This document shows, piece after piece, positions 1-64,000 of a stretch of 64,000 nucleotides of DNA. The position numbers and the translations under genes were made by a program. Each line of letters begins with the position of its first letter. Position 1 is the first letter of the stretch. The stretch spans positions 2,635,501 through 2,699,500 of the forward strand of contig NZ_AP014879.1 of assembly GCF_002355735.1 (NCBI RefSeq). The letters are read 5' to 3'. The stretch comes from Sulfuricaulis limicola (GTDB lineage: Bacteria > Pseudomonadota > Gammaproteobacteria > Acidiferrobacterales > Sulfurifustaceae). The notes under the pieces were generated by a model, which was given only the letters and a program-made list of their open reading frames with translations, was not told the DNA's origin and made no database searches.

Positions 1-837
1 CAGTTCCGACGTGACCAGGTTTTCGATCGCCACGTAGGCGATCGAGGCCGCGATCAGCGGTTCCACGATCGCCGGCGAAAGCGAGACGATGCCGTAGATA
101 CTCAGGCCGAGCGTAAGGGTGTGCGCCAGCGTGAACGCGGTCACCTGCACCAGCAGCGGCTTCCAGCGCGTGCTCAGCAGGAACAGCCCGAGCACGAACA
201 GGATGTGATCGAGACCCTTGGGCAGGATATGGGTGAAGCCGAGCACGGTGTATTGCGCGGCGACTTCCAGTCGGGTTTTCTGTTGCAGGCCGACGCCCAG
301 AATGTAGGGCTCGCTCCTGGCGCCGTTCTTCAGCCACAGCGCCACCGGATCTCCGCCCGATGCGGCCGGCAGCCGCACGATGCTCTCGCCGAAATCCGCC
401 GCATAGCCCCAGCGGAAGACGCGCGCACCCGCCGGAACGGCGCCGCACAGATGCAACAGCGTCAGCCGCGCGCGCGCCGTGTCGCCGACCTCCGGCACCG
501 TGATCGAACACAAGGCCGGTGGCAGGCGCGCCTCGTCGAAACGGATTTCAATCCCTTCGAAATATCGCGGCAGGAACTCGCGGATTTTTCCTTCGAGCAC
601 CGCGGGCGGCAAGTCGCGCAGCTGGTTGTACGTCTGCGCGTTGGGCGATTCATCGGTGTCCTTGTGCTGCGGGCTCACGCCTGCGATCACCGCCTCCATG
701 TTGGCGCTGAGTTCGATGTCGTAGCGCTCGGCGCTGAAACTCACGGTCGCGATCGCGGGACGGATTTCGTGGGCGCGCGCGCCATTGGCAACGACCAGCA
801 GCAACAAGGCCATCAATAAAATGGGTAATCGGGACAT
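1..837 (-). CDS. HupE/UreJ-family membrane protein (3' end outside window)
   Basis: This reading frame is open from an ATG at 837 through the window edge, so the C-terminus is missing. It begins with a signal peptide ending near ANGARA-HEIRP, followed by a soluble region of about 170 residues. Hydrophobic helices then begin around the motif FTHILPKGLDHILFVLG, with FTLAHTLTLGLS further on. The His-rich HILPKGxDHILF and FTxAHTxTL motifs are typical of the HupE/UreJ_2 family of putative nickel/cobalt or metallocentre-associated permeases. It is divergent from a DUF4198 protein, another family often found near metal-uptake genes. Metal transport is inferred from the family; no substrate can be read here. 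Confidence 0.8.
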   Translation of the reverse strand, partial: MSRLPILLMALLLLVVANGARAHEIRPAIATVSFSAERYDIELSANMEAVIAGVSPQHKDTDESPNAQTYNQLRDLPPAVLEGKIREFLPRYFEGIEIRFDEARLPPALCSITVPEVGDTARARLTLLHLCGAVPAGARVFRWGYAADFGESIVRLPAASGGDPVALWLKNGARSEPYILGVGLQQKTRLEVAAQYTVLGFTHILPKGLDHILFVLGLFLLSTRWKPLLVQVTAFTLAHTLTLGLSIYGIVSLSPAIVEPLIAASIAYVAIENLVTSEL

Positions 838-947
838 GCTTTGTGTTTTCCGGTTTGCGACGAAACGGGTATCGGAGCTTATGTTATGCTGCTGGTCGAC
901 GCTGCTACATGGACCTGCCTGTGACGACAAAATTCCGCGCGCAGTTT

Positions 948-1733
948 ATGCGAAATTCACGCTACCTGCTCATTGCCGCATTACTGGCTGTCGCCTGGCC
1001 GGCCGTGGCCCACGACTTCTGGATCGAACCGCAGGCGTTCCGCCCCAAACCCGGAACGGCGGTGGGACTGCGCCTGTTCGTGGGCCAGGAATTCAAGGGT
1101 GACTCCGTGCCCTATTTCCCGCAGAAATTCGAGCGCTATGTCGTCGCCGGTCCGGCCGGCACGCAGCCCATCCCCGGCGTGCTGGGCGATGAACCCGCCG
1201 GCACGGTAACGCCGGCGGCGCCCGGGTTATATGTCATCGGGCTGCACACCAAACCGGACTCGGTCAGCTTCGATACCTCCGAAGAATTCGAAAAATATCT
1301 GCTCAAGGAAGGGCTCGAACGCAACCTGGCCTTGCATCGACAGCACCGGAAACCCGGAAGGAAAATCGAGGAGACTTATTTCCGCTGCGCCAAGTCGCTC
1401 ATCGCGGCGGGAGCGGTCGGGGATGACGCGGACCACGTCCTCGGCTTTCCGCTCGAACTCATTGCCGAAACCAGTCCCTACCGCGCACGCACGCTGCGCC
1501 TGCGGCTGCTGTATCAGGGCAAACCGCTTTCCGGCGCGCTGGTGGTCGCGTTCAACAAGGCCGAACCGCTCGCCAAACTCAAGGCACGCACCGACGACAA
1601 CGGGCGCGTGGAATTTTCCCTGCCGCATTCCGGCGTCTGGCTGGTGACGTCGGTGCACATGATTCCGGCGTCCTTCTTTTCCGGTCATGACTGGGAAAGC
1701 CTGTGGGCCTCGCTGACCTTTGAACGACCGTAA
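948..1733 (+). CDS. DUF4198 periplasmic protein
   Basis: The 261-residue protein starts with a clear signal peptide (MRNSRYLLIAALLAVAWPAVA) followed by HDFWIEP, the N-terminal signature of DUF4198 proteins. A carboxypeptidase-regulatory-like beta fold occupies the C-terminal half, with RTDDNGRVEFSLPHSGVWLVTS resembling the usual GxAxFxLPxxGxWLV pattern. I chose the ATG at 948 because it places the signal peptide at the N-terminus; upstream in-frame ATGs at 843 and 909 add unrelated residues. Family members are often found with nickel or cobalt uptake genes, which fits the divergent HupE-like neighbour. Function is otherwise unknown. Confidence 0.78.
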   Translation: MRNSRYLLIAALLAVAWPAVAHDFWIEPQAFRPKPGTAVGLRLFVGQEFKGDSVPYFPQKFERYVVAGPAGTQPIPGVLGDEPAGTVTPAAPGLYVIGLHTKPDSVSFDTSEEFEKYLLKEGLERNLALHRQHRKPGRKIEETYFRCAKSLIAAGAVGDDADHVLGFPLELIAETSPYRARTLRLRLLYQGKPLSGALVVAFNKAEPLAKLKARTDDNGRVEFSLPHSGVWLVTSVHMIPASFFSGHDWESLWASLTFERP

Positions 1734-1743
1734 GGGGTTTCAC

Positions 1744-2205
1744 ATGAACCCGATGAAATTCCTGTTTTCAATATTTCTGATTGCCGGCGGTTTTCAGGCC
1801 GCGCATGCCGCCGAGTGGATCGGCCCGGATGAAAAGGTGGCGGGAAAATACAATGTGAAACAGCTGGAACAATTACTGGAACTGAACAAACCGGCCCTGA
1901 ATGAAAACATCAAGGTTGTGCCGCTATCACGCAACGCGCGCGCGTCGAACGTATTGGTGCAGGTGCGCGACCGTGAGCCGCTGCATCGGCATATCGACAG
2001 CGACATCACGGTTTTTCTGTTGCGCGGCGAGGGCGAGATGCGTCTCGGCAAGGAAACGCGCCCGGTCAGGGCCGGCGACGTCATTCATATCGAGCGCGGC
2101 GCGATTCACGCCTACATCAACCGCGGCCCGGAACCGGCGGCGGCGCTGGTCGTCTACAGCCCCGCGCCCGGCCCGAAGGATCGCGTCCTCGCAGAGGACA
2201 AGTAA
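1744..2205 (+). CDS. Exported cupin-domain protein
   Basis: This 153-residue protein has a signal peptide (MNPMKFLFSIFLIAGGFQAAHA) and one cupin barrel. Cupin motif 1 is visible around EPLHRHIDSDITVFLLRGEG and motif 2 around GDVIHIERGAIHAYINRG. These supply His, His, Glu-like and His ligands for a metal. The ATG at 1744 is preferred over the in-frame ATG at 1720 because it follows AAGGGG and starts the signal peptide directly. It lies 10 bp after the DUF4198 gene, so the two are probably cotranscribed. The role is unknown; a periplasmic metal-binding or small-molecule-binding cupin is the most that can be said. Confidence 0.75.
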   Translation: MNPMKFLFSIFLIAGGFQAAHAAEWIGPDEKVAGKYNVKQLEQLLELNKPALNENIKVVPLSRNARASNVLVQVRDREPLHRHIDSDITVFLLRGEGEMRLGKETRPVRAGDVIHIERGAIHAYINRGPEPAAALVVYSPAPGPKDRVLAEDK

Positions 2206-2239
2206 ACAGACCCAACCATCCTTAAGCAGGAGCGGAAAA

Positions 2240-3217
2240 TCAATGTCCGGACAGCTCAGACCATATCTTCAGAATCACGAATACAATTAGACCAAGAAAT
2301 ACGATCAACAAGATCACAGCCTGTTTCTTTGCCTTTTTTGCCTGGCCATCGAGCTCCCGTTTTACGTCTTGCGTCAGCTTCTCAAGCTTCGATACCACTG
2401 CTTGATGATTTGCCAGGTCATCTCCCGGTTTAACGGAGTCCATCAGTTTGTCAATCTCGGCAAGATTTTTGTCAATCGACAGATCGCCGGTTTTAGGTGT
2501 GACGCCGATGCGGCGTGAATACATGGCACGCAAATGCTTTACCGCAGCATCTATGTAGAGCGGCTCATGACTGAGCATGTTCAGGGAAATTTGCAGCTGA
2601 TCGCGCTCGCTCGGTAATTGCAGCCATTTCATTCTGGATAGTCGCAGCAAAAACCCCATGCGTTGGAAATATTTTTGCGGCCCATAAACCGAGAGTCCCA
2701 AGAAATAGAATTTTGAGCTACGACTCTGGCGCACATGCAACAAGGCGTTATCCACATCGCCCCAAGGGATGTGCCCGTATACGTGGGTTGTGATCCCTCG
2801 ATCATCCAGTATCAGATACGGCATCCCCATATTTCTGAGATAGGACAACAGCGCGAAAAACGACAGGAGGCCGAAGATTCCAGATCCAATTGCAAGCGCG
2901 TGTTCACCGTCTTCATACATAAATGGGACGGGCGCAAGAAAAATCACTACGCCTGCAATCAGCAGCATCGCGCTTCTCTTGCCGCGAAATATCCTGAGAG
3001 GACCGCGAAAATCCGGCGGGATAATAATCGGCTTTGGTTCTGTAAGCCGCTTGATCCGCTTGTCAGTGAAATACACGCCCACGGAGCTGGAAACAGCAAT
3101 GAAAAGAACCGGCAAGCTCGCCGCGAAACTCTCTCTTGAGAGCGCAATAAATACCATGATGGCAATAACAGCAATAACCAGAAGCAACAGTTCTGCAGCG
3201 CGCCAGACTGAAACCAC
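2240..3217 (-). CDS. Uncharacterised two-segment membrane protein, PH-like C-terminal region
   Basis: The protein has a hydrophobic N-terminal pair of helices, a second pair (about residues 85-135) and a soluble middle containing LDDRGITTHVYGHIPWGDVD, a pattern like that of STM3941/PH-like bacterial membrane proteins. A final hydrophobic helix (VILLIVFLGLIVFVILKIW) ends the chain. A GTG at 3217 is preferred because GGAGGT lies just upstream; a TTG at 3265 would add 16 residues. The gene is much more AT-rich than its neighbours (individual 60-base lines from 35 to 50% GC), suggesting recent acquisition. No function can be assigned. Confidence 0.6.
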   Translation of the reverse strand: MVSVWRAAELLLLVIAVIAIMVFIALSRESFAASLPVLFIAVSSSVGVYFTDKRIKRLTEPKPIIIPPDFRGPLRIFRGKRSAMLLIAGVVIFLAPVPFMYEDGEHALAIGSGIFGLLSFFALLSYLRNMGMPYLILDDRGITTHVYGHIPWGDVDNALLHVRQSRSSKFYFLGLSVYGPQKYFQRMGFLLRLSRMKWLQLPSERDQLQISLNMLSHEPLYIDAAVKHLRAMYSRRIGVTPKTGDLSIDKNLAEIDKLMDSVKPGDDLANHQAVVSKLEKLTQDVKRELDGQAKKAKKQAVILLIVFLGLIVFVILKIWSELSGH

Positions 3218-3316
3218 CTTACCTCCCCTGCACCGGACAGCAGTAATCCATGTCCTACTGAGCAAAAATGATAGTCCAAAAACAGGAGCGATGATTTGAG
3301 GGAAATGGAAACTATC

Positions 3317-4756
3317 TTAGTTACGTGTGACATGATTCATTTCTGCGCGCCAATCTTTGTAGCGTCTTGTCAGACCCGGGTTCGGTTTCGGCGCAAACGA
3401 GAAGCCCGGTTTTTCTTCCGGCCAGTTTTCGGGAAAACCGGCTAGCAGATACGCCGTCCCGCGCGCCGTGGCTTCGTGCTCCGCCGGCCGGTACACCGGC
3501 AAACCGCTGAGATCCGCCAGTCGCCGACACAATCCATCCAGCTGCGCCAGGCCGCCAGTGACGAGCAGGCGCTTCAGCGCCGGCGCCATTTTTTGCATGG
3601 TCTCGAGATTCGCCTGCAACAGGAACACGATGGACTCGACTACCGCGCAGGTCTTTTGCCACGGCTCGCCGTCTCCGATCAGGCACGAGGGAAAATCCGC
3701 CTCCCAGAACGGCGCACCGAGACCGGCGATACCATTGAGGAACAGCGGGATATCGCCGCTGCGCGCGAGCCACGCGGGCAGTTGCGCCTCGACATCCTTC
3801 AATCCCCATTCCTGTTCCGCCCAGCGGAGTGCCACGCCGGCGCCGTTCACGGTGCCTTCCAGCACATACAAGGTCCGGTCCGCGTCACGATAAACCACGC
3901 TGCTCAGCAAACCCGGGGTGTCGGGTGGCTGTGAAACGGCACGCTGTATGAAGGCACCGGTGCCGATGTTGACGTAAGCCGTGTCGGCCGACGGCATGCC
4001 GAGCGCGAACAGCGCCGCCGACTGATCGCCGCTGGCGACAGTCAATGGAATCCGGTGTTCATTCGCGCACAGCATGCCGAAGGCATGACGCGTGGGCACG
4101 CAACGCGGCAACACCTCGGCCGGGATTCCGAAAAGCTCCAGCAGCCACGGGTCCCAATCCATGGTGTGCAGACTCCACAACAACGTGCGCGCGGCATTGG
4201 CGGGATCCGCGACCAGGGGTTTTTCCTCGAGCAAGCGGAACAACAGGAAGCTCGCCAGCGGGCCCATGGCGAGCCGCCCTTCGCGCCGGGCCGCGGCCAC
4301 ATCCGGCAAGTAGTCGAGACACCAGCGCATCTTGGACGCGCCGTAATGCGGCGAGAGCACGAGTCCGGTGCGTTGATGAATTGCCCGGGACTGCGCAGAG
4401 AATTGATGGAGCCAGTCATGCGCGCGCCGGTCCTGCCAGCTGATGACGGGCGAGAGCGCTTCGCCCGTATGACGGTCCCAGCAAACCATGCTGGAGCGTT
4501 GCGTGGCGATGCCGGCGCAACGGATTTGACCGGCGCGAGCGCCCAGCGATGTTATCGCTTTGGTAATGACCGCCTGCAGCGAGGCGACCAGTTCCTCCGG
4601 ATCCTGTTCCACCCAGTCCGGATGCGGCTCGCGCACAGCCACTTCGCACAAGTCGCTGGCCTGCAACACGCCCCGATGATCGAACACCAGCGTGCGGCTG
4701 GCGTGGCCGCCCTGATCGAGACAGAGATACAGCGGATCGGACGCGGCGGATGGCAA
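3317..4756 (-). CDS. FGGY-family carbohydrate kinase (glycerol-kinase-like)
   Basis: This 479-residue protein has the two ribonuclease-H-like domains of FGGY kinases. The N-terminal phosphate loop region is LYLCLDQGGHASRTLVFD, and the second domain contains VASGDQSAALFALG, NIGTGAF and GIAGLGAPFWEADFP, close to motifs of glycerol and xylulose kinases. The usual DxGT(T/S) is DQGGHAS here, and the enzyme is shorter than GlpK (about 500), so the sugar or polyol substrate is uncertain. The likely start is a TTG at 4756, 6 bp after the cysQ stop, with no strong ribosome-binding site. It is the last gene of a nudE-cysQ-kinase transcription unit. Confidence 0.8.
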   Translation of the reverse strand: MPSAASDPLYLCLDQGGHASRTLVFDHRGVLQASDLCEVAVREPHPDWVEQDPEELVASLQAVITKAITSLGARAGQIRCAGIATQRSSMVCWDRHTGEALSPVISWQDRRAHDWLHQFSAQSRAIHQRTGLVLSPHYGASKMRWCLDYLPDVAAARREGRLAMGPLASFLLFRLLEEKPLVADPANAARTLLWSLHTMDWDPWLLELFGIPAEVLPRCVPTRHAFGMLCANEHRIPLTVASGDQSAALFALGMPSADTAYVNIGTGAFIQRAVSQPPDTPGLLSSVVYRDADRTLYVLEGTVNGAGVALRWAEQEWGLKDVEAQLPAWLARSGDIPLFLNGIAGLGAPFWEADFPSCLIGDGEPWQKTCAVVESIVFLLQANLETMQKMAPALKRLLVTGGLAQLDGLCRRLADLSGLPVYRPAEHEATARGTAYLLAGFPENWPEEKPGFSFAPKPNPGLTRRYKDWRAEMNHVTRN

Positions 4757-4762
4757 ACGCGT

Positions 4763-5572
4763 TTATTTCAGGGCCGGGAGATGCCGGTACCAGTCGTAAT
4801 CGCCAACACCGGTCACCATGAACGAGGGATTCAGCAGCGAGGATTTGTTATACCTCAGCGGCCGGCGTTCGAGATCGGTCACGCGCCCGCCGGCGGCCTC
4901 GACCACGCACTGCGCCGCGGCCGTGTCCCACTCCATGGTCGGGCCCAGGCGCGGATAGACGTCGGCCGTGCCTTGCGCGACCAGGCACAGCTTGAGCGAA
5001 CTGCCCATGCTCACGACGTCGTGCGCACCGAGATTTTTCAGGAACGCCTCGGTCTCCGGTCCGGCATGTGAACGGCTCGCGACCACCATCGGTTTCCCGC
5101 CGGCGAAGCGGCGCACCCGGATGGCCTCCACCTCGCACTCGCCCTTCTGCCGGAACGCCTCCGCGCCGGCGGCGGCGAAATAGGTCAGCCCCGTCACCGG
5201 CACGTACACCACGCCCAGCACCGGCCGGCTTCCCTCGATCAGGGCGATGTTCACGGTGAACTCGCCGTTGCGGTTGATGAACTCCTTGGTGCCATCCAGC
5301 GGGTCTACCAGCCAGAATCGCTTCCAGCCCGCGCGCGTTTCAGGACTGACCTTGGCCGATTCCTCGGAGAGCACGGGCACGCCGGGCGTGAGCCCCTCCA
5401 GCCTGGCGCAGATGATTTCATGCGCGGCGCGGTCCGCCTCGGTGAGCGGCGAGCGGTCTTCCTTCTGCTCCACGGTGAATCCGCGTTCGTAGACGTCCAG
5501 AATGACGCGACCGGCGTCACGCGCGATGTCGCAGACCGCGTTCAGGTGATCACGGGGATTGAAATCATTCAT
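4763..5572 (-). CDS. cysQ: 3'(2'),5'-bisphosphate nucleotidase CysQ
   Basis: CysQ hydrolyses 3'-phosphoadenosine 5'-phosphate to AMP, recycling the by-product of PAPS-dependent reactions. The 269-residue protein has the inositol-monophosphatase superfamily metal motifs: LSEESA, then DPLDGTKEF, and near the C-terminus EWDTAAAQCVVEAAGG. The length matches the family (about 250-270). It starts 6 bp after the nudE stop and is followed by the FGGY kinase after 6 bp, so the three are probably one operon. A PAPS-using sulfotransferase lies elsewhere in the window (44.5 kb), which gives PAP recycling a local relevance. Confidence 0.9.
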   Translation of the reverse strand: MNDFNPRDHLNAVCDIARDAGRVILDVYERGFTVEQKEDRSPLTEADRAAHEIICARLEGLTPGVPVLSEESAKVSPETRAGWKRFWLVDPLDGTKEFINRNGEFTVNIALIEGSRPVLGVVYVPVTGLTYFAAAGAEAFRQKGECEVEAIRVRRFAGGKPMVVASRSHAGPETEAFLKNLGAHDVVSMGSSLKLCLVAQGTADVYPRLGPTMEWDTAAAQCVVEAAGGRVTDLERRPLRYNKSSLLNPSFMVTGVGDYDWYRHLPALK

Positions 5573-5578
5573 TGACGG

Positions 5579-6127
5579 TCAGCGCCTCCCTGCCAGCAGT
5601 TCGCGCACCAGCAGCAGCGCCGCGATCGAGCGCGCTTCGGTGCATTCTTCGTGTTCGAACAGTTCGGTCAGGCGGTCCAGCGACCATGGCACGACCTCGA
5701 TCGCTTCCGGCTCGTCGCCGGGGCGACGCTCGGGATAAAGCTCCTGCGCCAGCACCAGGTGCGTGGCATGACTGAAATAGCCGGGCGCGAGCGTGACCGA
5801 CTTGAGATGGGTCAGCTTGCGGGCGCCGTAACCGACCTCCTCCATGATCTCGCGGTTGGCGGCCTCGAACGGCGATTCGCCTTCCTCGATGAGTCCCTTG
5901 GGCAGCGCCAACTCATAGCGCTCGACGCCGGCGGCGTACTCGCGGATCAGCAGCACCGTGCTGTCGTCGAGCATCGGCACCACCAGCACGGCGCCGCTGG
6001 AGGCGCTGCGCAGGCGCTCGTAATTCACCTCGCATCCGTTGGCGAAGCGCAGCCCCACCTGCTCGATCCGGAACAGGCGCGTGCGCGCGATGGTCTCGGT
6101 GCGGGTAATAACGGGCTTCCGGCTCAT
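5579..6127 (-). CDS. nudE: ADP compounds hydrolase NudE
   Basis: NudE is a Nudix hydrolase that cleaves ADP-ribose, AP3A and NADH-type substrates. The 182-residue protein has the Nudix box as GLIEEGESPFEAANREIMEEVG, matching Gx5Ex7REUxEExG, preceded by ELALPK. Its length is close to that of E. coli NudE (186). The start at 6127 (MSRKPVITRTETI) is chosen by similarity of the N-terminus to the family; an ATG six codons upstream is possible. It is divergent from a STAS-like gene and then yrfG, matching the nudE/yrfG neighbourhood of enterobacteria. Confidence 0.88.
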   Translation of the reverse strand: MSRKPVITRTETIARTRLFRIEQVGLRFANGCEVNYERLRSASSGAVLVVPMLDDSTVLLIREYAAGVERYELALPKGLIEEGESPFEAANREIMEEVGYGARKLTHLKSVTLAPGYFSHATHLVLAQELYPERRPGDEPEAIEVVPWSLDRLTELFEHEECTEARSIAALLLVRELLAGRR

Positions 6128-6259
6128 GCCAACTCCGTGCGACATATTCGCAAGGTTAATCCTTTTTGATTGGCGAAACAAAAATTCATTCATTCCCTCC
6201 GCCCCCGCAACGGGTATATGCTTGTGCCGATACATTTTTCTCATGCGCGGGGAAAACCC

Positions 6260-6607
6260 ATGATCGTTATCGAGGAACAAAACGACCTGCTCAAGGCGAC
6301 GGTCTACGCCGAGCTGTCGCTCGCGGATTTCCGGGAATTCGAAACCGCCGCCCAGCACGAGCTCAGGCAGGCGCCGAAAATCAAGTTGCTGCTCGACCTG
6401 ACGAAGATGTCGGGTTACACCGTCGACGTCGCCTGGGAGGACATTCGCTTCACGCGCGCCCATGCCCATGACTTCCGCCGCATCGCGGTGGTCACGGGCA
6501 GCCTGTGGGTGACCTGGCTCGGCTGGTTGCCGTCCGCCTTTACCGACGCCGAAATCAAACATTTCGAGGACGTCGCGGCGGCGGGCGCCTGGCTCCAGGG
6601 CGGCTGA
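6260..6607 (+). CDS. SpoIIAA-like/STAS-fold protein
   Basis: This 115-residue protein (MIVIEEQNDLLKATVYAEL...) has the pattern of SpoIIAA-like proteins: two short N-terminal strands, LSLADFREFE, then IKLLLDLTKMSGYTVDVAWEDI and a C-terminal FTDAEIKHFEDVAAAGAWL. The last element resembles the F..ee..A..WL ending of the family, which may bind small lipid-like ligands. The ATG at 6260 follows GGGGAAAA and starts the conserved fold; a longer frame from 6170 adds 30 unlikely residues. The gene is 5 bp upstream of yrfG and probably cotranscribed. The biological role is unknown. Confidence 0.7.
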   Translation: MIVIEEQNDLLKATVYAELSLADFREFETAAQHELRQAPKIKLLLDLTKMSGYTVDVAWEDIRFTRAHAHDFRRIAVVTGSLWVTWLGWLPSAFTDAEIKHFEDVAAAGAWLQGG

Positions 6608-6612
6608 CACTC

Positions 6613-7263
6613 ATGGTTGCCTGGAACCGTCTCGACACCCTGCTGCTCGACCTCGACGGCACGCTGCTCGACCTGCATTACGACAATCATTTCTGGCTCG
6701 AACACGTGCCGCGCCGCTACGCCGAAACGCACGGGCTTTCGCCCGAGGCCGCGCGCGAGGAAGTGCTGGGGCGCTACAAGCGCGCCGAGGGCACGCTCAA
6801 CTGGTACTGCGTGGATTACTGGAGCCGGGAACTGCGGCTCGACATCCCGCTGCTCAAGGAAGAGGTGAATCACCTGATCGCGGTGCATCCGCATGTGCTC
6901 GACTTTCTCGAGGCGGTCAAGGCCCTGAAAAAACGCGTGGTGCTGGTCACCAACGCCCATGGCAAAACGCTGGCCATCAAGTTCCAGCGCACCGCCCTGC
7001 ACGGCCACTTCGACGCCGTGGTGTGTTCGCACGATCTCGGGCTGCCGAAGGAACACGCGGATTTCTGGGACAAGATGCAGCAGGTGCAGCCGTTCGAGAA
7101 ACGTACCGCGCTGCTCATCGACGACAGCCTGCCGGTGCTGCGCTCGGCCAGCCAGTACGGCATCGGTCAGCTGCTGGCGGTGTACAAACCGGATTCGAAA
7201 CTGCCGGAGAAAGACGTGGGGGAATTCCGCGCCATCCGCAGTTTCCGGGAGATCATGCCCTGA
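6613..7263 (+). CDS. yrfG: GMP/IMP nucleotidase (HAD family)
   Basis: This 216-residue HAD-superfamily phosphatase has motif I as LLLDLDGTLLDLHYDN, motif II as VVLVTNAHG, the motif III lysine in LGLPKEHADFW, and motif IV as TALLIDDSLPVL. This combination and length match YrfG, the purine nucleotidase acting on GMP and IMP. Its location next to nudE supports the assignment. It lies 5 bp downstream of the STAS-like gene and 14 bp upstream of two lipoprotein genes, so it could be part of a four-gene transcript. Confidence 0.87.
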   Translation: MVAWNRLDTLLLDLDGTLLDLHYDNHFWLEHVPRRYAETHGLSPEAAREEVLGRYKRAEGTLNWYCVDYWSRELRLDIPLLKEEVNHLIAVHPHVLDFLEAVKALKKRVVLVTNAHGKTLAIKFQRTALHGHFDAVVCSHDLGLPKEHADFWDKMQQVQPFEKRTALLIDDSLPVLRSASQYGIGQLLAVYKPDSKLPEKDVGEFRAIRSFREIMP

Positions 7264-7277
7264 GGCAAGGAGGCATC

Positions 7278-7853
7278 ATGAAACCGGCTGTCATACCGCT
7301 GCTCACGGTCCTGCTCGCGTCCTGTCAGACCGCGGCTTACGAAGGCAACGAGAACTCGCCGTTTTATTCCGTTCCCGCCGGCTCCGCCCTGATGCTCACG
7401 CGCAGTCTCACCATCCCGGCCGAGCAGGTGGCGGTGTTCCTGCAGGGCGGCGAGGTCGTGGCGTCGGACCGCATCAACCAGTATTACCCGCACTGCAAAT
7501 TCGAGCTGCAACAGCGTCGCGACACGGCGCAAACCGTGCAACCGGACGGTTTCGAGATCACCAAAGTCACGCAGGAAATCGGACACAGCGTCGCGCTCGA
7601 TGGCCTTAGGCTCGCGGGGGTGTCCGTCGGCATCGGCATCAATATCGGTTCACGGGGCGACGGCGCCAGTCTCCAGACCTGGAGCACGCGCATGACGTTG
7701 CGCTCCGCGCGCCAGCCCGGGGTGTTCCGGCTGTCCTGCGGGCAGACGGCGCTGCCGCACGAAGGCCGGCACGTCAGCATCAACGAGATGCGCAAGGCGC
7801 TGGGTGCGGTATTCCTGCTCAAGTTGCCGTCCGGTCGTTCACCGTCACCCTGA
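7278..7853 (+). CDS. Putative lipoprotein, paralogue A of a tandem pair
   Basis: The 191-residue protein has a short signal peptide ending in the lipobox LLASC, so it is probably lipid-anchored. The mature part shares many blocks with the next gene: ENSPF-, PAGSALMLTRSLTIPA, VFLQGGE, YYPHCKFELQQ, AQTVQPDGFEIT, RQPGVFRLSCG and a C-terminal MRKALGAVFLLKL. An insertion rich in Gly (VSVGIGINIGSRGDGAS) distinguishes it from paralogue B. AGGAGG lies just before the ATG. I do not recognise a characterised family. Confidence 0.75.
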   Translation: MKPAVIPLLTVLLASCQTAAYEGNENSPFYSVPAGSALMLTRSLTIPAEQVAVFLQGGEVVASDRINQYYPHCKFELQQRRDTAQTVQPDGFEITKVTQEIGHSVALDGLRLAGVSVGIGINIGSRGDGASLQTWSTRMTLRSARQPGVFRLSCGQTALPHEGRHVSINEMRKALGAVFLLKLPSGRSPSP

Positions 7854-7861
7854 GCGGATTC

Positions 7862-8368
7862 ATGAACCTCAAACGCCTGTTGCTGGCCCTGCCCCTGCTG
7901 TTCACATCCTGTCATGGTCGTGAAGAGACCGATGAGAACTCGCCTTACTTCGTCATTCCCGCAGGCTCACGACTGGTGTTGCATCAGGCGGTCACCATTC
8001 CCGCCTTTAGCGCGGGCGTTTATCTGCAAGGTTCATGGATGCCATGGTCCCAGATCAGCCGTTATCACCCGCATTGCAAGCTGGAACTGCAGCAGCCGAT
8101 GGATTCGGCGCAAACCGTGGAGCCGGACGAATTCGTGATCACGCACGCCGGCGAGGAAGCGGAAACCCAGGAAGGGCTGGAGATCCGCGCGCGCGTGCTG
8201 GAGTTGCGCTCCGAACGTCAGCCCCGTGTCCGGCGTCTGAGCTGCGCCATCTGGCAGACCGCCGCCGGGGGACGACCCATCAGCGGACGCGAACTGCGTC
8301 AGGCGCTGGGCGAAATCCTCACGCTTGAGCTTGGCGGGCGCGCGCCGGCGCCGAAGCCGCGCGCTTGA
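7862..8368 (+). CDS. Putative lipoprotein, paralogue B of a tandem pair
   Basis: This 168-residue protein has a signal peptide with the lipobox LFTSC. It repeats the architecture of the preceding gene: ENSPYFVIPAGSRLVLHQ, TIPA, YLQGSW, YHPHCKLELQQ, AQTVEPDEFVIT, RQPRVRRLSCA and LRQALGEILTLEL. It lacks the glycine-rich insertion of paralogue A. The gene starts 8 bp after its paralogue and its last 50 bases overlap the end of the convergent YkgJ gene. Two mature cysteines (in PHCK and RLSC) are conserved between the pair and could form a disulfide. Function unknown. Confidence 0.75.
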   Translation: MNLKRLLLALPLLFTSCHGREETDENSPYFVIPAGSRLVLHQAVTIPAFSAGVYLQGSWMPWSQISRYHPHCKLELQQPMDSAQTVEPDEFVITHAGEEAETQEGLEIRARVLELRSERQPRVRRLSCAIWQTAAGGRPISGRELRQALGEILTLELGGRAPAPKPRA

Positions 8369-8780
8369 AGCGCCGGTCCCAGTTCTTGAACTTCCTGCGG
8401 CAGTAATCCAGCAGGGATTCATAATCGGGAAAGAAGATATCGAAATCCTCGTGGCCGGACGGGCCTTCGAACTCGCAGCCGTCGTTGGAATGGTCACGGC
8501 AGATCTGCGGACGGGTTTCGTAGATGCCGCAGCGCCCGCCGGGCTGCAGGTGCCGGCAGGGATTGTTGACCAGCAGGAACCAGCCGTCCTCGTCCTTGTA
8601 CATCTGGGTGTTCACGTGCGAGATCTGCCACAGCAGCAGGTCGAAATCCTCCATCGAACGCGGCGTGTCGAGCGGCTGGGTCAGGTAGGTGCAGCAGGTC
8701 GCGCCCTTGCAGTAGCTGCATTTGTTCTCGGGGGTGATTTTCACCTCGCCCGCAAGCGCGATGGGAATGATAGTGGTCAT
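8319..8780 (-). CDS. YkgJ-family cysteine-cluster protein
   Basis: The 153-residue protein contains the cysteine pattern of the YkgJ (zinc- or iron-chelating) family: CSYCKGATCCTYL near residue 22, then NNPCRHLQPGGRCGIYETRPQICRDH with further Cys and His residues. These are thought to bind a metal or Fe-S cluster; the biochemical role is not established. The 3' end overlaps the convergent lipoprotein gene by 50 bases. The C-terminal tail is basic and Ala/Arg-rich. Confidence 0.82.
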   Translation of the reverse strand: MTTIIPIALAGEVKITPENKCSYCKGATCCTYLTQPLDTPRSMEDFDLLLWQISHVNTQMYKDEDGWFLLVNNPCRHLQPGGRCGIYETRPQICRDHSNDGCEFEGPSGHEDFDIFFPDYESLLDYCRRKFKNWDRRFKRAASAPARARQAQA

Positions 8781-8925
8781 GGGTTTTCAGCCAGGTCGGT
8801 TCGGAAGGGGCGGCATTATAGCGGCGGCTCACAGGGATGACGAGGCGGCGGCGATCGAATGCGCCGGCGCGCGGTTCCGCCGTTCCTGTCATACAATAAG
8901 CTGATCATCGGCGAAGAGAACCAGC

Positions 8926-9765
8926 ATGAAACTGAGCGCCAGGGACTTCAAGGCCTGGGACAACAAGTGCATCACCCTCCTCGGCATGTCCGGGGTCGGC
9001 AAGACGCGCCTGGCCACCCGGCTGCGCAAGCGCAACTGGTTCCATTATTCCGGGGACTATCGCATCGGCACGCGCTATCTCGACGAGGCCATCCTCGACC
9101 ACATCAAGCAGCAGGCGATGCAGGTGCCGTTCCTGCGCGAGTTGCTGCGCTCGGACTCGATCTACATCCGCAACAACATCACCGTGGACAATCTCCAGCC
9201 GGTGTCGAGCTTCCTCGGCAAGCTCGGCAACCCGGAAAAGGGCGGGCTCGGCCTGCGGGAGTTCAAGCACCGCCAGGAATTGCACCGGCAGGCGGAGATC
9301 GCCACCATGCGCGATGTTCCCGAATTCATCCGCAAGGCGAGCGAGATCTACGGCTACAAGCATTTCGTCAACGACGCCGGCGGCTCGCTGTGCGAGCTCG
9401 ACGATCCGGCCACCATCAAAATCCTGGCCGATCACACGCTCATTTTGTACATCCGCGCGACCGAAAAAGACGAGCAGGAACTGATCCGCCGCGCCGAGGA
9501 AGATCCGAAGCCGCTGTATTACCGCGAGGCCTTCCTCGACGAGCAGCTCGCGGTTTACCTGCGCGAAAACAAGCTCTCCTACGTGGCGCAGATCGATCCG
9601 GACGATTTCGTGCGCTGGATGTTCCCGCGCCTGTTCCATTCGCGCGTGCCGCGCTACCAGGCTATCGCCGACCAGCATGGCTACACCGTCAGCACCGACG
9701 AACTCAGGGAAGTGCGCGACGAGGCCGGCTTCCTGCGGCTGGTGGAAAAAGTTCTGGAAAGGTAA
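8926..9765 (+). CDS. P-loop NTPase linked to metA
   Basis: The 279-residue protein has a Walker A motif LGMSGVGKTRLATRL near residue 20, followed by WFHYSGDYRIGTRYLDEAI and a long helical region. An acidic LILYIRATEKDEQEL segment resembles a nucleoside/shikimate-kinase-like core. It does not match a kinase family I can name. It ends 14 bp before metA and is on the same strand, so the two are probably cotranscribed. A TACAAT at 8892 is a possible -10 element, without a good -35. A role in methionine metabolism is only suggested by position. Confidence 0.72.
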   Translation: MKLSARDFKAWDNKCITLLGMSGVGKTRLATRLRKRNWFHYSGDYRIGTRYLDEAILDHIKQQAMQVPFLRELLRSDSIYIRNNITVDNLQPVSSFLGKLGNPEKGGLGLREFKHRQELHRQAEIATMRDVPEFIRKASEIYGYKHFVNDAGGSLCELDDPATIKILADHTLILYIRATEKDEQELIRRAEEDPKPLYYREAFLDEQLAVYLRENKLSYVAQIDPDDFVRWMFPRLFHSRVPRYQAIADQHGYTVSTDELREVRDEAGFLRLVEKVLER

Positions 9766-9779
9766 TCCCGGGTCCCGCC

Positions 9780-10850
9780 ATGCCACTGGTCGCCAATTCC
9801 AAGCTGCCGACATTCGACCGCCTCAAGCAGGAAGGCGAAAACGTCCTTCCGGGCGACGTCGCGCTGCACCAGGACATCCGCGAGCTGCACATCGGGCTGC
9901 TCAACATGATGCCGGACGCGGCGCTGGCCGCGACCGAGCGCCAGTTCTTCCGGCTCGTCGGCGAATCGAACCAGATCGCGCAGTTCTACATGCATCCGTT
10001 CACGCTCAAAGAGCTGAAGCGCAGTTCCGAGGCCGAGGTCTACGTCGGCCAGTACTACGAGAGCTTCGACCAGATCCGGGAGCAGGGGCTGGATGCGCTC
10101 ATCGTCACCGGCGCCAACGTCACCCAGCCGGACCTGGCGCTGGAGCCGTTCTGGAAACCGCTCAACAAGGTGATCGACTGGGCCTACGACAACGTCACGT
10201 CCACGCTGTGTTCGTGCCTGACAACGCACGCGGTGCTGCAATTCCGCTACGGAAAAAAACGCCGCCACCTGGGCTTCAAGCGCTGGGGGGTCTATTCCCA
10301 CAGCGTCGTGGACCGCAAGCACCCGCTGGTCAGCGACGTCAACACGCGCTTCGACGTGCCGCATTCGCGCTTCAACCAGATCGACCGCGAGCAGTTCGAG
10401 GCCGCCGGCCTGCACATCCTGGTCGAAAGCGACGTCGCCGGCGTGCACCTGGCCGCCAGCGAAGACCGCTTTCGCATCATCTTTTTCCAGGGACACCCGG
10501 AATACGACACGGTGAGCCTGTTCAAGGAATACAAGCGCGAGGTCAACCGCTTCCTCAAGGGCGAGCGCCCCGACTACCCGCCGTTCCCGGAAAACTACTT
10601 CAGCCTGCTGACCGAGGCCATGCTCGACGAGCACCACGACATGCTGCTGGCGGCCCGGGCCCGGGGCAAGCCGATTCCGGAGCTGCCGGAGTCCATCATC
10701 GTGCCCGCTCTCGACAACACCTGGCACGACACCGCCGAGGCCGTGATCAACAACTGGATCGGCAAGGTTTACCAGGTCACCAACAACGACCGCCGCAAGC
10801 CGTTCCAGGACGGCGTGAACCCGGACGATCCGCTCGGGCTGCGACGCTGA
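9780..10850 (+). CDS. metA: Homoserine O-acyltransferase MetA
   Basis: MetA acylates L-homoserine at the start of methionine synthesis, usually with succinyl-CoA. The 356-residue protein is longer than E. coli MetA (309). It has the glutamine-amidotransferase-like fold: LNMMPDAALAATE, LIVTGANV, the catalytic Cys146 in STLCSCLTTHAVL, and the catalytic His239 and Glu in FFQGHPEYD. In my hand alignment the acyl-specificity residue (Glu111 in E. coli) is Asp118, so succinyl versus acetyl preference is uncertain. The ATG at 9780 follows the upstream P-loop gene by 14 bp. The C-terminal VINNWIGKVYQVTNNDRR matches the family end. Confidence 0.9.
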   Translation: MPLVANSKLPTFDRLKQEGENVLPGDVALHQDIRELHIGLLNMMPDAALAATERQFFRLVGESNQIAQFYMHPFTLKELKRSSEAEVYVGQYYESFDQIREQGLDALIVTGANVTQPDLALEPFWKPLNKVIDWAYDNVTSTLCSCLTTHAVLQFRYGKKRRHLGFKRWGVYSHSVVDRKHPLVSDVNTRFDVPHSRFNQIDREQFEAAGLHILVESDVAGVHLAASEDRFRIIFFQGHPEYDTVSLFKEYKREVNRFLKGERPDYPPFPENYFSLLTEAMLDEHHDMLLAARARGKPIPELPESIIVPALDNTWHDTAEAVINNWIGKVYQVTNNDRRKPFQDGVNPDDPLGLRR

Positions 10851-10869
10851 TCCCGGCTTCGTCCGCCGC

Positions 10870-11556
10870 TCAGCCCTGGGGCTCGGCGACGATCGGCTCG
10901 ACCACGATCTCCACGCGCCGGTTGAGACGGCGACCCTCTTCCGTGGCGTTGGTCGCACGCGGCGAGTTTTCGCCTTGCCCGACGGAAGCCAGACGCTGCG
11001 GAATAACGCCCTTGGCACCCAGGTAATCCGCCACCGCGCCGGCACGGCGTTCCGATAATGACTGGTTGTACTGCTGCGTGCCGACATTATCGGTATGGCC
11101 GACGACGGTCAGATGCGTCTTGCCGTAGCGCACCAGCACGTTGGCGATCTTGTCCATGGTGCTGTGGAAACCCGGCTTGATCGCCGCGGAATCAAAATCA
11201 AACGCGGTCTGCGCCGTCATGGTGATCAGCAGATTGTTCTGGCCCGTTTTCGCCACATTGATGACGCCAGCCTGGACCTCCGGAGCCAGCACCTTCTCGA
11301 GATCCTTTTTCTGCGAATCCATGTAGGTGCCCACGGCCGCGCCGGCGAGACCGCCGCCGACCGCGCCGATCAGTGCGCCCTTGGCGCGCTTGTCCTTCTT
11401 GACCAGGGCACCGACGACCGCGCCCGAGGCGGCGCCGATCAGCGCGCCCTTCTCGGCATCGGTCATGGGACGGCGGTTGCCGTACTCGTCGGTGGCGCAA
11501 CCGACAGAAAACACCGCGAACGCCGCAATGATCGTGTATATGCCGAAACGCTTCAT
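10870..11556 (-). CDS. OmpA-family lipoprotein with glycine zipper (YiaD-like)
   Basis: This 228-residue protein has a signal peptide ending in the lipobox VGCA, then a glycine-zipper region (GALIGAASGAVVGALV and GALIGAVGGGLAGAAVG) that probably inserts in or lies on a membrane. The C-terminal OmpA-like peptidoglycan-binding domain includes FDFDSAAIKP, VVGHTDNVGTQQYNQSLSERRA and NRRVEIVV. The architecture matches YiaD-type lipoproteins that link the outer membrane to peptidoglycan. It ends 19 bp from the convergent metA. The 148-bp gap upstream holds a palindromic repeat. Confidence 0.85.
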   Translation of the reverse strand: MKRFGIYTIIAAFAVFSVGCATDEYGNRRPMTDAEKGALIGAASGAVVGALVKKDKRAKGALIGAVGGGLAGAAVGTYMDSQKKDLEKVLAPEVQAGVINVAKTGQNNLLITMTAQTAFDFDSAAIKPGFHSTMDKIANVLVRYGKTHLTVVGHTDNVGTQQYNQSLSERRAGAVADYLGAKGVIPQRLASVGQGENSPRATNATEEGRRLNRRVEIVVEPIVAEPQG

Positions 11557-11600
11557 GTCACGAACCTCCGATATTAAGATTTAAATTAAATATGATTTTG

Positions 11601-11670
11601 AACCGCCAAGACGCCAAGCTTTGATTCCAATTAAAAAGCTTTTCTTGGCGACCTTGGCGTCTTGGCGGTT
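11601..11670. repeat. Palindromic repeat with perfect 18-bp arms
   Basis: AACCGCCAAGACGCCAAG at 11601-11618 is exactly the reverse complement of 11653-11670. The arms are separated by 34 bases that include an internal AAGCTTT/AAAAGCTT inverted repeat and an extra partial copy CTTGGCGA at 11644. It lies between the sensor kinase stop (11705) and the start of the OmpA-like gene (11556), both on the minus strand. Repeats of this kind (CTTGGCGTCTTGGCGGTT) recur in many bacterial genomes as short dispersed elements, as I remember. It could form a long hairpin that ends kinase transcription. Confidence 0.75.
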
Positions 11671-11704
11671 AATTTCATTTCGTCAGGGTTAAGTAAATCG
11701 TCCA

Positions 11705-13057
11705 CTACAACCGCACTTCCACCGCGGCACCGCCCAGCGGGCTGCGCGAAATGACCAGCTCGCCATCATAAAGCTCAACGATTTCCTGCACCACCGCCAG
11801 CCCCAGCCCGTGTCCCGGCGTTTTGGTATCGGCGCGCGCGCCGCGGGCGCGGACGCGCTGGGCCTGATCGTCCGGAATACCGGGGCCGTCGTCCTCGATG
11901 CGCAGCGTAAAGTGCGCTCCGGACTGTCCCGCGGCCGGGTTTTGCGACTGTACCCGCACGCGCGAGCGCGCCCACTTGAAGGCATTGTCCGCGACGTTGC
12001 CCAGGATTTCGAGCAGGTCGCCCTCGTCGCCGCGGAACATCGCCTCCGGGGCAATCTCGATTTCCACGCGCAGGGCCTTGGCCGCATATACCTTTTCCAG
12101 CGCGGCCAGCAGCTTGCGCGCCGGCGGCAGGACCGGCAGCGGTACGCTCAGGACCGTGCGTCCGGCCGCGGCCGCGCGCTGCAACTGGTACTCGACGATC
12201 TCATTCATGTTCTGCAACTGCTCTTGCGCCACCGCGCGCAATTCTTCCACCGGCGCCTTCGCCTCGACGCTCCCGCGCAGCACGGCGAGCGGCGTTTTGA
12301 GACTGTGCGCCAGGTTGCCGAGCGTATCGCGGTAACGCTGCAGGTGCTGACGGGCCTGGGCCAGCAAGGCGTTGAGATTGTCGATCAAGGGCTGCAACTC
12401 CGCCGGGTAGCGTCCCGACAGCGCCTGGGCGCGGCCGGCCTCCATCTCGGACAGGTCCTGCGCCACCCGCCGCAACGGCGCCAGTCCCCAGCGCAGAATC
12501 AGTGCCTGCGCCACCAGCAGCAACAGCGTGGCCGCGGCGAGCCAGCCGAACAGGCCGCGACGGAATTGGCGGATCTGCGCCAGGTGTTCATCCAGCCGCT
12601 CCGCGACGTGAAACACATAGATTTGCGGCTCGCGACCGGCGCCTTCCCAGCGCGTGGCGAAGCTCAGCATCAGGCGCGCCGGCGCTTCGCCGTCGCCGGT
12701 TTGCGTGAACACGCGCTCGCCGGGCGCGGCAGCCGGGGAGACGCCGGCAAACTCCGCTCCCAGCGCGGAGCGCGAGCGCCAGACAGGCTCGCCCGCGGCA
12801 TCGCGCACTTCCGCCATCAAGCCCGAACCGACGAGATTGAAGCGCGGCTCGGGCAGCTCCACGGGCAATTCCAGCCGGCTGTTCGCGTCCAGATCGGCCG
12901 CGGCAAGCAGGGCATACAAGTGGCTTTGCAGACGTTCACGCAGCGCGCTCTCGGCGCTGGCGCGAAACGCCTGATCGAGCGCCAGCCCGGTCAGCCCGAG
13001 AAACCCGGCCAGCACCACGGCCGACACCAGCAACAGGCGCGCGCGCAGCGAACGCAT
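11705..13057 (-). CDS. Sensor histidine kinase, PhoQ-like
   Basis: The 450-residue kinase has an N-terminal membrane helix (RARLLLVSAVVLAGFLGLTG), a periplasmic sensor of about 130 residues, a second helix (LFGWLAAATLLLLVAQALIL), a HAMP region, and the phospho-acceptor His in GNLAHSLKTPLAVL. The ATPase domain has NVADNAFKW, DDGPGIP and GHGLGLAVV. The HSLKTPL H-box and layout resemble PhoQ. The ATG at 13057 overlaps the response-regulator stop as TGATG, indicating translational coupling; an ATG five codons upstream is possible. The stimulus is unknown. Downstream PepSY and glycine-zipper genes suggest envelope stress or divalent cations. Confidence 0.88.
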   Translation of the reverse strand: MRSLRARLLLVSAVVLAGFLGLTGLALDQAFRASAESALRERLQSHLYALLAAADLDANSRLELPVELPEPRFNLVGSGLMAEVRDAAGEPVWRSRSALGAEFAGVSPAAAPGERVFTQTGDGEAPARLMLSFATRWEGAGREPQIYVFHVAERLDEHLAQIRQFRRGLFGWLAAATLLLLVAQALILRWGLAPLRRVAQDLSEMEAGRAQALSGRYPAELQPLIDNLNALLAQARQHLQRYRDTLGNLAHSLKTPLAVLRGSVEAKAPVEELRAVAQEQLQNMNEIVEYQLQRAAAAGRTVLSVPLPVLPPARKLLAALEKVYAAKALRVEIEIAPEAMFRGDEGDLLEILGNVADNAFKWARSRVRVQSQNPAAGQSGAHFTLRIEDDGPGIPDDQAQRVRARGARADTKTPGHGLGLAVVQEIVELYDGELVISRSPLGGAAVEVRL

Positions 13058-13740
13058 CAGGGCCGTCCGCACGGGAGCGTGAAGCGGTAACCGCGGCCAC
13101 GCAGGGTTTCGATGGGCTTGAAACGGTCGTCGGGATCGAGCTTCTTGCGCAGGCGCCCGATGAATACCTCGATCACGTTGCTGTCGCGATCGAAATCCTG
13201 ATCGTAGACATGCTCGGTCAGGGTCGTCTTCGACACCACCTCGCCCGCATGCAGCATCAGATATTCCAGCACCTTGTACTCGTAGGCGGTCAGATCGAGC
13301 GCGCGCTTGTCCACGCGCACCGCCTGCGCCGCGGTGTCGAGCGTGATCGGACCGCAGCTGACCACGGGCTGCGCCAGCCCGGCGGCGCGGCGCAGCAGGG
13401 CGTTCACGCGCGCCAGCAGTTCCTCGACGTAAAACGGCTTGACCAGGTAATCGTCGGCGCCGGCCTCGAGCCCCTCGACCTTGTCCTGCCAGCGCCCGCG
13501 CGCGGTCAGGATCAGAACCGGAAAGCGCTTGTCCTGCTTGCGCCAGGCGCGGATGACCTCGATGCCGCTGATATCCGGCAAACCGATATCCACAACCGCG
13601 AGGTCGATCGGATACTCGCGCCCATGCGCCAGGCCGTCCTTGCCGGTGGCGGCGTCATCCACCGCGTGGCCCGCGGCGCGCAGCTGCTCGCACAACTGAC
13701 GACGCAGGGAGGTTTCGTCTTCGATGACGAGGAGTCGCAT
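13057..13740 (-). CDS. OmpR/PhoP-family response regulator
   Basis: This 227-residue regulator has a receiver domain with the acidic pair (VIEDE), the phospho-acceptor Asp in AVVDIGLPDISG, the conserved Thr in LILTARG and Lys in DDYLVKPF. The C-terminal winged-helix domain contains LTAYEYKVLEYLMLHAGEVVSKTTL and RLRKKLDP followed by LRGRGYRF. It is followed immediately by the kinase and preceded by a PepSY protein after 14 bp. OmpR-family proteins bind direct repeats with 10-11 bp periodicity. The 11-bp-periodic CTGAACG repeats at 14657 and 41304 are good candidates for its binding sites. Confidence 0.9.
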   Translation of the reverse strand: MRLLVIEDETSLRRQLCEQLRAAGHAVDDAATGKDGLAHGREYPIDLAVVDIGLPDISGIEVIRAWRKQDKRFPVLILTARGRWQDKVEGLEAGADDYLVKPFYVEELLARVNALLRRAAGLAQPVVSCGPITLDTAAQAVRVDKRALDLTAYEYKVLEYLMLHAGEVVSKTTLTEHVYDQDFDRDSNVIEVFIGRLRKKLDPDDRFKPIETLRGRGYRFTLPCGRP

Positions 13741-13754
13741 GACAAACCCGGCGG

Positions 13755-14093
13755 TCAGTCCATGCGGCCGCTGCGCGCGTCCACGTTGACCACGCGCACC
13801 GCGCCGTTCGGCAGCAGCACCTTGATGCGGTAGCGGCCATCGCGCGCCTCGGCCGAAAGCACGCGCCCGCCGGTGTCGCGGCGCACCCGCGCCACCGCCT
13901 CGTCCAGTGACATCCCGTCGCGCCGGGACTCCTCGCGGCGGGAGGAACGGTCAGCGCGATCGTCCCGCCGGGCTTCGCGCCGGTCTTCCCGACGATCATC
14001 TTTCCAGTCGTCGCGCCGCGCCGCCACCGGTACGGCGGCGGTCAACGCCAGCAGTCCCGTGAGCAGGCATACCATGAGTGTCTTGCGTGTCAT
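13755..14093 (-). CDS. Exported PepSY-domain protein, copy 1
   Basis: The 112-residue protein has a signal peptide (MTRKTLMVCLLTGLLALTAAVPVAA), a highly charged Arg/Asp-rich spacer and a C-terminal PepSY-like domain (MSLDEAVARVRRDTGGRVLSA, YRIKVLLPNGAVRVVNVD). It lies 14 bp upstream of the response regulator, so it is likely part of the same operon. A paralogue at 40493 shares SLDEAV..VRRDTGGRVLSA and YRIKVLLPN. PepSY proteins encoded beside two-component systems may modulate the sensor or periplasmic proteases; that is an inference here. Confidence 0.8.
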   Translation of the reverse strand: MTRKTLMVCLLTGLLALTAAVPVAARRDDWKDDRREDRREARRDDRADRSSRREESRRDGMSLDEAVARVRRDTGGRVLSAEARDGRYRIKVLLPNGAVRVVNVDARSGRMD

Positions 14094-14160
14094 CGCCCTT
14101 GCATCTTAGCGGACCGGCGCGAACGAAGCACCCGACGGCGGGACAGTCGCGACCCATGTC

Positions 14161-14589
14161 CTAGCGCTGGCGCGCGATTTCGTAGCCGATGACGGTGCCG
14201 ATCACGGCGCCGGCCGCGGTGTGCCCGGGATCACCGTAACCGATCTCGTGCCCCACGACTCCGCCGATCACGCTGCCGAGAATAATGGGCGCGGAGGATG
14301 AGCGGTAATATCCCGGGCGATGATGCCCGCCATAATGATGCGGGGCGGGACCGCGGTAGTGAGGGTAATAGCCGGAACGATGGTGGCCGAAATCCCGCGG
14401 CTGGTGCCAGCCATGGTGCCGGTCCGGATGATAATAATGCCGCTCCACGTATCGCTCGCGGTAAACCGGGGCCGGGCGATGATGATCGCGGCCGTTCCAG
14501 CCGTCACGACCATCGCGCGCCTGGGCCAGCGGAGCCGCCGCCACCGTGGCCAGAATCAGAACAGCGGTACTCAGGATCCTGTGGTTCAT
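14161..14589 (-). CDS. Exported His/Tyr-rich glycine-zipper protein, copy 1
   Basis: The 142-residue protein has a signal peptide, a middle region unusually rich in His, Tyr, Arg and Gly (HHYGGHHRPGYY), and a C-terminal glycine zipper (SSSAPIILGSVIGGVVGHEIG, GHTAAGAVIGTVIGYEIAR). The start at 14589 is supported by GAAGGAGACAA just upstream, a stretch that is repeated before the paralogue at 41237. An ATG five codons upstream would bypass that site. The C-terminal 45 residues are almost identical to the paralogue, while the middle differs. The His-rich part may bind metal; the zipper suggests membrane association. Confidence 0.8.
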   Translation of the reverse strand: MNHRILSTAVLILATVAAAPLAQARDGRDGWNGRDHHRPAPVYRERYVERHYYHPDRHHGWHQPRDFGHHRSGYYPHYRGPAPHHYGGHHRPGYYRSSSAPIILGSVIGGVVGHEIGYGDPGHTAAGAVIGTVIGYEIARQR

Positions 14590-14656
14590 CGTTGTCTCCT
14601 TCATTGCGTTTCAGGGTTTGTTCCCGACTTCCGTGAATCAGGATACAAACCCCACG

Positions 14657-14674
14657 CTGAACGGAGCCTGAACG
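14657..14674 (-). promoter_or_regulatory. Putative response-regulator box (11-bp direct repeat)
   Basis: On the plus strand the site reads CTGAACG, GAGC, CTGAACG, i.e. two identical 7-mers 11 bp apart. It lies 68 bp upstream of the glycine-zipper start codon at 14589. The same repeat with the same spacing lies 67 bp upstream of the paralogue at 41237. Tandem half-sites one helical turn apart are typical for OmpR/PhoP-family regulators, and such a regulator is encoded in this cluster. Binding itself is an inference. Confidence 0.6.
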
Positions 14675-14736
14675 AATATCCGCGCCAACCGATTGATATC
14701 AAAACCGCTTCACGCCGGCCGGCGCCACCGGGTTTA

Positions 14737-15168
14737 TCAAACCGGCTTCGCCGTTGCCGCCTTGGCGGTCGCCTTGCGCGAGAAGCGATCGGCATCGATG
14801 ACAAAACGCTCGTGCCGGCCGCGACTGATCACGTCCACACCGTCACTGGCCTCCACCTCGAACACCAGTCGCCGGCCATCCACCTCGACGAGTTGCACGC
14901 GCGCGATCAGTTCCAGCCCCGGCGGCGTGGCCGCCAGGTGACTCAGGTCCACATGCGTGCCCACGGTCTGCTCGCGCGGCCAGTCGAGATGGGCATTCAC
15001 CGCCTGGATGCAGGCCCACTCGATGAATCCGACCATGAAGCCGGTCGCCAGCACGCGCGGCATCGCCTGGAACTCCGGTGCCTCCGGATAGAGATGCGGC
15101 ACGGTCTTGGATTCCGGAAGGCGGAATCTGAGCTCGTGCATGATGCCGGGTTTGAGGGATTCTTTCAT
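14737..15168 (-). CDS. Hotdog-fold thioesterase family protein (FlK-like)
   Basis: The 143-residue protein resembles fluoroacetyl-CoA-thioesterase-like hotdog proteins: VPHLYPEAPEFQAMPRVLATGFMVGFIEWACIQAV, then TVGTHVDLSHLAATPPGLELIARVQLVEVDGRRLVFEVEASDG. The central T-G-x-x-V-x-H-x-A-A-T-P motif is the family hallmark. It probably acts on a small acyl-CoA, but the substrate cannot be read. The gene is upstream of the PepSY cluster on the same strand and is divergent from the Rnf operon across a 251-bp gap. Confidence 0.78.
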   Translation of the reverse strand: MKESLKPGIMHELRFRLPESKTVPHLYPEAPEFQAMPRVLATGFMVGFIEWACIQAVNAHLDWPREQTVGTHVDLSHLAATPPGLELIARVQLVEVDGRRLVFEVEASDGVDVISRGRHERFVIDADRFSRKATAKAATAKPV

Positions 15169-15419
15169 GCGTCCTCCCGATTCTGAATCATGATCCTGGT
15201 TTATCCGTGGTACTGAACGGAAGTGCGGAAGAATATCCGACCGTTCCGCTAACTCATCTTGAACAAGTCTAAGAATGATTAGCGCCGGCTCATCACGACG
15301 CTGAATATCCGTATTGAATCAAATGCTACTCAAGCTTGCCGGTTTTCATTATATTGATTCCGAATCCGGTGCAAGTACCCGCACCGGTGCAGCCCGGTTT
15401 CCCGATGGAGGAACCAGCC
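15169..15419. other. Intergenic region upstream of the Rnf operon
   Basis: This 251-bp gap separates the minus-strand thioesterase from rnfB. It is more AT-rich than its surroundings, especially 15240-15360. It should hold the promoter of the Rnf operon. I see a single CTGAACG at 15213 without a partner, and no -10/-35 pair or regulator site that I can defend. The GATGGAGGA stretch just before 15420 serves as the rnfB ribosome-binding site. Confidence 0.5.
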
Positions 15420-16307
15420 ATGGTGACACCGGCGGCGATGTTGGCCACCGCGGGATTGTTCATGATGGGGCTCGGTGTTGCACTCGCCGCGCTGCTCTCG
15501 GCTGCAAACAAAAAACTCTACGTCTACGAAGACCCGCGCATCGACGAAATCGAGGCGCTGCTGCCGCGTAATAACTGCGGCGCCTGCGGCACCGCCGGCT
15601 GTCGTGCGTTCGCCGAAGCCGCGATCCGCGGCGATATCGCGCCGGGCCAGTGCACCGTGTGCACGCCGGCGCAGGCCCAGACGATCGCCAGCCTGCTGGC
15701 CGTGACCGTGGGCGGGCAGGAAAAGCGCGTGGCGCGTATCGCCTGCGCCGGCGGCCGCCAGGTCGCCGTCAACCGCGCGTACTACGCCGGGCTGGAAAGC
15801 TGCCGCGCGGCCCACCTGGTGGCGGGCGGCGGCAAGGGCTGTGCCTGGGGCTGCCTCGGCTTCGGTGACTGCGTCGACGTGTGCGACTTCGACGCCATCT
15901 ACATGGATCCGTTCAAGCTCCCGGTCGTGTATGACGAACGTTGCATCGCGTGCAACGACTGCGTCGAAGTCTGTCCCAAGAATCTCATTTCACTCCAGAA
16001 CCAAAGCCGCAAACTCTGGGTCGCGTGCAGCAACCGTGACTTCGGTGCCGAGGCCGAGGCCCAATGCGAGGTGATCTGCAACGCCTGCGGCCGCTGCGTG
16101 GCGGACGCGCCGGCGGGACTGATAAAGATCAATGAAAGCCTCGCAGTGATCGATTACACCAAAAACGCGATGGCCGCGCGCGCGGCCATCGAGCGCTGCC
16201 CGACCGGCGCCATCGTGTGGATGGAATCCGGCGACAAAACCATCAAGGGCGGCCACGCCGCCAAAATCCTGCGCAAGGAAGCGCTGCCCGTGGAGAAAAC
16301 CCCATGA
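15420..16307 (+). CDS. rnfB: Electron transport complex subunit RnfB, polyferredoxin type
   Basis: RnfB receives electrons from ferredoxin and passes them into the Rnf complex. The 295-residue protein has an N-terminal membrane helix, a four-Cys domain (NNCGACGTAGC with a fourth Cys), and then several ferredoxin motifs: KGCAWGCLGFGDCVDVC, ERCIACNDCVEVCP and CEVICNACGRC. This extended, cluster-rich form resembles the RnfB of anaerobes more than E. coli RsxB (192 residues). The ATG at 15420 follows GGAGGA. Its stop overlaps the start of the giant oxidoreductase (ATGA), implying coupled translation. It opens the operon, whereas E. coli starts with rnfA. Confidence 0.92.
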   Translation: MVTPAAMLATAGLFMMGLGVALAALLSAANKKLYVYEDPRIDEIEALLPRNNCGACGTAGCRAFAEAAIRGDIAPGQCTVCTPAQAQTIASLLAVTVGGQEKRVARIACAGGRQVAVNRAYYAGLESCRAAHLVAGGGKGCAWGCLGFGDCVDVCDFDAIYMDPFKLPVVYDERCIACNDCVEVCPKNLISLQNQSRKLWVACSNRDFGAEAEAQCEVICNACGRCVADAPAGLIKINESLAVIDYTKNAMAARAAIERCPTGAIVWMESGDKTIKGGHAAKILRKEALPVEKTP

Positions 16308-19300
16308 CCAAGAATACAACCGATGATACTTCACGGGACATGGATGCCATGGATACGGTGGTCGACGCGGTGGTCAAGACAGGCACCCGGCGCGGGCCGT
16401 TCGCGGTTTTCCGCAAACCGCCAAAATTCAAATATCCCGGTATCCGCAAGGCGCTCGACGGCGGTGCCGCCGTGGTCATGTGCGAGCGCGAGGCCAGCGA
16501 TGCCGCCGGCGCCTACCCGATCACGCCTTCCACCCAGATGGGCGAATACTGGGCCGAGGCGGTCAGTCAGGGACACCTCAACATCTCGAACCGCCCGCTG
16601 ATCTTCATCGAGCCCGAAGGCGAACACGCCGCCGCCGGCGTGACCGCCGGACTGGCCATGAGCGGCCTGCGCGCCACGAATTTCTCCTCCGGCCAGGGCA
16701 TCGCCTATATGCACGAGTCGCTGTACGCCGCCGCCGGCAAGCGCCTGACCTACGTGCTCAACGTCGGCAGCCGCGCCATCACCAAGGCCAGCCTCAACGT
16801 GCACGCCGGTCACGACGACTATCACGCCGTGGACGACGCCGGTTTCTTCCAGCTCATGGGCAAGAACGCGCAGGAGGTGTGCGACCTGGGTCTGATCGCG
16901 CACAAGATCGCGGAACTCGCGCTTAATCCCGGGCTGGTCGCCCAGGACGGATTTCTCACCACGCACCTGATCGATTCACTGCTGCTGCCCGAACGCGAGC
17001 TGATCGCCGAGTTCCTCGGCCGGCCGGATGACCTCATCGACACGCCGACGCCGGCCCAGCGCCTGATCTTCGGCGCGCAACGCCGGCGCATACCGGCGCT
17101 GTGGGACGTGGACAATCCCATGACCTCGGGCTGCGTGCAGAACCAGGACGCCTACATGCAAGCGGTGGCGGCACAGCGGCCGTATTTCTTCGATCACATC
17201 ACGGCGCTCACCGACCGCGCCATGGCCGAGTACCATGGCCTGACCGGCCGGCGCTATCAACGCGTTCAAACCCACCGTGTCGAGGACGCCGATTATCTGA
17301 TCCTCGGTCAGGGCAGCATGGTCAGCACCGCCGAGGCCGTGGCTGACTGGCTGCGCGAACACCGGCGCCTGCGCGTGGGCGTGGTGAACCTCACCATGTT
17401 CCGTCCGTTCCCCGGCGACCTGCTGGGGGAACTGCTCAAGGGCCGCCAGGGCGTCACGGTGCTGGAACGCACCGACCAGCCGCTGGCCGAGGACCTGCCG
17501 CTGATGCGCGAAGTGCGCGCCTGCGTCGGCAAGTGCGTCGAGAACGGCCTGGCGCGCGACGGCGCGCTGCCTTACCCGGGCTACGCCGTCTACGCCAAGT
17601 CGCCGCACATCCCGCTGCTGTATTCCGGTTCGTTCGGGCTGGGCAGCCGCGACCTGCAGCCGGAGGCGATCATCGGCGCGGTCGAGAACATGCTACCCAA
17701 AGGCGCAAAGAAGAAATTTTTCTACCTGTCGATCGATTTCGCTCATCCCCGTCCCGACTCGCCGAAACAGGAGCTGCATCAACAGGCACTGCTCGATGCC
17801 TACCCGCGGATTCGCGAACTCAGCGTCCACGGCAGCGAAAACCCCAACCTCATGCCGCCGGGTTCGATCACGGCGCGCATGCACTCGGTCGGCGGCTGGG
17901 GCGCCATGACCACGGGCAAGAACCTGGCGGTGACGCTGTTCGAGCTGCTCGGCTATCACATCAAGGCCAATCCCAAGTACGGCTCGGAGAAGAAGGGCCA
18001 GCCCACGACATTCTACCTCGCGGCGGCGCCCGAGCCGATCCGCATCAACTGCGAATACACCCATGTCGACGTGGTGCTGTCGCCAGACCCGAACGTGTTC
18101 CGTTATTCCGATCCGCTGACCGGACTGCGCCGCGGCGGCGTGTTCATCATCCAGAGCGACCTGGACACGCCCGGGGCGGTGTGGCAATCGCTGCCGGCGG
18201 CGGCGCAAAAGTTCATCGTTGAGCAGGATATTCGCGTGTTCTATGTCGACGCCTTCAAAATCGCGCGCGTCGAGGCGAGCGATGCGGAGTTGCAGATGCG
18301 CATGCAGGGCAACGCGTTTCAGGGGTCGTTCTTCGCCGCCTGCGATCACGCCGGCATCGCGCGTTTTCCGGAAGCTGAATTGTTCCATGCCATCGAAGAC
18401 CAGTTGCGCGAGAAATTCGGTGGCAAGGGCGCGCACGTGGTCGAGGACAACCTGCGGGTGGTGCGGCGCGGCTATGAGGAACTGCGCGAGATCACCGACA
18501 AGACCGTGAGCCCGCCGACCGTGGTGGCCCTGCGCCAGAAACCCGCCCTGCCGACCCTGCTCAAGCGCATGCCGGCCAGCGACGATCGCCGCGCCGACAT
18601 TCATCGTTTTTGGGAACAAACCGGCCGCCTCTATACCGGCGGCGACGGCAGCGACAATCTCGCCGACCCGTTCATGGCCCTGGGCCTGATGCCGGCGGCG
18701 ACCGGCGCGTTCCGCGACATGACCCAGATCCGTTTCGAGGTTCCGCGCTGGATTCCGGAGCGCTGCACCGCCTGCGGCGATTGCTACACGGTCTGCCCGG
18801 ACAGCGCCATTCCCGGACTGGTGAACGGCATCGACGAAATCTGCGCCACCGCGATCCGGCGCATCGAGACCGGCGGCCGCCCGACGCGCCAGCTGCGCCG
18901 CGCCGTCCGCATCGTGGAGAAAAAGCTGCGCGCCGTCATTGCCGCGGCCGGCGCGGAGGTCAAGGTGCGCGTGCTGCTCGACCGGGTCATCGACGCCACG
19001 CTGGCCGAATCCGCCCTGGCGCCCGACGAGCGCGCCGGCCTGGCGCAGGAGTTCGAATGGTTTCGCGAGGCGCTGGGGGATTTCGACTTCGCCGTCACGC
19101 GGCCGTATTACCACGTCAGGGAAAAGCGCGCCGCCGGCAGCGGCGGCCTGTTCTCGCTCACGGTCAATCCGTACACCTGCAAGGGCTGCATGGAGTGCGT
19201 CGCGGTGTGCGCCGACGCCGCCCTCGAGAGCGTCAGGCAGACCCCCGAGGCCGTCGAACAATTGCGCCGGAACTGGAACACCTGGCTCGAGCTGCCGAGC

Positions 19301-21310
19301 ACCGCGCCTGACTATATCCGCATCGACGATCTCGACGCGCGCATCGGCGCGCTCGAGACGCTGCTGCTCGACAAGGCCAATTATCGTTCCATGGTCTGCG
19401 GCGACGGCGCCTGCGTCGGCTGCGGCGAGAAGACCGTGATTCATCTGTTCACCGCCACCGTCACGGCACTGATGCAGCCGCGGGTGCAACAGCACCTCGC
19501 GCATATCGACGATCTCATCGGCAAGCTCGACGCCCATATCCGCCTGAAGCTCGCCGCCGGCATGGACCTGAACGACCCCGGGGCGATCCAGGCGGCCGTC
19601 GCTTCGAGCGCCAGCCAGGACCTGACGCTGGCGCGCCTGGCCGCGCGTCTCGACGCCCGGCGCACGACCCAGCCGCTCGATCCGGAATGGCTCACACGCG
19701 TCACCGGCCTGCTCGAGAAACTCCGTGCGCTCCAGGCCCGGTACACCGCCGATGCCGACCACAACGGCCGCGCCGCGCTCGGCGTGATCAACGCCACCGG
19801 CTGCACCTCGGTGTGGGGCTCGACCTTCCCGTACAACCCCTACCCGTTCCCGTGGAGCAGCCACCTGTTCCAGGATTCGCCGTCGGTGGCCATGGGCGTG
19901 TTCTCGGGTCACATGGCCAAGATGGCCGAGGGCTTCAAGGCCATACGCAGCGCCGAACTCGAGCTTGCCGGCGAGTACGAACCGGCCAGACACGAGGCGT
20001 TTTTCGCGCGCTTCGACTGGCACCAGTTCAGCGACGCGGAGTTCCAGCTGTGCCCGCCGGTGGTGTCGATCGGCGGCGACGGCGCGATGTACGACATCGG
20101 TTTCCAGAATCTCTCGCGCATGATGATGACCGGCATGCCGATCAAGGTGCTGGTGCTCGACACCCAGGTGTACTCCAACACCGGCGGCCAGGCCTGCACC
20201 TCGGGCTTTCTCGCGCAGGTGTCCGACATGGCGCCGTTCGGCCGCGCGGGCAAGGGCAAGAGCGAGATTCGCAAGGAGATGGGTCTCATCGGCCTGGCGC
20301 ATCGCACCGCCTACGTGATGCAGGGTTCGATCGCCAACGTCACCCATCTCATCGAGAGCTACATCGAGGGCCTGAACAGCCGCCGTCCGGCGGTGTTCAA
20401 CGTCTACGCCGTGTGCCAGACGGAACACGGCGTGACCGACAATTCCGCCGCGCGTCAGAGCAAGCTGGCGCTCGAGGGGCGCGCCTATCCGCTGTTCCGT
20501 TACAACCCGGACAAGGGGGCCACGCTCAAGGAGTGCACCGATCTCGACGGCAATCCCGCGGTCGAGGCCGACTGGCCGACGTACAAGCTCGGTTACCTCG
20601 ATGAAAACGGCGCCGCGGCATCCATGGAGCTGCCCCTGACCTTCGCCGATTTCGCCTTCAGCGAGGGCCGGTTCCGCAAGCATTTCCGCCCGGCGCCGCG
20701 CGAGCTCGGCGACGACAACCTGGTGCCGCTGAGCGAATACCTCGACCTGACCGAGGATGAAATCCGCGGCCGCTTCCCGTTCCTGTGGGCGGTCGACAAG
20801 CACAACCATCTCACACGCGTGCTGGTGGCGCCGGAAATGGTGCGGGCCTGCGCCGAACGGCGCGGGTTCTGGCGGCTGCTCAAGTCGCTCGCCGGCGCCG
20901 GCAACGGCATCGACGCCGACGCCATCGCCGCCGCGGCGCGCAACGAGATGGCGCAACAGCTCGAAGCGGCGATTCATTCGATCACCGGCGATGCGCATGC
21001 CCCTGCCACGACACCGGCCACCGCCGGTGCGACGTTGCCGGCCACGACGGGCGCGGCGGCGTTCGAGCCGGTATGGATCGAGACACCGGAGTGCACCACC
21101 TGCGACGAGTGCACCACGATCAACCCCCATATCTTCGCCTACAACGACGACGAGAAGGCCGTCGTGCGCGACCCGCGCGGCGGACCGTTCCGCGACATCG
21201 TGCGCGCCGCCGAAAAATGCACCGGGCGCATCATCCATCCGGGCACGCCGGCCAACCCGAACGAGCCCGGCCTGGACAAGCTCATCCAGCGCGCGGCCAA
21301 GTATCAGTAA
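16304..21310 (+). CDS. Giant 2-oxoacid:ferredoxin oxidoreductase (PFOR-like) within the Rnf operon
   Basis: This 1,668-residue protein has the domain order of pyruvate:ferredoxin oxidoreductase: the POR N-terminal domain (DAAGAYPITPSTQMGEYW), the gamma-type domain (HSVGGWGAMTTGKNLA), two ferredoxin motifs (ERCTACGDCYTVCP from Cys821; YTCKGCMECVAVC from Cys959), and the thiamine-diphosphate domain (CGDGACVGCGEKT from Cys1032; GDGAMYDIG near 1257; YSNTGGQ). NifJ-type enzymes have about 1,170-1,200 residues. The surplus includes a helical insertion of about 100 residues inside the TPP domain and a C-terminal one-cluster ferredoxin (ECTTCDECTTINP from Cys1597) after an Ala/Thr/Pro linker. It oxidises a 2-oxoacid, substrate unknown, and probably hands electrons to RnfB. 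Confidence 0.87.
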   Translation: MTKNTTDDTSRDMDAMDTVVDAVVKTGTRRGPFAVFRKPPKFKYPGIRKALDGGAAVVMCEREASDAAGAYPITPSTQMGEYWAEAVSQGHLNISNRPLIFIEPEGEHAAAGVTAGLAMSGLRATNFSSGQGIAYMHESLYAAAGKRLTYVLNVGSRAITKASLNVHAGHDDYHAVDDAGFFQLMGKNAQEVCDLGLIAHKIAELALNPGLVAQDGFLTTHLIDSLLLPERELIAEFLGRPDDLIDTPTPAQRLIFGAQRRRIPALWDVDNPMTSGCVQNQDAYMQAVAAQRPYFFDHITALTDRAMAEYHGLTGRRYQRVQTHRVEDADYLILGQGSMVSTAEAVADWLREHRRLRVGVVNLTMFRPFPGDLLGELLKGRQGVTVLERTDQPLAEDLPLMREVRACVGKCVENGLARDGALPYPGYAVYAKSPHIPLLYSGSFGLGSRDLQPEAIIGAVENMLPKGAKKKFFYLSIDFAHPRPDSPKQELHQQALLDAYPRIRELSVHGSENPNLMPPGSITARMHSVGGWGAMTTGKNLAVTLFELLGYHIKANPKYGSEKKGQPTTFYLAAAPEPIRINCEYTHVDVVLSPDPNVFRYSDPLTGLRRGGVFIIQSDLDTPGAVWQSLPAAAQKFIVEQDIRVFYVDAFKIARVEASDAELQMRMQGNAFQGSFFAACDHAGIARFPEAELFHAIEDQLREKFGGKGAHVVEDNLRVVRRGYEELREITDKTVSPPTVVALRQKPALPTLLKRMPASDDRRADIHRFWEQTGRLYTGGDGSDNLADPFMALGLMPAATGAFRDMTQIRFEVPRWIPERCTACGDCYTVCPDSAIPGLVNGIDEICATAIRRIETGGRPTRQLRRAVRIVEKKLRAVIAAAGAEVKVRVLLDRVIDATLAESALAPDERAGLAQEFEWFREALGDFDFAVTRPYYHVREKRAAGSGGLFSLTVNPYTCKGCMECVAVCADAALESVRQTPEAVEQLRRNWNTWLELPSTAPDYIRIDDLDARIGALETLLLDKANYRSMVCGDGACVGCGEKTVIHLFTATVTALMQPRVQQHLAHIDDLIGKLDAHIRLKLAAGMDLNDPGAIQAAVASSASQDLTLARLAARLDARRTTQPLDPEWLTRVTGLLEKLRALQARYTADADHNGRAALGVINATGCTSVWGSTFPYNPYPFPWSSHLFQDSPSVAMGVFSGHMAKMAEGFKAIRSAELELAGEYEPARHEAFFARFDWHQFSDAEFQLCPPVVSIGGDGAMYDIGFQNLSRMMMTGMPIKVLVLDTQVYSNTGGQACTSGFLAQVSDMAPFGRAGKGKSEIRKEMGLIGLAHRTAYVMQGSIANVTHLIESYIEGLNSRRPAVFNVYAVCQTEHGVTDNSAARQSKLALEGRAYPLFRYNPDKGATLKECTDLDGNPAVEADWPTYKLGYLDENGAAASMELPLTFADFAFSEGRFRKHFRPAPRELGDDNLVPLSEYLDLTEDEIRGRFPFLWAVDKHNHLTRVLVAPEMVRACAERRGFWRLLKSLAGAGNGIDADAIAAAARNEMAQQLEAAIHSITGDAHAPATTPATAGATLPATTGAAAFEPVWIETPECTTCDECTTINPHIFAYNDDEKAVVRDPRGGPFRDIVRAAEKCTGRIIHPGTPANPNEPGLDKLIQRAAKYQ

Positions 21311-21326
21311 CGAACGAGGAACAACG

Positions 21327-22667
21327 ATGGCGTTTCCCGAAGCATTCACGCGCAGGACCTTCGGCCACGGCGTGCATGCGCCCGAGCACAAGGACCTGAC
21401 GCGCGAACGCCCGATCCGCCGCTTTGCCTTCGCCCCGCGTCTCACGGTGCCCCTGTCACAGCACATCGGAAAGCCGGCGGTGCCGTGCGTGCGCCCGGGC
21501 CAGGAGGTTGGACGCGGCGAACCAATCGCGCTGGCCGACGGTTTTCTCTCGGTGCCGATCCATGCGCCGGTGACGGGCGTGGTCGAGGCCATCCGGCTGA
21601 TGCCGAGCGCGCGCGGACCAAAAACCGGGGCCATTGTCATCAAGACCTATGCGGCCGACGACCAGCAAGTGCTCTACGGTGCGCCACGCACCATCGAAAA
21701 TCTGGCGCCGGCGGAACTGATTCAAGCGATTCAGGACATCGGCCTGGCGGGGCAGGGCGGCGCGGCCTTTCCGACCCACGCCAAGCTGGCGGCGGCGCGC
21801 GAGCATCACGTCGAAACGCTGATCGTGAACGGCTGCGAATGCGAGCCCTATCAAACCACCGATCACCGGCTGATGCTGGAGTGGGTGGACGATCTCATCG
21901 CTGGAATCCATTTCGCGCTGGCGGCGAGCGGCGCCCGGCGCGCCATCATCGGCGTCGAGGACAACAAGCCGGATGCGATTGACGTGTTGCGCCGGCGGCT
22001 GGCGGCGGACGCCTCGATCGCGGTCACGGCGGTCAGGACCAAATATCCGCAGGGATCGGCGGAGTTACTGATTAAAGTGCTGCTCAAGCGCGAAGTGCCG
22101 GCCGGGGGACGTTCCTACGACGTCGGCGCCGTGGTGCAGAATATCGCGACGCTGGTCATGCTCGGGCGTCTGCTGCCACCCGGCCAGGGGTTGATCGAGC
22201 GCGTGGTCACCATCACCGGCGAGGGCGTCAAACAACCCGGCAATTATCTGGTGCCGTTCGGCACGCCGCTCGGCTTCGTGCTCGAGCAGGTCGGTTTCGT
22301 GGGCGACATGAGCCGCGTGATCCTCGGCGGGCCGATGATGGGCACCGCGGTCAGCTCGCTCGACGTTCCGGTCACCAAAGCCACCACGGCGATCGTGGTG
22401 CTACCGGTGCAGCCTGCCACGGCGTCCGCGCCCAGGATGTATCCGTGCATCCGCTGCGGGCGCTGCGTCGCCGCCTGCCCCATGCATCTCAATCCTTCGC
22501 AGCTCGGTTTGCTTGCCGCCAAGCGCGAGTACCGGGCGATGCAGGAGCGGTTCCACCTGGACGCCTGCTTCGAGTGCGGCTCCTGCACCTATGTATGCCC
22601 GGCGCACATCCCGCTGGTGCAATACCTGCGCATCGCCAAGGCCCTGAACCGCGAGCAGGCAGCCTGA
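21327..22667 (+). CDS. rnfC: Electron transport complex subunit RnfC
   Basis: RnfC carries the NADH-reactive FMN site and two [4Fe-4S] clusters. The 446-residue protein has the N-terminal RnfC barrel/sandwich region (KPAVPCVRPGQEVGRGE, SVPIHAPVTGVVE), the NADH/FMN motif IGLAGQGGAAFPTHAKL, NGCECEPYQTTDHRLM, and two C-terminal ferredoxin motifs (YPCIRCGRCVAACPMHL and ACFECGSCTYVCPAHIP). It lacks the long C-terminal repeats of enterobacterial RsxC. The ATG at 21327 lies 16 bp after the oxidoreductase stop and follows GAGGAA. Confidence 0.93.
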   Translation: MAFPEAFTRRTFGHGVHAPEHKDLTRERPIRRFAFAPRLTVPLSQHIGKPAVPCVRPGQEVGRGEPIALADGFLSVPIHAPVTGVVEAIRLMPSARGPKTGAIVIKTYAADDQQVLYGAPRTIENLAPAELIQAIQDIGLAGQGGAAFPTHAKLAAAREHHVETLIVNGCECEPYQTTDHRLMLEWVDDLIAGIHFALAASGARRAIIGVEDNKPDAIDVLRRRLAADASIAVTAVRTKYPQGSAELLIKVLLKREVPAGGRSYDVGAVVQNIATLVMLGRLLPPGQGLIERVVTITGEGVKQPGNYLVPFGTPLGFVLEQVGFVGDMSRVILGGPMMGTAVSSLDVPVTKATTAIVVLPVQPATASAPRMYPCIRCGRCVAACPMHLNPSQLGLLAAKREYRAMQERFHLDACFECGSCTYVCPAHIPLVQYLRIAKALNREQAA

Positions 22668-22669
22668 CC

Positions 22670-23719
22670 ATGGCGGGACCGCCACGCATCGAGATTCGCA
22701 GCTCACCGCACCTCCATGAGGCGGTGAGCGTGGACATGATCATGCGCCACGTGGTGTATGCGCTGCTGCCGATCTGCGTGTTTGCGGTTTACCTGTTCGG
22801 GCTGAGCGCGGCGGCGCTGATCGTCACGGTGCTGGGCGCCTGCCTGCTGACCGAGCACCTGTTCAACCGCTTCGCGCAAAAGCCGAACAGCCTGGGCGAT
22901 TTCAGCGCGGTGATCACCGGCCTGCTGCTGGCGCTGACGCTGCCACCCGGATTTCCCCTGTGGATGGGCGCCACCGCCGGCGTCATCGCCATCGCGCTCG
23001 GCAAGGTGGTGTTCGGCGGCCTGGGTCAGAACGTGTTCAATCCGGCGCTGGTCGGGCGCGCCTTCGCGCAGGCGGCGTTTCCGGTGGCGATCACGTCCTG
23101 GTCGCCGGCCCTGGCCCCGGGGCGTTTCGACACGCTGCTCCCGTCCACGCTCACGCCTCCGTTCATGTTGCCGGCGGCGGCCAGCGCGGCGCCTGGCACC
23201 GTGGTGGACGCGGTCAGCAGCGCGACGCCGCTGACCCTGCAGAAATTCGACCACGTCACCACCAATACCGTGGATCTGTTTACCGGCATGACCGGCGGCT
23301 CGACCGGCGAAACCGCGGCGCTGCTGATCCTGCTGTGCGGCGCCTACCTCGCGTTGCGCCGCATGCTCGACTGGCGCATCCCGGCGGGCATGCTGGGGAG
23401 CGCCGCGGCGCTCGCCGGCGTTTTCCATTTGGCCGACCCGGCGAAATATCCCGACCCGCTGTTCACACTGTTCTCCGGCGGCCTGATGCTGGGCGCGGTG
23501 TTCATGGCCACGGACGTGGTGGCCTCGCCGCTCACACCACGCGGAGTGTGGATTTATGGAATCCTGATCGGCGTGCTGACGGTGCTGATCCGTCTCTTCG
23601 GCGGCCTGCCCGAAGGCGTCATGTACGCGATCCTGATCGGCAATGCGGCCTCGCCGCTGATCGCGGTGCTCACCCAGCCGCGCGCGTTCGGCGAAGTCAA
23701 ACGCAGGAAACCGACATGA
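22670..23719 (+). CDS. rnfD: Electron transport complex subunit RnfD
   Basis: RnfD is a polytopic membrane subunit with covalently bound FMN. The 349-residue protein shows the expected hydrophobic helices and the FMN-threonine motif as AVSSATPLT (usual form SGATxL). The PNSLGDFSAVITGLLLALTLPP segment and FGGLGQNVFNPALVGRAF are typical of RnfD/NqrB. It starts 2 bp after the rnfC stop and overlaps rnfG by 4 bp (ATGA). Confidence 0.93.
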   Translation: MAGPPRIEIRSSPHLHEAVSVDMIMRHVVYALLPICVFAVYLFGLSAAALIVTVLGACLLTEHLFNRFAQKPNSLGDFSAVITGLLLALTLPPGFPLWMGATAGVIAIALGKVVFGGLGQNVFNPALVGRAFAQAAFPVAITSWSPALAPGRFDTLLPSTLTPPFMLPAAASAAPGTVVDAVSSATPLTLQKFDHVTTNTVDLFTGMTGGSTGETAALLILLCGAYLALRRMLDWRIPAGMLGSAAALAGVFHLADPAKYPDPLFTLFSGGLMLGAVFMATDVVASPLTPRGVWIYGILIGVLTVLIRLFGGLPEGVMYAILIGNAASPLIAVLTQPRAFGEVKRRKPT

Positions 23720-24396
23720 GCGCGATGGCACCCGTGACACCGACGTCCCCGGCAAGCCGGGCGATGATCATCACGCTCGGCGGCGTGGCCCTGCTGTCCG
23801 GCTTTCTGCTGACGCTGGTCTATCAGCTGACGCTGCCCTACATCGAGGCCAACCAGCGCCTGGCGGTCGAGCGCGCGGTATTCAAAATTTATCCGCAGGC
23901 GCAAACGCGCGTCGGCGTGGTGCTCGGCGCCAACGGCCTGCGGCCGGGCGAGACCGCAGCACGGGGCGAGATTCTGGCCCACGCCGTCTATGACCAGACC
24001 GGCAAATTACACGGTCTGGTCGCCGAGGCGGCGGCGCACGGTTACGCCGGCGTGATCCGCCTGCTGTACGGCTGGTCGCCCGCGTGCCAGTGCATCACCG
24101 GCATCAGCGTGCTGCAAAGCACCGAGACCCCGGGATTCGGCGACAAGATCGCCACCGACCCGGATTTCCTCGCCAACTTCCGCGCCCTCGACGTGCGCCT
24201 CAACCCCGAGGGCAGCGCCCTGCTGCACCCCGTGGTCACGGTCAAGCACGGCACCAAGACCGGGGCCTGGCAGGTGGACGCGATCTCGGGCGCCACCATC
24301 ACCTCCAAGGCCGTGGGTCGCATGCTCAATCAAAGCGCGCAGGCGCTGCTGCCGGGCGTGGCGCGCGATCTCGATAAAATCCGGAGCAAACCATAA
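23716..24396 (+). CDS. rnfG: Electron transport complex subunit RnfG
   Basis: RnfG has one N-terminal membrane helix (MIITLGGVALLSGFLLTLVYQLT) and a periplasmic FMN-binding domain. The covalent FMN site is ISGATITSKAV, with the Thr in the S(T)GAT-x-TS motif. VLQSTETPGFGDKI is the other conserved block. At 226 residues it is of normal size. It overlaps rnfD by 4 bp and rnfE by 1 bp. Confidence 0.93.
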   Translation: MSAMAPVTPTSPASRAMIITLGGVALLSGFLLTLVYQLTLPYIEANQRLAVERAVFKIYPQAQTRVGVVLGANGLRPGETAARGEILAHAVYDQTGKLHGLVAEAAAHGYAGVIRLLYGWSPACQCITGISVLQSTETPGFGDKIATDPDFLANFRALDVRLNPEGSALLHPVVTVKHGTKTGAWQVDAISGATITSKAVGRMLNQSAQALLPGVARDLDKIRSKP

Positions 24397-25052
24397 TGGC
24401 CAACGCCCCGAAACCGGCGCCGGTGACCCTGGATACCTTCCTGGAAGGCATCTGGCGGGAGAATCCGATCTTCGTGATGATGCTCGGCATGTGCCCGACG
24501 CTGGCGGTGAGCAATTCGGTGATCAACGCCGTCGCCATGGGGATCGCCACCGCTCTGGTGCTGGTGGCCGCCGCGGCCTTTGCCTCCGTAACGCGCAAGC
24601 TGATCCCGCACCAGGTGCGGCTGGTCACCTATGTCGTCGTCATCGCCACCTTCGTGACCATCATGGACTACGTGATCCACGCCATCAGTCTCGATCTTTA
24701 CAACGCCCTCGGCGCCTTCATCCAGCTGATCGTGGTCAACACGCTCATCCTCGGGCGCGTCGAGGGCCATGCCTCCAAGCGGCCGCTGCTGCCGGCCGTG
24801 GTCAACGCCACGGGCGTGGGCGTGGGCTTCGTGCTCGGACTGTTCTGCCTGGGGGCGGTGCGCGAGCTGCTCGGCAACGGGAGCTTCGCCGGATGGCCGG
24901 TCTTCGGACCGGACTTTCAGCCGTGGCTGGTGATGATGCTGCCGCCGGGCGGATTCTTCGTGCTCGGTGCCTGGCTGCTGCTGCTCAACGGGATCAAGGC
25001 GCGCGGCGCGCGCCGTGTCGCCGAAAAGGAGGCCACCGATGGGATCGGATGA
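24396..25052 (+). CDS. rnfE: Electron transport complex subunit RnfE
   Basis: RnfE is one of two homologous six-helix subunits that together hold an intramembrane [2Fe-2S] cluster with RnfA. The 218-residue protein has the first half-site Cys in NPIFVMMLGMCPTLAVSNS. The second expected Cys, in the motif usually written TNC(I/L)xxGR, is Thr here (LIVVNTLILGR, codon ACG). A Cys further on (GLFCLGAVREL) is also seen in other RnfE proteins. The start ATG overlaps the rnfG TAA by one base. Apart from the missing Cys, length and helices are normal. Confidence 0.9.
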   Translation: MANAPKPAPVTLDTFLEGIWRENPIFVMMLGMCPTLAVSNSVINAVAMGIATALVLVAAAAFASVTRKLIPHQVRLVTYVVVIATFVTIMDYVIHAISLDLYNALGAFIQLIVVNTLILGRVEGHASKRPLLPAVVNATGVGVGFVLGLFCLGAVRELLGNGSFAGWPVFGPDFQPWLVMMLPPGGFFVLGAWLLLLNGIKARGARRVAEKEATDGIG

Positions 25053-25623
25053 ATCGCTGTGGACCATTTTCATCAATGCCATGCTGGTCAACAATTTCGT
25101 CCTGAGCCTGTTTCTCGGCCTGTGTTCCTACCTGGGCGTGTCCGCCCGGTACAACACCGCGTTGCCGATGGGCATCGCGGTCACGTTCGTGATGGTGGTG
25201 GGATCGCTGTGCGCCTACGCCCTCAACCTGATACTGATCTATTTCGATCTCGAGTTCCTGCGGCTCATCAGTTACATCGTGGTCATCGCCTCCACGGTGC
25301 AGCTGGTCGAGATGGTGATGAAGAAGTACGTCCCGGCGGTGTTCCGCGCGCTCGGGATTTATCTGCCGCTGATCGCCACCAACTGCGTGGTGCTGGCACC
25401 GCCGCTGTTCCAGACCGCGCGCGGCTACGACCTGGTGCAATCGCTGGTCTTCAGCTTCGGGGCGGGTTGCGGTTACATCCTGGCGATCGTGCTGCTGGCG
25501 GGCCTGCGCGAACGGCTGCAGCTCGCGAATGTGCCCGCCCTGGCCCAGGGCGGCGCCCTGACCGTGATACTGGCCGGCTTCCTGTCGCTCGCGTTCATGG
25601 GCTTCGCCGGCCTGGGAGGATAA
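25039..25623 (+). CDS. rnfA: Electron transport complex subunit RnfA
   Basis: RnfA pairs with RnfE in the membrane core. The 194-residue protein matches E. coli RnfA (193). Both cluster cysteines are present, in NNFVLSLFLGLCSYLGVS and IATNCVVLAPPLF. The ATG at 25039 follows AAGGAGG inside the end of rnfE, giving a 14-bp overlap. It is the last canonical rnf gene; a small four-cysteine protein follows after 4 bp. Confidence 0.93.
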   Translation: MGSDESLWTIFINAMLVNNFVLSLFLGLCSYLGVSARYNTALPMGIAVTFVMVVGSLCAYALNLILIYFDLEFLRLISYIVVIASTVQLVEMVMKKYVPAVFRALGIYLPLIATNCVVLAPPLFQTARGYDLVQSLVFSFGAGCGYILAIVLLAGLRERLQLANVPALAQGGALTVILAGFLSLAFMGFAGLGG

Positions 25624-25627
25624 ACCG

Positions 25628-25840
25628 ATGCTGCTGCGCTACCTGATTCCCGTTGCCATCATTTTGGTGCTGCTGCTGGGATGGGTCCTGGTACAGCATC
25701 TCGCGCGTCGCTATGCGGCGCGCCACCCGGAATTCGGACCCGCGCGCGAGGAGGGTCTGGGCTGCGACGGGGGCTGCGGCTGCCAGGCCCGACACTGCGA
25801 ACGCGAAAAACACCAGCACGTATCACGCCCGACAAGTTAA
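25628..25840 (+). CDS. Small membrane protein with four cysteines, NqrM-like
   Basis: The 70-residue protein has one N-terminal membrane helix (LIPVAIILVLLLGWVLVQHL), a short basic stretch and a cysteine knot GLGCDGGCGCQARHC, i.e. C-x3-C-x-C-x4-C. It starts 4 bp after rnfA with a GGAGG ribosome-binding site, so it belongs to the operon. NqrM (DUF539), needed to mature the Fe centre of Na+-NQR, is also a single-helix protein with four cysteines ending in a CxCx3C-type motif. RnfA/RnfE are homologues of NqrE/NqrD, so a matching role here is plausible. The last 4 bp overlap the convergent MFS gene. Confidence 0.72.
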   Translation: MLLRYLIPVAIILVLLLGWVLVQHLARRYAARHPEFGPAREEGLGCDGGCGCQARHCEREKHQHVSRPTS

Positions 25841-27141
25841 CGCTGGAGGTATCGACACCAGGTTTCGCGCACGCGCAGGCTGCCGATGAAGCCGGCCACG
25901 ACGCAGGCAAAAAAAATCAGAATGCCCAGCTGATACTGGGCGGCGGCGCCCTGCGACGTGCCCGCGCGGTCGAGCGTCCAGCCCACCAGCGGTTGCAGGA
26001 TGCCGGTGCCGAGAAACACCCCGGTGTTGACCACGCTGGTGGCCATGCCGGACAGCGCGTGCGGGTTCACCTCCTTCACGCAGGCCCAGCTCAGGGTAAA
26101 GCTGCCCGCGCTCAGGCCCATGAGCAGGAACAGGGAATAGCTCGCCACCGGCGACATCGGCAGCGCTAACACCAGCGGCGGCCAGCACAGCAGATGCGCC
26201 AGCGCGGTCGCGATCAGCACCGGGCGCCGGCGACCGAGGCGGTCGGACACCAGGCCCACTGCAAACGCGCCGGCCGCGAAACCCGCGAGCATCAGGCTGG
26301 TGTGCTGCGTCGCCGCCACGCGTTGCATGCCGTATACATCCTGCAGAAACGGCACCGCCCACAGGCCGGCAAAGCCGATAAACGACCCGCCCATGCCGAG
26401 GTTCATCCAGAAGATCGGCCACGTGGCAGGATTCCGGAGTACCGTCAGCAGGCCCTCGAACCAATGGCCCTCGTGCGGCGGATGCGCCGCGTGGCCGTCC
26501 AGCTCGCGCAGGCTCGGCAGGCCGGCCTCGCCCGGGTGATCGCGCACGAACAGCCAGGTCAGCACGGCGAGCACGAAAGACACGCCGCCGAGGACAATGA
26601 ACACGGTGCGCCAGGTCGTGAACTGCAGCGCCCAGGCCAGCGGCGCGGCCGCCAGCACCGAACCGACGTTGCCGAGCACCAGCGTCAGTCCGACCACGGT
26701 GCCGAAGTGGCGGTCATGGAACCAGGCCGCGTTGAGCTTGAGCAGCGCGATGAAGGCCACCGACACGCCGAGCCCGATCAGCATCCGGCCAAGGGAAGCC
26801 TCGGTCATCGTCGTGGCGTAGCCGAACAGCACGGAACCGATCGCGGCAATAACGCCGCCGAGCGTTACGATGCGGCGCGGCCCGAGGGTGTCGGCCAGGA
26901 TCCCGGTCGGGATCTGCATGGCGGTGTACACGTAGAAGTAGGTCGCGGCCAGCCCGCCCAGCGCCGCGGCGCTGGCGCTGAAGGCCTGTTGCAGGTCGGA
27001 GGCAATGGCGGCCGGTGCGATGCGATGAAAAAACGCCAGCATGTAGGACAGGGCCACGAGCACAAACGCGGTCCAGCGCATCCGGTGCAGGCGCGCATGC
27101 GCATCGGGATGCACAGCGGTTTTAAGGATCGCTTTTGTCAT
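25837..27141 (-). CDS. MFS transporter
   Basis: The 434-residue protein has twelve predicted membrane helices and the MFS loop motifs GILADTLGPRRIVTLGG (after helix 2) and GLVSDRLGRRRPVL (after helix 8). The start at 27141 puts the first helix at the proper distance from the N-terminus; a longer frame to 27264 adds 41 unlikely residues. It is divergent from the FAD/Fe-S oxidoreductase gene, so it may import that enzyme's substrate (for example a 2-hydroxy acid). That pairing is an inference. Confidence 0.83.
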   Translation of the reverse strand: MTKAILKTAVHPDAHARLHRMRWTAFVLVALSYMLAFFHRIAPAAIASDLQQAFSASAAALGGLAATYFYVYTAMQIPTGILADTLGPRRIVTLGGVIAAIGSVLFGYATTMTEASLGRMLIGLGVSVAFIALLKLNAAWFHDRHFGTVVGLTLVLGNVGSVLAAAPLAWALQFTTWRTVFIVLGGVSFVLAVLTWLFVRDHPGEAGLPSLRELDGHAAHPPHEGHWFEGLLTVLRNPATWPIFWMNLGMGGSFIGFAGLWAVPFLQDVYGMQRVAATQHTSLMLAGFAAGAFAVGLVSDRLGRRRPVLIATALAHLLCWPPLVLALPMSPVASYSLFLLMGLSAGSFTLSWACVKEVNPHALSGMATSVVNTGVFLGTGILQPLVGWTLDRAGTSQGAAAQYQLGILIFFACVVAGFIGSLRVRETWCRYLQR

Positions 27142-27266
27142 CGTCTGTTTCTTTGGCGAAAAGCAGGGCTTAACGCGACCGGCAAAGACCACACAGTTAA
27201 AAAATTTGCCGTTCGGGTCTTCCGGGCGCCCCACGCCGGTCGCAGGAAGCGTATTATTCTCCATCC

Positions 27267-30200
27267 ATGAAGTCCATTTCCCCGAACCCGGCGGCGCCCG
27301 GCGACATCAGCGAGGCGCTTTCCAGCCGCCGCATCCGCGAGATTCCGTACAACTACACCTCGTTCTCCGACCGCGAGATCGTCATCCGCTTTCTCGGCGA
27401 GGAAACCTGGCGGGTGCTCGATACCCTGCGCGGGCAGCGCCGCACCGGGCGCTCGGCGCGCATGCTGTTCGAGGTGCTGGGCGACATGTGGGTCATCACG
27501 CGCAACCCGTTCATCCAGGATGACCTGATGGAGAACCCGAAACGCTGGGAGTCGCTCACGCACGCGCTGCATCACCGCCTCGACCAGATCCTGGCGCGCG
27601 CCGAGGGCAACGAACTCGCACTCCGGCTCGAGGGCGCGGCGCGCATGGCGGTGCGCCGCTTCGAGGCCTGGCTGCCGGCGCAGAAAGAACTGCGCCGCAA
27701 GGCAGTGAAACGATTGGCCAGGGTCACCCGCCGCGACAACATCGGCTTCGACGGCATGGCGCGCGTGTCGCACGTCACCGACGCCAGCGACTGGCGCGTC
27801 GAGCTGCCGTTCGTGGTCATCACGCCCGACACCGAGGACGAAGTGGTGCACATCGTGCGCGCCTGCATCGACCTCGGGCTCACCATCATTCCGCGCGGCG
27901 GTGGCACCGGCTACACCGGCAGCGCCGTGCCGCTGTTCGCCGATACCGCCATCATCAACACCGAAAAGCTCGAAGCCCTGGGCGCGGTCGAAATGCGCGC
28001 CCTGCCCGGCGTGGCGCAACCGGTGCCGGCCGTGCGCGGCGAGGCCGGCGTGGTCACGCGGCGCGTCGCGGACATGGCGGGACGATCGGGCTACGTGTTC
28101 GCGGTCGATCCGACCTCGCAGGACGCCTCCACCCTCGGCGGCAACGTCGCCATGAACGCCGGCGGCAAGAAGGCGGTGCGCTGGGGCACGACGCTCGACA
28201 ACCTCGCCTCGTGGCGCATGGTCACGCCGGACGCGCAGTGGCTCGAGGTCGAGCGTCTCGAGCACAACCTCGGCAAGATCCACGAGCAGGAAACGGTGCG
28301 CTTCCGCCTCACCCGTTACGCCGCCGACGGCCGCACGCGCGTCGGCGAACCGGCGGAACTGAAAATGCCCGGGCGCGAACTGCGCAAGCCCGGACTCGGC
28401 AAGGACGTCACCTCCAAGTTCCTCGGCGGGCTGCCGGGCGTGCAGAAGGAAGGCTGCGACGGCATCATCACCTCGGCGGTGTTCGTGCTGCACCGCCAGT
28501 CGCGCTTCCTGCGCACCGTGTGCCTGGAATTCTTCGGCGCCGACATCACGCCGGCGGTGGCGGCAATCGTGGAGATAAAGCGCCACGTTGACGGCGAACC
28601 CGGCGTGGCGCTGGCGGGCCTCGAGCACCTCGACGAACGTTACGTCAAGGCGGTGAACTACAGCACCAAGGCGGCGCGGCGCGAGCGGCCGAAGATGGTG
28701 CTGCTGGCGGACATCGCCGGCGACGACGAGGACGCCGTGGCGCGCGCCGCCGCGCACGTGGTGCAACTGGCAAACCGGCGCGACGGCGAGGGTTTCATCG
28801 CCGTGAGCCCCGAGGCGCGCGCCCGCTTCTGGGCCGACCGCGCGCGCACCGCGGCGATCGCCACCCATACCAACGCCTTCAAGATCAACGAGGACGTGGT
28901 CATCCCGCTGGAACGGCTGGCCGACTACAGCCGCGGCATCGACCGCATCAACATCGAGCAATCCACGCAAAACAAACTCAAAATGCTCGACGCGGTGCTC
29001 GACTACCTGGCCGGCGACATGCCGGAGCTGCACACGGGCACCGAGGCCGAGCGCAGCGCCGAAGGCGACGCCATCCTCGAAGCCAAGAAACACGACGCCC
29101 GCCGGCACCTGACCGAGGTGCGCACGCGCTGGCGCGCGATCCTGGCGAACCTCGATGCCGACGCGGCGACCAACGGCGCCGCGCTCGATGACGCCGAGCG
29201 CGCGAAAATCCGCCCCGGCGACAGCTTTTTCGATCTGTTGCAGCGGCACGATGTCCGCATCTCCTACCGCCGCGAGGTGGAACGGCCGCTCAAGACCATT
29301 TTCCTCGGCGGCGAGCTCGAGGGCGTACGCCGCCGGCTGGACGAGATCCACGCCGGGCTGCGCGCCAGCCGGCTGTTCGTGGCGCTGCACATGCATGCCG
29401 GCGACGGCAACGTGCACACCAACATCCCGGTGTTCTCCAACGACTACGCCATGCTGCAGGAGGCGCACCGCATCGTCGATCGCGTGATGCGTCTCGCGGT
29501 GTCGCTCGGCGGCGTGATCTCGGGCGAGCACGGCATCGGCCTCACCAAGCTGCACTGGCTCGATGCCCCGGAACTCGAGGCGTTCGCGCGCTACAAGCAC
29601 GCCATCGACCCCGACGGCCATTTCAATCGCGGCAAGCTGCTGCCGGGCGCGACTCTCGACGGAGCGTACACACCGTCGCTGCGACTGGTGGAGCAGGAGG
29701 CGCTGATCCTGGAAGCGAGCGAGCTGGGCGCGCTCAACGACGAGATCAAGCACTGCCTGCGTTGCGGCAAGTGCAAACCGGTATGCAACACGCACGTGCC
29801 GCGCGCCAACCTGCTGTACTCGCCGCGCAACAAGATTCTGGCCGCCGGCCTCATCATCGAGGCGTTCCTGTACGAGGAGCAGACGCGCCGCGGCATCTCG
29901 ATCCGCCACTTCGACGAGATGAACGACGTCGCCGACCACTGCACCGTGTGCCACAAGTGCGAAAAGCCCTGCCCGGTGGACATCGACTTCGGCGACGTCA
30001 CGATCCACATGCGCAACCTGCTGCGCGCCCGCGGCAAGAAACGCCTGAGCCTCGGCACCCGGGCGTCGCTGGCGTTCCTCAACGTCACCGATCCGGCGAC
30101 CATCAAGCTGATGCGCCGCTTCCTGATCGGCTGGGGCTACAAGGCGCAGCGCCTCGGTTACGCCCTGCTGAGCAAGCCGTTCGCGCGCCGCGAGTCGCAC

Positions 30201-31160
30201 CCGACCACCACCGTCGGCACCACCTCGGTGGTCGCGCAGGTCGTGCATTTCGTGAAGCGTCCGCTGCCGCCGGGTCTGCCGTCGCAGACCATGCGTGCAT
30301 TTCTCGGCGTCGAGGACAGCAAGCAGGTCGCCATCGTGCGCGACCCGCGCAAGGCCAACGACGAATCGGAGGCGGTGTTCTATTTCCCCGGCTGCGGCTC
30401 GGAACGGCTGTTCAGCCAGATCGGCCTGGCCACGCTCGCCATGCTCTACGAGACCGGGGCGCAGACGGTGCTGCCGCCGGGCTATCTGTGCTGCGGCTAC
30501 CCGCAGACCGCGGGCGGCGACGCCAAAAAGGGCGACCAGATTTCGACCGACAACCAGGTGCTGTTCCACCGCGTCGCCAACACGCTCAACTATCTCGATA
30601 TCAAGACCGTGATCGTGTCCTGCGGCACCTGCATGGACCAGCTGCTGCGCTACCAGTTCGGCAAGATCTTTCCCGGCTGCCGCCTGCTCGACATCCACGA
30701 ATACCTGATGGAAAAGGGCGTGAAGCTCGAAGGCGTGCCGGGCGTGAAATACCTGTACCACGATCCCTGCCACACGCCGATGAAGACCCACGCGCCGATC
30801 AAGGTGGCCGCGGCGTTAATGGGGCAGGAGGTGCTGCTCTCCGACCGCTGCTGCGGTGAGGCCGGCACCTTCGCGGTGTCGCGCCCGGATATCGCCACGC
30901 AGGTGCGTTTCCGCAAGGAAGAAGAGATACACAAGGGCATCGCGCAGCTGACCGGCGAACCCCGCGCCCGCGACGGCAACGTGAAAATGCTCACCTCCTG
31001 CCCGGCCTGCCAGCAGGGATTGGCGCGCTACGCCGACAGCACCGGGCTCGACACCGACTACATCGTGGTCGAACTGGCGCGGCTGAAGATGGGCGAAACC
31101 TGGGCACAGGATTTCATCGCCCGGGCAAAACAGGGCGGCATCGAGCACGTGCTTCTATAA
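27267..31160 (+). CDS. DUF3683/FAD-linked/Fe-S oxidoreductase (D-lactate-dehydrogenase-like)
   Basis: The 1,297-residue protein combines four parts. An N-terminal DUF3683-like region ([22 protein letters not shown]) comes first. The VAO-type FAD domain follows ([62 protein letters not shown]). Two ferredoxin motifs ([12 protein letters not shown] and [13 protein letters not shown]) lead to two CCG domains ([11 protein letters not shown]...[15 protein letters not shown]...RCCGEAG). This resembles fused glycolate oxidase (GlcD-GlcF) or D-lactate dehydrogenase (Dld) enzymes that oxidise 2-hydroxy acids to 2-oxoacids. The substrate is inferred. It lies beside the Rnf/2-oxoacid oxidoreductase operon. 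Confidence 0.85.
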
Positions 31161-31192
31161 AGTCATCGCAGGACCTCACCACAGACTTATCC

Positions 31193-32434
31193 CTATTTCC
31201 GCCGCAAGCGAAACAGGCCGTTGGTCTCGCTGTCGCTGGTGAAATAGAGCGCACCGTCGGGGCCGACGGCGACGCCCACGGGCCGCGCCCAGCGGTCGCC
31301 GTCGGCCAGCTGGAAACCCGTGACCAGATCATCCACGCGCACCGCTTCGCCATCCTTGAATCTGACCGCAACGATCTTTGGCGGCCGGCGCGTGGCGGCG
31401 CTGCCGATGAACCCGCCGGTGGGTTGCGTGCCCCAGGAGCCGCGCAGCGCCACGATCGCGTCACGCTCCAGTGTCTCGCCCAGCGCGCCCGCGGGCACGA
31501 AGGCCACGCCCATGGGCGCGTTGCGCGACGGGAAGGTCACGACCGGCGCGCTGACCTCCGCCAGCGGCCGCGGCGGCTTGCTGGATACACAGTTGTCGCG
31601 CTGCAGTTGTTTCCCGTCGAACTGGAACCACGGCATGCCGTGAAACGAACCCGCGGTGACGCGGCTGAAATATTCCGGCGGCTGGTCGTAGCCAAGGTGA
31701 TCCGGGCCGTTATTGCTGGCGTACATGACACGGGATTTCGGATGCCAGGCAAAGCCCACGGGATTGCGCAGCCCGGATCCATACGCCTCCCAGCGCGGCT
31801 GACCGCCGTCCTCGCGCAGCACCAGGATGCCGCCGCGCCGTTCATTGAATGGATAGCGATCGCCCAGATATTGATCGCTGCAATTGCCCTGGATCCCAAG
31901 GCTCACGTACACGCGTCCGTCAGGGCCGATGCCGACGCTGCGGCTGTTGTGACCACCGCCGCCGGGCAGGCGCGCCAGCAGCTGCACCGTTTCCGGCGCG
32001 ACGCTTTTCTGGCCCGGCCGGTACGGTGCGCGGTACAGGCCGTGGGTGCGGGCGATGAGAATTTCGTTGCGGCGGAACGCGACGCTGTGCGGATAGTCGT
32101 CGAGCGTGACCAGCACCTCGGGCGCGGTGTAGGGCGGCGGCACGCGATACAGCTTGCCGGACTTGGAGCCGATGAAAAGATCGCCGTTGTCGGCAAACGT
32201 CAACAACCGCGGACCATCGAGCCCGTCGGCCAGCAGTTCCAGACGGTATCCCTGCGGCACGCGCGCGATCTGACGCGTTCCACCAACCTGAAGCGGCTGG
32301 TTTTCGTAAACCAGCGGCTCGCTACCCGCCTCCACCACCGGTACAGCCTGAACCAGCAAGAATAACAACGCGCCGGCATGGACCGCGGTGCGCCACCGCG
32401 GCGTGCGCCTTCCCTGAGCAACACGGTTGATCAT
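31193..32434 (-). CDS. PQQ-dependent sugar dehydrogenase-like beta-propeller
   Basis: The 413-residue protein has a signal peptide (ALLFLLVQAVPVVEA) and a six-bladed propeller of the glucose/sorbosone dehydrogenase type. Recognisable blocks are RVPQGYRLELLADGLDGPRLL, HNSRSVGIGPDGRVYVSLG, NPVGFAWHP, NNGPDHLGYDQPPEYF and RPVGVAVGPDGALYFTSD. Such proteins may use PQQ as cofactor and act in the periplasm; no pqq genes are in the window. The ATG at 32434 is chosen because the signal peptide follows it; a frame to 32506 exists. The 3' end converges on the FAD/Fe-S gene with a 32-bp gap. Confidence 0.8.
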   Translation of the reverse strand: MINRVAQGRRTPRWRTAVHAGALLFLLVQAVPVVEAGSEPLVYENQPLQVGGTRQIARVPQGYRLELLADGLDGPRLLTFADNGDLFIGSKSGKLYRVPPPYTAPEVLVTLDDYPHSVAFRRNEILIARTHGLYRAPYRPGQKSVAPETVQLLARLPGGGGHNSRSVGIGPDGRVYVSLGIQGNCSDQYLGDRYPFNERRGGILVLREDGGQPRWEAYGSGLRNPVGFAWHPKSRVMYASNNGPDHLGYDQPPEYFSRVTAGSFHGMPWFQFDGKQLQRDNCVSSKPPRPLAEVSAPVVTFPSRNAPMGVAFVPAGALGETLERDAIVALRGSWGTQPTGGFIGSAATRRPPKIVAVRFKDGEAVRVDDLVTGFQLADGDRWARPVGVAVGPDGALYFTSDSETNGLFRLRRK

Positions 32435-32652
32435 GGTGACGATGGTATCAAGGGTTTGAGACGGGGATAAACAAATCCGGGTTAATCCCTTTTGTCCCGG
32501 CATCATTCATGCCGATAAACGGCGCGATAACCCCGGTCAACGTAGCGTGAATAGCACGGCCGGCCCAGCGCACTCCAGCCGGATGGCAATCCCCGTGCTA
32601 GCTTTATTAGGTACATCATGGACGGGCAGAAGCCTGCCTGAGGAGAACGGCC

Positions 32653-33498
32653 TTGCAGCGAATATCGAAGCACCTGCGAATCGGCTGGCGCTGGTTGACC
32701 GGCGGCTGGCGGTTGTTCCTGCGCAATCCCTGGCTGCTCGGCGGCATGGGTCTCACCACGGCGGTGCTGGTCGGCGTGCTTACGCTGATTCCGCTGCTCG
32801 GAGGACTGCTGGTCGCGCTGCTGGCGCCAATATGGCTGGCCAGCGCCTACCTCGCCATCGACAGCGTACGCAAAATGCCGATGGCCCTGCCGGCCTCGTT
32901 GCGGCTGCCGGCCCTGAAACAGTCACCGTGGCAGCTGGTCGGCGTATTCCACAATCATGCGCATGTATTGCCCATGGCGGTGACGTGTCTGTTCAGCGCC
33001 GCGGCGGTGCTGCTGACCAACCTGCCGCTGCAGGCCCTGGCGGGCAACGCCTGGGTGGCTGACTGGTCGAGCCTCGACCGAACCTCGCAGGCGGGTGTCC
33101 TCGTGGCGATGCTGCTGGTGTTCACGCTGTATGCCGTGGTCGCGGCAACGCTGATCTACGCCCTGCCGCTCGCGTTCCTGCGCGACGAGCCGCTGATCCC
33201 CGCGCTCCAGCACAGTCTCCGGGCCAGCCGGCACTTTGCCGTGGCCCTGCTGGTGTTGCTGGGCCTGTTGCTCGCGCCGTTCCTGCTTGGCGCGCTGGTT
33301 TCCCGCTTTTCCGGCTGGGCGGGTTATCTGGTATCGCTCATCATCAGCAGTGTCATCTTTCCGGTCACCGCCGCCAGCCTGTATTGCAGTTACCGCGACA
33401 TCTTCGACGCCAGGGAATCCAGGGAATATCAGATGAAACCCGAGATGCGCCGCGCGACGGACCGGCGAGCCACTAGCGCCGATGCCGTAACACAATGA
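32653..33498 (+). CDS. Polytopic membrane protein, BPSS1780-like
   Basis: The 281-residue protein has about six hydrophobic helices and the N-terminal pattern GWRLFLRNPWLLGGMGL followed by LIPLLGGLLVALLAPIWLASAY, as in BPSS1780-family membrane proteins. Translation appears to start at a TTG (32653), preceded at proper distance by AGGAGA; no ATG fits. The C-terminal tail is charged. The last 26 bp overlap the convergent holin-like gene. Function unknown. Confidence 0.72.
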   Translation: MQRISKHLRIGWRWLTGGWRLFLRNPWLLGGMGLTTAVLVGVLTLIPLLGGLLVALLAPIWLASAYLAIDSVRKMPMALPASLRLPALKQSPWQLVGVFHNHAHVLPMAVTCLFSAAAVLLTNLPLQALAGNAWVADWSSLDRTSQAGVLVAMLLVFTLYAVVAATLIYALPLAFLRDEPLIPALQHSLRASRHFAVALLVLLGLLLAPFLLGALVSRFSGWAGYLVSLIISSVIFPVTAASLYCSYRDIFDARESREYQMKPEMRRATDRRATSADAVTQ

Positions 33499-33853
33499 CC
33501 TCGACGCGGCCGCGCGGGCCGATGAAATAGGAGGCGAGCCAGCCGGTCAGGCTCACCACGATCGATCCGAGCACGGCCGGCCAGAAACCGGAAATCGTGA
33601 AGTTGTCGAACATCCACGCCACCAGCCCCAGCATGGCGGCGTTGACGACCAGCAGAAACAATCCGAGCGTCAGCAGCGTGATGGGTAACGTCAGGATCAC
33701 GAGCAGCGGACGCACCACGGCGTTGACGATCCCGAGCAGCAGCGCCGCCCCCAGCAGGGTCCACAGCCCCTGCACTTCGATACCGGGCACCAGCGCCGCG
33801 GCCAGCCACAGCCCGAACGCCGCCACCAGCAGTCGCAATAACAAGCCGATCAT
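33473..33853 (-). CDS. Phage-holin-4-family membrane protein
   Basis: The 126-residue protein has four hydrophobic helices with the family pattern LVPGIEVQGLWTLLGAALLLGIVNAVVRPLLVILTLP followed by LTLGLFLLVVNAAMLGLV. Despite the family name, stand-alone chromosomal members are not phage lysis proteins as far as known. No other phage genes are near. It converges on, and overlaps by 26 bp, the upstream membrane-protein gene. Confidence 0.8.
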   Translation of the reverse strand: MIGLLLRLLVAAFGLWLAAALVPGIEVQGLWTLLGAALLLGIVNAVVRPLLVILTLPITLLTLGLFLLVVNAAMLGLVAWMFDNFTISGFWPAVLGSIVVSLTGWLASYFIGPRGRVEVIVLRHRR

Positions 33854-33989
33854 GGGCTTACCCTCGTTGTCGGGAATCGACCGTCGGCATTATGGCACGG
33901 CGCTTGCGCCCGGTTTCTTGACCGGGAGCAAAGCCGGGCTCCCGGCCCTGGCGCAGACTCGGTTTGTCCCTGACTCCGGCCGAGGTACC

Positions 33990-34238
33990 ATGCACGGCGA
34001 ACACCATCACGATCTGGCGCAGGAGTTCCCCGAACTCAAGCAGCGCGTCCACGAACTCAAGCTGACGAGCCCGGAGTTCAACCAGCTTTATGCCGAGTAC
34101 CGGGAACTGGACAAGGCGATTTACCGCATCGAAGAGGAGATCGAGACCCCGTCGGACAGCTATACCGAAGAACTCAAGAAAAAACGCGTGCGACTCAAGG
34201 ACAAGCTCTACGCCATGCTCGCGACGGTCCGGCCCTGA
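33990..34238 (+). CDS. YdcH-family (DUF465) small helical protein
   Basis: The 82-residue protein matches DUF465/YdcH: HHDLAQEFPELKQRVHELKLTSPEFNQLYAEYRELDKAIYRIE followed by LKKKRVRLKDKLYAML. It is predicted to be a helical hairpin. The ATG at 33990 gives the normal family length. It lies 39 bp upstream of a universal stress protein gene and is probably cotranscribed. Function is not established. Confidence 0.83.
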   Translation: MHGEHHHDLAQEFPELKQRVHELKLTSPEFNQLYAEYRELDKAIYRIEEEIETPSDSYTEELKKKRVRLKDKLYAMLATVRP

Positions 34239-34277
34239 CGGCTGACGCCGCGAGTCCCATTCAAAGGAGACAGCAAC

Positions 34278-34736
34278 ATGTACAACCGTGTTTTGGTACC
34301 GATCGACGGCAGTGAAACCTCCATGGCCGCCCTGCGCGAGGCGATCCGCATCGGACAGTGCCAGCAAGTGGGGACCCAGATCCGCCTGTTGTATGTCATC
34401 GACACCCTCAGCAACGTCCCGCAGACCGAGACTTCGCCATCCTATATCAAGGAGATCTACGCGCAGGCACGCAAGTACGGGCAGGACATCCTGGACCAGG
34501 CCAAGCAGGAGATCGAGAGCGCCGGACTGCGCGTCGAGACACGGCTGGTTGAACTCAAGCGTTCCAGCGACCGCATCCCGCAAGTGATCGCGGACGAGGC
34601 CAAGGCCATGCCCGCGGAACTGCTGGTCATGGGCACGCACGGCCGGCGCGGTCTGAACTACCTGCTCCTCGGCAGCGTGGCCGAAGGCGTGATGCGGCTC
34701 ACGCTCTGCCCGGTGCTGCTGGTCCGCAGCAGCTAA
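34278..34736 (+). CDS. Universal stress protein (UspA family)
   Basis: The 152-residue protein has the UspA fold: N-terminal YNRVLVPIDGSETSMAALREAI and the C-terminal ATP-binding loop MGTHGRRGLNYLLLGSVAEGVMRLTLCPVLLVR, which contains the G-x2-G-x9-G-(S/T) motif. It is therefore likely an ATP-binding Usp. AAAGGAGA precedes the ATG. It follows the YdcH-like gene. Confidence 0.9.
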   Translation: MYNRVLVPIDGSETSMAALREAIRIGQCQQVGTQIRLLYVIDTLSNVPQTETSPSYIKEIYAQARKYGQDILDQAKQEIESAGLRVETRLVELKRSSDRIPQVIADEAKAMPAELLVMGTHGRRGLNYLLLGSVAEGVMRLTLCPVLLVRSS

Positions 34737-34760
34737 TCATCCGCATCGCGCACGGCGGGT

Positions 34761-35492
34761 TCAGCGCCGGTTCTTGCGCAGCATCAGCTTGATAGCGTTT
34801 TCGCCCAGTGGGCGGAAAATCTTCACGCGCAGGCTGTCACTCCACTCGGCCGCAAAGTCCCGTTGCAAACTCAGGTTGATCGCCGCGGTCACGAGCATGG
34901 CGATCAGCGCCCCCAGGCTCGCCAGCGCCATGTCCTTGTGCGCGTCCCAGACATCGCCCTGCGTGCCAAGATAGGCCATGCCGAGATCGCCGCCGAAAAA
35001 TTCGGCCGCGCCCCATTCGAACAACTCGAACAGCATGGAGGTGGACATGGTGATGTCGAGCGGCAGGAAATAGGCCCAGAAGCCGCGCACCGTAGCGATG
35101 CGGATGAACATCTCGCGGACCGGGTACGCCAGCAACAACCCGTAGGCAAAATGGATCGCGCGATCGAAATGATTGCGCTCGAAACCGAGCGCCTCGTTCA
35201 GGCTGAAGCCGAAGAGAAAGCTGAAGGCTTCGTCATAGGGCACCTTGGCATAGGTGTAATGCGCGCCGATTTCGTGCAGCAGCAGAAACAGGAATACCAG
35301 CGTGTAGGAAATGCGCGATAGCGGGAACACCCGATGGGTCGCGACCAGGACCAGCACGGCTACCGCCACCAGGACATTCTCCAGCGCCCAGTCGGCGCGG
35401 TCGTAGGGATTGATGGCCAGCAGCGCCCATTCGATGGCGAACAGGATGCCCAGTATCAGCAGGTAACGTCGGTGCGAAATGCGGGTAATCAT
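34761..35492 (-). CDS. DUF2238 (YjdF-like) membrane protein
   Basis: The 243-residue protein has about six hydrophobic helices. The block LLHEIGAHYTYAKVPYDEAFSF, then NHFDRAIHFAYGLLLAYPVREMFIR and FELFEWGAAEFFGGDLG...GTQGDVWDAHKDM, is the DUF2238 signature with conserved His, Asp and Glu residues in membrane-facing positions. The ATG at 35492 begins directly before the first helix; an ATG at 35543 would add 17 residues. Function unknown. Confidence 0.83.
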   Translation of the reverse strand: MITRISHRRYLLILGILFAIEWALLAINPYDRADWALENVLVAVAVLVLVATHRVFPLSRISYTLVFLFLLLHEIGAHYTYAKVPYDEAFSFLFGFSLNEALGFERNHFDRAIHFAYGLLLAYPVREMFIRIATVRGFWAYFLPLDITMSTSMLFELFEWGAAEFFGGDLGMAYLGTQGDVWDAHKDMALASLGALIAMLVTAAINLSLQRDFAAEWSDSLRVKIFRPLGENAIKLMLRKNRR

Positions 35493-35634
35493 GGAAGCAT
35501 GGTATAGCGGTTCATGGCCGGGATAAATCGGTACCGATTCCATTCATCCGTCGGCTTCCTCCGTTGGGCGCGGCCGGCCGCGGGCCATCGGGGTGTTACA
35601 ATCGCACCGTCCCCATCGCCGCGAGGAATGCCCC

Positions 35635-36333
35635 ATGCCACGGTTCGTTCGTCTGATCGTCACCGCCTTCGTTCCCGTTTTCGCCGTCGCCGTTCCGGCC
35701 ACCGCGGCCGACGACACGCCGCGCTATAACCAGATCCATTTTCAGGTCGAGCGCAGCCGTCCGGTCGACAACGATCGCATGCACGCCGTGCTCAATCTCA
35801 CCGCCGAGGACGACAACGCCGCGCGTCTCGCCGACCAGGTCAATCGCACCATGGACGGTGCGCTCAAAACCGCCAAGGCCCGGCCCAAAATCGAGGTCCG
35901 CACCGGCAGTTACCGGACCTGGCCGGTTTACGACAAGAACAAAATCCGGCGCTGGCGCGCGACGCAGGAACTGCTGCTGGATGGATCGGATTTCGCGGAA
36001 CTGGGAAACCTGATCGGGCAATTGCAGGAGCACTTGCAGGTTGGCTCCATAAATTTCTCGGTGTCCCCGTCACGCCGCGCGACGGTCGAGGATGAGTTGA
36101 TCGCGCAGGCACTCGATGCCTTCAAGCAGCGCGCCGAACTGGTGCGCAGACAATTCACGGCCAGGGGCTACCGCCTCGTCAATGTCTCGATCAACACCGG
36201 TGACGGGCAACCGGTGCCGATGATGCGCGGCATGGCCATGGAGGCCATGGACAAATCGGCGGCGCCGCCCGCGCTCGAGGCCGGCACCAGCATTCTCAGC
36301 GTGAACGTGGGCGGGATGATCGAACTGCAATAA
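35635..36333 (+). CDS. Periplasmic SIMPL-domain (DUF541) protein
   Basis: The 232-residue protein has a signal peptide ending near AVPATAADD and a single SIMPL domain: FQVERSRPVDNDRMHAVLNLTAEDDN, VRTGSYRTWPVYDKNKIRRWRATQELLL and AFKQRAELVRRQF. The C-terminal SVNVGGMIELQ is typical. Family members are periplasmic with no clear biochemical role. The ATG at 35635 gives a good signal peptide. Confidence 0.8.
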   Translation: MPRFVRLIVTAFVPVFAVAVPATAADDTPRYNQIHFQVERSRPVDNDRMHAVLNLTAEDDNAARLADQVNRTMDGALKTAKARPKIEVRTGSYRTWPVYDKNKIRRWRATQELLLDGSDFAELGNLIGQLQEHLQVGSINFSVSPSRRATVEDELIAQALDAFKQRAELVRRQFTARGYRLVNVSINTGDGQPVPMMRGMAMEAMDKSAAPPALEAGTSILSVNVGGMIELQ

Positions 36334-36346
36334 TCTTGTATGTTCA

Positions 36347-36383
36347 CGCAGAATGAATCGCGATTGACGCCATTCGTTCTGCG
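36347..36383. promoter_or_regulatory. Imperfect hairpin upstream of the antiporter gene
   Basis: The arms 36347-36362 and 36368-36383 pair at 14 of 16 positions around a 5-base loop. The hairpin sits between the SIMPL gene stop and the GTG start of the antiporter (36413). No U-run follows on the plus strand, so it is not a classical terminator. It could be an RNA structure in the antiporter leader or a degenerate dyad operator. Confidence 0.45.
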
Positions 36384-36412
36384 CGGTTCCACCTGATCCG
36401 GAGGGAAAATCG

Positions 36413-38119
36413 GTGCCTCACAGCGTTGCCCTGATCACCACGCTCGCCACCGGCCTGGGACTGGCCCTGGTCATGGGCTTCATCGCCATGCGCCTGAAAC
36501 TGCCGGCCCTGGTCGGCTACCTGATCGCCGGCATCATCATCGGTCCCGGCACGCCCGGTTTCGTCGCCGATCTCGGGCTGTCGCAACAGCTGGCCGAGAT
36601 CGGCGTGATCCTGCTGATGTTCGGCGTCGGCCTGCATTTTTCGCTCGACGATCTGCTGTCGGTGCGCCGCATCGCGCTGCCCGGCGCGGTCGCGCAGATC
36701 GTCGTGGCCACGGCGCTCGGCATGGGCATCGCGACGCTCTGGGGCTGGAGTCCGGGCGCCGGCATCGTGTTCGGCCTCGCCCTGTCGGTGGCCAGCACGG
36801 TCGTGCTGCTGCGGGCGCTGGAGGACCGCGGCGTTCTGGATTCCGTCAATGGCCGCATCGCCGTCGGCTGGCTCGTGGTCGAGGACCTGGTGATGGTGCT
36901 GGTGCTGGTCTTGCTGCCGCCGCTTTCGGGCTGGCTCGGTGCGCCCGATCCCGCGGGTCACGCGCCAGACAAGGGCCTGCTCACGACGCTCGGCATCACC
37001 CTCGGCCAGGTCGCCGTCTTCGTCGCCCTGATGCTGGTCGTCGGCCGGCGCGTGTTCCCGTGGCTGCTGGCGCAGGTGGCGCGCACCGGATCGCGCGAGC
37101 TGTTCACCTTGTGCGTCATCGCCGTGGCTGTCGGCATCGCCTACGGCTCGGCCGCGTTGTTCGGCGTCTCCTTCGCGCTCGGCGCCTTTTTCGCCGGCAT
37201 GGTCATGCGCGAATCCCATCTGAGCTATCGCGCCGCCGAGGAATCCCTGCCGCTGCGCGACGCCTTCGCGGTGCTGTTCTTCGTGTCGGTGGGGATGTTG
37301 TTCGAACCGGAAGTCCTGGTGCGCGAGCCGCTGCACGTACTCGCCGTGGTCGCCATCATCGTGCTCGGCAAATCGCTGGCGTCCTTCATACTGGTTCTGG
37401 GTTTTCGCTATCCGCTCAACACCGCGCTCACGGTCTCGGCCAGCCTGGCGCAGATCGGCGAATTCTCGTTCATCCTCGCGGGTCTCGGGGTTACCCTGGG
37501 ACTGCTGCCGACAGAAGGCTACAGCCTGGTGCTGGCGGGCGCGCTGATCTCGATCGCGCTCAACCCGCTGGTGTTCCGCGCCATCGAGCCGGCGCAAAAG
37601 TGGATTCGCTCACGCTCCAGGCTCGCGCGCCTGCTGGAGCGCCCCGACGATCCGCTCGCGGAGTTGCCGATGAGCGTCGACCCGGCGCGCCTCACCGGTC
37701 ACGTCCTGCTCGTGGGTTACGGCCGCGTCGGCCGGCGCCTTGCCGAAGCACTGGGCGCGCGCGGCGTGCCGATCGTCGTGGCCGAGCAGAACCGCGAACT
37801 GGTGGAGTCGCTGCGCGCCCGCGGCATACCGGCGGTTTCGGGCGACGCCGCCGAACCGGCGGTGCTGATCCAGGCGCATGTGGCGCGAGCCCGAATGCTG
37901 GCGATCGCTGTTCCCGACACCTTTCTGGCACTGCGCATGATGGACATCGCGCGCCAGCTCAATCCGGGCATCGAAACGGTCGCCTACGTCCACAGCGAGG
38001 ACGAGGCGGCGCTGCTTCACAAGCAGAACATCGGCCGGGTGTTCATGGATGAGCACGAACTCGCGTCGGGCATGGCGCGTCACGTGCTCGACCGGGCCGC
38101 GCGCGCCACCGCGATCTGA
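36413..38119 (+). CDS. ybaL: YbaL/KefB-type monovalent cation:proton antiporter
   Basis: The 568-residue protein begins PHSVALITTLATGLGLALVMG, close to the YbaL N-terminus, and has a CPA2 membrane domain of about 12 helices (LAEIGVILLMFGVGLHFSLDDL, FGVSFALGAFFAGMVMRESHLS) followed by a Rossmann TrkA-N domain (HVLLVGYGRVGRRLAEALG). It likely exchanges K+ or Na+ for protons under nucleotide control. Translation starts at a GTG (36413) after GGAGGG. A hairpin lies in the leader. Confidence 0.88.
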   Translation: MPHSVALITTLATGLGLALVMGFIAMRLKLPALVGYLIAGIIIGPGTPGFVADLGLSQQLAEIGVILLMFGVGLHFSLDDLLSVRRIALPGAVAQIVVATALGMGIATLWGWSPGAGIVFGLALSVASTVVLLRALEDRGVLDSVNGRIAVGWLVVEDLVMVLVLVLLPPLSGWLGAPDPAGHAPDKGLLTTLGITLGQVAVFVALMLVVGRRVFPWLLAQVARTGSRELFTLCVIAVAVGIAYGSAALFGVSFALGAFFAGMVMRESHLSYRAAEESLPLRDAFAVLFFVSVGMLFEPEVLVREPLHVLAVVAIIVLGKSLASFILVLGFRYPLNTALTVSASLAQIGEFSFILAGLGVTLGLLPTEGYSLVLAGALISIALNPLVFRAIEPAQKWIRSRSRLARLLERPDDPLAELPMSVDPARLTGHVLLVGYGRVGRRLAEALGARGVPIVVAEQNRELVESLRARGIPAVSGDAAEPAVLIQAHVARARMLAIAVPDTFLALRMMDIARQLNPGIETVAYVHSEDEAALLHKQNIGRVFMDEHELASGMARHVLDRAARATAI

Positions 38120-38276
38120 CAGGACAAGGAATTGATCCCGGCGTCGCGACAAGCCGGGAAAAGTTGATTTTTGTTAAAGAAAACCCCGCACCGGGCCTGC
38201 ACTATTTGGCGGCCCGCTAACAACACGGGCGGCGTTTCTCTATACTGGTACCGTTTTCCAAGTGGAGGTCCTCCCC

Positions 38277-38714
38277 ATGGCAACCAAAAAGAAAGCCAAG
38301 GCCAAAGCAAAGAAAAAGCAACCCGCCGCCGCCAAGGCGACAGTCCGCAAAAAAGCCGCTCCCAAAAAGGTCGTGGCCAAAAAGAAACCCGCGGCCAGGG
38401 CAAAGGCAAAGCCGCGCAAGCCGGCCGCGATGCCGCCGCCGGCCGCTCCGGCGCCACCGCCCGGCATGGAACGCATCGGAATCGTCACGCATTACTACAA
38501 TCATCTTTCGGTCGCGATCCTGAAACTTGAGAAGGGCATCCTGCGCGTGGGCGATCAGATTCACATCAAGGGCCACACCAGCGATTTCGCGCAGCCGGTT
38601 GATTCCATGGAAATCGACCACGTGCACGTGAACGAGGCGCGTCCCGGCCAGTCCTTCGGCCTGCGCGTCAGGGAACACGCGCGCGAGCACGACGTCGTTT
38701 ACAAAGCCAGGTAA
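38277..38714 (+). CDS. Histone-H1-like tail fused to an EF-Tu domain-2-like barrel
   Basis: The 145-residue protein has two unlike halves. Residues 1-62 are nearly all Lys, Ala and Pro (KKKAKAKAKKKQPAAAKAT and similar), like bacterial histone-H1-type DNA-binding tails. Residues 70-145 resemble EF-Tu domain 2 as found in small stand-alone elongation-factor-like proteins: IGIVTHYYNHLSVAILKLE, LRVGDQIHIKGHTSDFAQPVDSMEIDH and VREHAREHDVVYK. The ATG at 38277 follows GGAGGT with 8 bp spacing. No signal peptide. A nucleic-acid or ribosome-associated role is inferred from the composition. Confidence 0.75.
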   Translation: MATKKKAKAKAKKKQPAAAKATVRKKAAPKKVVAKKKPAARAKAKPRKPAAMPPPAAPAPPPGMERIGIVTHYYNHLSVAILKLEKGILRVGDQIHIKGHTSDFAQPVDSMEIDHVHVNEARPGQSFGLRVREHAREHDVVYKAR

Positions 38715-38797
38715 CACCCCAGCGGCACGGCGGCGCGGATCGCAACTGTCTCCCTGATCATCGGGGGGCGATCCCGGTCATTTATGGGTGAGATCCC

Positions 38798-39769
38798 ATG
38801 CTCGCTGATCTTCTGGTTGTCCTCGGTGGCGCGCTGGCGATCCTGCTGGTCGCCGAGGTGGTGATCCGCCTGACGCTGCGTCTGGCGCGTCACTATGGCC
38901 TGTCGGGCAGTTTCGTCGGTCTGACGATTCTGTCCGTCGGCACCAGCCTGCTCGAGATCATGACCCACATCGTTGGCAGCGCGCGCATCCTGCGCGAGCC
39001 GGAGACGATGGACACGCTCTCCGGCTTGCTGCTTGGCAGCAACATCGGCTCGGATATCTTTCAGCAGAACTTCGTGCTGCCGCTGGTGGGCCTGATCGGG
39101 ACGGTGACGGTGGCGCGGCGAATGCTGGCGACCGAGGTCGGCGCCCTGATCGCGGCCTCGTCCCTGTTGTGGCTCGCCTGCCTGGGCGGCGCGGTCAGCC
39201 GCCTCGAAGGCGGGCTGCTGGTCCTGGTATACCTCGGATATTTGTTTTATCTCGGACGCATGCGTCACGATGCCCGTTCACGCGAGCGCTTACCCTTGCC
39301 GCGCTTCCGTGCGCCGCTACTGGCCTTGCTCATCACGATGTGTTTCATCGCCATGGGGCTTCTGGCGGACCCGGTGCTGGCGGCGTCACAGCGACTGGTG
39401 GCGATGCTGCCGCTCAGCGGCTCGCTCTTCGGCGTGCTGGTGCTCGGGATCTGCGCGGCGCTGCCGGAGCTCATGACGGCGCTGGTGTCGATTTTGAAGG
39501 GGCAGCAGGATATTTCGGCGGGCATTCTGATCGGGAGCAACATCACCAATCCGCTTTTCGGCGCCGGCCTTGGGGCGCTCATCTCCGGCTATACCGTCCC
39601 GGCGGTAATCATGGTCTACGACTTGCCGGTGAAAATCGCCACCGGCGCGCTGCTATTCATCTTCCTGTGGCGCAACCAAAGCCTGGGCCGTTATGCAGCG
39701 CTGACACTGCTCGCGCTCTACATCGGTTATGTGTTGCTCCGCGCCGTGTTTTTTCAGGTGGACTTCTGA
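38798..39769 (+). CDS. Calcium/sodium antiporter-family protein (CaCA)
   Basis: The 323-residue membrane protein shows the two alpha-repeats of the CaCA superfamily: GLTILSVGTSLLEIMTHIVGSAR...GLLLGSNIGSDIFQQNF in the first half and GICAALPELMTALVSILKGQQDISAGILIGSNITNPLFG in the second. The acidic residues within GTSLLE and ALPE are the expected ion ligands. It is similar in size to YrbG. The ion exchanged is inferred from the family. Confidence 0.85.
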   Translation: MLADLLVVLGGALAILLVAEVVIRLTLRLARHYGLSGSFVGLTILSVGTSLLEIMTHIVGSARILREPETMDTLSGLLLGSNIGSDIFQQNFVLPLVGLIGTVTVARRMLATEVGALIAASSLLWLACLGGAVSRLEGGLLVLVYLGYLFYLGRMRHDARSRERLPLPRFRAPLLALLITMCFIAMGLLADPVLAASQRLVAMLPLSGSLFGVLVLGICAALPELMTALVSILKGQQDISAGILIGSNITNPLFGAGLGALISGYTVPAVIMVYDLPVKIATGALLFIFLWRNQSLGRYAALTLLALYIGYVLLRAVFFQVDF

Positions 39770-39887
39770 GAACGGCGCGCAATACATCATGCATCGTCCG
39801 CCAGCCCGGAGCGGCCCCGGGTGTTGCGCCACACCCGCGGCACGTGTTTTCATTACCGGCCATGGTACCAACCCATTGAGCCGATCC

Positions 39888-40457
39888 ATGCACATTCGCA
39901 ACCTTGTCGCGCTGGCCCTGCTGTTATCTTCCGCCGTGGCGTTTGGCAGGGAAGTAGCCGGCGTGAAACTGCCGGAAACCACCGCAGCCGGCGCCAATCT
40001 GCCAGCGCTCGTGCTCAACGGAGCAGGGGTGCGCAGCAAGTTCTTCATCAAGGTGTATGTCGGCGCCCTGTACCTGTCCGCCCGCGCCACCGAGGCGGAC
40101 GCCGTGTTGCGCAACACCGGGCCGCTGGCGGTGCACATGTATTTCCTTCACAGCGAGGTCACGAAGGAAAAGCTCGTCGACGCCTGGAACGACGGATTCA
40201 GCGCCAACCTCGGCGAGGCCGAACGCGCCAGGCTCGGGGAACGCATTCAACGCTTCAATGGCCTGTTTCAGACCGTGCGCCGCGGCGACGTCATCCGGCT
40301 CGATTACACGCCCGGCACGGGCACCACGGTGTCCATCAACAACGAAAAACGCGGGATGATAGAGGGTGAGGATTTCATGCAGGCCTGGCTGCGCATCTGG
40401 CTTGGCAAAGAACCGGCCGATGCTGCCCTCAAACGCGCCATGCTCGGCGCCGATTGA
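39888..40457 (+). CDS. Exported chalcone-isomerase-like protein
   Basis: The 189-residue protein has a signal peptide (MHIRNLVALALLLSSAVAFG) and the bacterial chalcone-isomerase-like domain: EVAGVKLPETTAAGANLPALVLNGAGVRSKFFIKVYVGALYL, then a C-terminal FMQAWLRIWLGKEPADAALKRAMLG. Bacterial family members are periplasmic and not known to act on flavonoids. The ATG at 39888 is chosen for the signal peptide. Confidence 0.82.
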   Translation: MHIRNLVALALLLSSAVAFGREVAGVKLPETTAAGANLPALVLNGAGVRSKFFIKVYVGALYLSARATEADAVLRNTGPLAVHMYFLHSEVTKEKLVDAWNDGFSANLGEAERARLGERIQRFNGLFQTVRRGDVIRLDYTPGTGTTVSINNEKRGMIEGEDFMQAWLRIWLGKEPADAALKRAMLGAD

Positions 40458-40492
40458 ACTGGATCGGTTCCGGCCAGTCCTCCGGCTGTGCG

Positions 40493-40789
40493 TCAGCGGG
40501 CGGGCGGGCGATCTTGCGCCTCGACATCGAAAGAACGCACCGATGCATTCGGCAGCAGGACCTTGATCCGGTAAGAGGTGCCGCGACGCTGTTCATGCTG
40601 CTGCGCCGACAACACCCGTCCGCCGGTATCGCGCCGGACATTCACGACCGCCTCGTCGAGCGAAAGCCTGTCCCGGCCCGGACTCTCATGGCGCGGCGAA
40701 TGTCCGTCGTGCCGCGCCTCCGCCGGGACCATGGCAGACCACGCCAGCAGTCCGGCCAGGAGGCATGCCACGAGTTTCGCGCGGCGCAT
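40493..40789 (-). CDS. Exported PepSY-domain protein, copy 2
   Basis: The 98-residue protein has a signal peptide (LVACLLAGLLAWSAMVPAEA), a short charged spacer and a PepSY-like domain (LSLDEAVVNVRRDTGGRVLSA, YRIKVLLPNASVRSFDVE). It is the paralogue of the protein at 13755. Unlike copy 1, it is not followed by a two-component system. It starts 1 bp after the stop of the glycine-zipper gene, so translation is probably coupled. Confidence 0.8.
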   Translation of the reverse strand: MRRAKLVACLLAGLLAWSAMVPAEARHDGHSPRHESPGRDRLSLDEAVVNVRRDTGGRVLSAQQHEQRRGTSYRIKVLLPNASVRSFDVEAQDRPPAR

Positions 40790-40790
40790 C

Positions 40791-41237
40791 TCAGCGGTGA
40801 CGCGCGATGTCGTAGCCGATGACGGTGCCGATCACCGCGCCGACCGCCGTGTGCCCGGGATCGCCGCGGCCGACCTCATGCCCGATCACGCCACCGATGA
40901 CGCTGCCGAGGATGATGGGCGCGGACGAGCTGGAGCGGCGCTCCGGGTAATACCCGTCATCACCATGGCCGCCGCGTGGGCCGTATTCGCGGTATTCACG
41001 GCGCTCGTAATAGTCATGGCGGCCGTCGTGCCGGTACTGATGCTTGTCCTTGTACCACCCGCGGTGCAGGCCGTTATCATGACGCGCATAGCGCTCCTCC
41101 ACCTGGTACACCCGGACCTCGCGGTAGCCGTCGCGGTCACGGTAACCGTCACGGTCGCCGCGATCCGCCAGCACCAGCGGCGCGGACAGCGAGGTAACCA
41201 CAGCCAGGACGGCGGCACTCAGTAATTTGCGATTCAT
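40791..41237 (-). CDS. Exported charged/Tyr-rich glycine-zipper protein, copy 2
   Basis: The 148-residue protein has a signal peptide ending near PLVLADRG, a charged Arg/Asp/Tyr-rich middle and a C-terminal glycine zipper almost identical to the paralogue at 14161 (SSSAPIILGSVIGGVIGHEVG; GHTAVGAVIGTVIGYDIAR). The ribosome-binding region GAAGGAGACAA is also conserved between the copies. A direct-repeat box lies 67 bp upstream. The two-gene order (zipper, then PepSY) matches the 14-kb cluster. Confidence 0.8.
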   Translation of the reverse strand: MNRKLLSAAVLAVVTSLSAPLVLADRGDRDGYRDRDGYREVRVYQVEERYARHDNGLHRGWYKDKHQYRHDGRHDYYERREYREYGPRGGHGDDGYYPERRSSSSAPIILGSVIGGVIGHEVGRGDPGHTAVGAVIGTVIGYDIARHR

Positions 41238-41303
41238 GTTTGTCTCCTTCGTTTGTGATTAAGGGTTAGCGCTTGTTTCAGAGACAAGGTTACGCGCCCC
41301 TGG

Positions 41304-41321
41304 CTGAACGCTGACTGAACG
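41304..41321 (-). promoter_or_regulatory. Putative response-regulator box (11-bp direct repeat), second copy
   Basis: On the plus strand the site reads CTGAACG, CTGA, CTGAACG, followed shortly by TTCAG. The two 7-mers are 11 bp apart and lie 67 bp from the glycine-zipper start codon. Sequence, spacing and distance match the box at 14657. It is the best evidence that both cassettes answer to the same OmpR-family regulator. Confidence 0.6.
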
Positions 41322-41406
41322 TAATTCAGTTGTATCTCGTTGATTAATTTGTCTTTAAAATTCCCACAGCTTGACCATCAGGGCTTTCGGAGACAGGTAC
41401 GGATAA

Positions 41407-42288
41407 ATGGGCATTGCCAAACAACCTTCCGTGGTGACGCTGCCGGCCGCGCCCGTGCCCTACCCTTCAATCGTGGAATTTCTGTGCCGGACGTTCCCGG
41501 GCATCTCCTATGACCAGTGGGCGCAACGCCTGCGCGCCGGCAAGCTGCTGGACGATCGAGGCAGGCCCATCACGGCGGACACGCCGTATTTGCCCTCGAA
41601 ACGGATTTTCTATTTCCGGGAAGTCGAAAACGAGCCGGTCATTCCTTTCGCGGAACAAATCCTGTTTCAGGATGGCGAGATCCTGGTGGCGGACAAGCCG
41701 CATTTTCTGCCCGTGATTCCGGGCGGCCGTTACGTGGAGGAATGTTTGCTGAATCGCCTGCGCGCCCGCACCGGCATTGCCGGGCTGGCGCCGCTGCACC
41801 GGCTCGACCGCGAGACCGCGGGCCTTGTCGTTTTCTCCGTCAATCCGGAAACGCGCGGGGCTTATCATGGGCTGTTCATGCGCGCAGCCGTGGAGAAGAT
41901 TTATCACGCACTGGCAGAGCTGAATCAGCCGCCGCCGGAAAACCACTGGACCGTCGAAAACCGGATCGTCCGCGGCGAGCCGCGCTTCCGCATGAAAACC
42001 GTGCCGGGCACCGTCAATGCCCGCTCGCACATCCAGCTCGTGGAAATGAAGGACAACCGGGGCCTGTTCCGCTTGCAACCGGTGACCGGCAAAACCCACC
42101 AGCTGCGGCTGCACATGAGCGGCCTGGGATTCGGGATCATCAACGACCGGGTTTATCCCGATCTGCAACCGGAACGCGACGATGATTTCGACCGGCCGCT
42201 CCAGCTGCTGGCCAGGGAAATCCGGTTCCACGACCCCATCGCGGGCATGGACAGGGAATTTCGTTCAGAGCGGAAACTTCTTTGGTGA
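41407..42288 (+). CDS. RluA-family pseudouridine synthase
   Basis: The 293-residue enzyme isomerises uridine in rRNA or tRNA. It has an N-terminal S4-like segment (SYDQWAQRLRAGKLLDDRGRPI), FQDGEILVADKPHFLPVIPGG, the catalytic Asp in APLHRLDRETAGLVVF, and RLQPVTGKTHQLRLHMSGLGFGIINDRVYP. The catalytic RLDRxTSG motif is present as RLDRETAG. The exact target base cannot be read. The gene ends just before a strong bidirectional terminator. Confidence 0.87.
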   Translation: MGIAKQPSVVTLPAAPVPYPSIVEFLCRTFPGISYDQWAQRLRAGKLLDDRGRPITADTPYLPSKRIFYFREVENEPVIPFAEQILFQDGEILVADKPHFLPVIPGGRYVEECLLNRLRARTGIAGLAPLHRLDRETAGLVVFSVNPETRGAYHGLFMRAAVEKIYHALAELNQPPPENHWTVENRIVRGEPRFRMKTVPGTVNARSHIQLVEMKDNRGLFRLQPVTGKTHQLRLHMSGLGFGIINDRVYPDLQPERDDDFDRPLQLLAREIRFHDPIAGMDREFRSERKLLW

Positions 42289-42292
42289 TTTC

Positions 42293-42335
42293 GTAAAAAA
42301 AAACGGCGGGTTCAGTATGAACCCGCCGTTTTTTA
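42293..42335. terminator. Bidirectional rho-independent terminator
   Basis: A perfect 14-bp stem (42301-42314 with 42318-42331) closes a GTA loop. It is preceded by an A-run and followed by a T-run, so it can act on both strands. It separates the pseudouridine synthase (plus) from the small lipoprotein gene (minus). Confidence 0.93.
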
Positions 42336-42351
42336 TTCAACGATTGCCAGG

Positions 42352-42585
42352 CTATTTCTTGACTGCCTCTTTGGCGTCCTCGACGGCCGCGTCGATCTTC
42401 TTGCCGGCCTGTTCCATCGGTCCTTCGGGTTTGGTGGCTTCCTGGATTTTCTCCTGGGCCTTATCGACGGTCTGGTCGATTTGCGCGCCGAGCTTCTCGG
42501 CCGGGCCTTTTTGCTCGCAAGCAACAAGTCCTGCCGCCATCAACAGGCCGGCGGACAACACGCACAACTTTTTCAACGTCGACAT
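42352..42585 (-). CDS. Small lipoprotein with amphipathic helical repeats
   Basis: The 77-residue protein has a signal peptide with the lipobox GLVACEQ and a mature region of short amphipathic repeats (QIDQTVDKAQEKIQEATK, KKIDAAVEDAKEAVKK). The ATG at 42585 is preferred because AAGGAG lies 7 bp upstream; an ATG two codons earlier sits too close to it. Helical repeats like these occur in small stress-related lipoproteins. Function unknown. Confidence 0.75.
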   Translation of the reverse strand: MSTLKKLCVLSAGLLMAAGLVACEQKGPAEKLGAQIDQTVDKAQEKIQEATKPEGPMEQAGKKIDAAVEDAKEAVKK

Positions 42586-42667
42586 ACGCATGCTCCTTGA
42601 TTACGAGGTTGTTGGATCATGGGGCGCTCCTTACCGGGCAGCAGCCAAGCGCACCGTATCCGGAAGA

Positions 42668-42958
42668 TTACTTGGCGTTATTCTTATCCTTGTCCGGCTC
42701 TGCTTCCGGGCGTTTCTTTTCTTTCTTGTCGTCCTTTTTTCCGGATTCGCCGAGCGATCCGCCGGCCTTCTTCAGCTCCTGGCCCATGCCCTTGAGCATC
42801 TCGCCGAAGTTGTTTCCCACCTTCTTGGCGCTGTCATCCAGGCTGGTGTCGTCGGCGGCCAGGGCCGGACCGGCCGCGAGGCCGGCGACGGTGAGACAAC
42901 CCGCGATCCACCACGCCCGCAGGCGGCGCATTGTATGAAGACGTTTCGCGCTGGCCAT
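42668..42958 (-). CDS. Small exported lysine-rich protein
   Basis: The 96-residue protein has a signal-peptide-like helix (AWWIAGCLTVAGLAAGPALA) and a mature, highly charged part ending in KKDDKKEKKRPEAEPDKDKN. It begins 4 bp after the OmpA-like lipoprotein gene and is probably cotranscribed. The ATG at 42958 is followed by a possible internal start (MRRLRAW). I do not recognise a family. Confidence 0.6.
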   Translation of the reverse strand: MASAKRLHTMRRLRAWWIAGCLTVAGLAAGPALAADDTSLDDSAKKVGNNFGEMLKGMGQELKKAGGSLGESGKKDDKKEKKRPEAEPDKDKNNAK

Positions 42959-42962
42959 GGCG

Positions 42963-43709
42963 TTACGGCTTCGCCCCGGACTCGGCCGGTGCCGGTGCCG
43001 CGGGCGCGGCTTCCGCTTCCGGCGCCGGCTTCAGCACAATCTCGACACGGCGGTTGCGCTGCTTGTTCTCCGGGCTGTCATTGGGCGCCACCGGGTGATA
43101 CTCGGAAAAACCCAGGGATTCGAGCCGCTTCGGATTGATGTGGTGTTTGGTCTCGATGTAGCGCGCCACGGCCGAGGCGCGCGCGGCGGAGAGTTCCCAG
43201 TTCGAGGGATATTTCGCCTTCAGCTTGTCGCTGATCGGCGTGTCGTCGGTGTGACCCTCGACGCGGATGATGTCGCTGCTGTCCGCGATGACCTCCACCA
43301 GCTTGTCGAGCACCGCCATGCCCTCCGGCAATATATTGGCGCTGCCGGAGCGGAACACGATCTTGTCCAGCATGCGCACCGTGAGCTGGCCGCGCAGCTG
43401 TTCGATCTCCACGCTCTTGTCCGCGAGTTCCTGCTGCATGCGATCACGCAGAACGTTTTCCTGCTTCTGCACGGCCTCGAGCTTCTGCTTATTGGCCTCC
43501 GCGATCTTGCGATGGACATCGAGTTCCTGGTTGACCACGGTGAGCCTGGTCTCGGTTTCGCTGCGCGCGGCATTGCAGGCCGCGAGTTCGTTCTTCGCGC
43601 GCGACTCACAGGCCGCCAGTTCGGCTGACTTCTCTTCGAAGGTCGAGGTCGAGACGCAACCGGTCAGGATCGTGCCGGCCGCGAGCAGAAAATACAATGA
43701 GTGTTTCAT
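42963..43709 (-). CDS. OmpA-family lipoprotein with coiled-coil
   Basis: The 248-residue protein has a lipobox (TILTGCVS), a coiled-coil stretch of about 90 residues (ELAACESRAKNELAACNAAR...QKQENVLRDRMQQELADK), and an OmpA-like peptidoglycan-binding domain: DKIVFRSGSANILPEGMAVL, RVEGHTDDTPIS, WELSAARASAVARYI and QRNRRVEIVL. The ATG at 43709 follows GGAGG with 6 bp spacing. Two cysteines in the coiled coil (AACES, AACNA) could crosslink copies. It leads a short operon with the Lys-rich protein. Confidence 0.85.
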   Translation of the reverse strand: MKHSLYFLLAAGTILTGCVSTSTFEEKSAELAACESRAKNELAACNAARSETETRLTVVNQELDVHRKIAEANKQKLEAVQKQENVLRDRMQQELADKSVEIEQLRGQLTVRMLDKIVFRSGSANILPEGMAVLDKLVEVIADSSDIIRVEGHTDDTPISDKLKAKYPSNWELSAARASAVARYIETKHHINPKRLESLGFSEYHPVAPNDSPENKQRNRRVEIVLKPAPEAEAAPAAPAPAESGAKP

Positions 43710-43994
43710 TATTAACCTCCGCATTTTTGAGGCATGGGACTTGGGGGCTTTTGTGCGGTCCGCACTGTACCAGAACCGGCGGGCCATATCGCGCCAGCCG
43801 TCGGGGCAATTCAACACGGCGTCGTCCGCGAAAGAACCGTGGTAAATCGGCCGCAGACCCCCTCTCCGGGGCCAACGTCGCGCGACGGCCGGTTAAGAAA
43901 TATTTAGGGATTCCTGAGCCAAGATTTAGCAACGGTCAATCGGCCGCCTGCATAAACTCTCTCCGAACCATAACCCTGTACGAGGAGACCACCC

Positions 43995-44498
43995 ATGAAA
44001 TCGCACAAATGGCTGTACCCCCTGCTGTTGCCGCTGGTCCTGTTCAGCCTTTCCGCCCCGGCCGCCGAAGCGCCGGTGGACGGGAAAACCTTCGAGCGCG
44101 GACGCTACCTGATCGTGGCCGGCGGCTGCAATGACTGTCACACCCCCGGCTATCCCGAATCGAACGGCAAGACGCCGCAGGCCGCATGGCTCGCCGGCAA
44201 TGCCGTGGGTTTCCAGGGGCCGTGGGGAACAACCTATCCGGCGAACCTGAGGCTCACCGTGCAGAAACTGACCGAGGCGCAGTGGCTGGCGCGCGCGCGC
44301 CAGCCGATGCGCCCGCCGATGCCGTGGTTCAACCTGCGCGAGATGACCGACGCCGACCTGGTCGCGATGTACCGCTTCATCCGCACGCTCGGGCCGGCGG
44401 GTGTACCGGCGCCTGCCGCGGCCGCGCCGGGCGTGGCGGTGATGACACCCTACATCGAGTTCGTGCCGAAAAACCTGCCCAAGCACGCGAGCCGGTAG
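43995..44498 (+). CDS. Periplasmic single-haem cytochrome c
   Basis: The 167-residue protein has a signal peptide (LYPLLLPLVLFSLSAPAAEA) and one haem c motif CNDCH in GRYLIVAGGCNDCHTPGYP. A Met ligand is likely in the PMRPPMPWFNLREMTDAD segment. The sequence pattern matches class I cytochromes found in alcohol-dehydrogenase or sulfide-linked electron chains. It is encoded alone; the 285 bp upstream carry no other gene. Confidence 0.83.
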   Translation: MKSHKWLYPLLLPLVLFSLSAPAAEAPVDGKTFERGRYLIVAGGCNDCHTPGYPESNGKTPQAAWLAGNAVGFQGPWGTTYPANLRLTVQKLTEAQWLARARQPMRPPMPWFNLREMTDADLVAMYRFIRTLGPAGVPAPAAAAPGVAVMTPYIEFVPKNLPKHASR

Positions 44499-44532
44499 GC
44501 TCGCCACACCTGATTCGAAAGGAGAGCAAATC

Positions 44533-45462
44533 ATGTCCCAGCACATTCAATGGCCGGTCAAGACCCGGGAACTGCACAGCCACCATTTCGATTCCACCAT
44601 CTGGAACGACTTCCGGTTCCGCGACGATGACATCGTCATCGCCACCTACGCCAAGTCCGGCACCACCTGGATGCAGCAGATGGTGGCGCAGATGCTGTTC
44701 GGCGGCGACCCTGACCTGCCGGTGGCCGAGCTCTCGCCCTGGCTCGACCTGCGCGTGCCGCCCAAGGAGATCAAGCTGCCGGCGGTGGAGGCGCAGACGC
44801 ACCGGCGCATCATCAAGACCCATCTGCCGGTGGACGCGCTGGTGTTCTCGCCGAAGGCGAAATACATCTACGTCGCGCGCGACGGCCGTGACGTGGTGTG
44901 GAGCATGTACAACCACCACGCCAACGCCAATGCCGCCTGGTACGCGGCGCTGAACGACACCCCCGGTCGCGTCGGCCCGCCGATCGCGCCACCGCCCGCC
45001 GACATCCGCCAGTACTGGCGCGAGTGGATGGACCAAGACGGGCACCCGTTCTGGCCGTTCTGGGACAATCTCCGCAGCTGGTGGGCGATCCGCCACCTGC
45101 CCAACGTGCTGATCGTGCATTTCAACGATCTGAAAAGCGACATGGAGGGCGAGATGCGCCGCATCGCGCGCTTCCTCGGCATCGCCATCGACGAAGCGCG
45201 CTGGCCGGACATCGTGCGCTATTGCCGCTTCGACTGGATGAAGCAGAACGCCGCCAAGAGCGTGCCGCTCGGCGGCGCCTTCTGGGACGGCGGCGCCCAG
45301 GTGTTCATCAACAAGGGCGTGAACGGCCGCTGGACCGACACGCTGACCGCCGCCGACAACGCCGAGTACGAGGCGTGTGCGGCGCGCGAGCTGGGGCCGG
45401 AGTGCGCCCGCTGGCTCGCCCACGGCAGCGCGGCGCTCGACCTGCGCCGGACCGGGACCTGA
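44533..45462 (+). CDS. PAPS-dependent sulfotransferase family protein
   Basis: The 309-residue protein has the sulfotransferase fold with the 5'-phosphosulfate loop TYAKSGTTWMQQMV, RRIIKTHLP, and the 3'-phosphate motif YIYVARDGRDVVWSMYNHH. It is like animal-type cytosolic sulfotransferases (Sulfotransfer_1) in layout. The acceptor is unknown. It starts 34 bp after the cytochrome c gene with AAAGGAGA upstream. CysQ (4.8 kb) would recycle its PAP product. Confidence 0.85.
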   Translation: MSQHIQWPVKTRELHSHHFDSTIWNDFRFRDDDIVIATYAKSGTTWMQQMVAQMLFGGDPDLPVAELSPWLDLRVPPKEIKLPAVEAQTHRRIIKTHLPVDALVFSPKAKYIYVARDGRDVVWSMYNHHANANAAWYAALNDTPGRVGPPIAPPPADIRQYWREWMDQDGHPFWPFWDNLRSWWAIRHLPNVLIVHFNDLKSDMEGEMRRIARFLGIAIDEARWPDIVRYCRFDWMKQNAAKSVPLGGAFWDGGAQVFINKGVNGRWTDTLTAADNAEYEACAARELGPECARWLAHGSAALDLRRTGT

Positions 45463-45529
45463 AGCCAATGCCGGCGTGCCGGCCGGTCGTGTAGACTTTC
45501 CGCCCGGGAGAATCCGCAAGGAGAGACAC

Positions 45530-46126
45530 ATGCCGGCCGCACGCCGCATCGATACCGCCAAACCGCGCTGCGCCTGGTGCGGCACCGACCCGCTGTACAT
45601 GCGCTACCACGACGAGGAATGGGGCGTGCCGGTGCACGACGAGCGCAAGCATTTCGAATTCCTGATCCTGGAAGGCGCGCAGGCCGGGCTGTCGTGGATC
45701 ACCATCCTGCGCAAGCGCGAGAATTACCGCGAAGCCTTCGCGGGCTTCAATCCCGAACGCGTGGCGCGTTTCGGCAAACGCGAGGTCGCGCGGCTGCTGA
45801 AAAACCCCGGCATTGTGCGCAACCGCCTCAAGATCGAGAGCGCCATCAAAAACGCGCGTGCCTTTCTGGAAGTGCAGGACGAGTTCGACGGCTTTGATAA
45901 ATACGTCTGGCGTTTCGTCGGCGGCAAGCCGATTCAGAACCGTCGCACCCACATGAAACAGATACCGGCACGCACGGCGGAATCGGACGCGCTCAGCAAG
46001 GATCTCAAAAAACGCGGCTTCAGTTTCGTCGGCTCGACCATCATCTATGCCCACATGCAGGCGGTCGGCATGGTCAACGACCACGTGACCGGCTGCTTCC
46101 GCTACAAACAGCTCACGCGGCGCTGA
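45530..46126 (+). CDS. tag: DNA-3-methyladenine glycosylase I
   Basis: Tag removes 3-methyladenine from alkylated DNA. The 198-residue protein has the zinc ligands Cys and His near the N-terminus (RCAWCGTDPLYMRYHDEEWG) and near the C-terminus (HMQAVGMVNDHVTGCFR), plus LEGAQAGLSWITILRKRENYREAF. Length and motifs match the family. The ATG at 45530 follows AAGGAGA. Its end overlaps the convergent GAF-protein gene by 14 bp. Confidence 0.93.
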   Translation: MPAARRIDTAKPRCAWCGTDPLYMRYHDEEWGVPVHDERKHFEFLILEGAQAGLSWITILRKRENYREAFAGFNPERVARFGKREVARLLKNPGIVRNRLKIESAIKNARAFLEVQDEFDGFDKYVWRFVGGKPIQNRRTHMKQIPARTAESDALSKDLKKRGFSFVGSTIIYAHMQAVGMVNDHVTGCFRYKQLTRR

Positions 46127-47450
46127 GCTTCAGCGGCCGGCTGACGTTCAGGCGGAAACGCCCGCGGCCGGTTTTCTCGATGACGAGGAAGGGACAGCGC
46201 TCGGCCAGGCGGCGCTGCAGCAGGATCAGGCGCGCCTCCAGGTTGTCGCTGATGTCGGGCAGCTTCAGGGCCGGATCGAGACGCAGCTCGCGGTTGGTGA
46301 AATCGCTGCGCCCGGCCTCGACATGGTCGCGCAACAGCTTCCAGAAGATCGCACCGGCCACGCCCTTGATGAGATAGTCGTTGTCGATGAACACGCTGTG
46401 ATCGGCGGCGAAGTGCCGCACCGTCACCGGCGCGCCCTGCGCCGCGGGCGGCCGCGGCGCCGCGGCCGCGACCTCCTCATGTTGCTCGGCGGAATGCGAC
46501 AGCAGTTCCATGGCCAGCGCCAGTTGTCCCGCCAGCACAATCAGCACGTCCTCGTCCTCGAAGGTGAAGCGCAGCTCCTGCGGACTTTCCACATACATCA
46601 CGCCGAGCAGACGCGGGCCGAACGTGAGCGGCACCGCCAGCTGGCTGGCCGAATCCGGGAGACCCGGAAACGGGATTTCGGTTTCGAGCGCGTCACCGTC
46701 GGTACTGCGCTCAAAACCCTTGCGCATGGCGCGGCTGTAGAGGTATTCCTGCGCCGCGTAGCCGATGCGGATCGGGGTGCGCTCGCGCGCGGCCACGCCG
46801 ACGATGCCCTCGCCCATGCAGATTTCCGAACCGACACCCGATTCGGCATAGCCGCGGGTGGCGACGGTGTACAGTCGCCCGCGCGCGGCGTCGTGCATCA
46901 GCAACATCGCCTGCCGGATGTCGCAGTAGCGCTCCAGACCCTGCAACGTCTCGTCGAACAGTTGCGCCAGGTCGCTGCAACCCGCGAGGCCCGCGAGACA
47001 GGCGCGCAGGCCCGGCAGCAGGTTCGGGCGCGCCGTGGCCGTGGACGGCATCCCGCCCTGAACCGGCTCGATGACCAGCACGCGGTACACGTCCGAGCCC
47101 ATGAGACGGAACACCTTGCTCATGCCGGTGTGCGAGGCGATGCCGGCGAGCTTGGCCTTCATGTTCTCGAACAGCGCGCCTTCGGTCTCGGTGCGCAGGT
47201 ATTCGAGCTGCAGGCGGTAGTGCGCGCCGTCGTCCGGGTCCACCACCTGCACCGTGGCGCGCGGGTTGGCGAGGATGTTCTTGCGCGTGCTGTTGAAGAA
47301 CTGGTAGGTCAGCGCCACGTGGCTTTCGTCCACATAATGCACCTGCGACAGGTAGGCGACGTTGGGCGTGCCGTCCGCCGCGCAGGTGGCGATGGCCGAG
47401 GGGATCGCGCCCTCGAAGCAGCGCCGCAACGCGCCGAGACGCGGGGTCAC
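46113..47450 (-). CDS. Split-barrel flavin-binding/GAF/winged-helix-like protein
   Basis: The 445-residue protein has three regions: an N-terminal pyridoxamine-phosphate-oxidase-like split barrel (SAIATCAADGTPNVAYLSQVHYVDESHVALTYQFFN, NILANPRATVQVVDP), a central GAF domain (LFDETLQGLERYCDIRQAMLLMHD, LYTVATRGYAESGVGSEICMGEGIVGVAA), and a C-terminal winged-helix-like segment of about 90 residues. Translation most likely starts at a GTG (47450) overlapping the upstream stop as GTGA, so it is coupled to the preceding gene. An apparent longer frame to 47864 reads the upstream gene out of frame. It may be a redox- or ligand-sensing regulator. Confidence 0.75.
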   Translation of the reverse strand: MTPRLGALRRCFEGAIPSAIATCAADGTPNVAYLSQVHYVDESHVALTYQFFNSTRKNILANPRATVQVVDPDDGAHYRLQLEYLRTETEGALFENMKAKLAGIASHTGMSKVFRLMGSDVYRVLVIEPVQGGMPSTATARPNLLPGLRACLAGLAGCSDLAQLFDETLQGLERYCDIRQAMLLMHDAARGRLYTVATRGYAESGVGSEICMGEGIVGVAARERTPIRIGYAAQEYLYSRAMRKGFERSTDGDALETEIPFPGLPDSASQLAVPLTFGPRLLGVMYVESPQELRFTFEDEDVLIVLAGQLALAMELLSHSAEQHEEVAAAAPRPPAAQGAPVTVRHFAADHSVFIDNDYLIKGVAGAIFWKLLRDHVEAGRSDFTNRELRLDPALKLPDISDNLEARLILLQRRLAERCPFLVIEKTGRGRFRLNVSRPLKLSAA

Positions 47451-47962
47451 GGCTGGCGCTCCAGGCGGCTGCCGGCCTTGGGGCCGGGCGTCTGCACAAA
47501 GGCGGCGTTCGGCTCGAACACCAGACCCATGGACTCCTCGTCCGCGCTCGACATCACGGCGCGCCCCAGCGCCTCCCGATGATGGACGCGGACCAGCTCC
47601 TTCACGAAACTCTCGACGTAGGCGCGGATGCAGGCGTCGTCGCCCGGCGCGAGCGGGACCACGTCGGCGCGCGCGCCCTTCAGCTGGAGGGTCTCGTGAG
47701 TGTGCGGCAGGGTAAACACCACGGCGATGCCGCCGCCGGCGCGCAGGTCCTCGATCACCCTGGCGGCGCGCGGCACCGACACGAATACCGTCACCCGGCG
47801 GCGGTCGGCGGACACGCGGCAGCCGTGGGCGCGCACCACCGACGGCACCCGCGCGGCGCTGCACGAAGCCACGTTCATGGCGACGTGATGGGTGATGAAA
47901 TCGGCGCGCGCCTCATCGAGCAAGGGCGCGTCCGGCTGATTACCGGAAGCTGTGGCATCCAT
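47447..47962 (-). CDS. Pyridoxamine-5'-phosphate-oxidase-like protein
   Basis: The 171-residue protein resembles small split-barrel flavin-binding proteins: VAMNVASCSAARVPSVVRAHGCRVSADRRRVTVFVS, then GGGIAVVFTLPHTHETLQLKGARADVVPLAPGD. Such proteins bind FMN, F420 or haem; the cofactor cannot be told. It is upstream of, and translationally coupled to, the GAF-containing protein. The pair is probably one functional unit. Confidence 0.68.
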   Translation of the reverse strand: MDATASGNQPDAPLLDEARADFITHHVAMNVASCSAARVPSVVRAHGCRVSADRRRVTVFVSVPRAARVIEDLRAGGGIAVVFTLPHTHETLQLKGARADVVPLAPGDDACIRAYVESFVKELVRVHHREALGRAVMSSADEESMGLVFEPNAAFVQTPGPKAGSRLERQP

Positions 47963-48261
47963 AGCGCGAGTATTCTAGTTATAAGACAAACCGCGGTTCC
48001 CCCGGAAAACCTCTGCAACAACCGTGCGGTTCGTGACGGCAATTTACCTCTTGCCATGCCGATAATAAATGGGGCGGCAACAGGCCGGAGCAGCGCGGGG
48101 GGTGGGCTCGTGAAAACACAGTATTATTTGCCCATGCCTTTCAATTGGCTTGGGCCAAAGGGGGTATATGTATCCGCGTCGTTGCCGGCGGCAAACCTGC
48201 GGCGGGTGACGCAGTGAAAATAATCGAACAATAAACGGGCGCAAGCCAACCCGGCTTCCGT
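47963..48261. other. Intergenic region, no gene seen
   Basis: These 299 bp lie between the start of the flavin-protein gene and the end of the DCC-family gene, both on the minus strand. The stretch is AT-richer than its surroundings near 47970-48060 and 48110-48180. It should hold the promoter of the flavin-protein pair. A short open frame from a GTG near 48110 lacks a good ribosome-binding site. I see no terminator hairpin with a U-run. Confidence 0.5.
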
Positions 48262-48660
48262 TCACTTTCGACAGGCGTCTTTTTCGCAGACAGGACCGAA
48301 CCAATGTCCGAATCGCCTGGATAGTTCATGGCGATGATCGGCAAACCATCCGTAGGCCAGATTAGCCAACCGACCGGGAATGATGCTCAGGGGAAGGTAG
48401 GCCCACCACCATCCGACAGCACGATAGGCCTCGATCAGCGCATCCACCCCCACGATCATGCGCCCATCATCGGTAAGTCCATGCATGCGCGCCATCAGCA
48501 TCTGCATCGTCACGCCATGGACGCCCGGATCGAATTCCGGCGACTGGATATCAATGAAGCCCAGCAAGCCACGTCGATCGCGACTCATCAAGTTATGCTT
48601 TTCCCAGGAACAGATCGGGCAACTGCCATCGTAGAACAATGTCAGCTTCGGTTGAGCCAT
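48262..48660 (-). CDS. DCC-family thiol-disulfide oxidoreductase (DUF393)
   Basis: The 132-residue protein has the DCC signature LFYDGSCPICSWEKHNLM with the CxxC pair, then DIQSPEFDPGVHGVTMQMLMARMHGLTDDGRMIVGVDALIEAYRAVG. DUF393 proteins are predicted thioredoxin-like. It is the last gene of a minus-strand group (DUF2269, SDR-DoxX, small membrane protein) likely controlled by the GbsR-type regulator. Confidence 0.83.
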   Translation of the reverse strand: MAQPKLTLFYDGSCPICSWEKHNLMSRDRRGLLGFIDIQSPEFDPGVHGVTMQMLMARMHGLTDDGRMIVGVDALIEAYRAVGWWWAYLPLSIIPGRLANLAYGWFADHRHELSRRFGHWFGPVCEKDACRK

Positions 48661-48672
48661 GTCACACCTCCT

Positions 48673-49134
48673 TCAATCGGACTTTAAAACCATCAGAAAG
48701 AATACGCCCACCATTGCGACAAAAGCAGGCACGCCCAGCCAGAACCAGGCGCGTGCGTAGCGCCAATAACGACCGGGCAGCGGCCGGTTGTGCTTGTCCG
48801 CGTCTGTGGCCATATCACGCATACGCATTTGCAACCACACGACCGGCAGCCAGCACGCTCCGGCGATACCATAGAGCGCGAGAGAGAATCCGATCCAGCC
48901 AGTCCAGGCGTAACCCGCCGCCTGGGCCAGCCAGATCCCGGATATCGGCTGGAAGATGACCGTGGGAAGCGTAAATATCCAGTCTGCTCGCACCACGTGC
49001 CTGGCCACGGTGGCGGCAACCCGCACATCCCGGGTCCGGTTTGCACTCCACATGAAATAGGCCGTCCCCAGCCCTGTGCCAAACAAAAGCGTGGCGGAAA
49101 GGATGTGCAGCGTCTTGATGAGGCCGTAGTCCAT
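48673..49134 (-). CDS. DUF2269 membrane protein
   Basis: The 153-residue protein has four hydrophobic helices with the DUF2269 pattern: LIKTLHILSATLLFGTGLGTAYFMWSANRTRDVRVAATVARHVVRADWIFTLPTVIFQPISGIWLA. The ATG at 49134 lies 1 bp after the SDR-DoxX stop, indicating coupling; an in-frame upstream ATG lies inside that gene. Function unknown. Conserved His residues in the first helices could bind haem, as in similar four-helix proteins, but this is speculative. Confidence 0.8.
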   Translation of the reverse strand: MDYGLIKTLHILSATLLFGTGLGTAYFMWSANRTRDVRVAATVARHVVRADWIFTLPTVIFQPISGIWLAQAAGYAWTGWIGFSLALYGIAGACWLPVVWLQMRMRDMATDADKHNRPLPGRYWRYARAWFWLGVPAFVAMVGVFFLMVLKSD

Positions 49135-49135
49135 G

Positions 49136-50407
49136 TCATGCCTCTGCTGAGGCGGCCATGAATCCAAGAAGCACGGCGGCTATTGGCAGGTTCTTGATCA
49201 ACGCGCCGAAGGGATCAACCCAAAGCTGTGGCGCCACCCACGACAAAACTGCGGTGTAGAACCCCATTACGGCTAGCTGTGCCACCCACAGGATCTTCCC
49301 TGGCGTCAGCAACGTGGCTATACCGAGCGCGACATTCACGCCGCAAGCGACGATGAAGGCACCCGTGGCAAACTCGGGTGAAAGTCCCAGTTTCACCAGC
49401 AGGGCCAGACCGTGGTCCCGGGCATATATCCAGCTCACCACGCCGGCCGCAGCCCACATGATGGCGATACCCGCCAACAACATCGGATGGACCCATGACC
49501 AGACAGCATTCATACGCAGGAATTCTGCTTCTTCGGGTGGGATGAAATCCTGCAGTGCACGCGGGAAATAGCCAAGAATTTCGTGCGTCGCTTGTACCGA
49601 ACCGGTATTGCCATTCAGGAGCATATGCAGGGTCTCGGTGCTCAGCGCGCCGCTTTTTAAGACATCGCCGACTCGCGCCACGGGACGTATCAGGGCAAGC
49701 GGGATGGGAATCATGAATGTTTTTCCCAGCCCCAGAAGCCCGCGATAGACGCTCAGCATTTTTTGCATCGCGACCGCTTCAGGACCAACCACCGCGATGG
49801 TTTGTTTGACCGCGAGGCGATGCTCGATGAGTTTTGCGACAATTGTCACGAGATCATCGATATGTACCGGCTGCATGCGTTGTTCGCCTCGACCCACCAG
49901 TGGAATCACCGGCAGGCTCGCGAGACGCAGGAACAGACGGGTGCTCGCACCACGAGACCCGAAAACCACCGATGGCTGCACGATGGTCCAGTCGAGTGTG
50001 CTCACACGCAGGACATCATCTGCCGCCCGCTTTGTACGGTGATATTGGCTAGCACCTTCGTCCGCGCCCAGCGCCGATATCTGAACCACACGATTAACGC
50101 CGCTCCGCTCACAAGCCTGGAACAGCGCGCGCGGCGCGAGATGATGCAGCTCGGAGAACCGTGCTTGCGCACTTTCCCGCAATATGCCAACGGCGTTGAT
50201 GACGACGTCCACACCGGCGAGTCGGGGCAACCAGTCCTCCGCCGTCAGATCGCGCATGTAGTCCACTTCGATAGTCTCCGCATCAGCAGGCAGATACCGG
50301 TGTCCTGTGCGGTGCACACACAAGACCACGTCATGCGCGCTCCTGCGCAGCGCGGCCACGATGGCCGAGCCGATAAAACCAGTGGCGCCGGTTACCAGGA
50401 TGCGCAT
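49136..50407 (-). CDS. NAD(P)-binding SDR fused to DoxX-like membrane domain
   Basis: The 423-residue protein has an N-terminal Rossmann domain (RILVTGATGFIGSAIVAAL, VINAVGIL, VQISALGADEGASQYHRTKRAADD) of the atypical short-chain dehydrogenase type, followed by a C-terminal half with four hydrophobic helices (HPMLLAGIAIMWAAAGVVSW, GAFIVACGVNVALGIATLL, LAVMGFYTAVLSW) resembling DoxX. The fusion suggests a membrane-tethered NAD(P)-dependent redox protein. It starts 3 bp after the upstream gene. Confidence 0.8.
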   Translation of the reverse strand: MRILVTGATGFIGSAIVAALRRSAHDVVLCVHRTGHRYLPADAETIEVDYMRDLTAEDWLPRLAGVDVVINAVGILRESAQARFSELHHLAPRALFQACERSGVNRVVQISALGADEGASQYHRTKRAADDVLRVSTLDWTIVQPSVVFGSRGASTRLFLRLASLPVIPLVGRGEQRMQPVHIDDLVTIVAKLIEHRLAVKQTIAVVGPEAVAMQKMLSVYRGLLGLGKTFMIPIPLALIRPVARVGDVLKSGALSTETLHMLLNGNTGSVQATHEILGYFPRALQDFIPPEEAEFLRMNAVWSWVHPMLLAGIAIMWAAAGVVSWIYARDHGLALLVKLGLSPEFATGAFIVACGVNVALGIATLLTPGKILWVAQLAVMGFYTAVLSWVAPQLWVDPFGALIKNLPIAAVLLGFMAASAEA

Positions 50408-50410
50408 GTG

Positions 50411-50776
50411 CTATTCCCGCGAAACACCCGCATTGGCGAGATGCTTTTCCTGTGCCATCCCCTGCCTGACCGCCTTGAACAGGCCGCGACCCACCAGGGC
50501 AAAGGCGGCAAAGTGGCCGAACAGAATCGCCAGGATGATCCGCCGGACAACCTGTGTCGTATCCTGAAGATTGATGGGGCTGAAAAAGACCGCCACCATC
50601 AGGGGCGCAATCAGCAACATCAGCAGCGTATAGCGCGCCCAAAAGTTTGTGCTGCCGGGTTTTTCACAAAGCTGGTCGAGCATTTCCCGCAGCGCGCCGC
50701 GCAGCCACCACCACATCAAAGCACCCGTGGCAACACTCCCGCCCATGCTGATCAGCAGTACCAGTTCTTTGTTCAT
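50411..50776 (-). CDS. Small membrane protein of unknown function
   Basis: The 121-residue protein has three hydrophobic stretches (LVLLISMGGSVATGALMWWWL, LLMLLIAPLMVAVFF, IILAILFGHFAAFALVG). It is the first gene after the second operator and starts the group that continues with SDR-DoxX, DUF2269 and DCC genes. AAAGGAA lies upstream of the ATG. I do not recognise the family. Confidence 0.68.
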   Translation of the reverse strand: MNKELVLLISMGGSVATGALMWWWLRGALREMLDQLCEKPGSTNFWARYTLLMLLIAPLMVAVFFSPINLQDTTQVVRRIILAILFGHFAAFALVGRGLFKAVRQGMAQEKHLANAGVSRE

Positions 50777-50801
50777 GTTTGCGTTCCTTTACTTTTCACT
50801 A

Positions 50802-50846
50802 ATTTCTGTCATTACAGAAATATGCAGCTAAAAAAATCCGTGTCAG
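50802..50846 (-). promoter_or_regulatory. Promoter with operator palindrome, downstream of the GbsR-type gene
   Basis: ATTTCTGTCATTACAGAAAT at 50802-50821 is a 20-bp palindrome with one central mismatch. On the minus strand a -35-like CTGACA (50841-50846) is followed after 18 bp by TATTTC (50817-50822), which enters the palindrome. The same layout is found upstream of the regulator gene. It would control the small membrane protein, SDR-DoxX, DUF2269 and DCC genes. Confidence 0.75.
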
Positions 50847-51358
50847 CCGAGCAGCCTCTTCGCCTTCAACCCGGTTTTGAGCCATGCCACGGCGTTGGCG
50901 TCGGGCAATTGCTTCACCTCGTCGAAAATACCGGTGATCAGCTCCATGAATGCCAGGGTGTTCGCCATGCGATCACGGACCTCTTTGGGCGTATCGTTCC
51001 CGGCTTCGTTGACGCATTCGCGCAATACGCTGATAGTCGGGTCGAACTCACGCTTCTTCCGCTCCTCCATGACCACGCGGAAGATCTCGCGTACGTCATG
51101 ATGAGCCTCGAAATGATCGCGGCGGTCACCCTCGACGTGCACCAGCTTCACCAGGCCCCAGCTTTGCAGTTCGCGGATACTCGTGCTGACATTGGAGCGC
51201 GCCACGCGCAATATCTCGGCAATGGTCTCGGCCGTCAGGGGCGTCTCACTGAGAAACAACAGGGCATGGATCTGCGCCACTGTCCGGTTCACGCCCCAGC
51301 GGCTCCCCATTTCGCCCCAATGCAGGACAAATCGTTTCATGACCGGGGAAAGCTTCAC
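50843..51358 (-). CDS. GbsR/MarR-type transcriptional regulator
   Basis: The 171-residue protein has the GbsR-like N-terminus (VMKRFVLHWGEMGSRWGVNRTVAQIHALLFLSETPLTAETIAEILRVARSNVSTSIRELQSWGLVKLVH), with a winged helix and recognition helix RSNVSTSIREL. The C-terminal helices (EIFRVVMEERKKREFDPTISVL) probably form the dimer. The start is a GTG (51358) with AAGGA upstream; an ATG six codons later is possible. A perfect 20-bp palindrome lies in its promoter, implying autoregulation. Confidence 0.85.
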   Translation of the reverse strand: MKLSPVMKRFVLHWGEMGSRWGVNRTVAQIHALLFLSETPLTAETIAEILRVARSNVSTSIRELQSWGLVKLVHVEGDRRDHFEAHHDVREIFRVVMEERKKREFDPTISVLRECVNEAGNDTPKEVRDRMANTLAFMELITGIFDEVKQLPDANAVAWLKTGLKAKRLLG

Positions 51359-51375
51359 AGGATGTCCTTTCTTAA

Positions 51376-51419
51376 ATTTCTGTAATTACAGAAATAGCGT
51401 AAAATCGATCGGCTGTCAA
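51376..51419 (-). promoter_or_regulatory. Autoregulated promoter with perfect operator palindrome
   Basis: ATTTCTGTAATTACAGAAAT at 51376-51395 is a perfect 20-bp palindrome. On the minus strand a consensus -35 TTGACA (51414-51419) lies 17 bp from TATTTC (51391-51396), which overlaps the operator. Binding would block RNA polymerase. The copy at 50802 differs at a single central base. Confidence 0.8.
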
Positions 51420-51458
51420 GACCGGCAGCTGGTTTTGTAGTTTCGGGCTAAATAACAA

Positions 51459-51478
51459 GACCCGGTATGGGCCGGGTT
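51459..51478 (-). terminator. Probable terminator of the dehydrogenase/GFA unit
   Basis: On the minus strand ACCCGG (plus 51460-51465) pairs with CCGGGT (51472-51477) over a 6-base loop, followed by the T-rich CTTGTTATTT. It lies 47 bp past the stop of the beta-hydroxyacid dehydrogenase gene. The stem is short, so confidence is moderate. Confidence 0.5.
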
Positions 51479-51524
51479 CGAGGGGATGCAATAGTGGAGC
51501 CTGGAAATTGGACCATCCGACCCG

Positions 51525-52406
51525 CTAATTGTCTTTCCGCCCCATCATCTGCTCCAGCACCAACAGCAGCGAGCTGGTGTCCTGCTCGCCGAGGCCGGCG
51601 GCCATGAGGGCGTTGAGCTGCTGCATCACCTGCGCGGTCACGGGCATGGGGATGCCGGCGTCGCGCGCGATCCCGACCGCCACGCCGATGTCCTTGTGGT
51701 GCAGCGCCGCCACGATGCCGGCGGCGAAGTCGCGCTCGACCATCTTCTTGCCCAGCAGGTCGAGCATGCGGCTGGCGCCGAACCCGGTGAGGATCGCCTC
51801 GCGCACCTTGCCCGGGTCGGCGCCCTGCTCGCGCGCGAACAACAATGCCTCGGCCGCACCCTCGAGGCAGGCAAGCTGGGCGATCTGGTTGGCGAGCTTG
51901 GTCACCTGCCCGGTGCCCAGCGGGCCCATGTGAAAGACGGTCTTACCCATGCATTCCAGCAGCGGTTTGACGCGCTCGAAATGCGGCTTGTCGCCGCCGA
52001 CGAAAAACGTGAGCGAGGCGGCCCTGGCGCCGGCCACGCCGCCCGAGACCGGCGCATCCAGCATGGCGATGCCGCGCTCGGCCAGGCGCTGGCCCACGTT
52101 GCGCGCGATCGCGGGCGCGATGGTGCTCATGTCCACGAGGATCATGCCGGGCAGGTCGCCGTGAATAATGCCATCCGGTCCGAGCGCGACCGACTCGACG
52201 TCGACTCCGGCGGTGACCATGGTGAACACCACCTCGCTCGCTCGCGCCACCTCGGCGGGCGTGGACAGCGGATTCAGGCCGAGGCAGCCGGCGTGGGCGC
52301 GCGAACGTTCGCCGCGCGCGTAAACGTTGAGCGTGTGCCCGGCCTCGAGCAGGTGCCGCGCCATCTCGCCGCCCATGTTGCCGAGGCCGATGAATCCGAG
52401 TCGCAT
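51525..52406 (-). CDS. Beta-hydroxyacid dehydrogenase (3-hydroxyisobutyrate/tartronate semialdehyde reductase family)
   Basis: The 293-residue NAD(P)-dependent enzyme has the dinucleotide motif RLGFIGLGNMGGEMARHLLEAG at the N-terminus, the substrate motif DAPVSGGVAGARAASLTFFVGG, and the catalytic Lys in GQVTKLANQIAQL. These fit GarR/MmsB-type reductases; the substrate is not resolved. The ATG at 52406 starts the Rossmann fold directly. It lies 10 bp after the GFA gene, so the two are probably cotranscribed. Confidence 0.87.
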   Translation of the reverse strand: MRLGFIGLGNMGGEMARHLLEAGHTLNVYARGERSRAHAGCLGLNPLSTPAEVARASEVVFTMVTAGVDVESVALGPDGIIHGDLPGMILVDMSTIAPAIARNVGQRLAERGIAMLDAPVSGGVAGARAASLTFFVGGDKPHFERVKPLLECMGKTVFHMGPLGTGQVTKLANQIAQLACLEGAAEALLFAREQGADPGKVREAILTGFGASRMLDLLGKKMVERDFAAGIVAALHHKDIGVAVGIARDAGIPMPVTAQVMQQLNALMAAGLGEQDTSSLLLVLEQMMGRKDN

Positions 52407-52416
52407 GGGTTTCACC

Positions 52417-52836
52417 TTAATTTTGGGGCACGTATTCCGAGTGGACAGGAATGCCGTCGCCGCCACAGGACCAGTCCGCGCGCGAGTCCCAGAAGATGCG
52501 CCCTTCCGGTTTGATCACCGGATCGCTGTCCAGTGAACCGGCCGGGATGACGATCATGTCCGTCTCCTTCACGTAACGCGGCACCTGGCTGCCGCACACC
52601 GAGCAGAAGCGGCTGGTGAAGCGCTTCGCTTCCGGGATTTTGTAGGAATGCACCAGCGCTTCGCCCTTGATCCATTTGATCGACCCGGGCTTGATGAGCA
52701 GGTTTGAGGCATGCCCGGTGCCCGTGGCCTTGCGGCAGCGCGAGCAGTGACAATGATAAAACCGCTGCGGTTCGCCGCTGATTTCGTAGTGCACGGCACC
52801 GCAGAGACAACTTCCCCGAAAAGCCGCTTGGGTCAT
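52417..52836 (-). CDS. GFA-family (glutathione-dependent formaldehyde-activating-like) protein
   Basis: The 139-residue protein has the seven-cysteine zinc pattern of the GFA family: GSCLCGAVHYEI, YHCHCSRCRKATG and SRFCSVCGSQVP. The fold binds structural and possibly catalytic zinc; true glutathione activity is not implied. The ATG at 52836 has AGGTGA at good distance, while the alternative GTG at 52845 overlaps that site. Confidence 0.85.
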   Translation of the reverse strand: MTQAAFRGSCLCGAVHYEISGEPQRFYHCHCSRCRKATGTGHASNLLIKPGSIKWIKGEALVHSYKIPEAKRFTSRFCSVCGSQVPRYVKETDMIVIPAGSLDSDPVIKPEGRIFWDSRADWSCGGDGIPVHSEYVPQN

Positions 52837-52905
52837 GGATTTCACCTTCTGTTGACGGACAATGTGAACATTACCTGATTAGTCGCGCAGCGTGCCAGGC
52901 GGGCG

Positions 52906-53964
52906 TCAGGGACGCAGGGATTGCTGCGCCTCGTCGAGGCGGCTGCGTGCCGCCAGCAGGTCGCGGCGCGGGAAGCGCGTCAGAACCACCACCCGCGGCG
53001 GCCGGCTGCCGATCGTGACCTCCGAGAACGTCAGTTCGTCGGCCGGCGCATCGGGCGCTTCGACCTTGATGTTCATGCGGTTGATACGCAGCCGCACGGT
53101 CTCGCGCTTCACGTAGCGCCCGGGGTCGGCGAGCACTGCGCTGATGCCGGCGATATAGCCGTCGAGTACCAAGGCGTCGCCGCGGTCCGGGGCCAGCACC
53201 TCCCGCTCGTGCAGGAGGCGCGCACGCAGCATGGCAATCTCGTCGTCGAGCCCCGCATTCGATTCGTAGTACAGCGACTCCATCGCCCCCCGCTTCTGCA
53301 GCAGGCCGCGCAGCCGCAGTTCCAGGACGTGCTGCTCCTGCCCGCGGTCGTGCGCGCGGTGCTCCTGTTCAACGATCCGCTCGAGCGCCTCGCCGATCAG
53401 GAACCCGAAGCCGCGCTGCTCGATGTTCTGGCGCAGCTGCTGCTCGTTGTCGCAGGCGCCGAACAGCCGGTAGTCGGAAAAGCTGATCACGGTCTGCGGC
53501 GCCTCGCGCTGGAGCACCTCGCCGCTCATGGCCACGCCGAAGCCATGCCGCTCGTGGCGGGTCACGCCCAGCCCGATGTACACCTCATCCGCCAGCGGAT
53601 GGTCGTGGAAATACGCGCGCACCCCGGGATCGTCGCTGAAGAACCGTTGCAGTTCCGCGGCGGTCGCAAACAGGGCGCGCACCAGCGGATCGCCGGCCCA
53701 GCAGCGGGTATTGAATTCGACCGACGCCGCCAGCCATTGGCCGCACTCGGTGAAATAGGCGATGGTCTGCTCAACCGCCGGCGCCAGTTTGCGGGCGTAA
53801 CCGGGAACTGCCCGCAGGCGCGGATCGACGCCGTCGACCACCTGCTCGATCGCCTGCCGCAGCAGCGCCGGATCGCAGCGTGGCGCGGTAACGGATTGAC
53901 CGCTACCGGTCTGGCGCGCCAGCCAGGCGCGCACCTTGGCGATGAATGTCGGGCGCGGATCCAT
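52906..53964 (-). CDS. Hypothetical cytoplasmic protein
   Basis: The 352-residue protein has no signal peptide or membrane helix. It is rich in Arg, Glu and Leu and appears mostly helical, with a coiled-coil-like centre (EQEHRAHDRGQEQHVLELRLRGLLQKRG) and a C-terminal beta-rich part (ELTFSEVTIGSRPPRVVVLTRFPRRDLL). FGFLIGEALERIVEQEH is a possible conserved block. I do not recognise a family. It stands alone between the GFA and LysR genes. Confidence 0.65.
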   Translation of the reverse strand: MDPRPTFIAKVRAWLARQTGSGQSVTAPRCDPALLRQAIEQVVDGVDPRLRAVPGYARKLAPAVEQTIAYFTECGQWLAASVEFNTRCWAGDPLVRALFATAAELQRFFSDDPGVRAYFHDHPLADEVYIGLGVTRHERHGFGVAMSGEVLQREAPQTVISFSDYRLFGACDNEQQLRQNIEQRGFGFLIGEALERIVEQEHRAHDRGQEQHVLELRLRGLLQKRGAMESLYYESNAGLDDEIAMLRARLLHEREVLAPDRGDALVLDGYIAGISAVLADPGRYVKRETVRLRINRMNIKVEAPDAPADELTFSEVTIGSRPPRVVVLTRFPRRDLLAARSRLDEAQQSLRP

Positions 53965-54049
53965 ATTGCTGTTCCTATCTAACCATCAAGCGGTGGCGGG
54001 TCAACACGGCGCTGGCGACCTGGCGCAACTGATCCGGCCCGGATTTTCA

Positions 54050-54913
54050 TTACCCGCGCGCGACATGCTCGCGCTCGGCCGCCGCCAGTTCCCGCAAACC
54101 TTGCAGCGCCTGTTCCAGCACCGGGTTGTCGGTGCTGCGCGGGTAGACCACGTAGGCGGGGTGCGCGTATTCGGGCGAGCCCGCAACGCGGTGCAACCGG
54201 CCGGCGGCAATAAAAGGCGCGGCCATGCGCGCAGGCAGGAAGCAGCTGCCGCCGTTGGCCAGCGCCAGCTGGATGCCGAGCCAGCCGATGTCGGCGATCT
54301 GCGCCGGCCCTTCGAGGTCAGGATAACTCTGGGCATGCTGGGCGTAAAAACCCGGACCCCATTCAACGTAGATGTAATCCTCGCCCGGGCCCTTGTCGTC
54401 GGGGCGCGAACTGACCAGCACCAGGATTTCGTCGAACAGGTGCTCGACGACCAGGCCGGGACTGTGGGTCGGCGTGTACATCAGGCCGATGTCGAGCGAG
54501 CCCTCGATCAGCCGGCGCATGAGATCTTCCTCGAAACCGATCTCGCTGTGGATCACGACGTCGTTCGCGCGATGCCGCATCCACCCGACCCACTGCGGCA
54601 GAAATCCCTCCCACAGAGCGTGGCGCCCGCCGAGGCGCAGGCTGGCGCGGTAGCGTTCCGGCAGGCCGGCGTCGTCGCGCGCCTGTTCGGCAGTCAACAC
54701 CAGACGCTTGGCGTAATCGAGGAAACGCCGGCCCGCGGGCGTCAGGCTGGCGCCAGCGCGGTTGCGCACGAACAGCCGGGTGCCGAGTTCATCCTCCAGC
54801 CGCTGGATGCGCGCGCTGACGGTCGACTGGGTCAGGTGCAGTTGCTTGGCCGCTTCGAGAAAACTCCCGTTTGCGGTAATGGCGAGGAAAGTCCGGGCCT
54901 GGTCGATATCCAT
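54050..54913 (-). CDS. LysR-family transcriptional regulator
   Basis: The 287-residue regulator has the N-terminal winged helix (MDIDQARTFLAITANGSFLEAAKQLHLTQSTVSARIQRLEDELGTRLFVRN) and a LysR substrate-binding domain (EDLMRRLIEGSLDIGLMYTPTH). It is divergent from the DsrC-like gene across 119 bp of AT-rich DNA containing a dyad, the usual LysR arrangement. It probably controls the DsrC-like gene; the co-inducer is unknown. Confidence 0.88.
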   Translation of the reverse strand: MDIDQARTFLAITANGSFLEAAKQLHLTQSTVSARIQRLEDELGTRLFVRNRAGASLTPAGRRFLDYAKRLVLTAEQARDDAGLPERYRASLRLGGRHALWEGFLPQWVGWMRHRANDVVIHSEIGFEEDLMRRLIEGSLDIGLMYTPTHSPGLVVEHLFDEILVLVSSRPDDKGPGEDYIYVEWGPGFYAQHAQSYPDLEGPAQIADIGWLGIQLALANGGSCFLPARMAAPFIAAGRLHRVAGSPEYAHPAYVVYPRSTDNPVLEQALQGLRELAAAEREHVARG

Positions 54914-54929
54914 GCGGAAAAATCCTATA

Positions 54930-54948
54930 TATCGATAATATCGATATT
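54930..54948. promoter_or_regulatory. AT-rich dyad between the LysR and DsrC-like genes
   Basis: ATATCGAT (54930-54937) and ATCGATAT (54941-54948) form a perfect inverted repeat around AAT. A further ATATCG half occurs at 54962. The dyad overlaps the probable LysR promoter and lies about 85 bp from the DsrC-like start, as expected for a LysR recognition site. The whole stretch 54921-54990 is far more AT-rich than the genome. Confidence 0.55.
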
Positions 54949-55032
54949 ATATAGCGAATAATATCGTTTGATTGCTATATAAACGACCTCTAATATTCAG
55001 AGCACCAAGGCATTCTGGAGAGGACAAACGCC

Positions 55033-55386
55033 ATGAATCAAGCCGTGAACAAACTGAGCACCGACTATCGGGTCGCACGCGACCCCGAAGGTTATCTCGT
55101 CGATCCGGTGGACTGGGACGAATCCATCGCCTGCCGCCTGGCCGAGGAAGAGGGCATCGAGCTGAAAGAAGACCACTGGCCGGTGCTGCGCTTCATCCGT
55201 GAACGCTGGAACACCAACCGGATCGCGCCAGACGTGCGCCACGTCATGGAATACCTGTCAAATGAGCACGGCTTCGACAAGAAGACGGCCAAGACCCATC
55301 TCTACAAGCTGTTTCCCTATGGCTACGTGAAGCAGGCCTGCAAGATCGCCGGCATGCAGAAGCCGCGCGTCTGGAGTACCGGCTGA
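55033..55386 (+). CDS. DsrC/TusE-family protein lacking the C-terminal cysteine
   Basis: The 117-residue protein has the family pattern: YLVDPVDWDESIACRLAEEEGIELKEDHWPVLRFIRERW, DVRHVMEYLSNEHG, LYKLFPYGYVKQACKIAGMQKP. In true DsrC two cysteines carry persulfide/disulfide chemistry; TusE keeps only the C-terminal one (CysA). Here the inner cysteine (CysB, in KQACKIAG) is present, but the chain ends PRVWSTG with no CysA. It cannot form the usual intramolecular disulfide. A regulatory or binding role, or an intermolecular disulfide, is possible. It is followed by a good terminator. Confidence 0.87.
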   Translation: MNQAVNKLSTDYRVARDPEGYLVDPVDWDESIACRLAEEEGIELKEDHWPVLRFIRERWNTNRIAPDVRHVMEYLSNEHGFDKKTAKTHLYKLFPYGYVKQACKIAGMQKPRVWSTG

Positions 55387-55454
55387 ACGGCCCGGTCGGA
55401 CATACCGGCGAGGTACCCCACAGAATCCCCCCGACAGGCAAATCGGGATATTGC

Positions 55455-55482
55455 AGACCCGGCAACGTCCGGGTCTTTTTTT
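55455..55482 (+). terminator. Rho-independent terminator after the DsrC-like gene
   Basis: AGACCCGG (55455-55462) pairs with CCGGGTCT (55469-55476) around a 6-base loop and runs into seven T residues. It lies 69 bp after the DsrC-like stop, so that gene is monocistronic. Confidence 0.9.
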
Positions 55483-55627
55483 GTCTTGCGCGGCCAGGCC
55501 GGTTCGCGCCGGGTTCTGGCGTTAATTACGGGAAATCCCGGATTGTCATCCATGCGTGGCAGCCTGCCCCGAAAACCCGCCCCGAGCCGCTGTCTATACT
55601 CATTTTTATCGTCAAAGAGGAACGCCC

Positions 55628-56254
55628 GTGTCCGACATCCTGTGGTGGGTCGCCGTATCGTTCGCCATGCTGGGCGCGGTCATGCTCGTCGCTGCCGGGG
55701 CGGCACTGCGGCGTCGGCGTCCGCTGCGCATGAGCGCGCGCCTGTTGCTGGCGCTGGTGTTCCTCGCGGGCGCCACGGCCAGCGGCGCCGTCGCCCTGGG
55801 CGTGCAGGGTTACCGCGCGCTGACGCACGAGGAGCTCGCCGCCACGGTGCGCACCGAACCCCTCGGCCCCAACCGCTTCCGGGCGCAATTCCGTTTTCCC
55901 GATGGGCGCGAGGTGGCGTACACACTCAACGGCAACCAGCTGTACGTGGACGCGCGCATCCTCAAGTGGCATCCATTCGCCAATATTTTCGGTCTGCACA
56001 CGGTGTACGAACTCGACCGCGTCGCCGGCCGCTATCTCGATCTCGCGCAGGAACAGCAGCAACCGCGCACGGTGCAGTCGCTCGCGCCCGAGCGGCAAGT
56101 GGACCTGTTCAGCCTGCGCCAGCGCTATGCGCTGCTCAGCCCCCTGCTCGATGCCGACTACGGCTCGGCGACCTTCGCCGCCGCCGACAGCCCGGCGCAA
56201 TACGAAGTGCGCGTCTCGACCACCGGCCTGCTGATCCGGAAACTGGAGCCGTAG
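55628..56254 (+). CDS. Two-helix membrane protein with soluble C-terminal domain
   Basis: The 208-residue protein has two N-terminal hydrophobic helices (ILWWVAVSFAMLGAVMLVAAGAAL and LLLALVFLAGATASGAVALGV) and a soluble domain of about 130 residues ending in STTGLLIRKLEP. Translation probably starts at a GTG (55628) preceded by GAGGAA. A decayed fragment at 61.3 kb resembles its C-terminus, so the gene was once duplicated. I do not recognise a characterised family. Confidence 0.7.
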   Translation: MSDILWWVAVSFAMLGAVMLVAAGAALRRRRPLRMSARLLLALVFLAGATASGAVALGVQGYRALTHEELAATVRTEPLGPNRFRAQFRFPDGREVAYTLNGNQLYVDARILKWHPFANIFGLHTVYELDRVAGRYLDLAQEQQQPRTVQSLAPERQVDLFSLRQRYALLSPLLDADYGSATFAAADSPAQYEVRVSTTGLLIRKLEP

Positions 56255-56258
56255 CGGG

Positions 56259-56657
56259 TTACGCCCGGACCCGGGGCGGGCTGAACGCAATCGACTGGCG
56301 TTCAATCTTGTTTCCATCGCAAACGAACATGTCGGCCCCGAACGGAAACACGTGGCGGGTCGACTCGGCGTGCCACGCGATGAACAGGGTGTTGTGCCGG
56401 ACGTGCAGCGCATCCACGCTGATCCCTGGCGAGTCGCCCTTGTCGATGGTGCCGAACTCCGCCAGCAGGCCCTGGTAAAGGGCGCGGATCCGGTCCCGGC
56501 CCTCGAACACACCGTCCGGCGTCATGACCACAGCGTGCTCGGCGAAATCGTCGAGCACGGCATCGAGGTTTCCGGAGGTGAAGGCCGAGACGTGTTTTTT
56601 GAACGTATCCAGCACACCCTGTTCCTCGCTCGTGAATCTTTGTTGAGTCGCTTTCAT
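56259..56657 (-). CDS. NTF2/SnoaL-like protein
   Basis: The 132-residue protein has the cone-shaped NTF2-like fold pattern: DTFKKHVSAFTSGNLDAVLDDFAEHAVVMTPDGVFEGRDRIRALYQGLLAEF. Such proteins are small enzymes or binding proteins; the ligand cannot be read. It converges with the upstream membrane-protein gene (4-bp gap). Confidence 0.8.
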   Translation of the reverse strand: MKATQQRFTSEEQGVLDTFKKHVSAFTSGNLDAVLDDFAEHAVVMTPDGVFEGRDRIRALYQGLLAEFGTIDKGDSPGISVDALHVRHNTLFIAWHAESTRHVFPFGADMFVCDGNKIERQSIAFSPPRVRA

Positions 56658-56731
56658 GTCGCAGTCTCCCTGTCAGCTTGCCGCGGCAGGCTGACGATCA
56701 AGATGGTTGAGGGAACGAAAAATCATGATGT

Positions 56732-57094
56732 TTATATGCGGATGATCTGGCCCTTGAGCGAATAAAGCACGCCCAGCACATCCTTCTTCACGTCATCGCC
56801 CAGATTGTTTTTATCCATGGCCGACAAAATATCGTCCACGGCCGCGATGAATTCCTGCTCCGAGATGTTCATGCCCTTGTGCGCGGTCACCAGATCTTTT
56901 CCGGTATAGGCCTGGGGCCCGCCGGACCCGGCGCAAAAGAACTCGACCGACATGCGCTTGGCGCGTTCGACATCGGGGGTATTTTCAAACCGGGTTTTGA
57001 TGAGGGGATTCGCAAAATGCGCGTCCACGGCGTCATCCACCAGCCGCGTGATTCCCTCGATACCGCCCAGACGTTCATAAAGTGTTTTTGCCAT
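56732..57094 (-). CDS. Truncated haemoglobin, group I
   Basis: The 120-residue protein has the two-over-two globin pattern: TLYERLGGIEGITRLVDDAVDAHFANPLIKTRF, the FFCAGSGGPQAYTGKDLVTAHKGMNIS segment with the proximal His in TAHKGM, and a C-terminal helix. Group I members bind O2 or NO. It is a likely oxygen or nitric-oxide defence protein. Confidence 0.88.
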   Translation of the reverse strand: MAKTLYERLGGIEGITRLVDDAVDAHFANPLIKTRFENTPDVERAKRMSVEFFCAGSGGPQAYTGKDLVTAHKGMNISEQEFIAAVDDILSAMDKNNLGDDVKKDVLGVLYSLKGQIIRI

Positions 57095-57146
57095 GAGATT
57101 CTCCTGTCAGGAATTACGAGAAACCGATATCCGGCCCCGCTTGTTC

Positions 57147-58610
57147 TCAATTCACCGCCGCCACTTCGACCGGACGACGTTCCTGCGCCGGACGGATGTT
57201 CTGGTTGGTGCGGAAGAAATTATCCGGATCGTAGCGGTCCTTGAGCGCCGCCAGCCGTTGATAAATCGCGGTTCCGTAGGCGGCGTGCAGCCGTTCCGGG
57301 CGTTCGTCGTCAGCCATGAAATTGACATACACCGCGCCGGTGCCGAACGGCCGCAGCGCCGCCCAGGTGTCGCGCACCCACTTCACCTCGCGTCCGGTAT
57401 CACTCTTGTTCTCCCAGGCGCCGGCGATGTTGACGATATAGCGTGCATCGCGTCCGCTGGCGGCGGTCTCGGTCGCGCCGACGCGGCTGATGGCACCGCC
57501 GAGCTGGAACACCAGGATCGCCGAATGTGGCGAGCCGAGCTGACGCGCCTGCGCGATCAGGGTATCGATCGCGTCATCCCTGATTTCGCGCAGATACTCG
57601 GACTTCCAGTAATACTGCCGACCGGCGAGCTGGCCGCCGTCGAGCATGGTCTGCATCGCGGTGAACGGCTTCGGCCCGATGACGTCCGCGAGCGGCCGGC
57701 CGAATTCCTTGAGCGGCTTGAGCACGCGCGCGCCCTCCACCGGATCGCCGTGGTAGCAAACGACGATCGCCACCACCGGCTTGCCGTGCAGCTCCTTCGG
57801 CAGGAACGGCGCCGGCGGCGCCGGGCGCAGTACCGCCAGGGCCCCCAGCTCCTCGGGGGCGGAAGCGGTGAATTCGCGGAAGAACTCCAGGACCTCGGCG
57901 GCCTTATCCAGCGGATACAGAATCATGCCGCCCATGACCTGCGGGCCCGCCGGCTGGAGGCGAAACCTGAACGCCGTCACCACGCCGAAGTTCCCGCCGC
58001 CGCCGCGCAGGCCCCAGAACAGATCGGCGTTCTCCTTTGCGCTCGCGCGCACGACCTGCCCTTCCGCGGTGATCAGCTCGGCCTCGAGCAGGTTGTCGCA
58101 GGTGTAACCGTACTTGCGGCTCAACCAGCCGAAGCCGCCGCCCAGCGTCAGCCCCGGGACGCCGGTGTTGGAAATGATCCCACTCGGCACGGCCAGTCCA
58201 TACAGCTGGGTCTCGCGGTCCACGTCGCCCCAGGTGGCGCCCGGTTGCACCACCGCCTCGCGCGCATCGGCGTTTACCAGCACGGCCTTCATCTGCGACA
58301 GGTCGATGGTGAGGCCGCCGTCGCACAAGGCGGTGCCGGCAACGTTGTGCCCGCCGCCGCGCACCGAGATGAGCAGGTCGTGTTTACGGGCAAAGCAGAT
58401 CGTCTCGATGACGTCGGCCACGCCCTGCACGCGCGCGATCAGTGCCGGCTGTTTTTCGATCATGCCGTTCCACACGGCGCGCACGCCGGCGTAGTCGGCG
58501 TCGCCGCGCCGCACCAGTCGCCCGCGCAGACGCTTGGCGAATTCATCAATATCAGATATTGCTAATGTTCCCGGACTGCCGTCGAGTTGCGTAATCGCCA
58601 TTGAGTTCAT
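57147..58610 (-). CDS. Berberine-bridge-type FAD-binding oxidoreductase
   Basis: The 487-residue oxidase has a VAO-type FAD domain (LISVRGGGHNVAGTALCDGGLTIDLSQMK) in which His of GGGHN is the usual 8-alpha attachment, and GLTLGGGFGWLSRKYGYTCDNLLEAELITA in which the Cys is the usual 6-S-cysteinyl attachment. A C-terminal berberine-bridge segment (RLAALKDRYDPDNFFRTNQNI) follows. Bicovalent FAD suggests oxidation of bulky or sugar-like substrates. It is divergent from an HxlR-type regulator. Confidence 0.87.
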   Translation of the reverse strand: MNSMAITQLDGSPGTLAISDIDEFAKRLRGRLVRRGDADYAGVRAVWNGMIEKQPALIARVQGVADVIETICFARKHDLLISVRGGGHNVAGTALCDGGLTIDLSQMKAVLVNADAREAVVQPGATWGDVDRETQLYGLAVPSGIISNTGVPGLTLGGGFGWLSRKYGYTCDNLLEAELITAEGQVVRASAKENADLFWGLRGGGGNFGVVTAFRFRLQPAGPQVMGGMILYPLDKAAEVLEFFREFTASAPEELGALAVLRPAPPAPFLPKELHGKPVVAIVVCYHGDPVEGARVLKPLKEFGRPLADVIGPKPFTAMQTMLDGGQLAGRQYYWKSEYLREIRDDAIDTLIAQARQLGSPHSAILVFQLGGAISRVGATETAASGRDARYIVNIAGAWENKSDTGREVKWVRDTWAALRPFGTGAVYVNFMADDERPERLHAAYGTAIYQRLAALKDRYDPDNFFRTNQNIRPAQERRPVEVAAVN

Positions 58611-58732
58611 GTTGATCTCCCAAGCAAGGTAAAGGGTCAGGTTTTCATTACCCGCACAGGATGGTACGGTGGCGGGGTTTCAACAAGTACAACATCTGTA
58701 GCGGTTCGGCGGGAGCAACAGGAAGGCGACTC

Positions 58733-59425
58733 ATGAAAGGTTACGGACAATTCTGCCCGGTGGCCAAGGCCGCCGAAGTATTGGGTGAACGCTGGACACT
58801 GCTGGTGGTGCGCGAACTGCTGTGCGGCAGCCGCCACTTCAACGACCTGCGGCGCGGCGTGCCGCTGATGTCGCCGACGCTGCTGTCGCAACGCCTCAAG
58901 CAGCTTGAGCGCGCCGGCATCATCGAGCGCGAGCCGGACCGGCAGAACAAACAGGGCATGGCCTACCAGCTCACCGCCGCCGGCCACGAATTGACGCCGG
59001 TGGTGATGATGCTCGGCAACTGGGGGCAACGCTGGGCGCGCAGCGACCTCAAGCGCGAGGATCTCGACCCGGCGCTGCTGATGTGGGACATGCACCGGCG
59101 GCTCAACACCGAGAAGCTGCCAGCGCAGCGCACGGTGCTGCAGTTTGAATTTCGCGACGTGAACAGCGCCAAGCGCTTCTGGTGGCTGGTGATCAAGCGC
59201 GACGAGGTGGACGTGTGCATGAAACGTCCGGGCTACGACGTGGATGTGCAAATCACCACGAGGCTGAAGACATTGGCCGCCGTCTGGATCGGCGATGTCC
59301 GCCTGCGCGATGCCATCAAAGAGGGACAAATCGAGCTGCAAGGACCGAGTCAGCTTACGCATCAGCTCGACTCGTGGCTGGCGCTCAGCACCTTCGCCAA
59401 TATCAAACCGGCCACCAGGGCCTGA
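58733..59425 (+). CDS. HxlR-family transcriptional regulator
   Basis: The 230-residue protein has the HxlR winged helix: FCPVAKAAEVLGERWTLLVVRELLCGSRHFNDLRRGVPLMSPTLLSQRLKQLERAGIIERE. A C-terminal domain of about 110 residues follows, longer than in small HxlR proteins. It is divergent from the FAD oxidase gene and probably controls it. The next gene, a prenyltransferase, starts 3 bp downstream. TTTTCATTACCCGC, repeated elsewhere in the window, lies in the shared promoter region. Confidence 0.85.
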   Translation: MKGYGQFCPVAKAAEVLGERWTLLVVRELLCGSRHFNDLRRGVPLMSPTLLSQRLKQLERAGIIEREPDRQNKQGMAYQLTAAGHELTPVVMMLGNWGQRWARSDLKREDLDPALLMWDMHRRLNTEKLPAQRTVLQFEFRDVNSAKRFWWLVIKRDEVDVCMKRPGYDVDVQITTRLKTLAAVWIGDVRLRDAIKEGQIELQGPSQLTHQLDSWLALSTFANIKPATRA

Positions 59426-59428
59426 ACC

Positions 59429-60361
59429 ATGCTACCCGCCGAACCGACCCTGGCGGCCCTGCCCAACACGGTGCAACGCTATTTCCTGGCAACCCGTCCG
59501 GCGTTCCTGAGCGTCACCTTGTTCGGCGCATTGATCGGCCTGGGAACCGCGCAGATCGACGGCGTTCAGATCGTCTGGCTGACGGCGTTCGTGACCGTGG
59601 TGTTCGCGCTGCTGGCGCACGCGGGAGTGAATGTCCTGAATGACTATTACGACGCCCTGAATGGCACGGATGCCATCAACACCGAGCGCGTGTTTCCCTA
59701 CACCGGCGGCAGCCGTTTTATCCAGAACGGCGTGCTCACGCTGGCGCAGACGGCGCGTTTCGGCGTGGCGCTGTTCGCGGCGGTCATGCTGGCCGGAATC
59801 TGGCTGACCGCGAACTCCGGAAACGGCCTGCTGGCGATCGGCCTGGCCGGGCTCGTCATCGGCTGGGGCTACTCGGCCGCGCCGCTCCGGCTCAACAGCC
59901 GCGGGGCCGGCGAGCTGTGCGTCCTGACCGGGTTCGCGCTGATCGTGGTTGGCGCCGACTATGTACAGCGGCACGCGTTCTCGCCGATGCCGGTCGTCGC
60001 TTCCCTGTCGTACGCGCTGCTCGTGACCAACATTCTCTACATCAACCAGTTTCCTGACCGCCAGGCCGATGCCGCCGCCGGCAAACGCCATTGGGTGGTG
60101 CGGCTGGCGCCGGAACAGGCGCGTTGGGGTTATGTCGTACTGGCGCTGGCCGCCAACGCCTGGTTGATCGGCGCGGTACTCGCCGGCGTGCTGCCGGCGC
60201 TGGCGTTGGTGGCGCTGGTGGCTGCGATACCCAGTGCCCGCGCCGCGGCCGATTTGTTCCGCTATGCGGCCCAGCCACGCGCGCTCATGCCGGCGATCCG
60301 GCGCACCATCGCGGCGGCCTTGCTGCACAGTCTGTTGCTTTCGTGCGCGCTGTTCTTATAG
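59429..60361 (+). CDS. UbiA-family prenyltransferase
   Basis: The 310-residue membrane protein has the first Asp-rich motif as NVLNDYYDALNGTD and the second as [21 protein letters not shown]. Both bind prenyl diphosphate through Mg2+. The pattern and length are close to MenA-type 1,4-dihydroxy-2-naphthoate prenyltransferases, but other acceptors are possible; no men genes are in the window. It starts 3 bp after the HxlR gene. Confidence 0.85.
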   Translation: MLPAEPTLAALPNTVQRYFLATRPAFLSVTLFGALIGLGTAQIDGVQIVWLTAFVTVVFALLAHAGVNVLNDYYDALNGTDAINTERVFPYTGGSRFIQNGVLTLAQTARFGVALFAAVMLAGIWLTANSGNGLLAIGLAGLVIGWGYSAAPLRLNSRGAGELCVLTGFALIVVGADYVQRHAFSPMPVVASLSYALLVTNILYINQFPDRQADAAAGKRHWVVRLAPEQARWGYVVLALAANAWLIGAVLAGVLPALALVALVAAIPSARAAADLFRYAAQPRALMPAIRRTIAAALLHSLLLSCALFL

Positions 60362-60366
60362 AGCAA

Positions 60367-61194
60367 TCAGCCCGCGATAAACGCCGTCACGCGCGCGATC
60401 ACGTCCGGGTCGCGCAGGATGCGGCGATGGCCGAGACCGGTGGTGCGGACGAATTGCGCACCGGGCCAGGCCCGCGCCACCGCGGCGCCTCCCTCGATGG
60501 GGGCGTCGCGGTCGTCCTGGTCATGGATCACCAGCCCCGGCACGTCGAGCCGGCGCGCCAGGACTTCGGGCGAGAAGCGCTGCCACAAATCAGCGCCGAA
60601 GTCCGCCTCGAATTTCTTGTTGAATATTTCCTGCACCCGCGGCGCGATATCCAGCGCGGTGAAAAAACTTTGCGTGAGCCAGCGCACATTGGCCGGCGGG
60701 CTGACGGCGACAATGCGGTTCACCTTGAGCCCCTGCTGCACCGCGTAGATCGCGCAGGCGACGCCGAAGGAATGCCCGATGATCGCGTGCACCGTTCCGC
60801 AGGCACGGGCCACGGCGTGGATGGCCTCGCTGATTTCCGGCAGGCTGGTGGCGCGCCCCGGCGAGCGGCCGTGTGCCGGCGTGTCGAACGCCACCACCCG
60901 GTAACCGGCGCGGACCAGCTCCGGCGCGAACGCGCCGAGTTGCGCGCCGCGCCCGTTCCAGCCGTGCACCAGCAGCACCACCGGTCCCGTGCCCCAGGCA
61001 TCGACCGCCAGCCGCTGGCCGTGAAATTCCACGTCCAGAGACTGGGCCGTGCGGCGCCATTCCTTTTCCCGCGCCGGTTCCGGATAACGCAACGGTTGAA
61101 ACCACAGGCGATACACCCAGCGCCCGGCCAGGGCCGGCGCGACCAGGCCCAGCAGGCGAATCGCCATGCGCAGCATCCAGAAAGCTACTGGCAT
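60367..61194 (-). CDS. Alpha/beta hydrolase
   Basis: The 275-residue enzyme has an N-terminal hydrophobic segment, the oxyanion-region HGWNGRGAQLG, the nucleophile elbow IGHSFGVACA (G-x-S-x-G), an acid residue in VIHDQDDRDAP, and a His in TGLGHRRILRD. This completes a Ser-Asp-His triad. The substrate is unknown. It converges with the prenyltransferase gene (5-bp gap). Confidence 0.87.
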   Translation of the reverse strand: MPVAFWMLRMAIRLLGLVAPALAGRWVYRLWFQPLRYPEPAREKEWRRTAQSLDVEFHGQRLAVDAWGTGPVVLLVHGWNGRGAQLGAFAPELVRAGYRVVAFDTPAHGRSPGRATSLPEISEAIHAVARACGTVHAIIGHSFGVACAIYAVQQGLKVNRIVAVSPPANVRWLTQSFFTALDIAPRVQEIFNKKFEADFGADLWQRFSPEVLARRLDVPGLVIHDQDDRDAPIEGGAAVARAWPGAQFVRTTGLGHRRILRDPDVIARVTAFIAG

Positions 61195-61280
61195 GGACAG
61201 GGAACGGAATGCGGTTTGTTATTCATGGTCGCGTCCCGGCGTCGGGAGGTTAGAAACCTTTCGGTTCAGAACTGATGCCA

Positions 61281-61375
61281 ACATTTACTCACACGCCCGT
61301 TTTCTCAACAACCCCTGCTCCATACAGAATACGGCTCGATGACCGGCTTGCTGATTCGCAAGCTGGCGCTTAACC
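61281..61375 (+). pseudogene. Remnant of a second copy of the 55.6-kb membrane protein
   Basis: Translation in one frame gives ...FSQQPLLHTEYGSMTGLLIRKLALN. This matches, in order, LLSPLLDADYGSA and TGLLIRKLEP of the protein at 55628, with about 19 residues missing between the two blocks. The DNA also matches (for example TACGGCTCG). No start codon or ribosome-binding site is present. I read it as the decayed 3' end of a duplicated gene. Confidence 0.5.
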
Positions 61376-61409
61376 CAACCAAGGAAAATCCCGAACAGGG
61401 GTATTGGCG

Positions 61410-61434
61410 AAAACCCGGAACCGGCCCGGGTTTT
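61410..61434 (-). terminator. Possible terminator after mepK
   Basis: AAAACCCGG (61410-61418) pairs with CCGGGTTTT (61426-61434) around 7 bases, just past the stop of the minus-strand mepK gene. The T residues are inside the stem and no long U-run follows, so its strength is uncertain. Confidence 0.45.
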
Positions 61435-61441
61435 CAGTGTG

Positions 61442-61981
61442 CTACCAGGTGCGCACGCGGCCGGTGTCGACGTGGATGAAATCGGAGCTGGCGTAGTAGC
61501 CCACGCCGCCGGCGCGCAGCGAGAGCGCGGCGCGGTGCAGGTCGCGCAGCTCGACACCGGCGAGACGGATGTCGATGGCCTGGCCGCGGGTGTGCAGGCT
61601 GTTGCGGGCCACGCCGCCGCTGTTACGGTGCATCTGTGCGTTGGTGGCGGGCGAGCGGTAGCCGGAGATGACCTGGAATGTGCCGGACGCGGCCGTGAGC
61701 TGTTGCAAATCGTGCAGGATGTCGAACAGGCGCGGGTCCATGGCCGCGACCTCGCCGCTGCGGTGATCGCGCAACAACCGGTCGAGCGTGGCGAGTTCGC
61801 TCGCCACGTACTCGCCATCGGCCCAATACGTGGCGCGGGTCTGCTCGCCGGTGTGCGTGTTGTAGAACGACAGCACGCGCTCGCCTGTCTGCGGCAAGGC
61901 CACGCGCGCCAGCGCGGGCACAGCGACCAATCCCGCGCCCACGCCCAGTGAAAACCTGAGAAATCCCCTTCGGCTCAACAT
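61442..61981 (-). CDS. mepK: Murein endopeptidase MepK/YcbK (DUF882, M15-like)
   Basis: The 179-residue protein has a Tat-type signal (SRRGFLRFSLGVGAGLVAVPALA) and an M15-like zinc peptidase domain: VISGYRSPATNAQMHRNSGGVARNSLHTRGQAIDIRLAG with ligands His and Asp, and DFIHVDTGRVRTW with the last His. In E. coli, MepK cleaves the 3-3 crosslinks that L,D-transpeptidases make. Its gene neighbour here is ldtD, as in E. coli. The ATG at 61981 is chosen because it starts the signal peptide; a longer frame to 62062 exists. Confidence 0.85.
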   Translation of the reverse strand: MLSRRGFLRFSLGVGAGLVAVPALARVALPQTGERVLSFYNTHTGEQTRATYWADGEYVASELATLDRLLRDHRSGEVAAMDPRLFDILHDLQQLTAASGTFQVISGYRSPATNAQMHRNSGGVARNSLHTRGQAIDIRLAGVELRDLHRAALSLRAGGVGYYASSDFIHVDTGRVRTW

Positions 61982-62089
61982 CTGACTGCTGACTCCCTGG
62001 ATGATGCTCTTATCTAATAAGTCTAGCTTGGAGGCAGGGTCAGAAACGACGCGTCGGCGCACCCGTTATCGCGCCCGCTGCGCCACTCG

Positions 62090-63748
62090 TCACTTGGCCG
62101 GGTAGTATCCGGCCAGAATGCGCTCGCGCTGGTATACGTCCTCGCGGAAATGCACCAGTCCGTCGTCGTCGACCCAGCTCGTGAGATAGAGCACGTACAC
62201 CGGGATCGGCTCGGGCAGGCGCAGGGTCTGCTGGTTCTGCGTGTCGATCTCGTTGCGCAGACGCTCCTCGTCCCAGCCGTCGAGCCGTCGCAGCGCGTGC
62301 TGCGCCAGCGCCATGGCCTGCTCGAGGCGCACGCAGGATTCACTGAAGGTGCGGGTGTCGCGCTCGAACAATGCCTTGTCCGGCGTATCGTGCAGGAACA
62401 CGCCGAACGGATTGGGCAACATGAACGACAGGCGCCCGAGGCTGTTCTTCGGGCCCGGCTCCTGGCGCAGCCGGTAATCAAAGCTTTCGGCATCCATGCT
62501 GATCCAGTCGAGTTGCCCGGGTTCGATTTCCTCGCTGTAGCCGTTACCGTTACTCGCGTCAAAGACGCGGATGCCGCGCGTCGTAAAAAAGAGCGGGTCG
62601 CGCTGCTGCTTCGGCAGCAGCACCTCGCGCGCAATGCGCTCCGGCACGTTCCAGTACGGGTTGATGGCCAGGGTCTGCAGCGACGCCGCGAACGACGGCG
62701 TCGGCTGCTCGGGCATGCCCACGATCACGCGCATACCGAGCACCGTGCGCCCGCGCTCGACCACCGCGAGTTCGAAGCCGGCGCTGTTGACCAGGATGTA
62801 GTGCTCGCCGAAATCGCGCGGCATCCAGCGCCAGCGCTCCAGCGTGCGGCGCAGCTGGGCGATGCGCGCCGCCACCGGGACGTTGAGTGCCGCGCGCGTG
62901 CGCGCACCCACGACACCGTCGGCCTGCAAACCGTGGCGCTGCTGGAAGCGCTTCACCGCGGCCTCGAGCGGCGCGTCGTAGGCCTCGTGGTTCCCGAACG
63001 AAAATCCGGAGAGATCGCCCTCGGCGCGCAGCCGCTCGCGCAGCAACGCAATTTGCTCCGGTGCCGCCGGCGCCTTGCCGGGACCGAACTCCGGTCCGGG
63101 TGACAGCGCCGGCCAGCCGCCCGCGTGCGCGATGCTTTCGTAGCGCGCCAACGCCTCGCGCAGACGTTCATAGGCCGGGTGCGACGGCGCCAGCGAATCG
63201 ATCAGCGCGGCGAAATCGCCGTCGTTGCCCACCGCGGCGAGCGCGGCGGCGGGATCGAAGTCCGCCACCGGCAGGTACCAGCTCGGGTCGGCTTCGTGCG
63301 GGCCCACCCGGCCGGTGCGCAGGTCGAGGCTGTAACGCTCGAAGGCGCTGGTGAGATACAGCTCGAGGCAGGCCTGCCCGGCCGGCGAACGGTCGCGCCA
63401 GTGCGCCTCGATGTCGTCGATCCGGTAGCGCGCGGGCTCCAGGCCATGCTGCCCGGCGGTGCGCAGCAAGGCGCGCAACAGGCGGGCACGGGCGCCCGGT
63501 CCCCGGTAACTGACCCAGTGCGGGCGCGGGCTGTCCGGCTGGTAAAACGGCGCCAGCCGCCGCGGGTCGAGGCGCGACTCGCTGCACGACACGACCGGCG
63601 CGGCCAGCGATGCGCGCAGCGCTTCCGCGAGCGCGGCGTCGGGAGCCGGCTCGGCGCGCGCGGCACCTAACGTGGCGAACATCAGCAGCGCCGTGAACGC
63701 GCATTGCGCGCCCGATGGCGTTCGCTGGAAATGGTCGGTGGTGCGCAC
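62090..63748 (-). CDS. ldtD: L,D-transpeptidase LdtD (YcbB-like)
   Basis: LdtD forms 3-3 crosslinks in peptidoglycan. The 552-residue protein has a signal-peptide region (FTALLMFATLGAARA), a scaffold domain, a peptidoglycan-binding repeat (AAVKRFQQRHGLQADGVVGARTRAALN) and the YkuD catalytic domain with NPYWNVPERIA, NPFGVFLHDTP and the catalytic Cys in RTFSESCVRLEQA. A GTG at 63748 is preferred because GAGGT lies upstream; another GTG at 63772 would add eight residues. It lies upstream of mepK on the same strand. Confidence 0.87.
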   Translation of the reverse strand: MRTTDHFQRTPSGAQCAFTALLMFATLGAARAEPAPDAALAEALRASLAAPVVSCSESRLDPRRLAPFYQPDSPRPHWVSYRGPGARARLLRALLRTAGQHGLEPARYRIDDIEAHWRDRSPAGQACLELYLTSAFERYSLDLRTGRVGPHEADPSWYLPVADFDPAAALAAVGNDGDFAALIDSLAPSHPAYERLREALARYESIAHAGGWPALSPGPEFGPGKAPAAPEQIALLRERLRAEGDLSGFSFGNHEAYDAPLEAAVKRFQQRHGLQADGVVGARTRAALNVPVAARIAQLRRTLERWRWMPRDFGEHYILVNSAGFELAVVERGRTVLGMRVIVGMPEQPTPSFAASLQTLAINPYWNVPERIAREVLLPKQQRDPLFFTTRGIRVFDASNGNGYSEEIEPGQLDWISMDAESFDYRLRQEPGPKNSLGRLSFMLPNPFGVFLHDTPDKALFERDTRTFSESCVRLEQAMALAQHALRRLDGWDEERLRNEIDTQNQQTLRLPEPIPVYVLYLTSWVDDDGLVHFREDVYQRERILAGYYPAK

Positions 63749-63959
63749 GGCGGGACTACCTCGGACAAACACGCAGACTTACGCACTCAATTTACCACAG
63801 TCGGGCGGTGCCGGCTCATGCGCCGCCGTCGCACGAGAGATATATTGGAATACTCTGCTCTGATTCGCGCTTTTACTGACCGCCGGCCCAGGCAGGCGGC
63901 CGGACACCGCCCTGGATTCGGCTACACTTCAAGACAATTCCTCAAAAAACAGGTGCGTC

Positions 63960-64000
63960 ATGAACAACTGGATCTGGATAGGGAAATTCGTCATCGTCAT
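63960..64000 (+). CDS. Start of a gene truncated by the window edge
   Basis: An ATG at 63960 opens the frame MNNWIWIGKFVIVI, cut by the window end. The hydrophobic start suggests a membrane or exported protein. The ribosome-binding site is weak (CAGGTG). It is divergent from ldtD over about 210 bp in which I see no other gene. No family can be named. Confidence 0.4.
   Translation, partial: MNNWIWIGKFVIV

Follow-up and report, generated by a model that had tools for sequence, protein, structure and literature searches.

A giant PFOR-like oxidoreductase with a fused ferredoxin domain is encoded within the rnf operon of Sulfuricaulis limicola and is a probable electron partner of RnfB

The analysed window, a 64,000-nucleotide stretch of the genome of the sulfur oxidizer Sulfuricaulis limicola, contains an rnf operon in which a giant PFOR-like 2-oxoacid oxidoreductase (POR) is encoded between rnfB and rnfC. 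We propose that the Rnf encoded here is a dedicated variant and that the electron partner of its RnfB is probably a complete PFOR-type enzyme carrying a tethered ferredoxin. A dedicated path between a 2-oxoacid and Rnf had been put forward in the original prediction and is well supported by the conserved linkage of POR to rnf, the tethered ferredoxin, the absence of a cluster site from RnfB and the existence of operons with a dead POR; together with the kept residues of the enzyme, these features make POR look like the dedicated partner of Rnf. The operon comprises the following features.

15420..16307, + strand, rnfB (295 aa; transmembrane helix, FeS domain and ferredoxin-like segments)
16304..21310, + strand, POR, giant PFOR-like 2-oxoacid oxidoreductase (1668 aa; ligand sets for four [4Fe-4S] clusters)
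20957..21064, + strand, POR linker (residues 1552-1587; 24-75 aa and variable in relatives)
21065..21307, + strand, POR C-terminal ferredoxin domain (residues 1588-1668; single [4Fe-4S], resembles D. africanus ferredoxin I)
21327..22667, + strand, rnfC (446 aa)
22670..23719, + strand, rnfD (349 aa)
23716..24396, + strand, rnfG (226 aa; FMN-binding domain)
24396..25052, + strand, rnfE (218 aa)
25039..25623, + strand, rnfA (194 aa)
25628..25840, + strand, 70-aa Cys protein (apparent single transmembrane helix, Cys-rich tail)

The predicted gene order and coordinates, from rnfB to the small Cys protein, were correct, and so was the claim of overlaps or very short gaps throughout. Following the order of transcription, the intergenic distances are -4, 16, 2, -4, -1, -14 and 4 bases (range, -14 to 16), the first being the ATGA overlap of POR with rnfB at positions 16304-16307. 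All six Rnf subunits (RnfA, B, C, D, E and G) are thus encoded in one cluster. RnfB, RnfC and RnfD passed their NCBIfam subfamily cut-offs; RnfA (226.6 versus 229.3 bits) and RnfE (205.9 versus 213.4 bits) fell slightly below the TIGR cut-offs, with RnfE passing NF009070, and RnfG scored 85.7 bits against a TIGR cut-off of 102 and contains the Pfam FMN-binding domain. The genome holds a single POR_N match over the cut-off and a single rnfC, both in this operon.

POR combines POR_N, PFOR_II, POR, 4Fe-4S and TPP_enzyme_C domains with a C-terminal Fer4_13 domain in a single chain; the latter match bears out the predicted ferredoxin domain. By both sequence and fold (Foldseek and VIA-align), its best matches are homodimeric PFORs (Moorella 6cin, D. 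africanus 1b0p/7plm), with which it shares the domain order, the TPP site and three cluster sites. POR is about 440-500 aa longer, owing to two inserts (residues about 846-945 and 1057-1157), the linker and the fused ferredoxin, and, unlike the homodimeric PFORs, it is encoded within an rnf operon. Since its score of 401.5 bits lies below the TIGR02176 PFOR equivalog cut-off of 911.35 bits, we refer to POR as PFOR-like and not as a PFOR equivalog. Conservation was counted in 92 distinct orthologues (one pair 98% alike), after removal of sequences shorter than 1600 aa and of the repeat loci L003, L033, L034, L050 and L062. The TPP motif and the ligands of the three PFOR [4Fe-4S] clusters are present in the S. 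limicola enzyme and invariant in 92/92. In the alignment, T74, E107, R157, D1259 and N1292 are invariant in all 92, as are the cluster cysteines C821/824/827/831, C959/962/965/969, C1037/1040/1167/1371 and C1597/1600/1603, and C1639 is kept in 91, the remaining sequence having a gap. The linker is predicted to be disordered (AF2 pLDDT below 50 over residues 1562-1584). The domain behind it matched 1fxr with a TM score of 0.85 by target at 0.8 A (Foldseek, E 0.07) and ferredoxin I with an E value of 0.001 (phmmer).

The linkage of POR to rnf extends far beyond S. limicola. Among the named loci, which are the best 80 of 568 and therefore biased toward close relatives, rnfB lies directly upstream of POR in 74 (3 contig-cut, 3 absent) and rnfC downstream in 69 (11 contig-cut, none absent), so that 3 of the 77 testable loci lack the upstream rnfB. 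At L127 and G277, rnfB is positioned after rnfA. The named loci include Thiocapsa roseopersicina and Marichromatium gracile. Because the order recurs in dozens of genomes, a chance arrangement is excluded. Finding the enzyme apart from rnf in relatives had been named as evidence against a dedicated path. Full-length POR of the S. limicola type proved to be nearly always linked to rnf, and the relatives that are not linked are about 44% identical, of a shorter form and unmatched in the ferredoxin domain. One genome, G092, may be an exception: rnfB precedes a POR start, whereas on another contig a POR end has no rnfC within the next 18 kb. In an RnfC tree built from the even-numbered named loci, for which the bootstrap had not settled, RnfC of the POR operons (type I) forms one clade (100/97), sister to that of the type II operons described below and apart from canonical gammaproteobacterial RnfC. 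Mirror-tree distance correlations of POR were 0.82-0.84 with RnfB, RnfC and RnfD, 0.74 with RnfE and 0.70 with RnfA. As the first three values are no higher than those among these Rnf subunits themselves, the correlations show co-inheritance only, and we discarded them as support for a POR-RnfB contact.

RnfB of these operons differs from canonical RnfB in one cluster site, probably that of electron entry. S. limicola Rnf has all six subunits in common with canonical Rnf (C. tetanomorphum 7zc6, A. woodii 9eri), and residues 13-269 of its RnfB match 7zc6_B of C. tetanomorphum. Unlike the canonical proteins, S. limicola RnfB lacks four cysteines that fit one [4Fe-4S] cluster, located in the last ferredoxin segment of C. 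tetanomorphum RnfB, and thus does not have the full cluster set of that long protein. Counting distinct rows of 220 or more aligned residues and the best row per locus, none of the four was found in 86/86 type I RnfB proteins or in the 14/14 rows of type II. All four are present in each of the canonical long RnfB proteins compared, which are five sequences only: C. tetanomorphum, A. woodii and three Bacteroidia, each of the latter followed by rnfC. Three other Bacteroidia RnfB proteins, from clusters with POR-like genes, have none. The cysteines at fragment positions 73 and 101 of C. tetanomorphum RnfB are likewise missing in POR-operon RnfB; among the three canonical Bacteroidia proteins, the former is missing in all and the latter in one. 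RnfB is said to differ greatly in size, depending on how many ferredoxin modules it has (PMC9588780), and for this reason we keep the present form within Rnf. According to the C. tetanomorphum structure, the entry point for electrons is the RnfB cluster most distant from the membrane, and the donor is either soluble ferredoxin or a ferredoxin-like domain belonging to a larger complex (PMC9588780). The cluster missing from POR-operon RnfB is probably this outermost one; by sequence, the four cysteines fit either of two clusters.

Type II operons offer a natural variation on this arrangement. In 14/14 such loci, the place of POR is taken by a dead POR, present as a pair (p840 and pPOR), beside which korAB, a separate 2-oxoglutarate-type oxidoreductase, is encoded. 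Both medial cluster motifs are kept by the dead POR in 13 of the 14 loci. Genes for succinyl-CoA synthetase and malate dehydrogenase also occur at some of the loci. A "PFOR-like" gene and a dimeric korAB that drop together under sulfide limitation (PMC11636981) could be of type II.

In the proposed route, the TPP centre and the three PFOR clusters would exchange electrons with RnfC-bound NAD(H) by way of the tethered ferredoxin and the shortened cluster chain of RnfB, and ion transport would be coupled to this flow. The fused ferredoxin domain would stand in for soluble ferredoxin as well as for the missing, probably outermost, RnfB cluster. We also advance, tentatively and as something close to an even call, a wider reading: an Rnf class with a rebuilt electron entry would be spread across several phyla, having lost the outermost RnfB cluster and permanently docked there a module that derives from POR and bears the tethered ferredoxin. 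The module of type I would be a live pyruvate enzyme, the dead pair of type II would be only a wire from KorAB, and both would act as ion-gradient-driven, CO2-fixing pyruvate or 2-oxoglutarate synthases without free ferredoxin.

Several other explanations had to be weighed. POR might exchange electrons with ordinary soluble ferredoxin; its position within the operon would then reflect co-regulation only, and its C-terminal domain would be a built-in carrier. We regard this as fairly unlikely, since it predicts neither the absence of a cluster site from RnfB of POR operons nor a dead POR that keeps its cluster motifs. In its favor, a POR-Rnf complex is a proposal from sequence, G092 is possibly unlinked, and an FNR-like gene follows downstream in 27 of the 47 loci with enough sequence, so that the system may also serve a pool of soluble ferredoxin. 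The substrate, judged from sequence, is most likely pyruvate: PFOR provides both the best profile and the best PDB matches of POR, and the Thr and Arg that align with pyruvate carboxylate ligands of PFOR are invariant. Use of another 2-oxoacid (2-oxoglutarate, branched-chain or aryl) would accord with the score far below the equivalog cut-off and with the 2-oxoglutarate-type enzyme of type II operons, but appears unlikely on these matches. Rnf in Rhodobacter feeds nitrogenase and many purple sulfur bacteria are diazotrophs, which would suit a supply of low-potential electrons to nitrogenase; for S. limicola we disfavor this highly improbable role, as its genome showed no convincing NifH. The best PF00142 match there reached 28.1 bits over 37 positions (cut-off, 25 bits), and 13 of 14 control genomes also exceeded the cut-off.

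With POR as the partner of RnfB, the electrons could run either way. In the reductive direction, NADH and the ion-motive force would drive the synthesis of pyruvate from acetyl-CoA and CO2. This direction is slightly favored for S. limicola, which has been described as an aerobic autotroph that takes its carbon from bicarbonate and which also has pyruvate dehydrogenase. Both PDH E1 and OGDH E1 are present in the genome, and POR is therefore not needed for aerobic oxidation. Oxidation of pyruvate to acetyl-CoA at low oxygen, with Rnf making NADH and pumping ions out, is possible if somewhat doubtful. It is compatible with the proposed partnership; the aerobic description and the PDH E1 speak against it, but both leave room for use at low oxygen. 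PFOR-Rnf coupling of this kind is well known in fermenters. Much the same has been proposed for a Solemya velum symbiont, with pyruvate suggested as the electron donor of its Rnf (PMC4287430).

The predicted view that the oxidoreductase is not normally part of known Rnf operons did not hold: in the rnf2 operon of the S. velum gill symbiont, PFOR lies between rnfB2 and rnfC2 (Dmytrenko 2014, PMC4287430), the same arrangement as in S. limicola, and one of our named loci (L116) bears that organism's name. The passages of that paper covered here give it one sentence, with nothing on anatomy, breadth, RnfB clusters or type II. In the literature passages covered, the rnfB-PFOR-rnfC order is stated only there, although earlier mentions elsewhere are possible; it is not stated in those of PMC7705117, PMC6593406, PMC3534657, PMC3072093, PMC4914600, PMC7414866, PMC6397845, PMC5024460, PMC9588780, PMC11636981 or PMC6315080, and the type II order is stated in none of the passages. 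Within these sources, what is already known is the arrangement in one genome; breadth, anatomy, the RnfB cluster site and type II are added here. The rTCA clusters of tubeworm symbionts and Thioflavicoccus, which carry flx-hdr, korABCD and rnf, resemble the present operon in that Rnf genes stand in one cluster with a 2-oxoacid oxidoreductase for which direct delivery of electrons has been put forward, but there delivery is proposed to occur via Flx-Hdr, and the passages covered place no POR between rnfB and rnfC (PMC6315080, PMC11636981).

How sulfur bacteria supply or use the low-potential electrons that 2-oxoacid oxidoreductases handle is a standing question, which a hard-wired Rnf-POR unit, if true, would answer for its carriers. 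Such a unit would be, to our knowledge, the first Rnf to trade soluble ferredoxin for a built-in partner. In the Riftia symbiont, RNF and the OGOR/PFOR isoforms were listed in 2024 among genes whose function or direction in vivo is unknown (PMC11636981). The four missing cysteines, the deletable tether and the natural dead-enzyme control provide handles for precise tests.

Pyruvate-metabolism genes were rejected as regular neighbors of POR: besides a gene adjoining POR at L127, which we take to be PPDK-like, the 80 loci yielded one match (L118, 24% identity). The 70-aa protein matched no family over the cut-off. PF04400 (NqrM-type maturation factor) had no match in seven homologues of the 70-aa protein at E 10 or in the S. 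limicola genome, and the control genomes were equally without a match. A homologue of the 70-aa protein is encoded 3' of rnfC in 28 of the 44 loci long enough to tell.

The operon composition and gene order of the original prediction (rnfB, a 1,668-aa PFOR-like 2-oxoacid oxidoreductase [POR], rnfC, rnfD, rnfG, rnfE, rnfA, and a 70-aa Cys protein) were borne out by profile matches and gene coordinates; the operon with POR between rnfB and rnfC is real. In the S. limicola genome (2,864,672 bp, one contig), the sole POR_N match over cut-off was this POR (a second, at 21.6 bits, was below cut-off), a single rnfC match reached E 1e-60, and the RnfA family matched twice, to the operon's own rnfA and rnfE. 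Pyruvate dehydrogenase E1 and 2-oxoglutarate dehydrogenase E1 were both over cut-off, and a profile search of the genome gave no convincing NifH match. Strain HA5T of the species (PMC5024460) is described as an aerobe using bicarbonate as the carbon source. Two features flank the operon in the window:

11705-13740, minus strand: a two-component pair (histidine kinase and response regulator), the nearest recognised genes on the upstream side
27267-31160, downstream: gene for a 1297-aa protein with FAD-linked oxidase, 4Fe-4S, CCG, DUF3683 and DUF3400 domains, adjoined by an MFS transporter gene

POR is nearest to PFOR both in sequence and in fold (best VIA-align row, 6cin_B; Z 28.4, 4.3 Å, 474 residues). 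The TPP, substrate and cluster residues tested were invariant in 92 orthologues, with a single gap at C1639 as the sole exception. Unlike PFOR, POR carries two extra inserts of ~100 aa each and a 24- to 75-aa linker followed by a C-terminal ferredoxin domain. The linker (25% A, 16% G, 10% S) had a pLDDT of <50 in an AF2 model of residues 745-1668 (60 sequences; mean pLDDT 79, pTM 0.82), and the ferredoxin domain matched D. africanus ferredoxin I, the PFOR partner in that organism, in sequence and fold. The POR of one genome (G041; L036:9637-14379) matched in pieces in more than one frame, which may reflect a sequencing error.

Linkage of POR to rnf was counted in the best 80 of 568 confirmed loci. 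In 74 of these, rnfB lay directly upstream; three were cut by contig ends, and three (L093, L125, L127) had no rnfB there, L127 carrying it after rnfA. rnfC followed POR in 69 loci, the other 11 being cut and none lacking it. Among the 44 sufficiently long loci, rnfD, rnfG, rnfE and rnfA were present in 43 apiece, and 28 had a homologue of the 70-aa protein. Isolates with POR loci, by record title, included Ectothiorhodospira, Thiorhodospira, Halorhodospira, Thiocapsa, Marichromatium, Allochromatium, Sedimenticola, Sulfurisoma and Rhodoferax; MAGs were labelled, possibly wrongly, Acidobacteria, Verrucomicrobia, Calditrichaeota, Hydrogenedentota, Bacteroidetes, Myxococcota and others. The linkage also held in genomes beyond these 80 loci; in G277, rnfB was placed after rnfA. 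G092 is a possible exception, assuming that its two POR pieces form one gene: on one contig rnfB lies ahead of the POR start, and on the other the 18 kb after the POR end showed no rnfC. With all kinds pooled, POR-type matches with E ≤ 1e-60 occurred in 35 of 370 genomes, and rnfC occurred in 198 of 342 genomes of the class. Its distribution is patchy, since the eight other genomes of the genus, some incomplete, lacked such an enzyme (G005 gave one weak match, 3e-4). Relatives of ~44% identity not beside rnf (6 + 3 loci) were shorter, encoded by two ORFs or one, and without a ferredoxin domain match; S. variabilis (G011) had this shorter unlinked form, and none of its rnfC matches reached E 1e-60.

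The RnfB proteins of POR operons proved to be altered. Four cysteines of C. tetanomorphum RnfB (fragment positions 218, 237, 240 and 243), which by the usual two-cluster ferredoxin pattern would bind one cluster, were missing in all 86 rows from operons with full-length POR (type I) and in all 14 from operons with an apparently dead POR (type II). The other cysteines were conserved (in 84 to 86 of the 86 type I rows and in all 14 type II rows), except for Cys 73 (0/86 and 0/14) and Cys 101 (0/86 and 1/14), which also vary in canonical RnfB, from rnf operons without POR. Six Bacteroidia RnfB sequences were found among 80 genomes. Three kept all four cysteines and were directly followed by rnfC (L260-L262); of the three with none of the four, L258 and L259 were flanked on each side by POR-like genes, while L257 was the type I cluster of L127. 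In total, five canonical long RnfB were compared. The Rnf structure, in the portion of PMC9588780 consulted, places electron entry at the FdII-FdIII domain cluster furthest from the membrane. The missing cluster is presumably this outermost one, because the electron chain would be interrupted if an inner cluster were lost.

The type II set comprised 14 loci (L043, L155-L163, L165, L254-L256) from 11 genomes of the class, two Calditrichota-labelled MAGs and one gammaproteobacterial MAG. Their order is korA, korB, p840, rnfB, pPOR, rnfC and then the rest of rnf, with p840 and pPOR a POR-derived pair and KorAB a separate 2-oxoglutarate-type oxidoreductase. The first five genes were present in all 14 loci and rnfC in 13 (L163 ends at a contig end); 12 had rnfD, rnfG, rnfE and rnfA, none of which was found in L255. 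Five loci carried sucC-sucD between pPOR and rnfC, and five carried mdh after rnfA. All 14 pPOR had lost the four proximal-cluster cysteines and the YSNTGGQ motif, while both CxxCxxCxxxC motifs were retained in 13 (exception, L255), as were the four ferredoxin cysteines of p840 (L043 has that stretch in another frame). Judged by these motif and cysteine losses, pPOR and p840 appear catalytically dead. KorA of L160 was over the TIGR03710 cut-off, its closest PDB match being the Magnetococcus 2-oxoglutarate:ferredoxin oxidoreductase; KorB was below its cut-off. Only one of 80 type I loci (L115) had korAB-like genes, at 32-33% identity. This pattern of genes and motifs suggests that another oxidoreductase is supplied where POR looks dead, with the POR-derived clusters mostly kept.

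The RnfC tree (73 rows) grouped type I in a single clade (100/97) with type II as its sister, and 30 canonical gammaproteobacterial RnfC were set apart from both (100/100); L114, labelled canonical but inside type II, is part of the L254 type II operon. The bare rnfB-PFOR-rnfC arrangement has been published for one genome, as parts of PMC4287430 show; altered RnfB and dead-POR operons were not found in the literature searched. Because of these two features, the best reading is an electron path that is dedicated and probably direct.

A third arrangement (L047:6402-13113 and L166:7661-14449) comprised korA, korB, a p840-like protein with a C-terminal ferredoxin motif and a flavoprotein of roughly 500 aa, which we take to be GltD-like from its sequence start; no rnf was found in the surrounding 16- to 20-kb stretches. 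One possibility is that the p840 module acts more generally as an adaptor that joins KorAB to NAD(P)H modules.

The direction of electron flow is undecided from sequence. Oxidative flow is known in fermenters. It was also proposed for the S. velum symbiont (PMC4287430). Reductive flow would fit S. limicola as an aerobic autotroph with pyruvate dehydrogenase, the FNR-like gene downstream of the operon in 27 of 47 loci (the single representative typed fell below its NCBIfam cut-offs), the sucCD and mdh of some type II operons, and the LysR regulator of L043, whose best match, below cut-off, was CbbR.

Among the best 80 type I loci, an FNR-like (PetH/BoxA-like) gene followed the operon in 30 (e.g., L106:19857-20945). 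A LysR-family regulator gene was found in 20 (e.g., L105:7821-8867), upstream on the opposite strand in 18 (~8 kb off in L076) and downstream on the plus strand in two.
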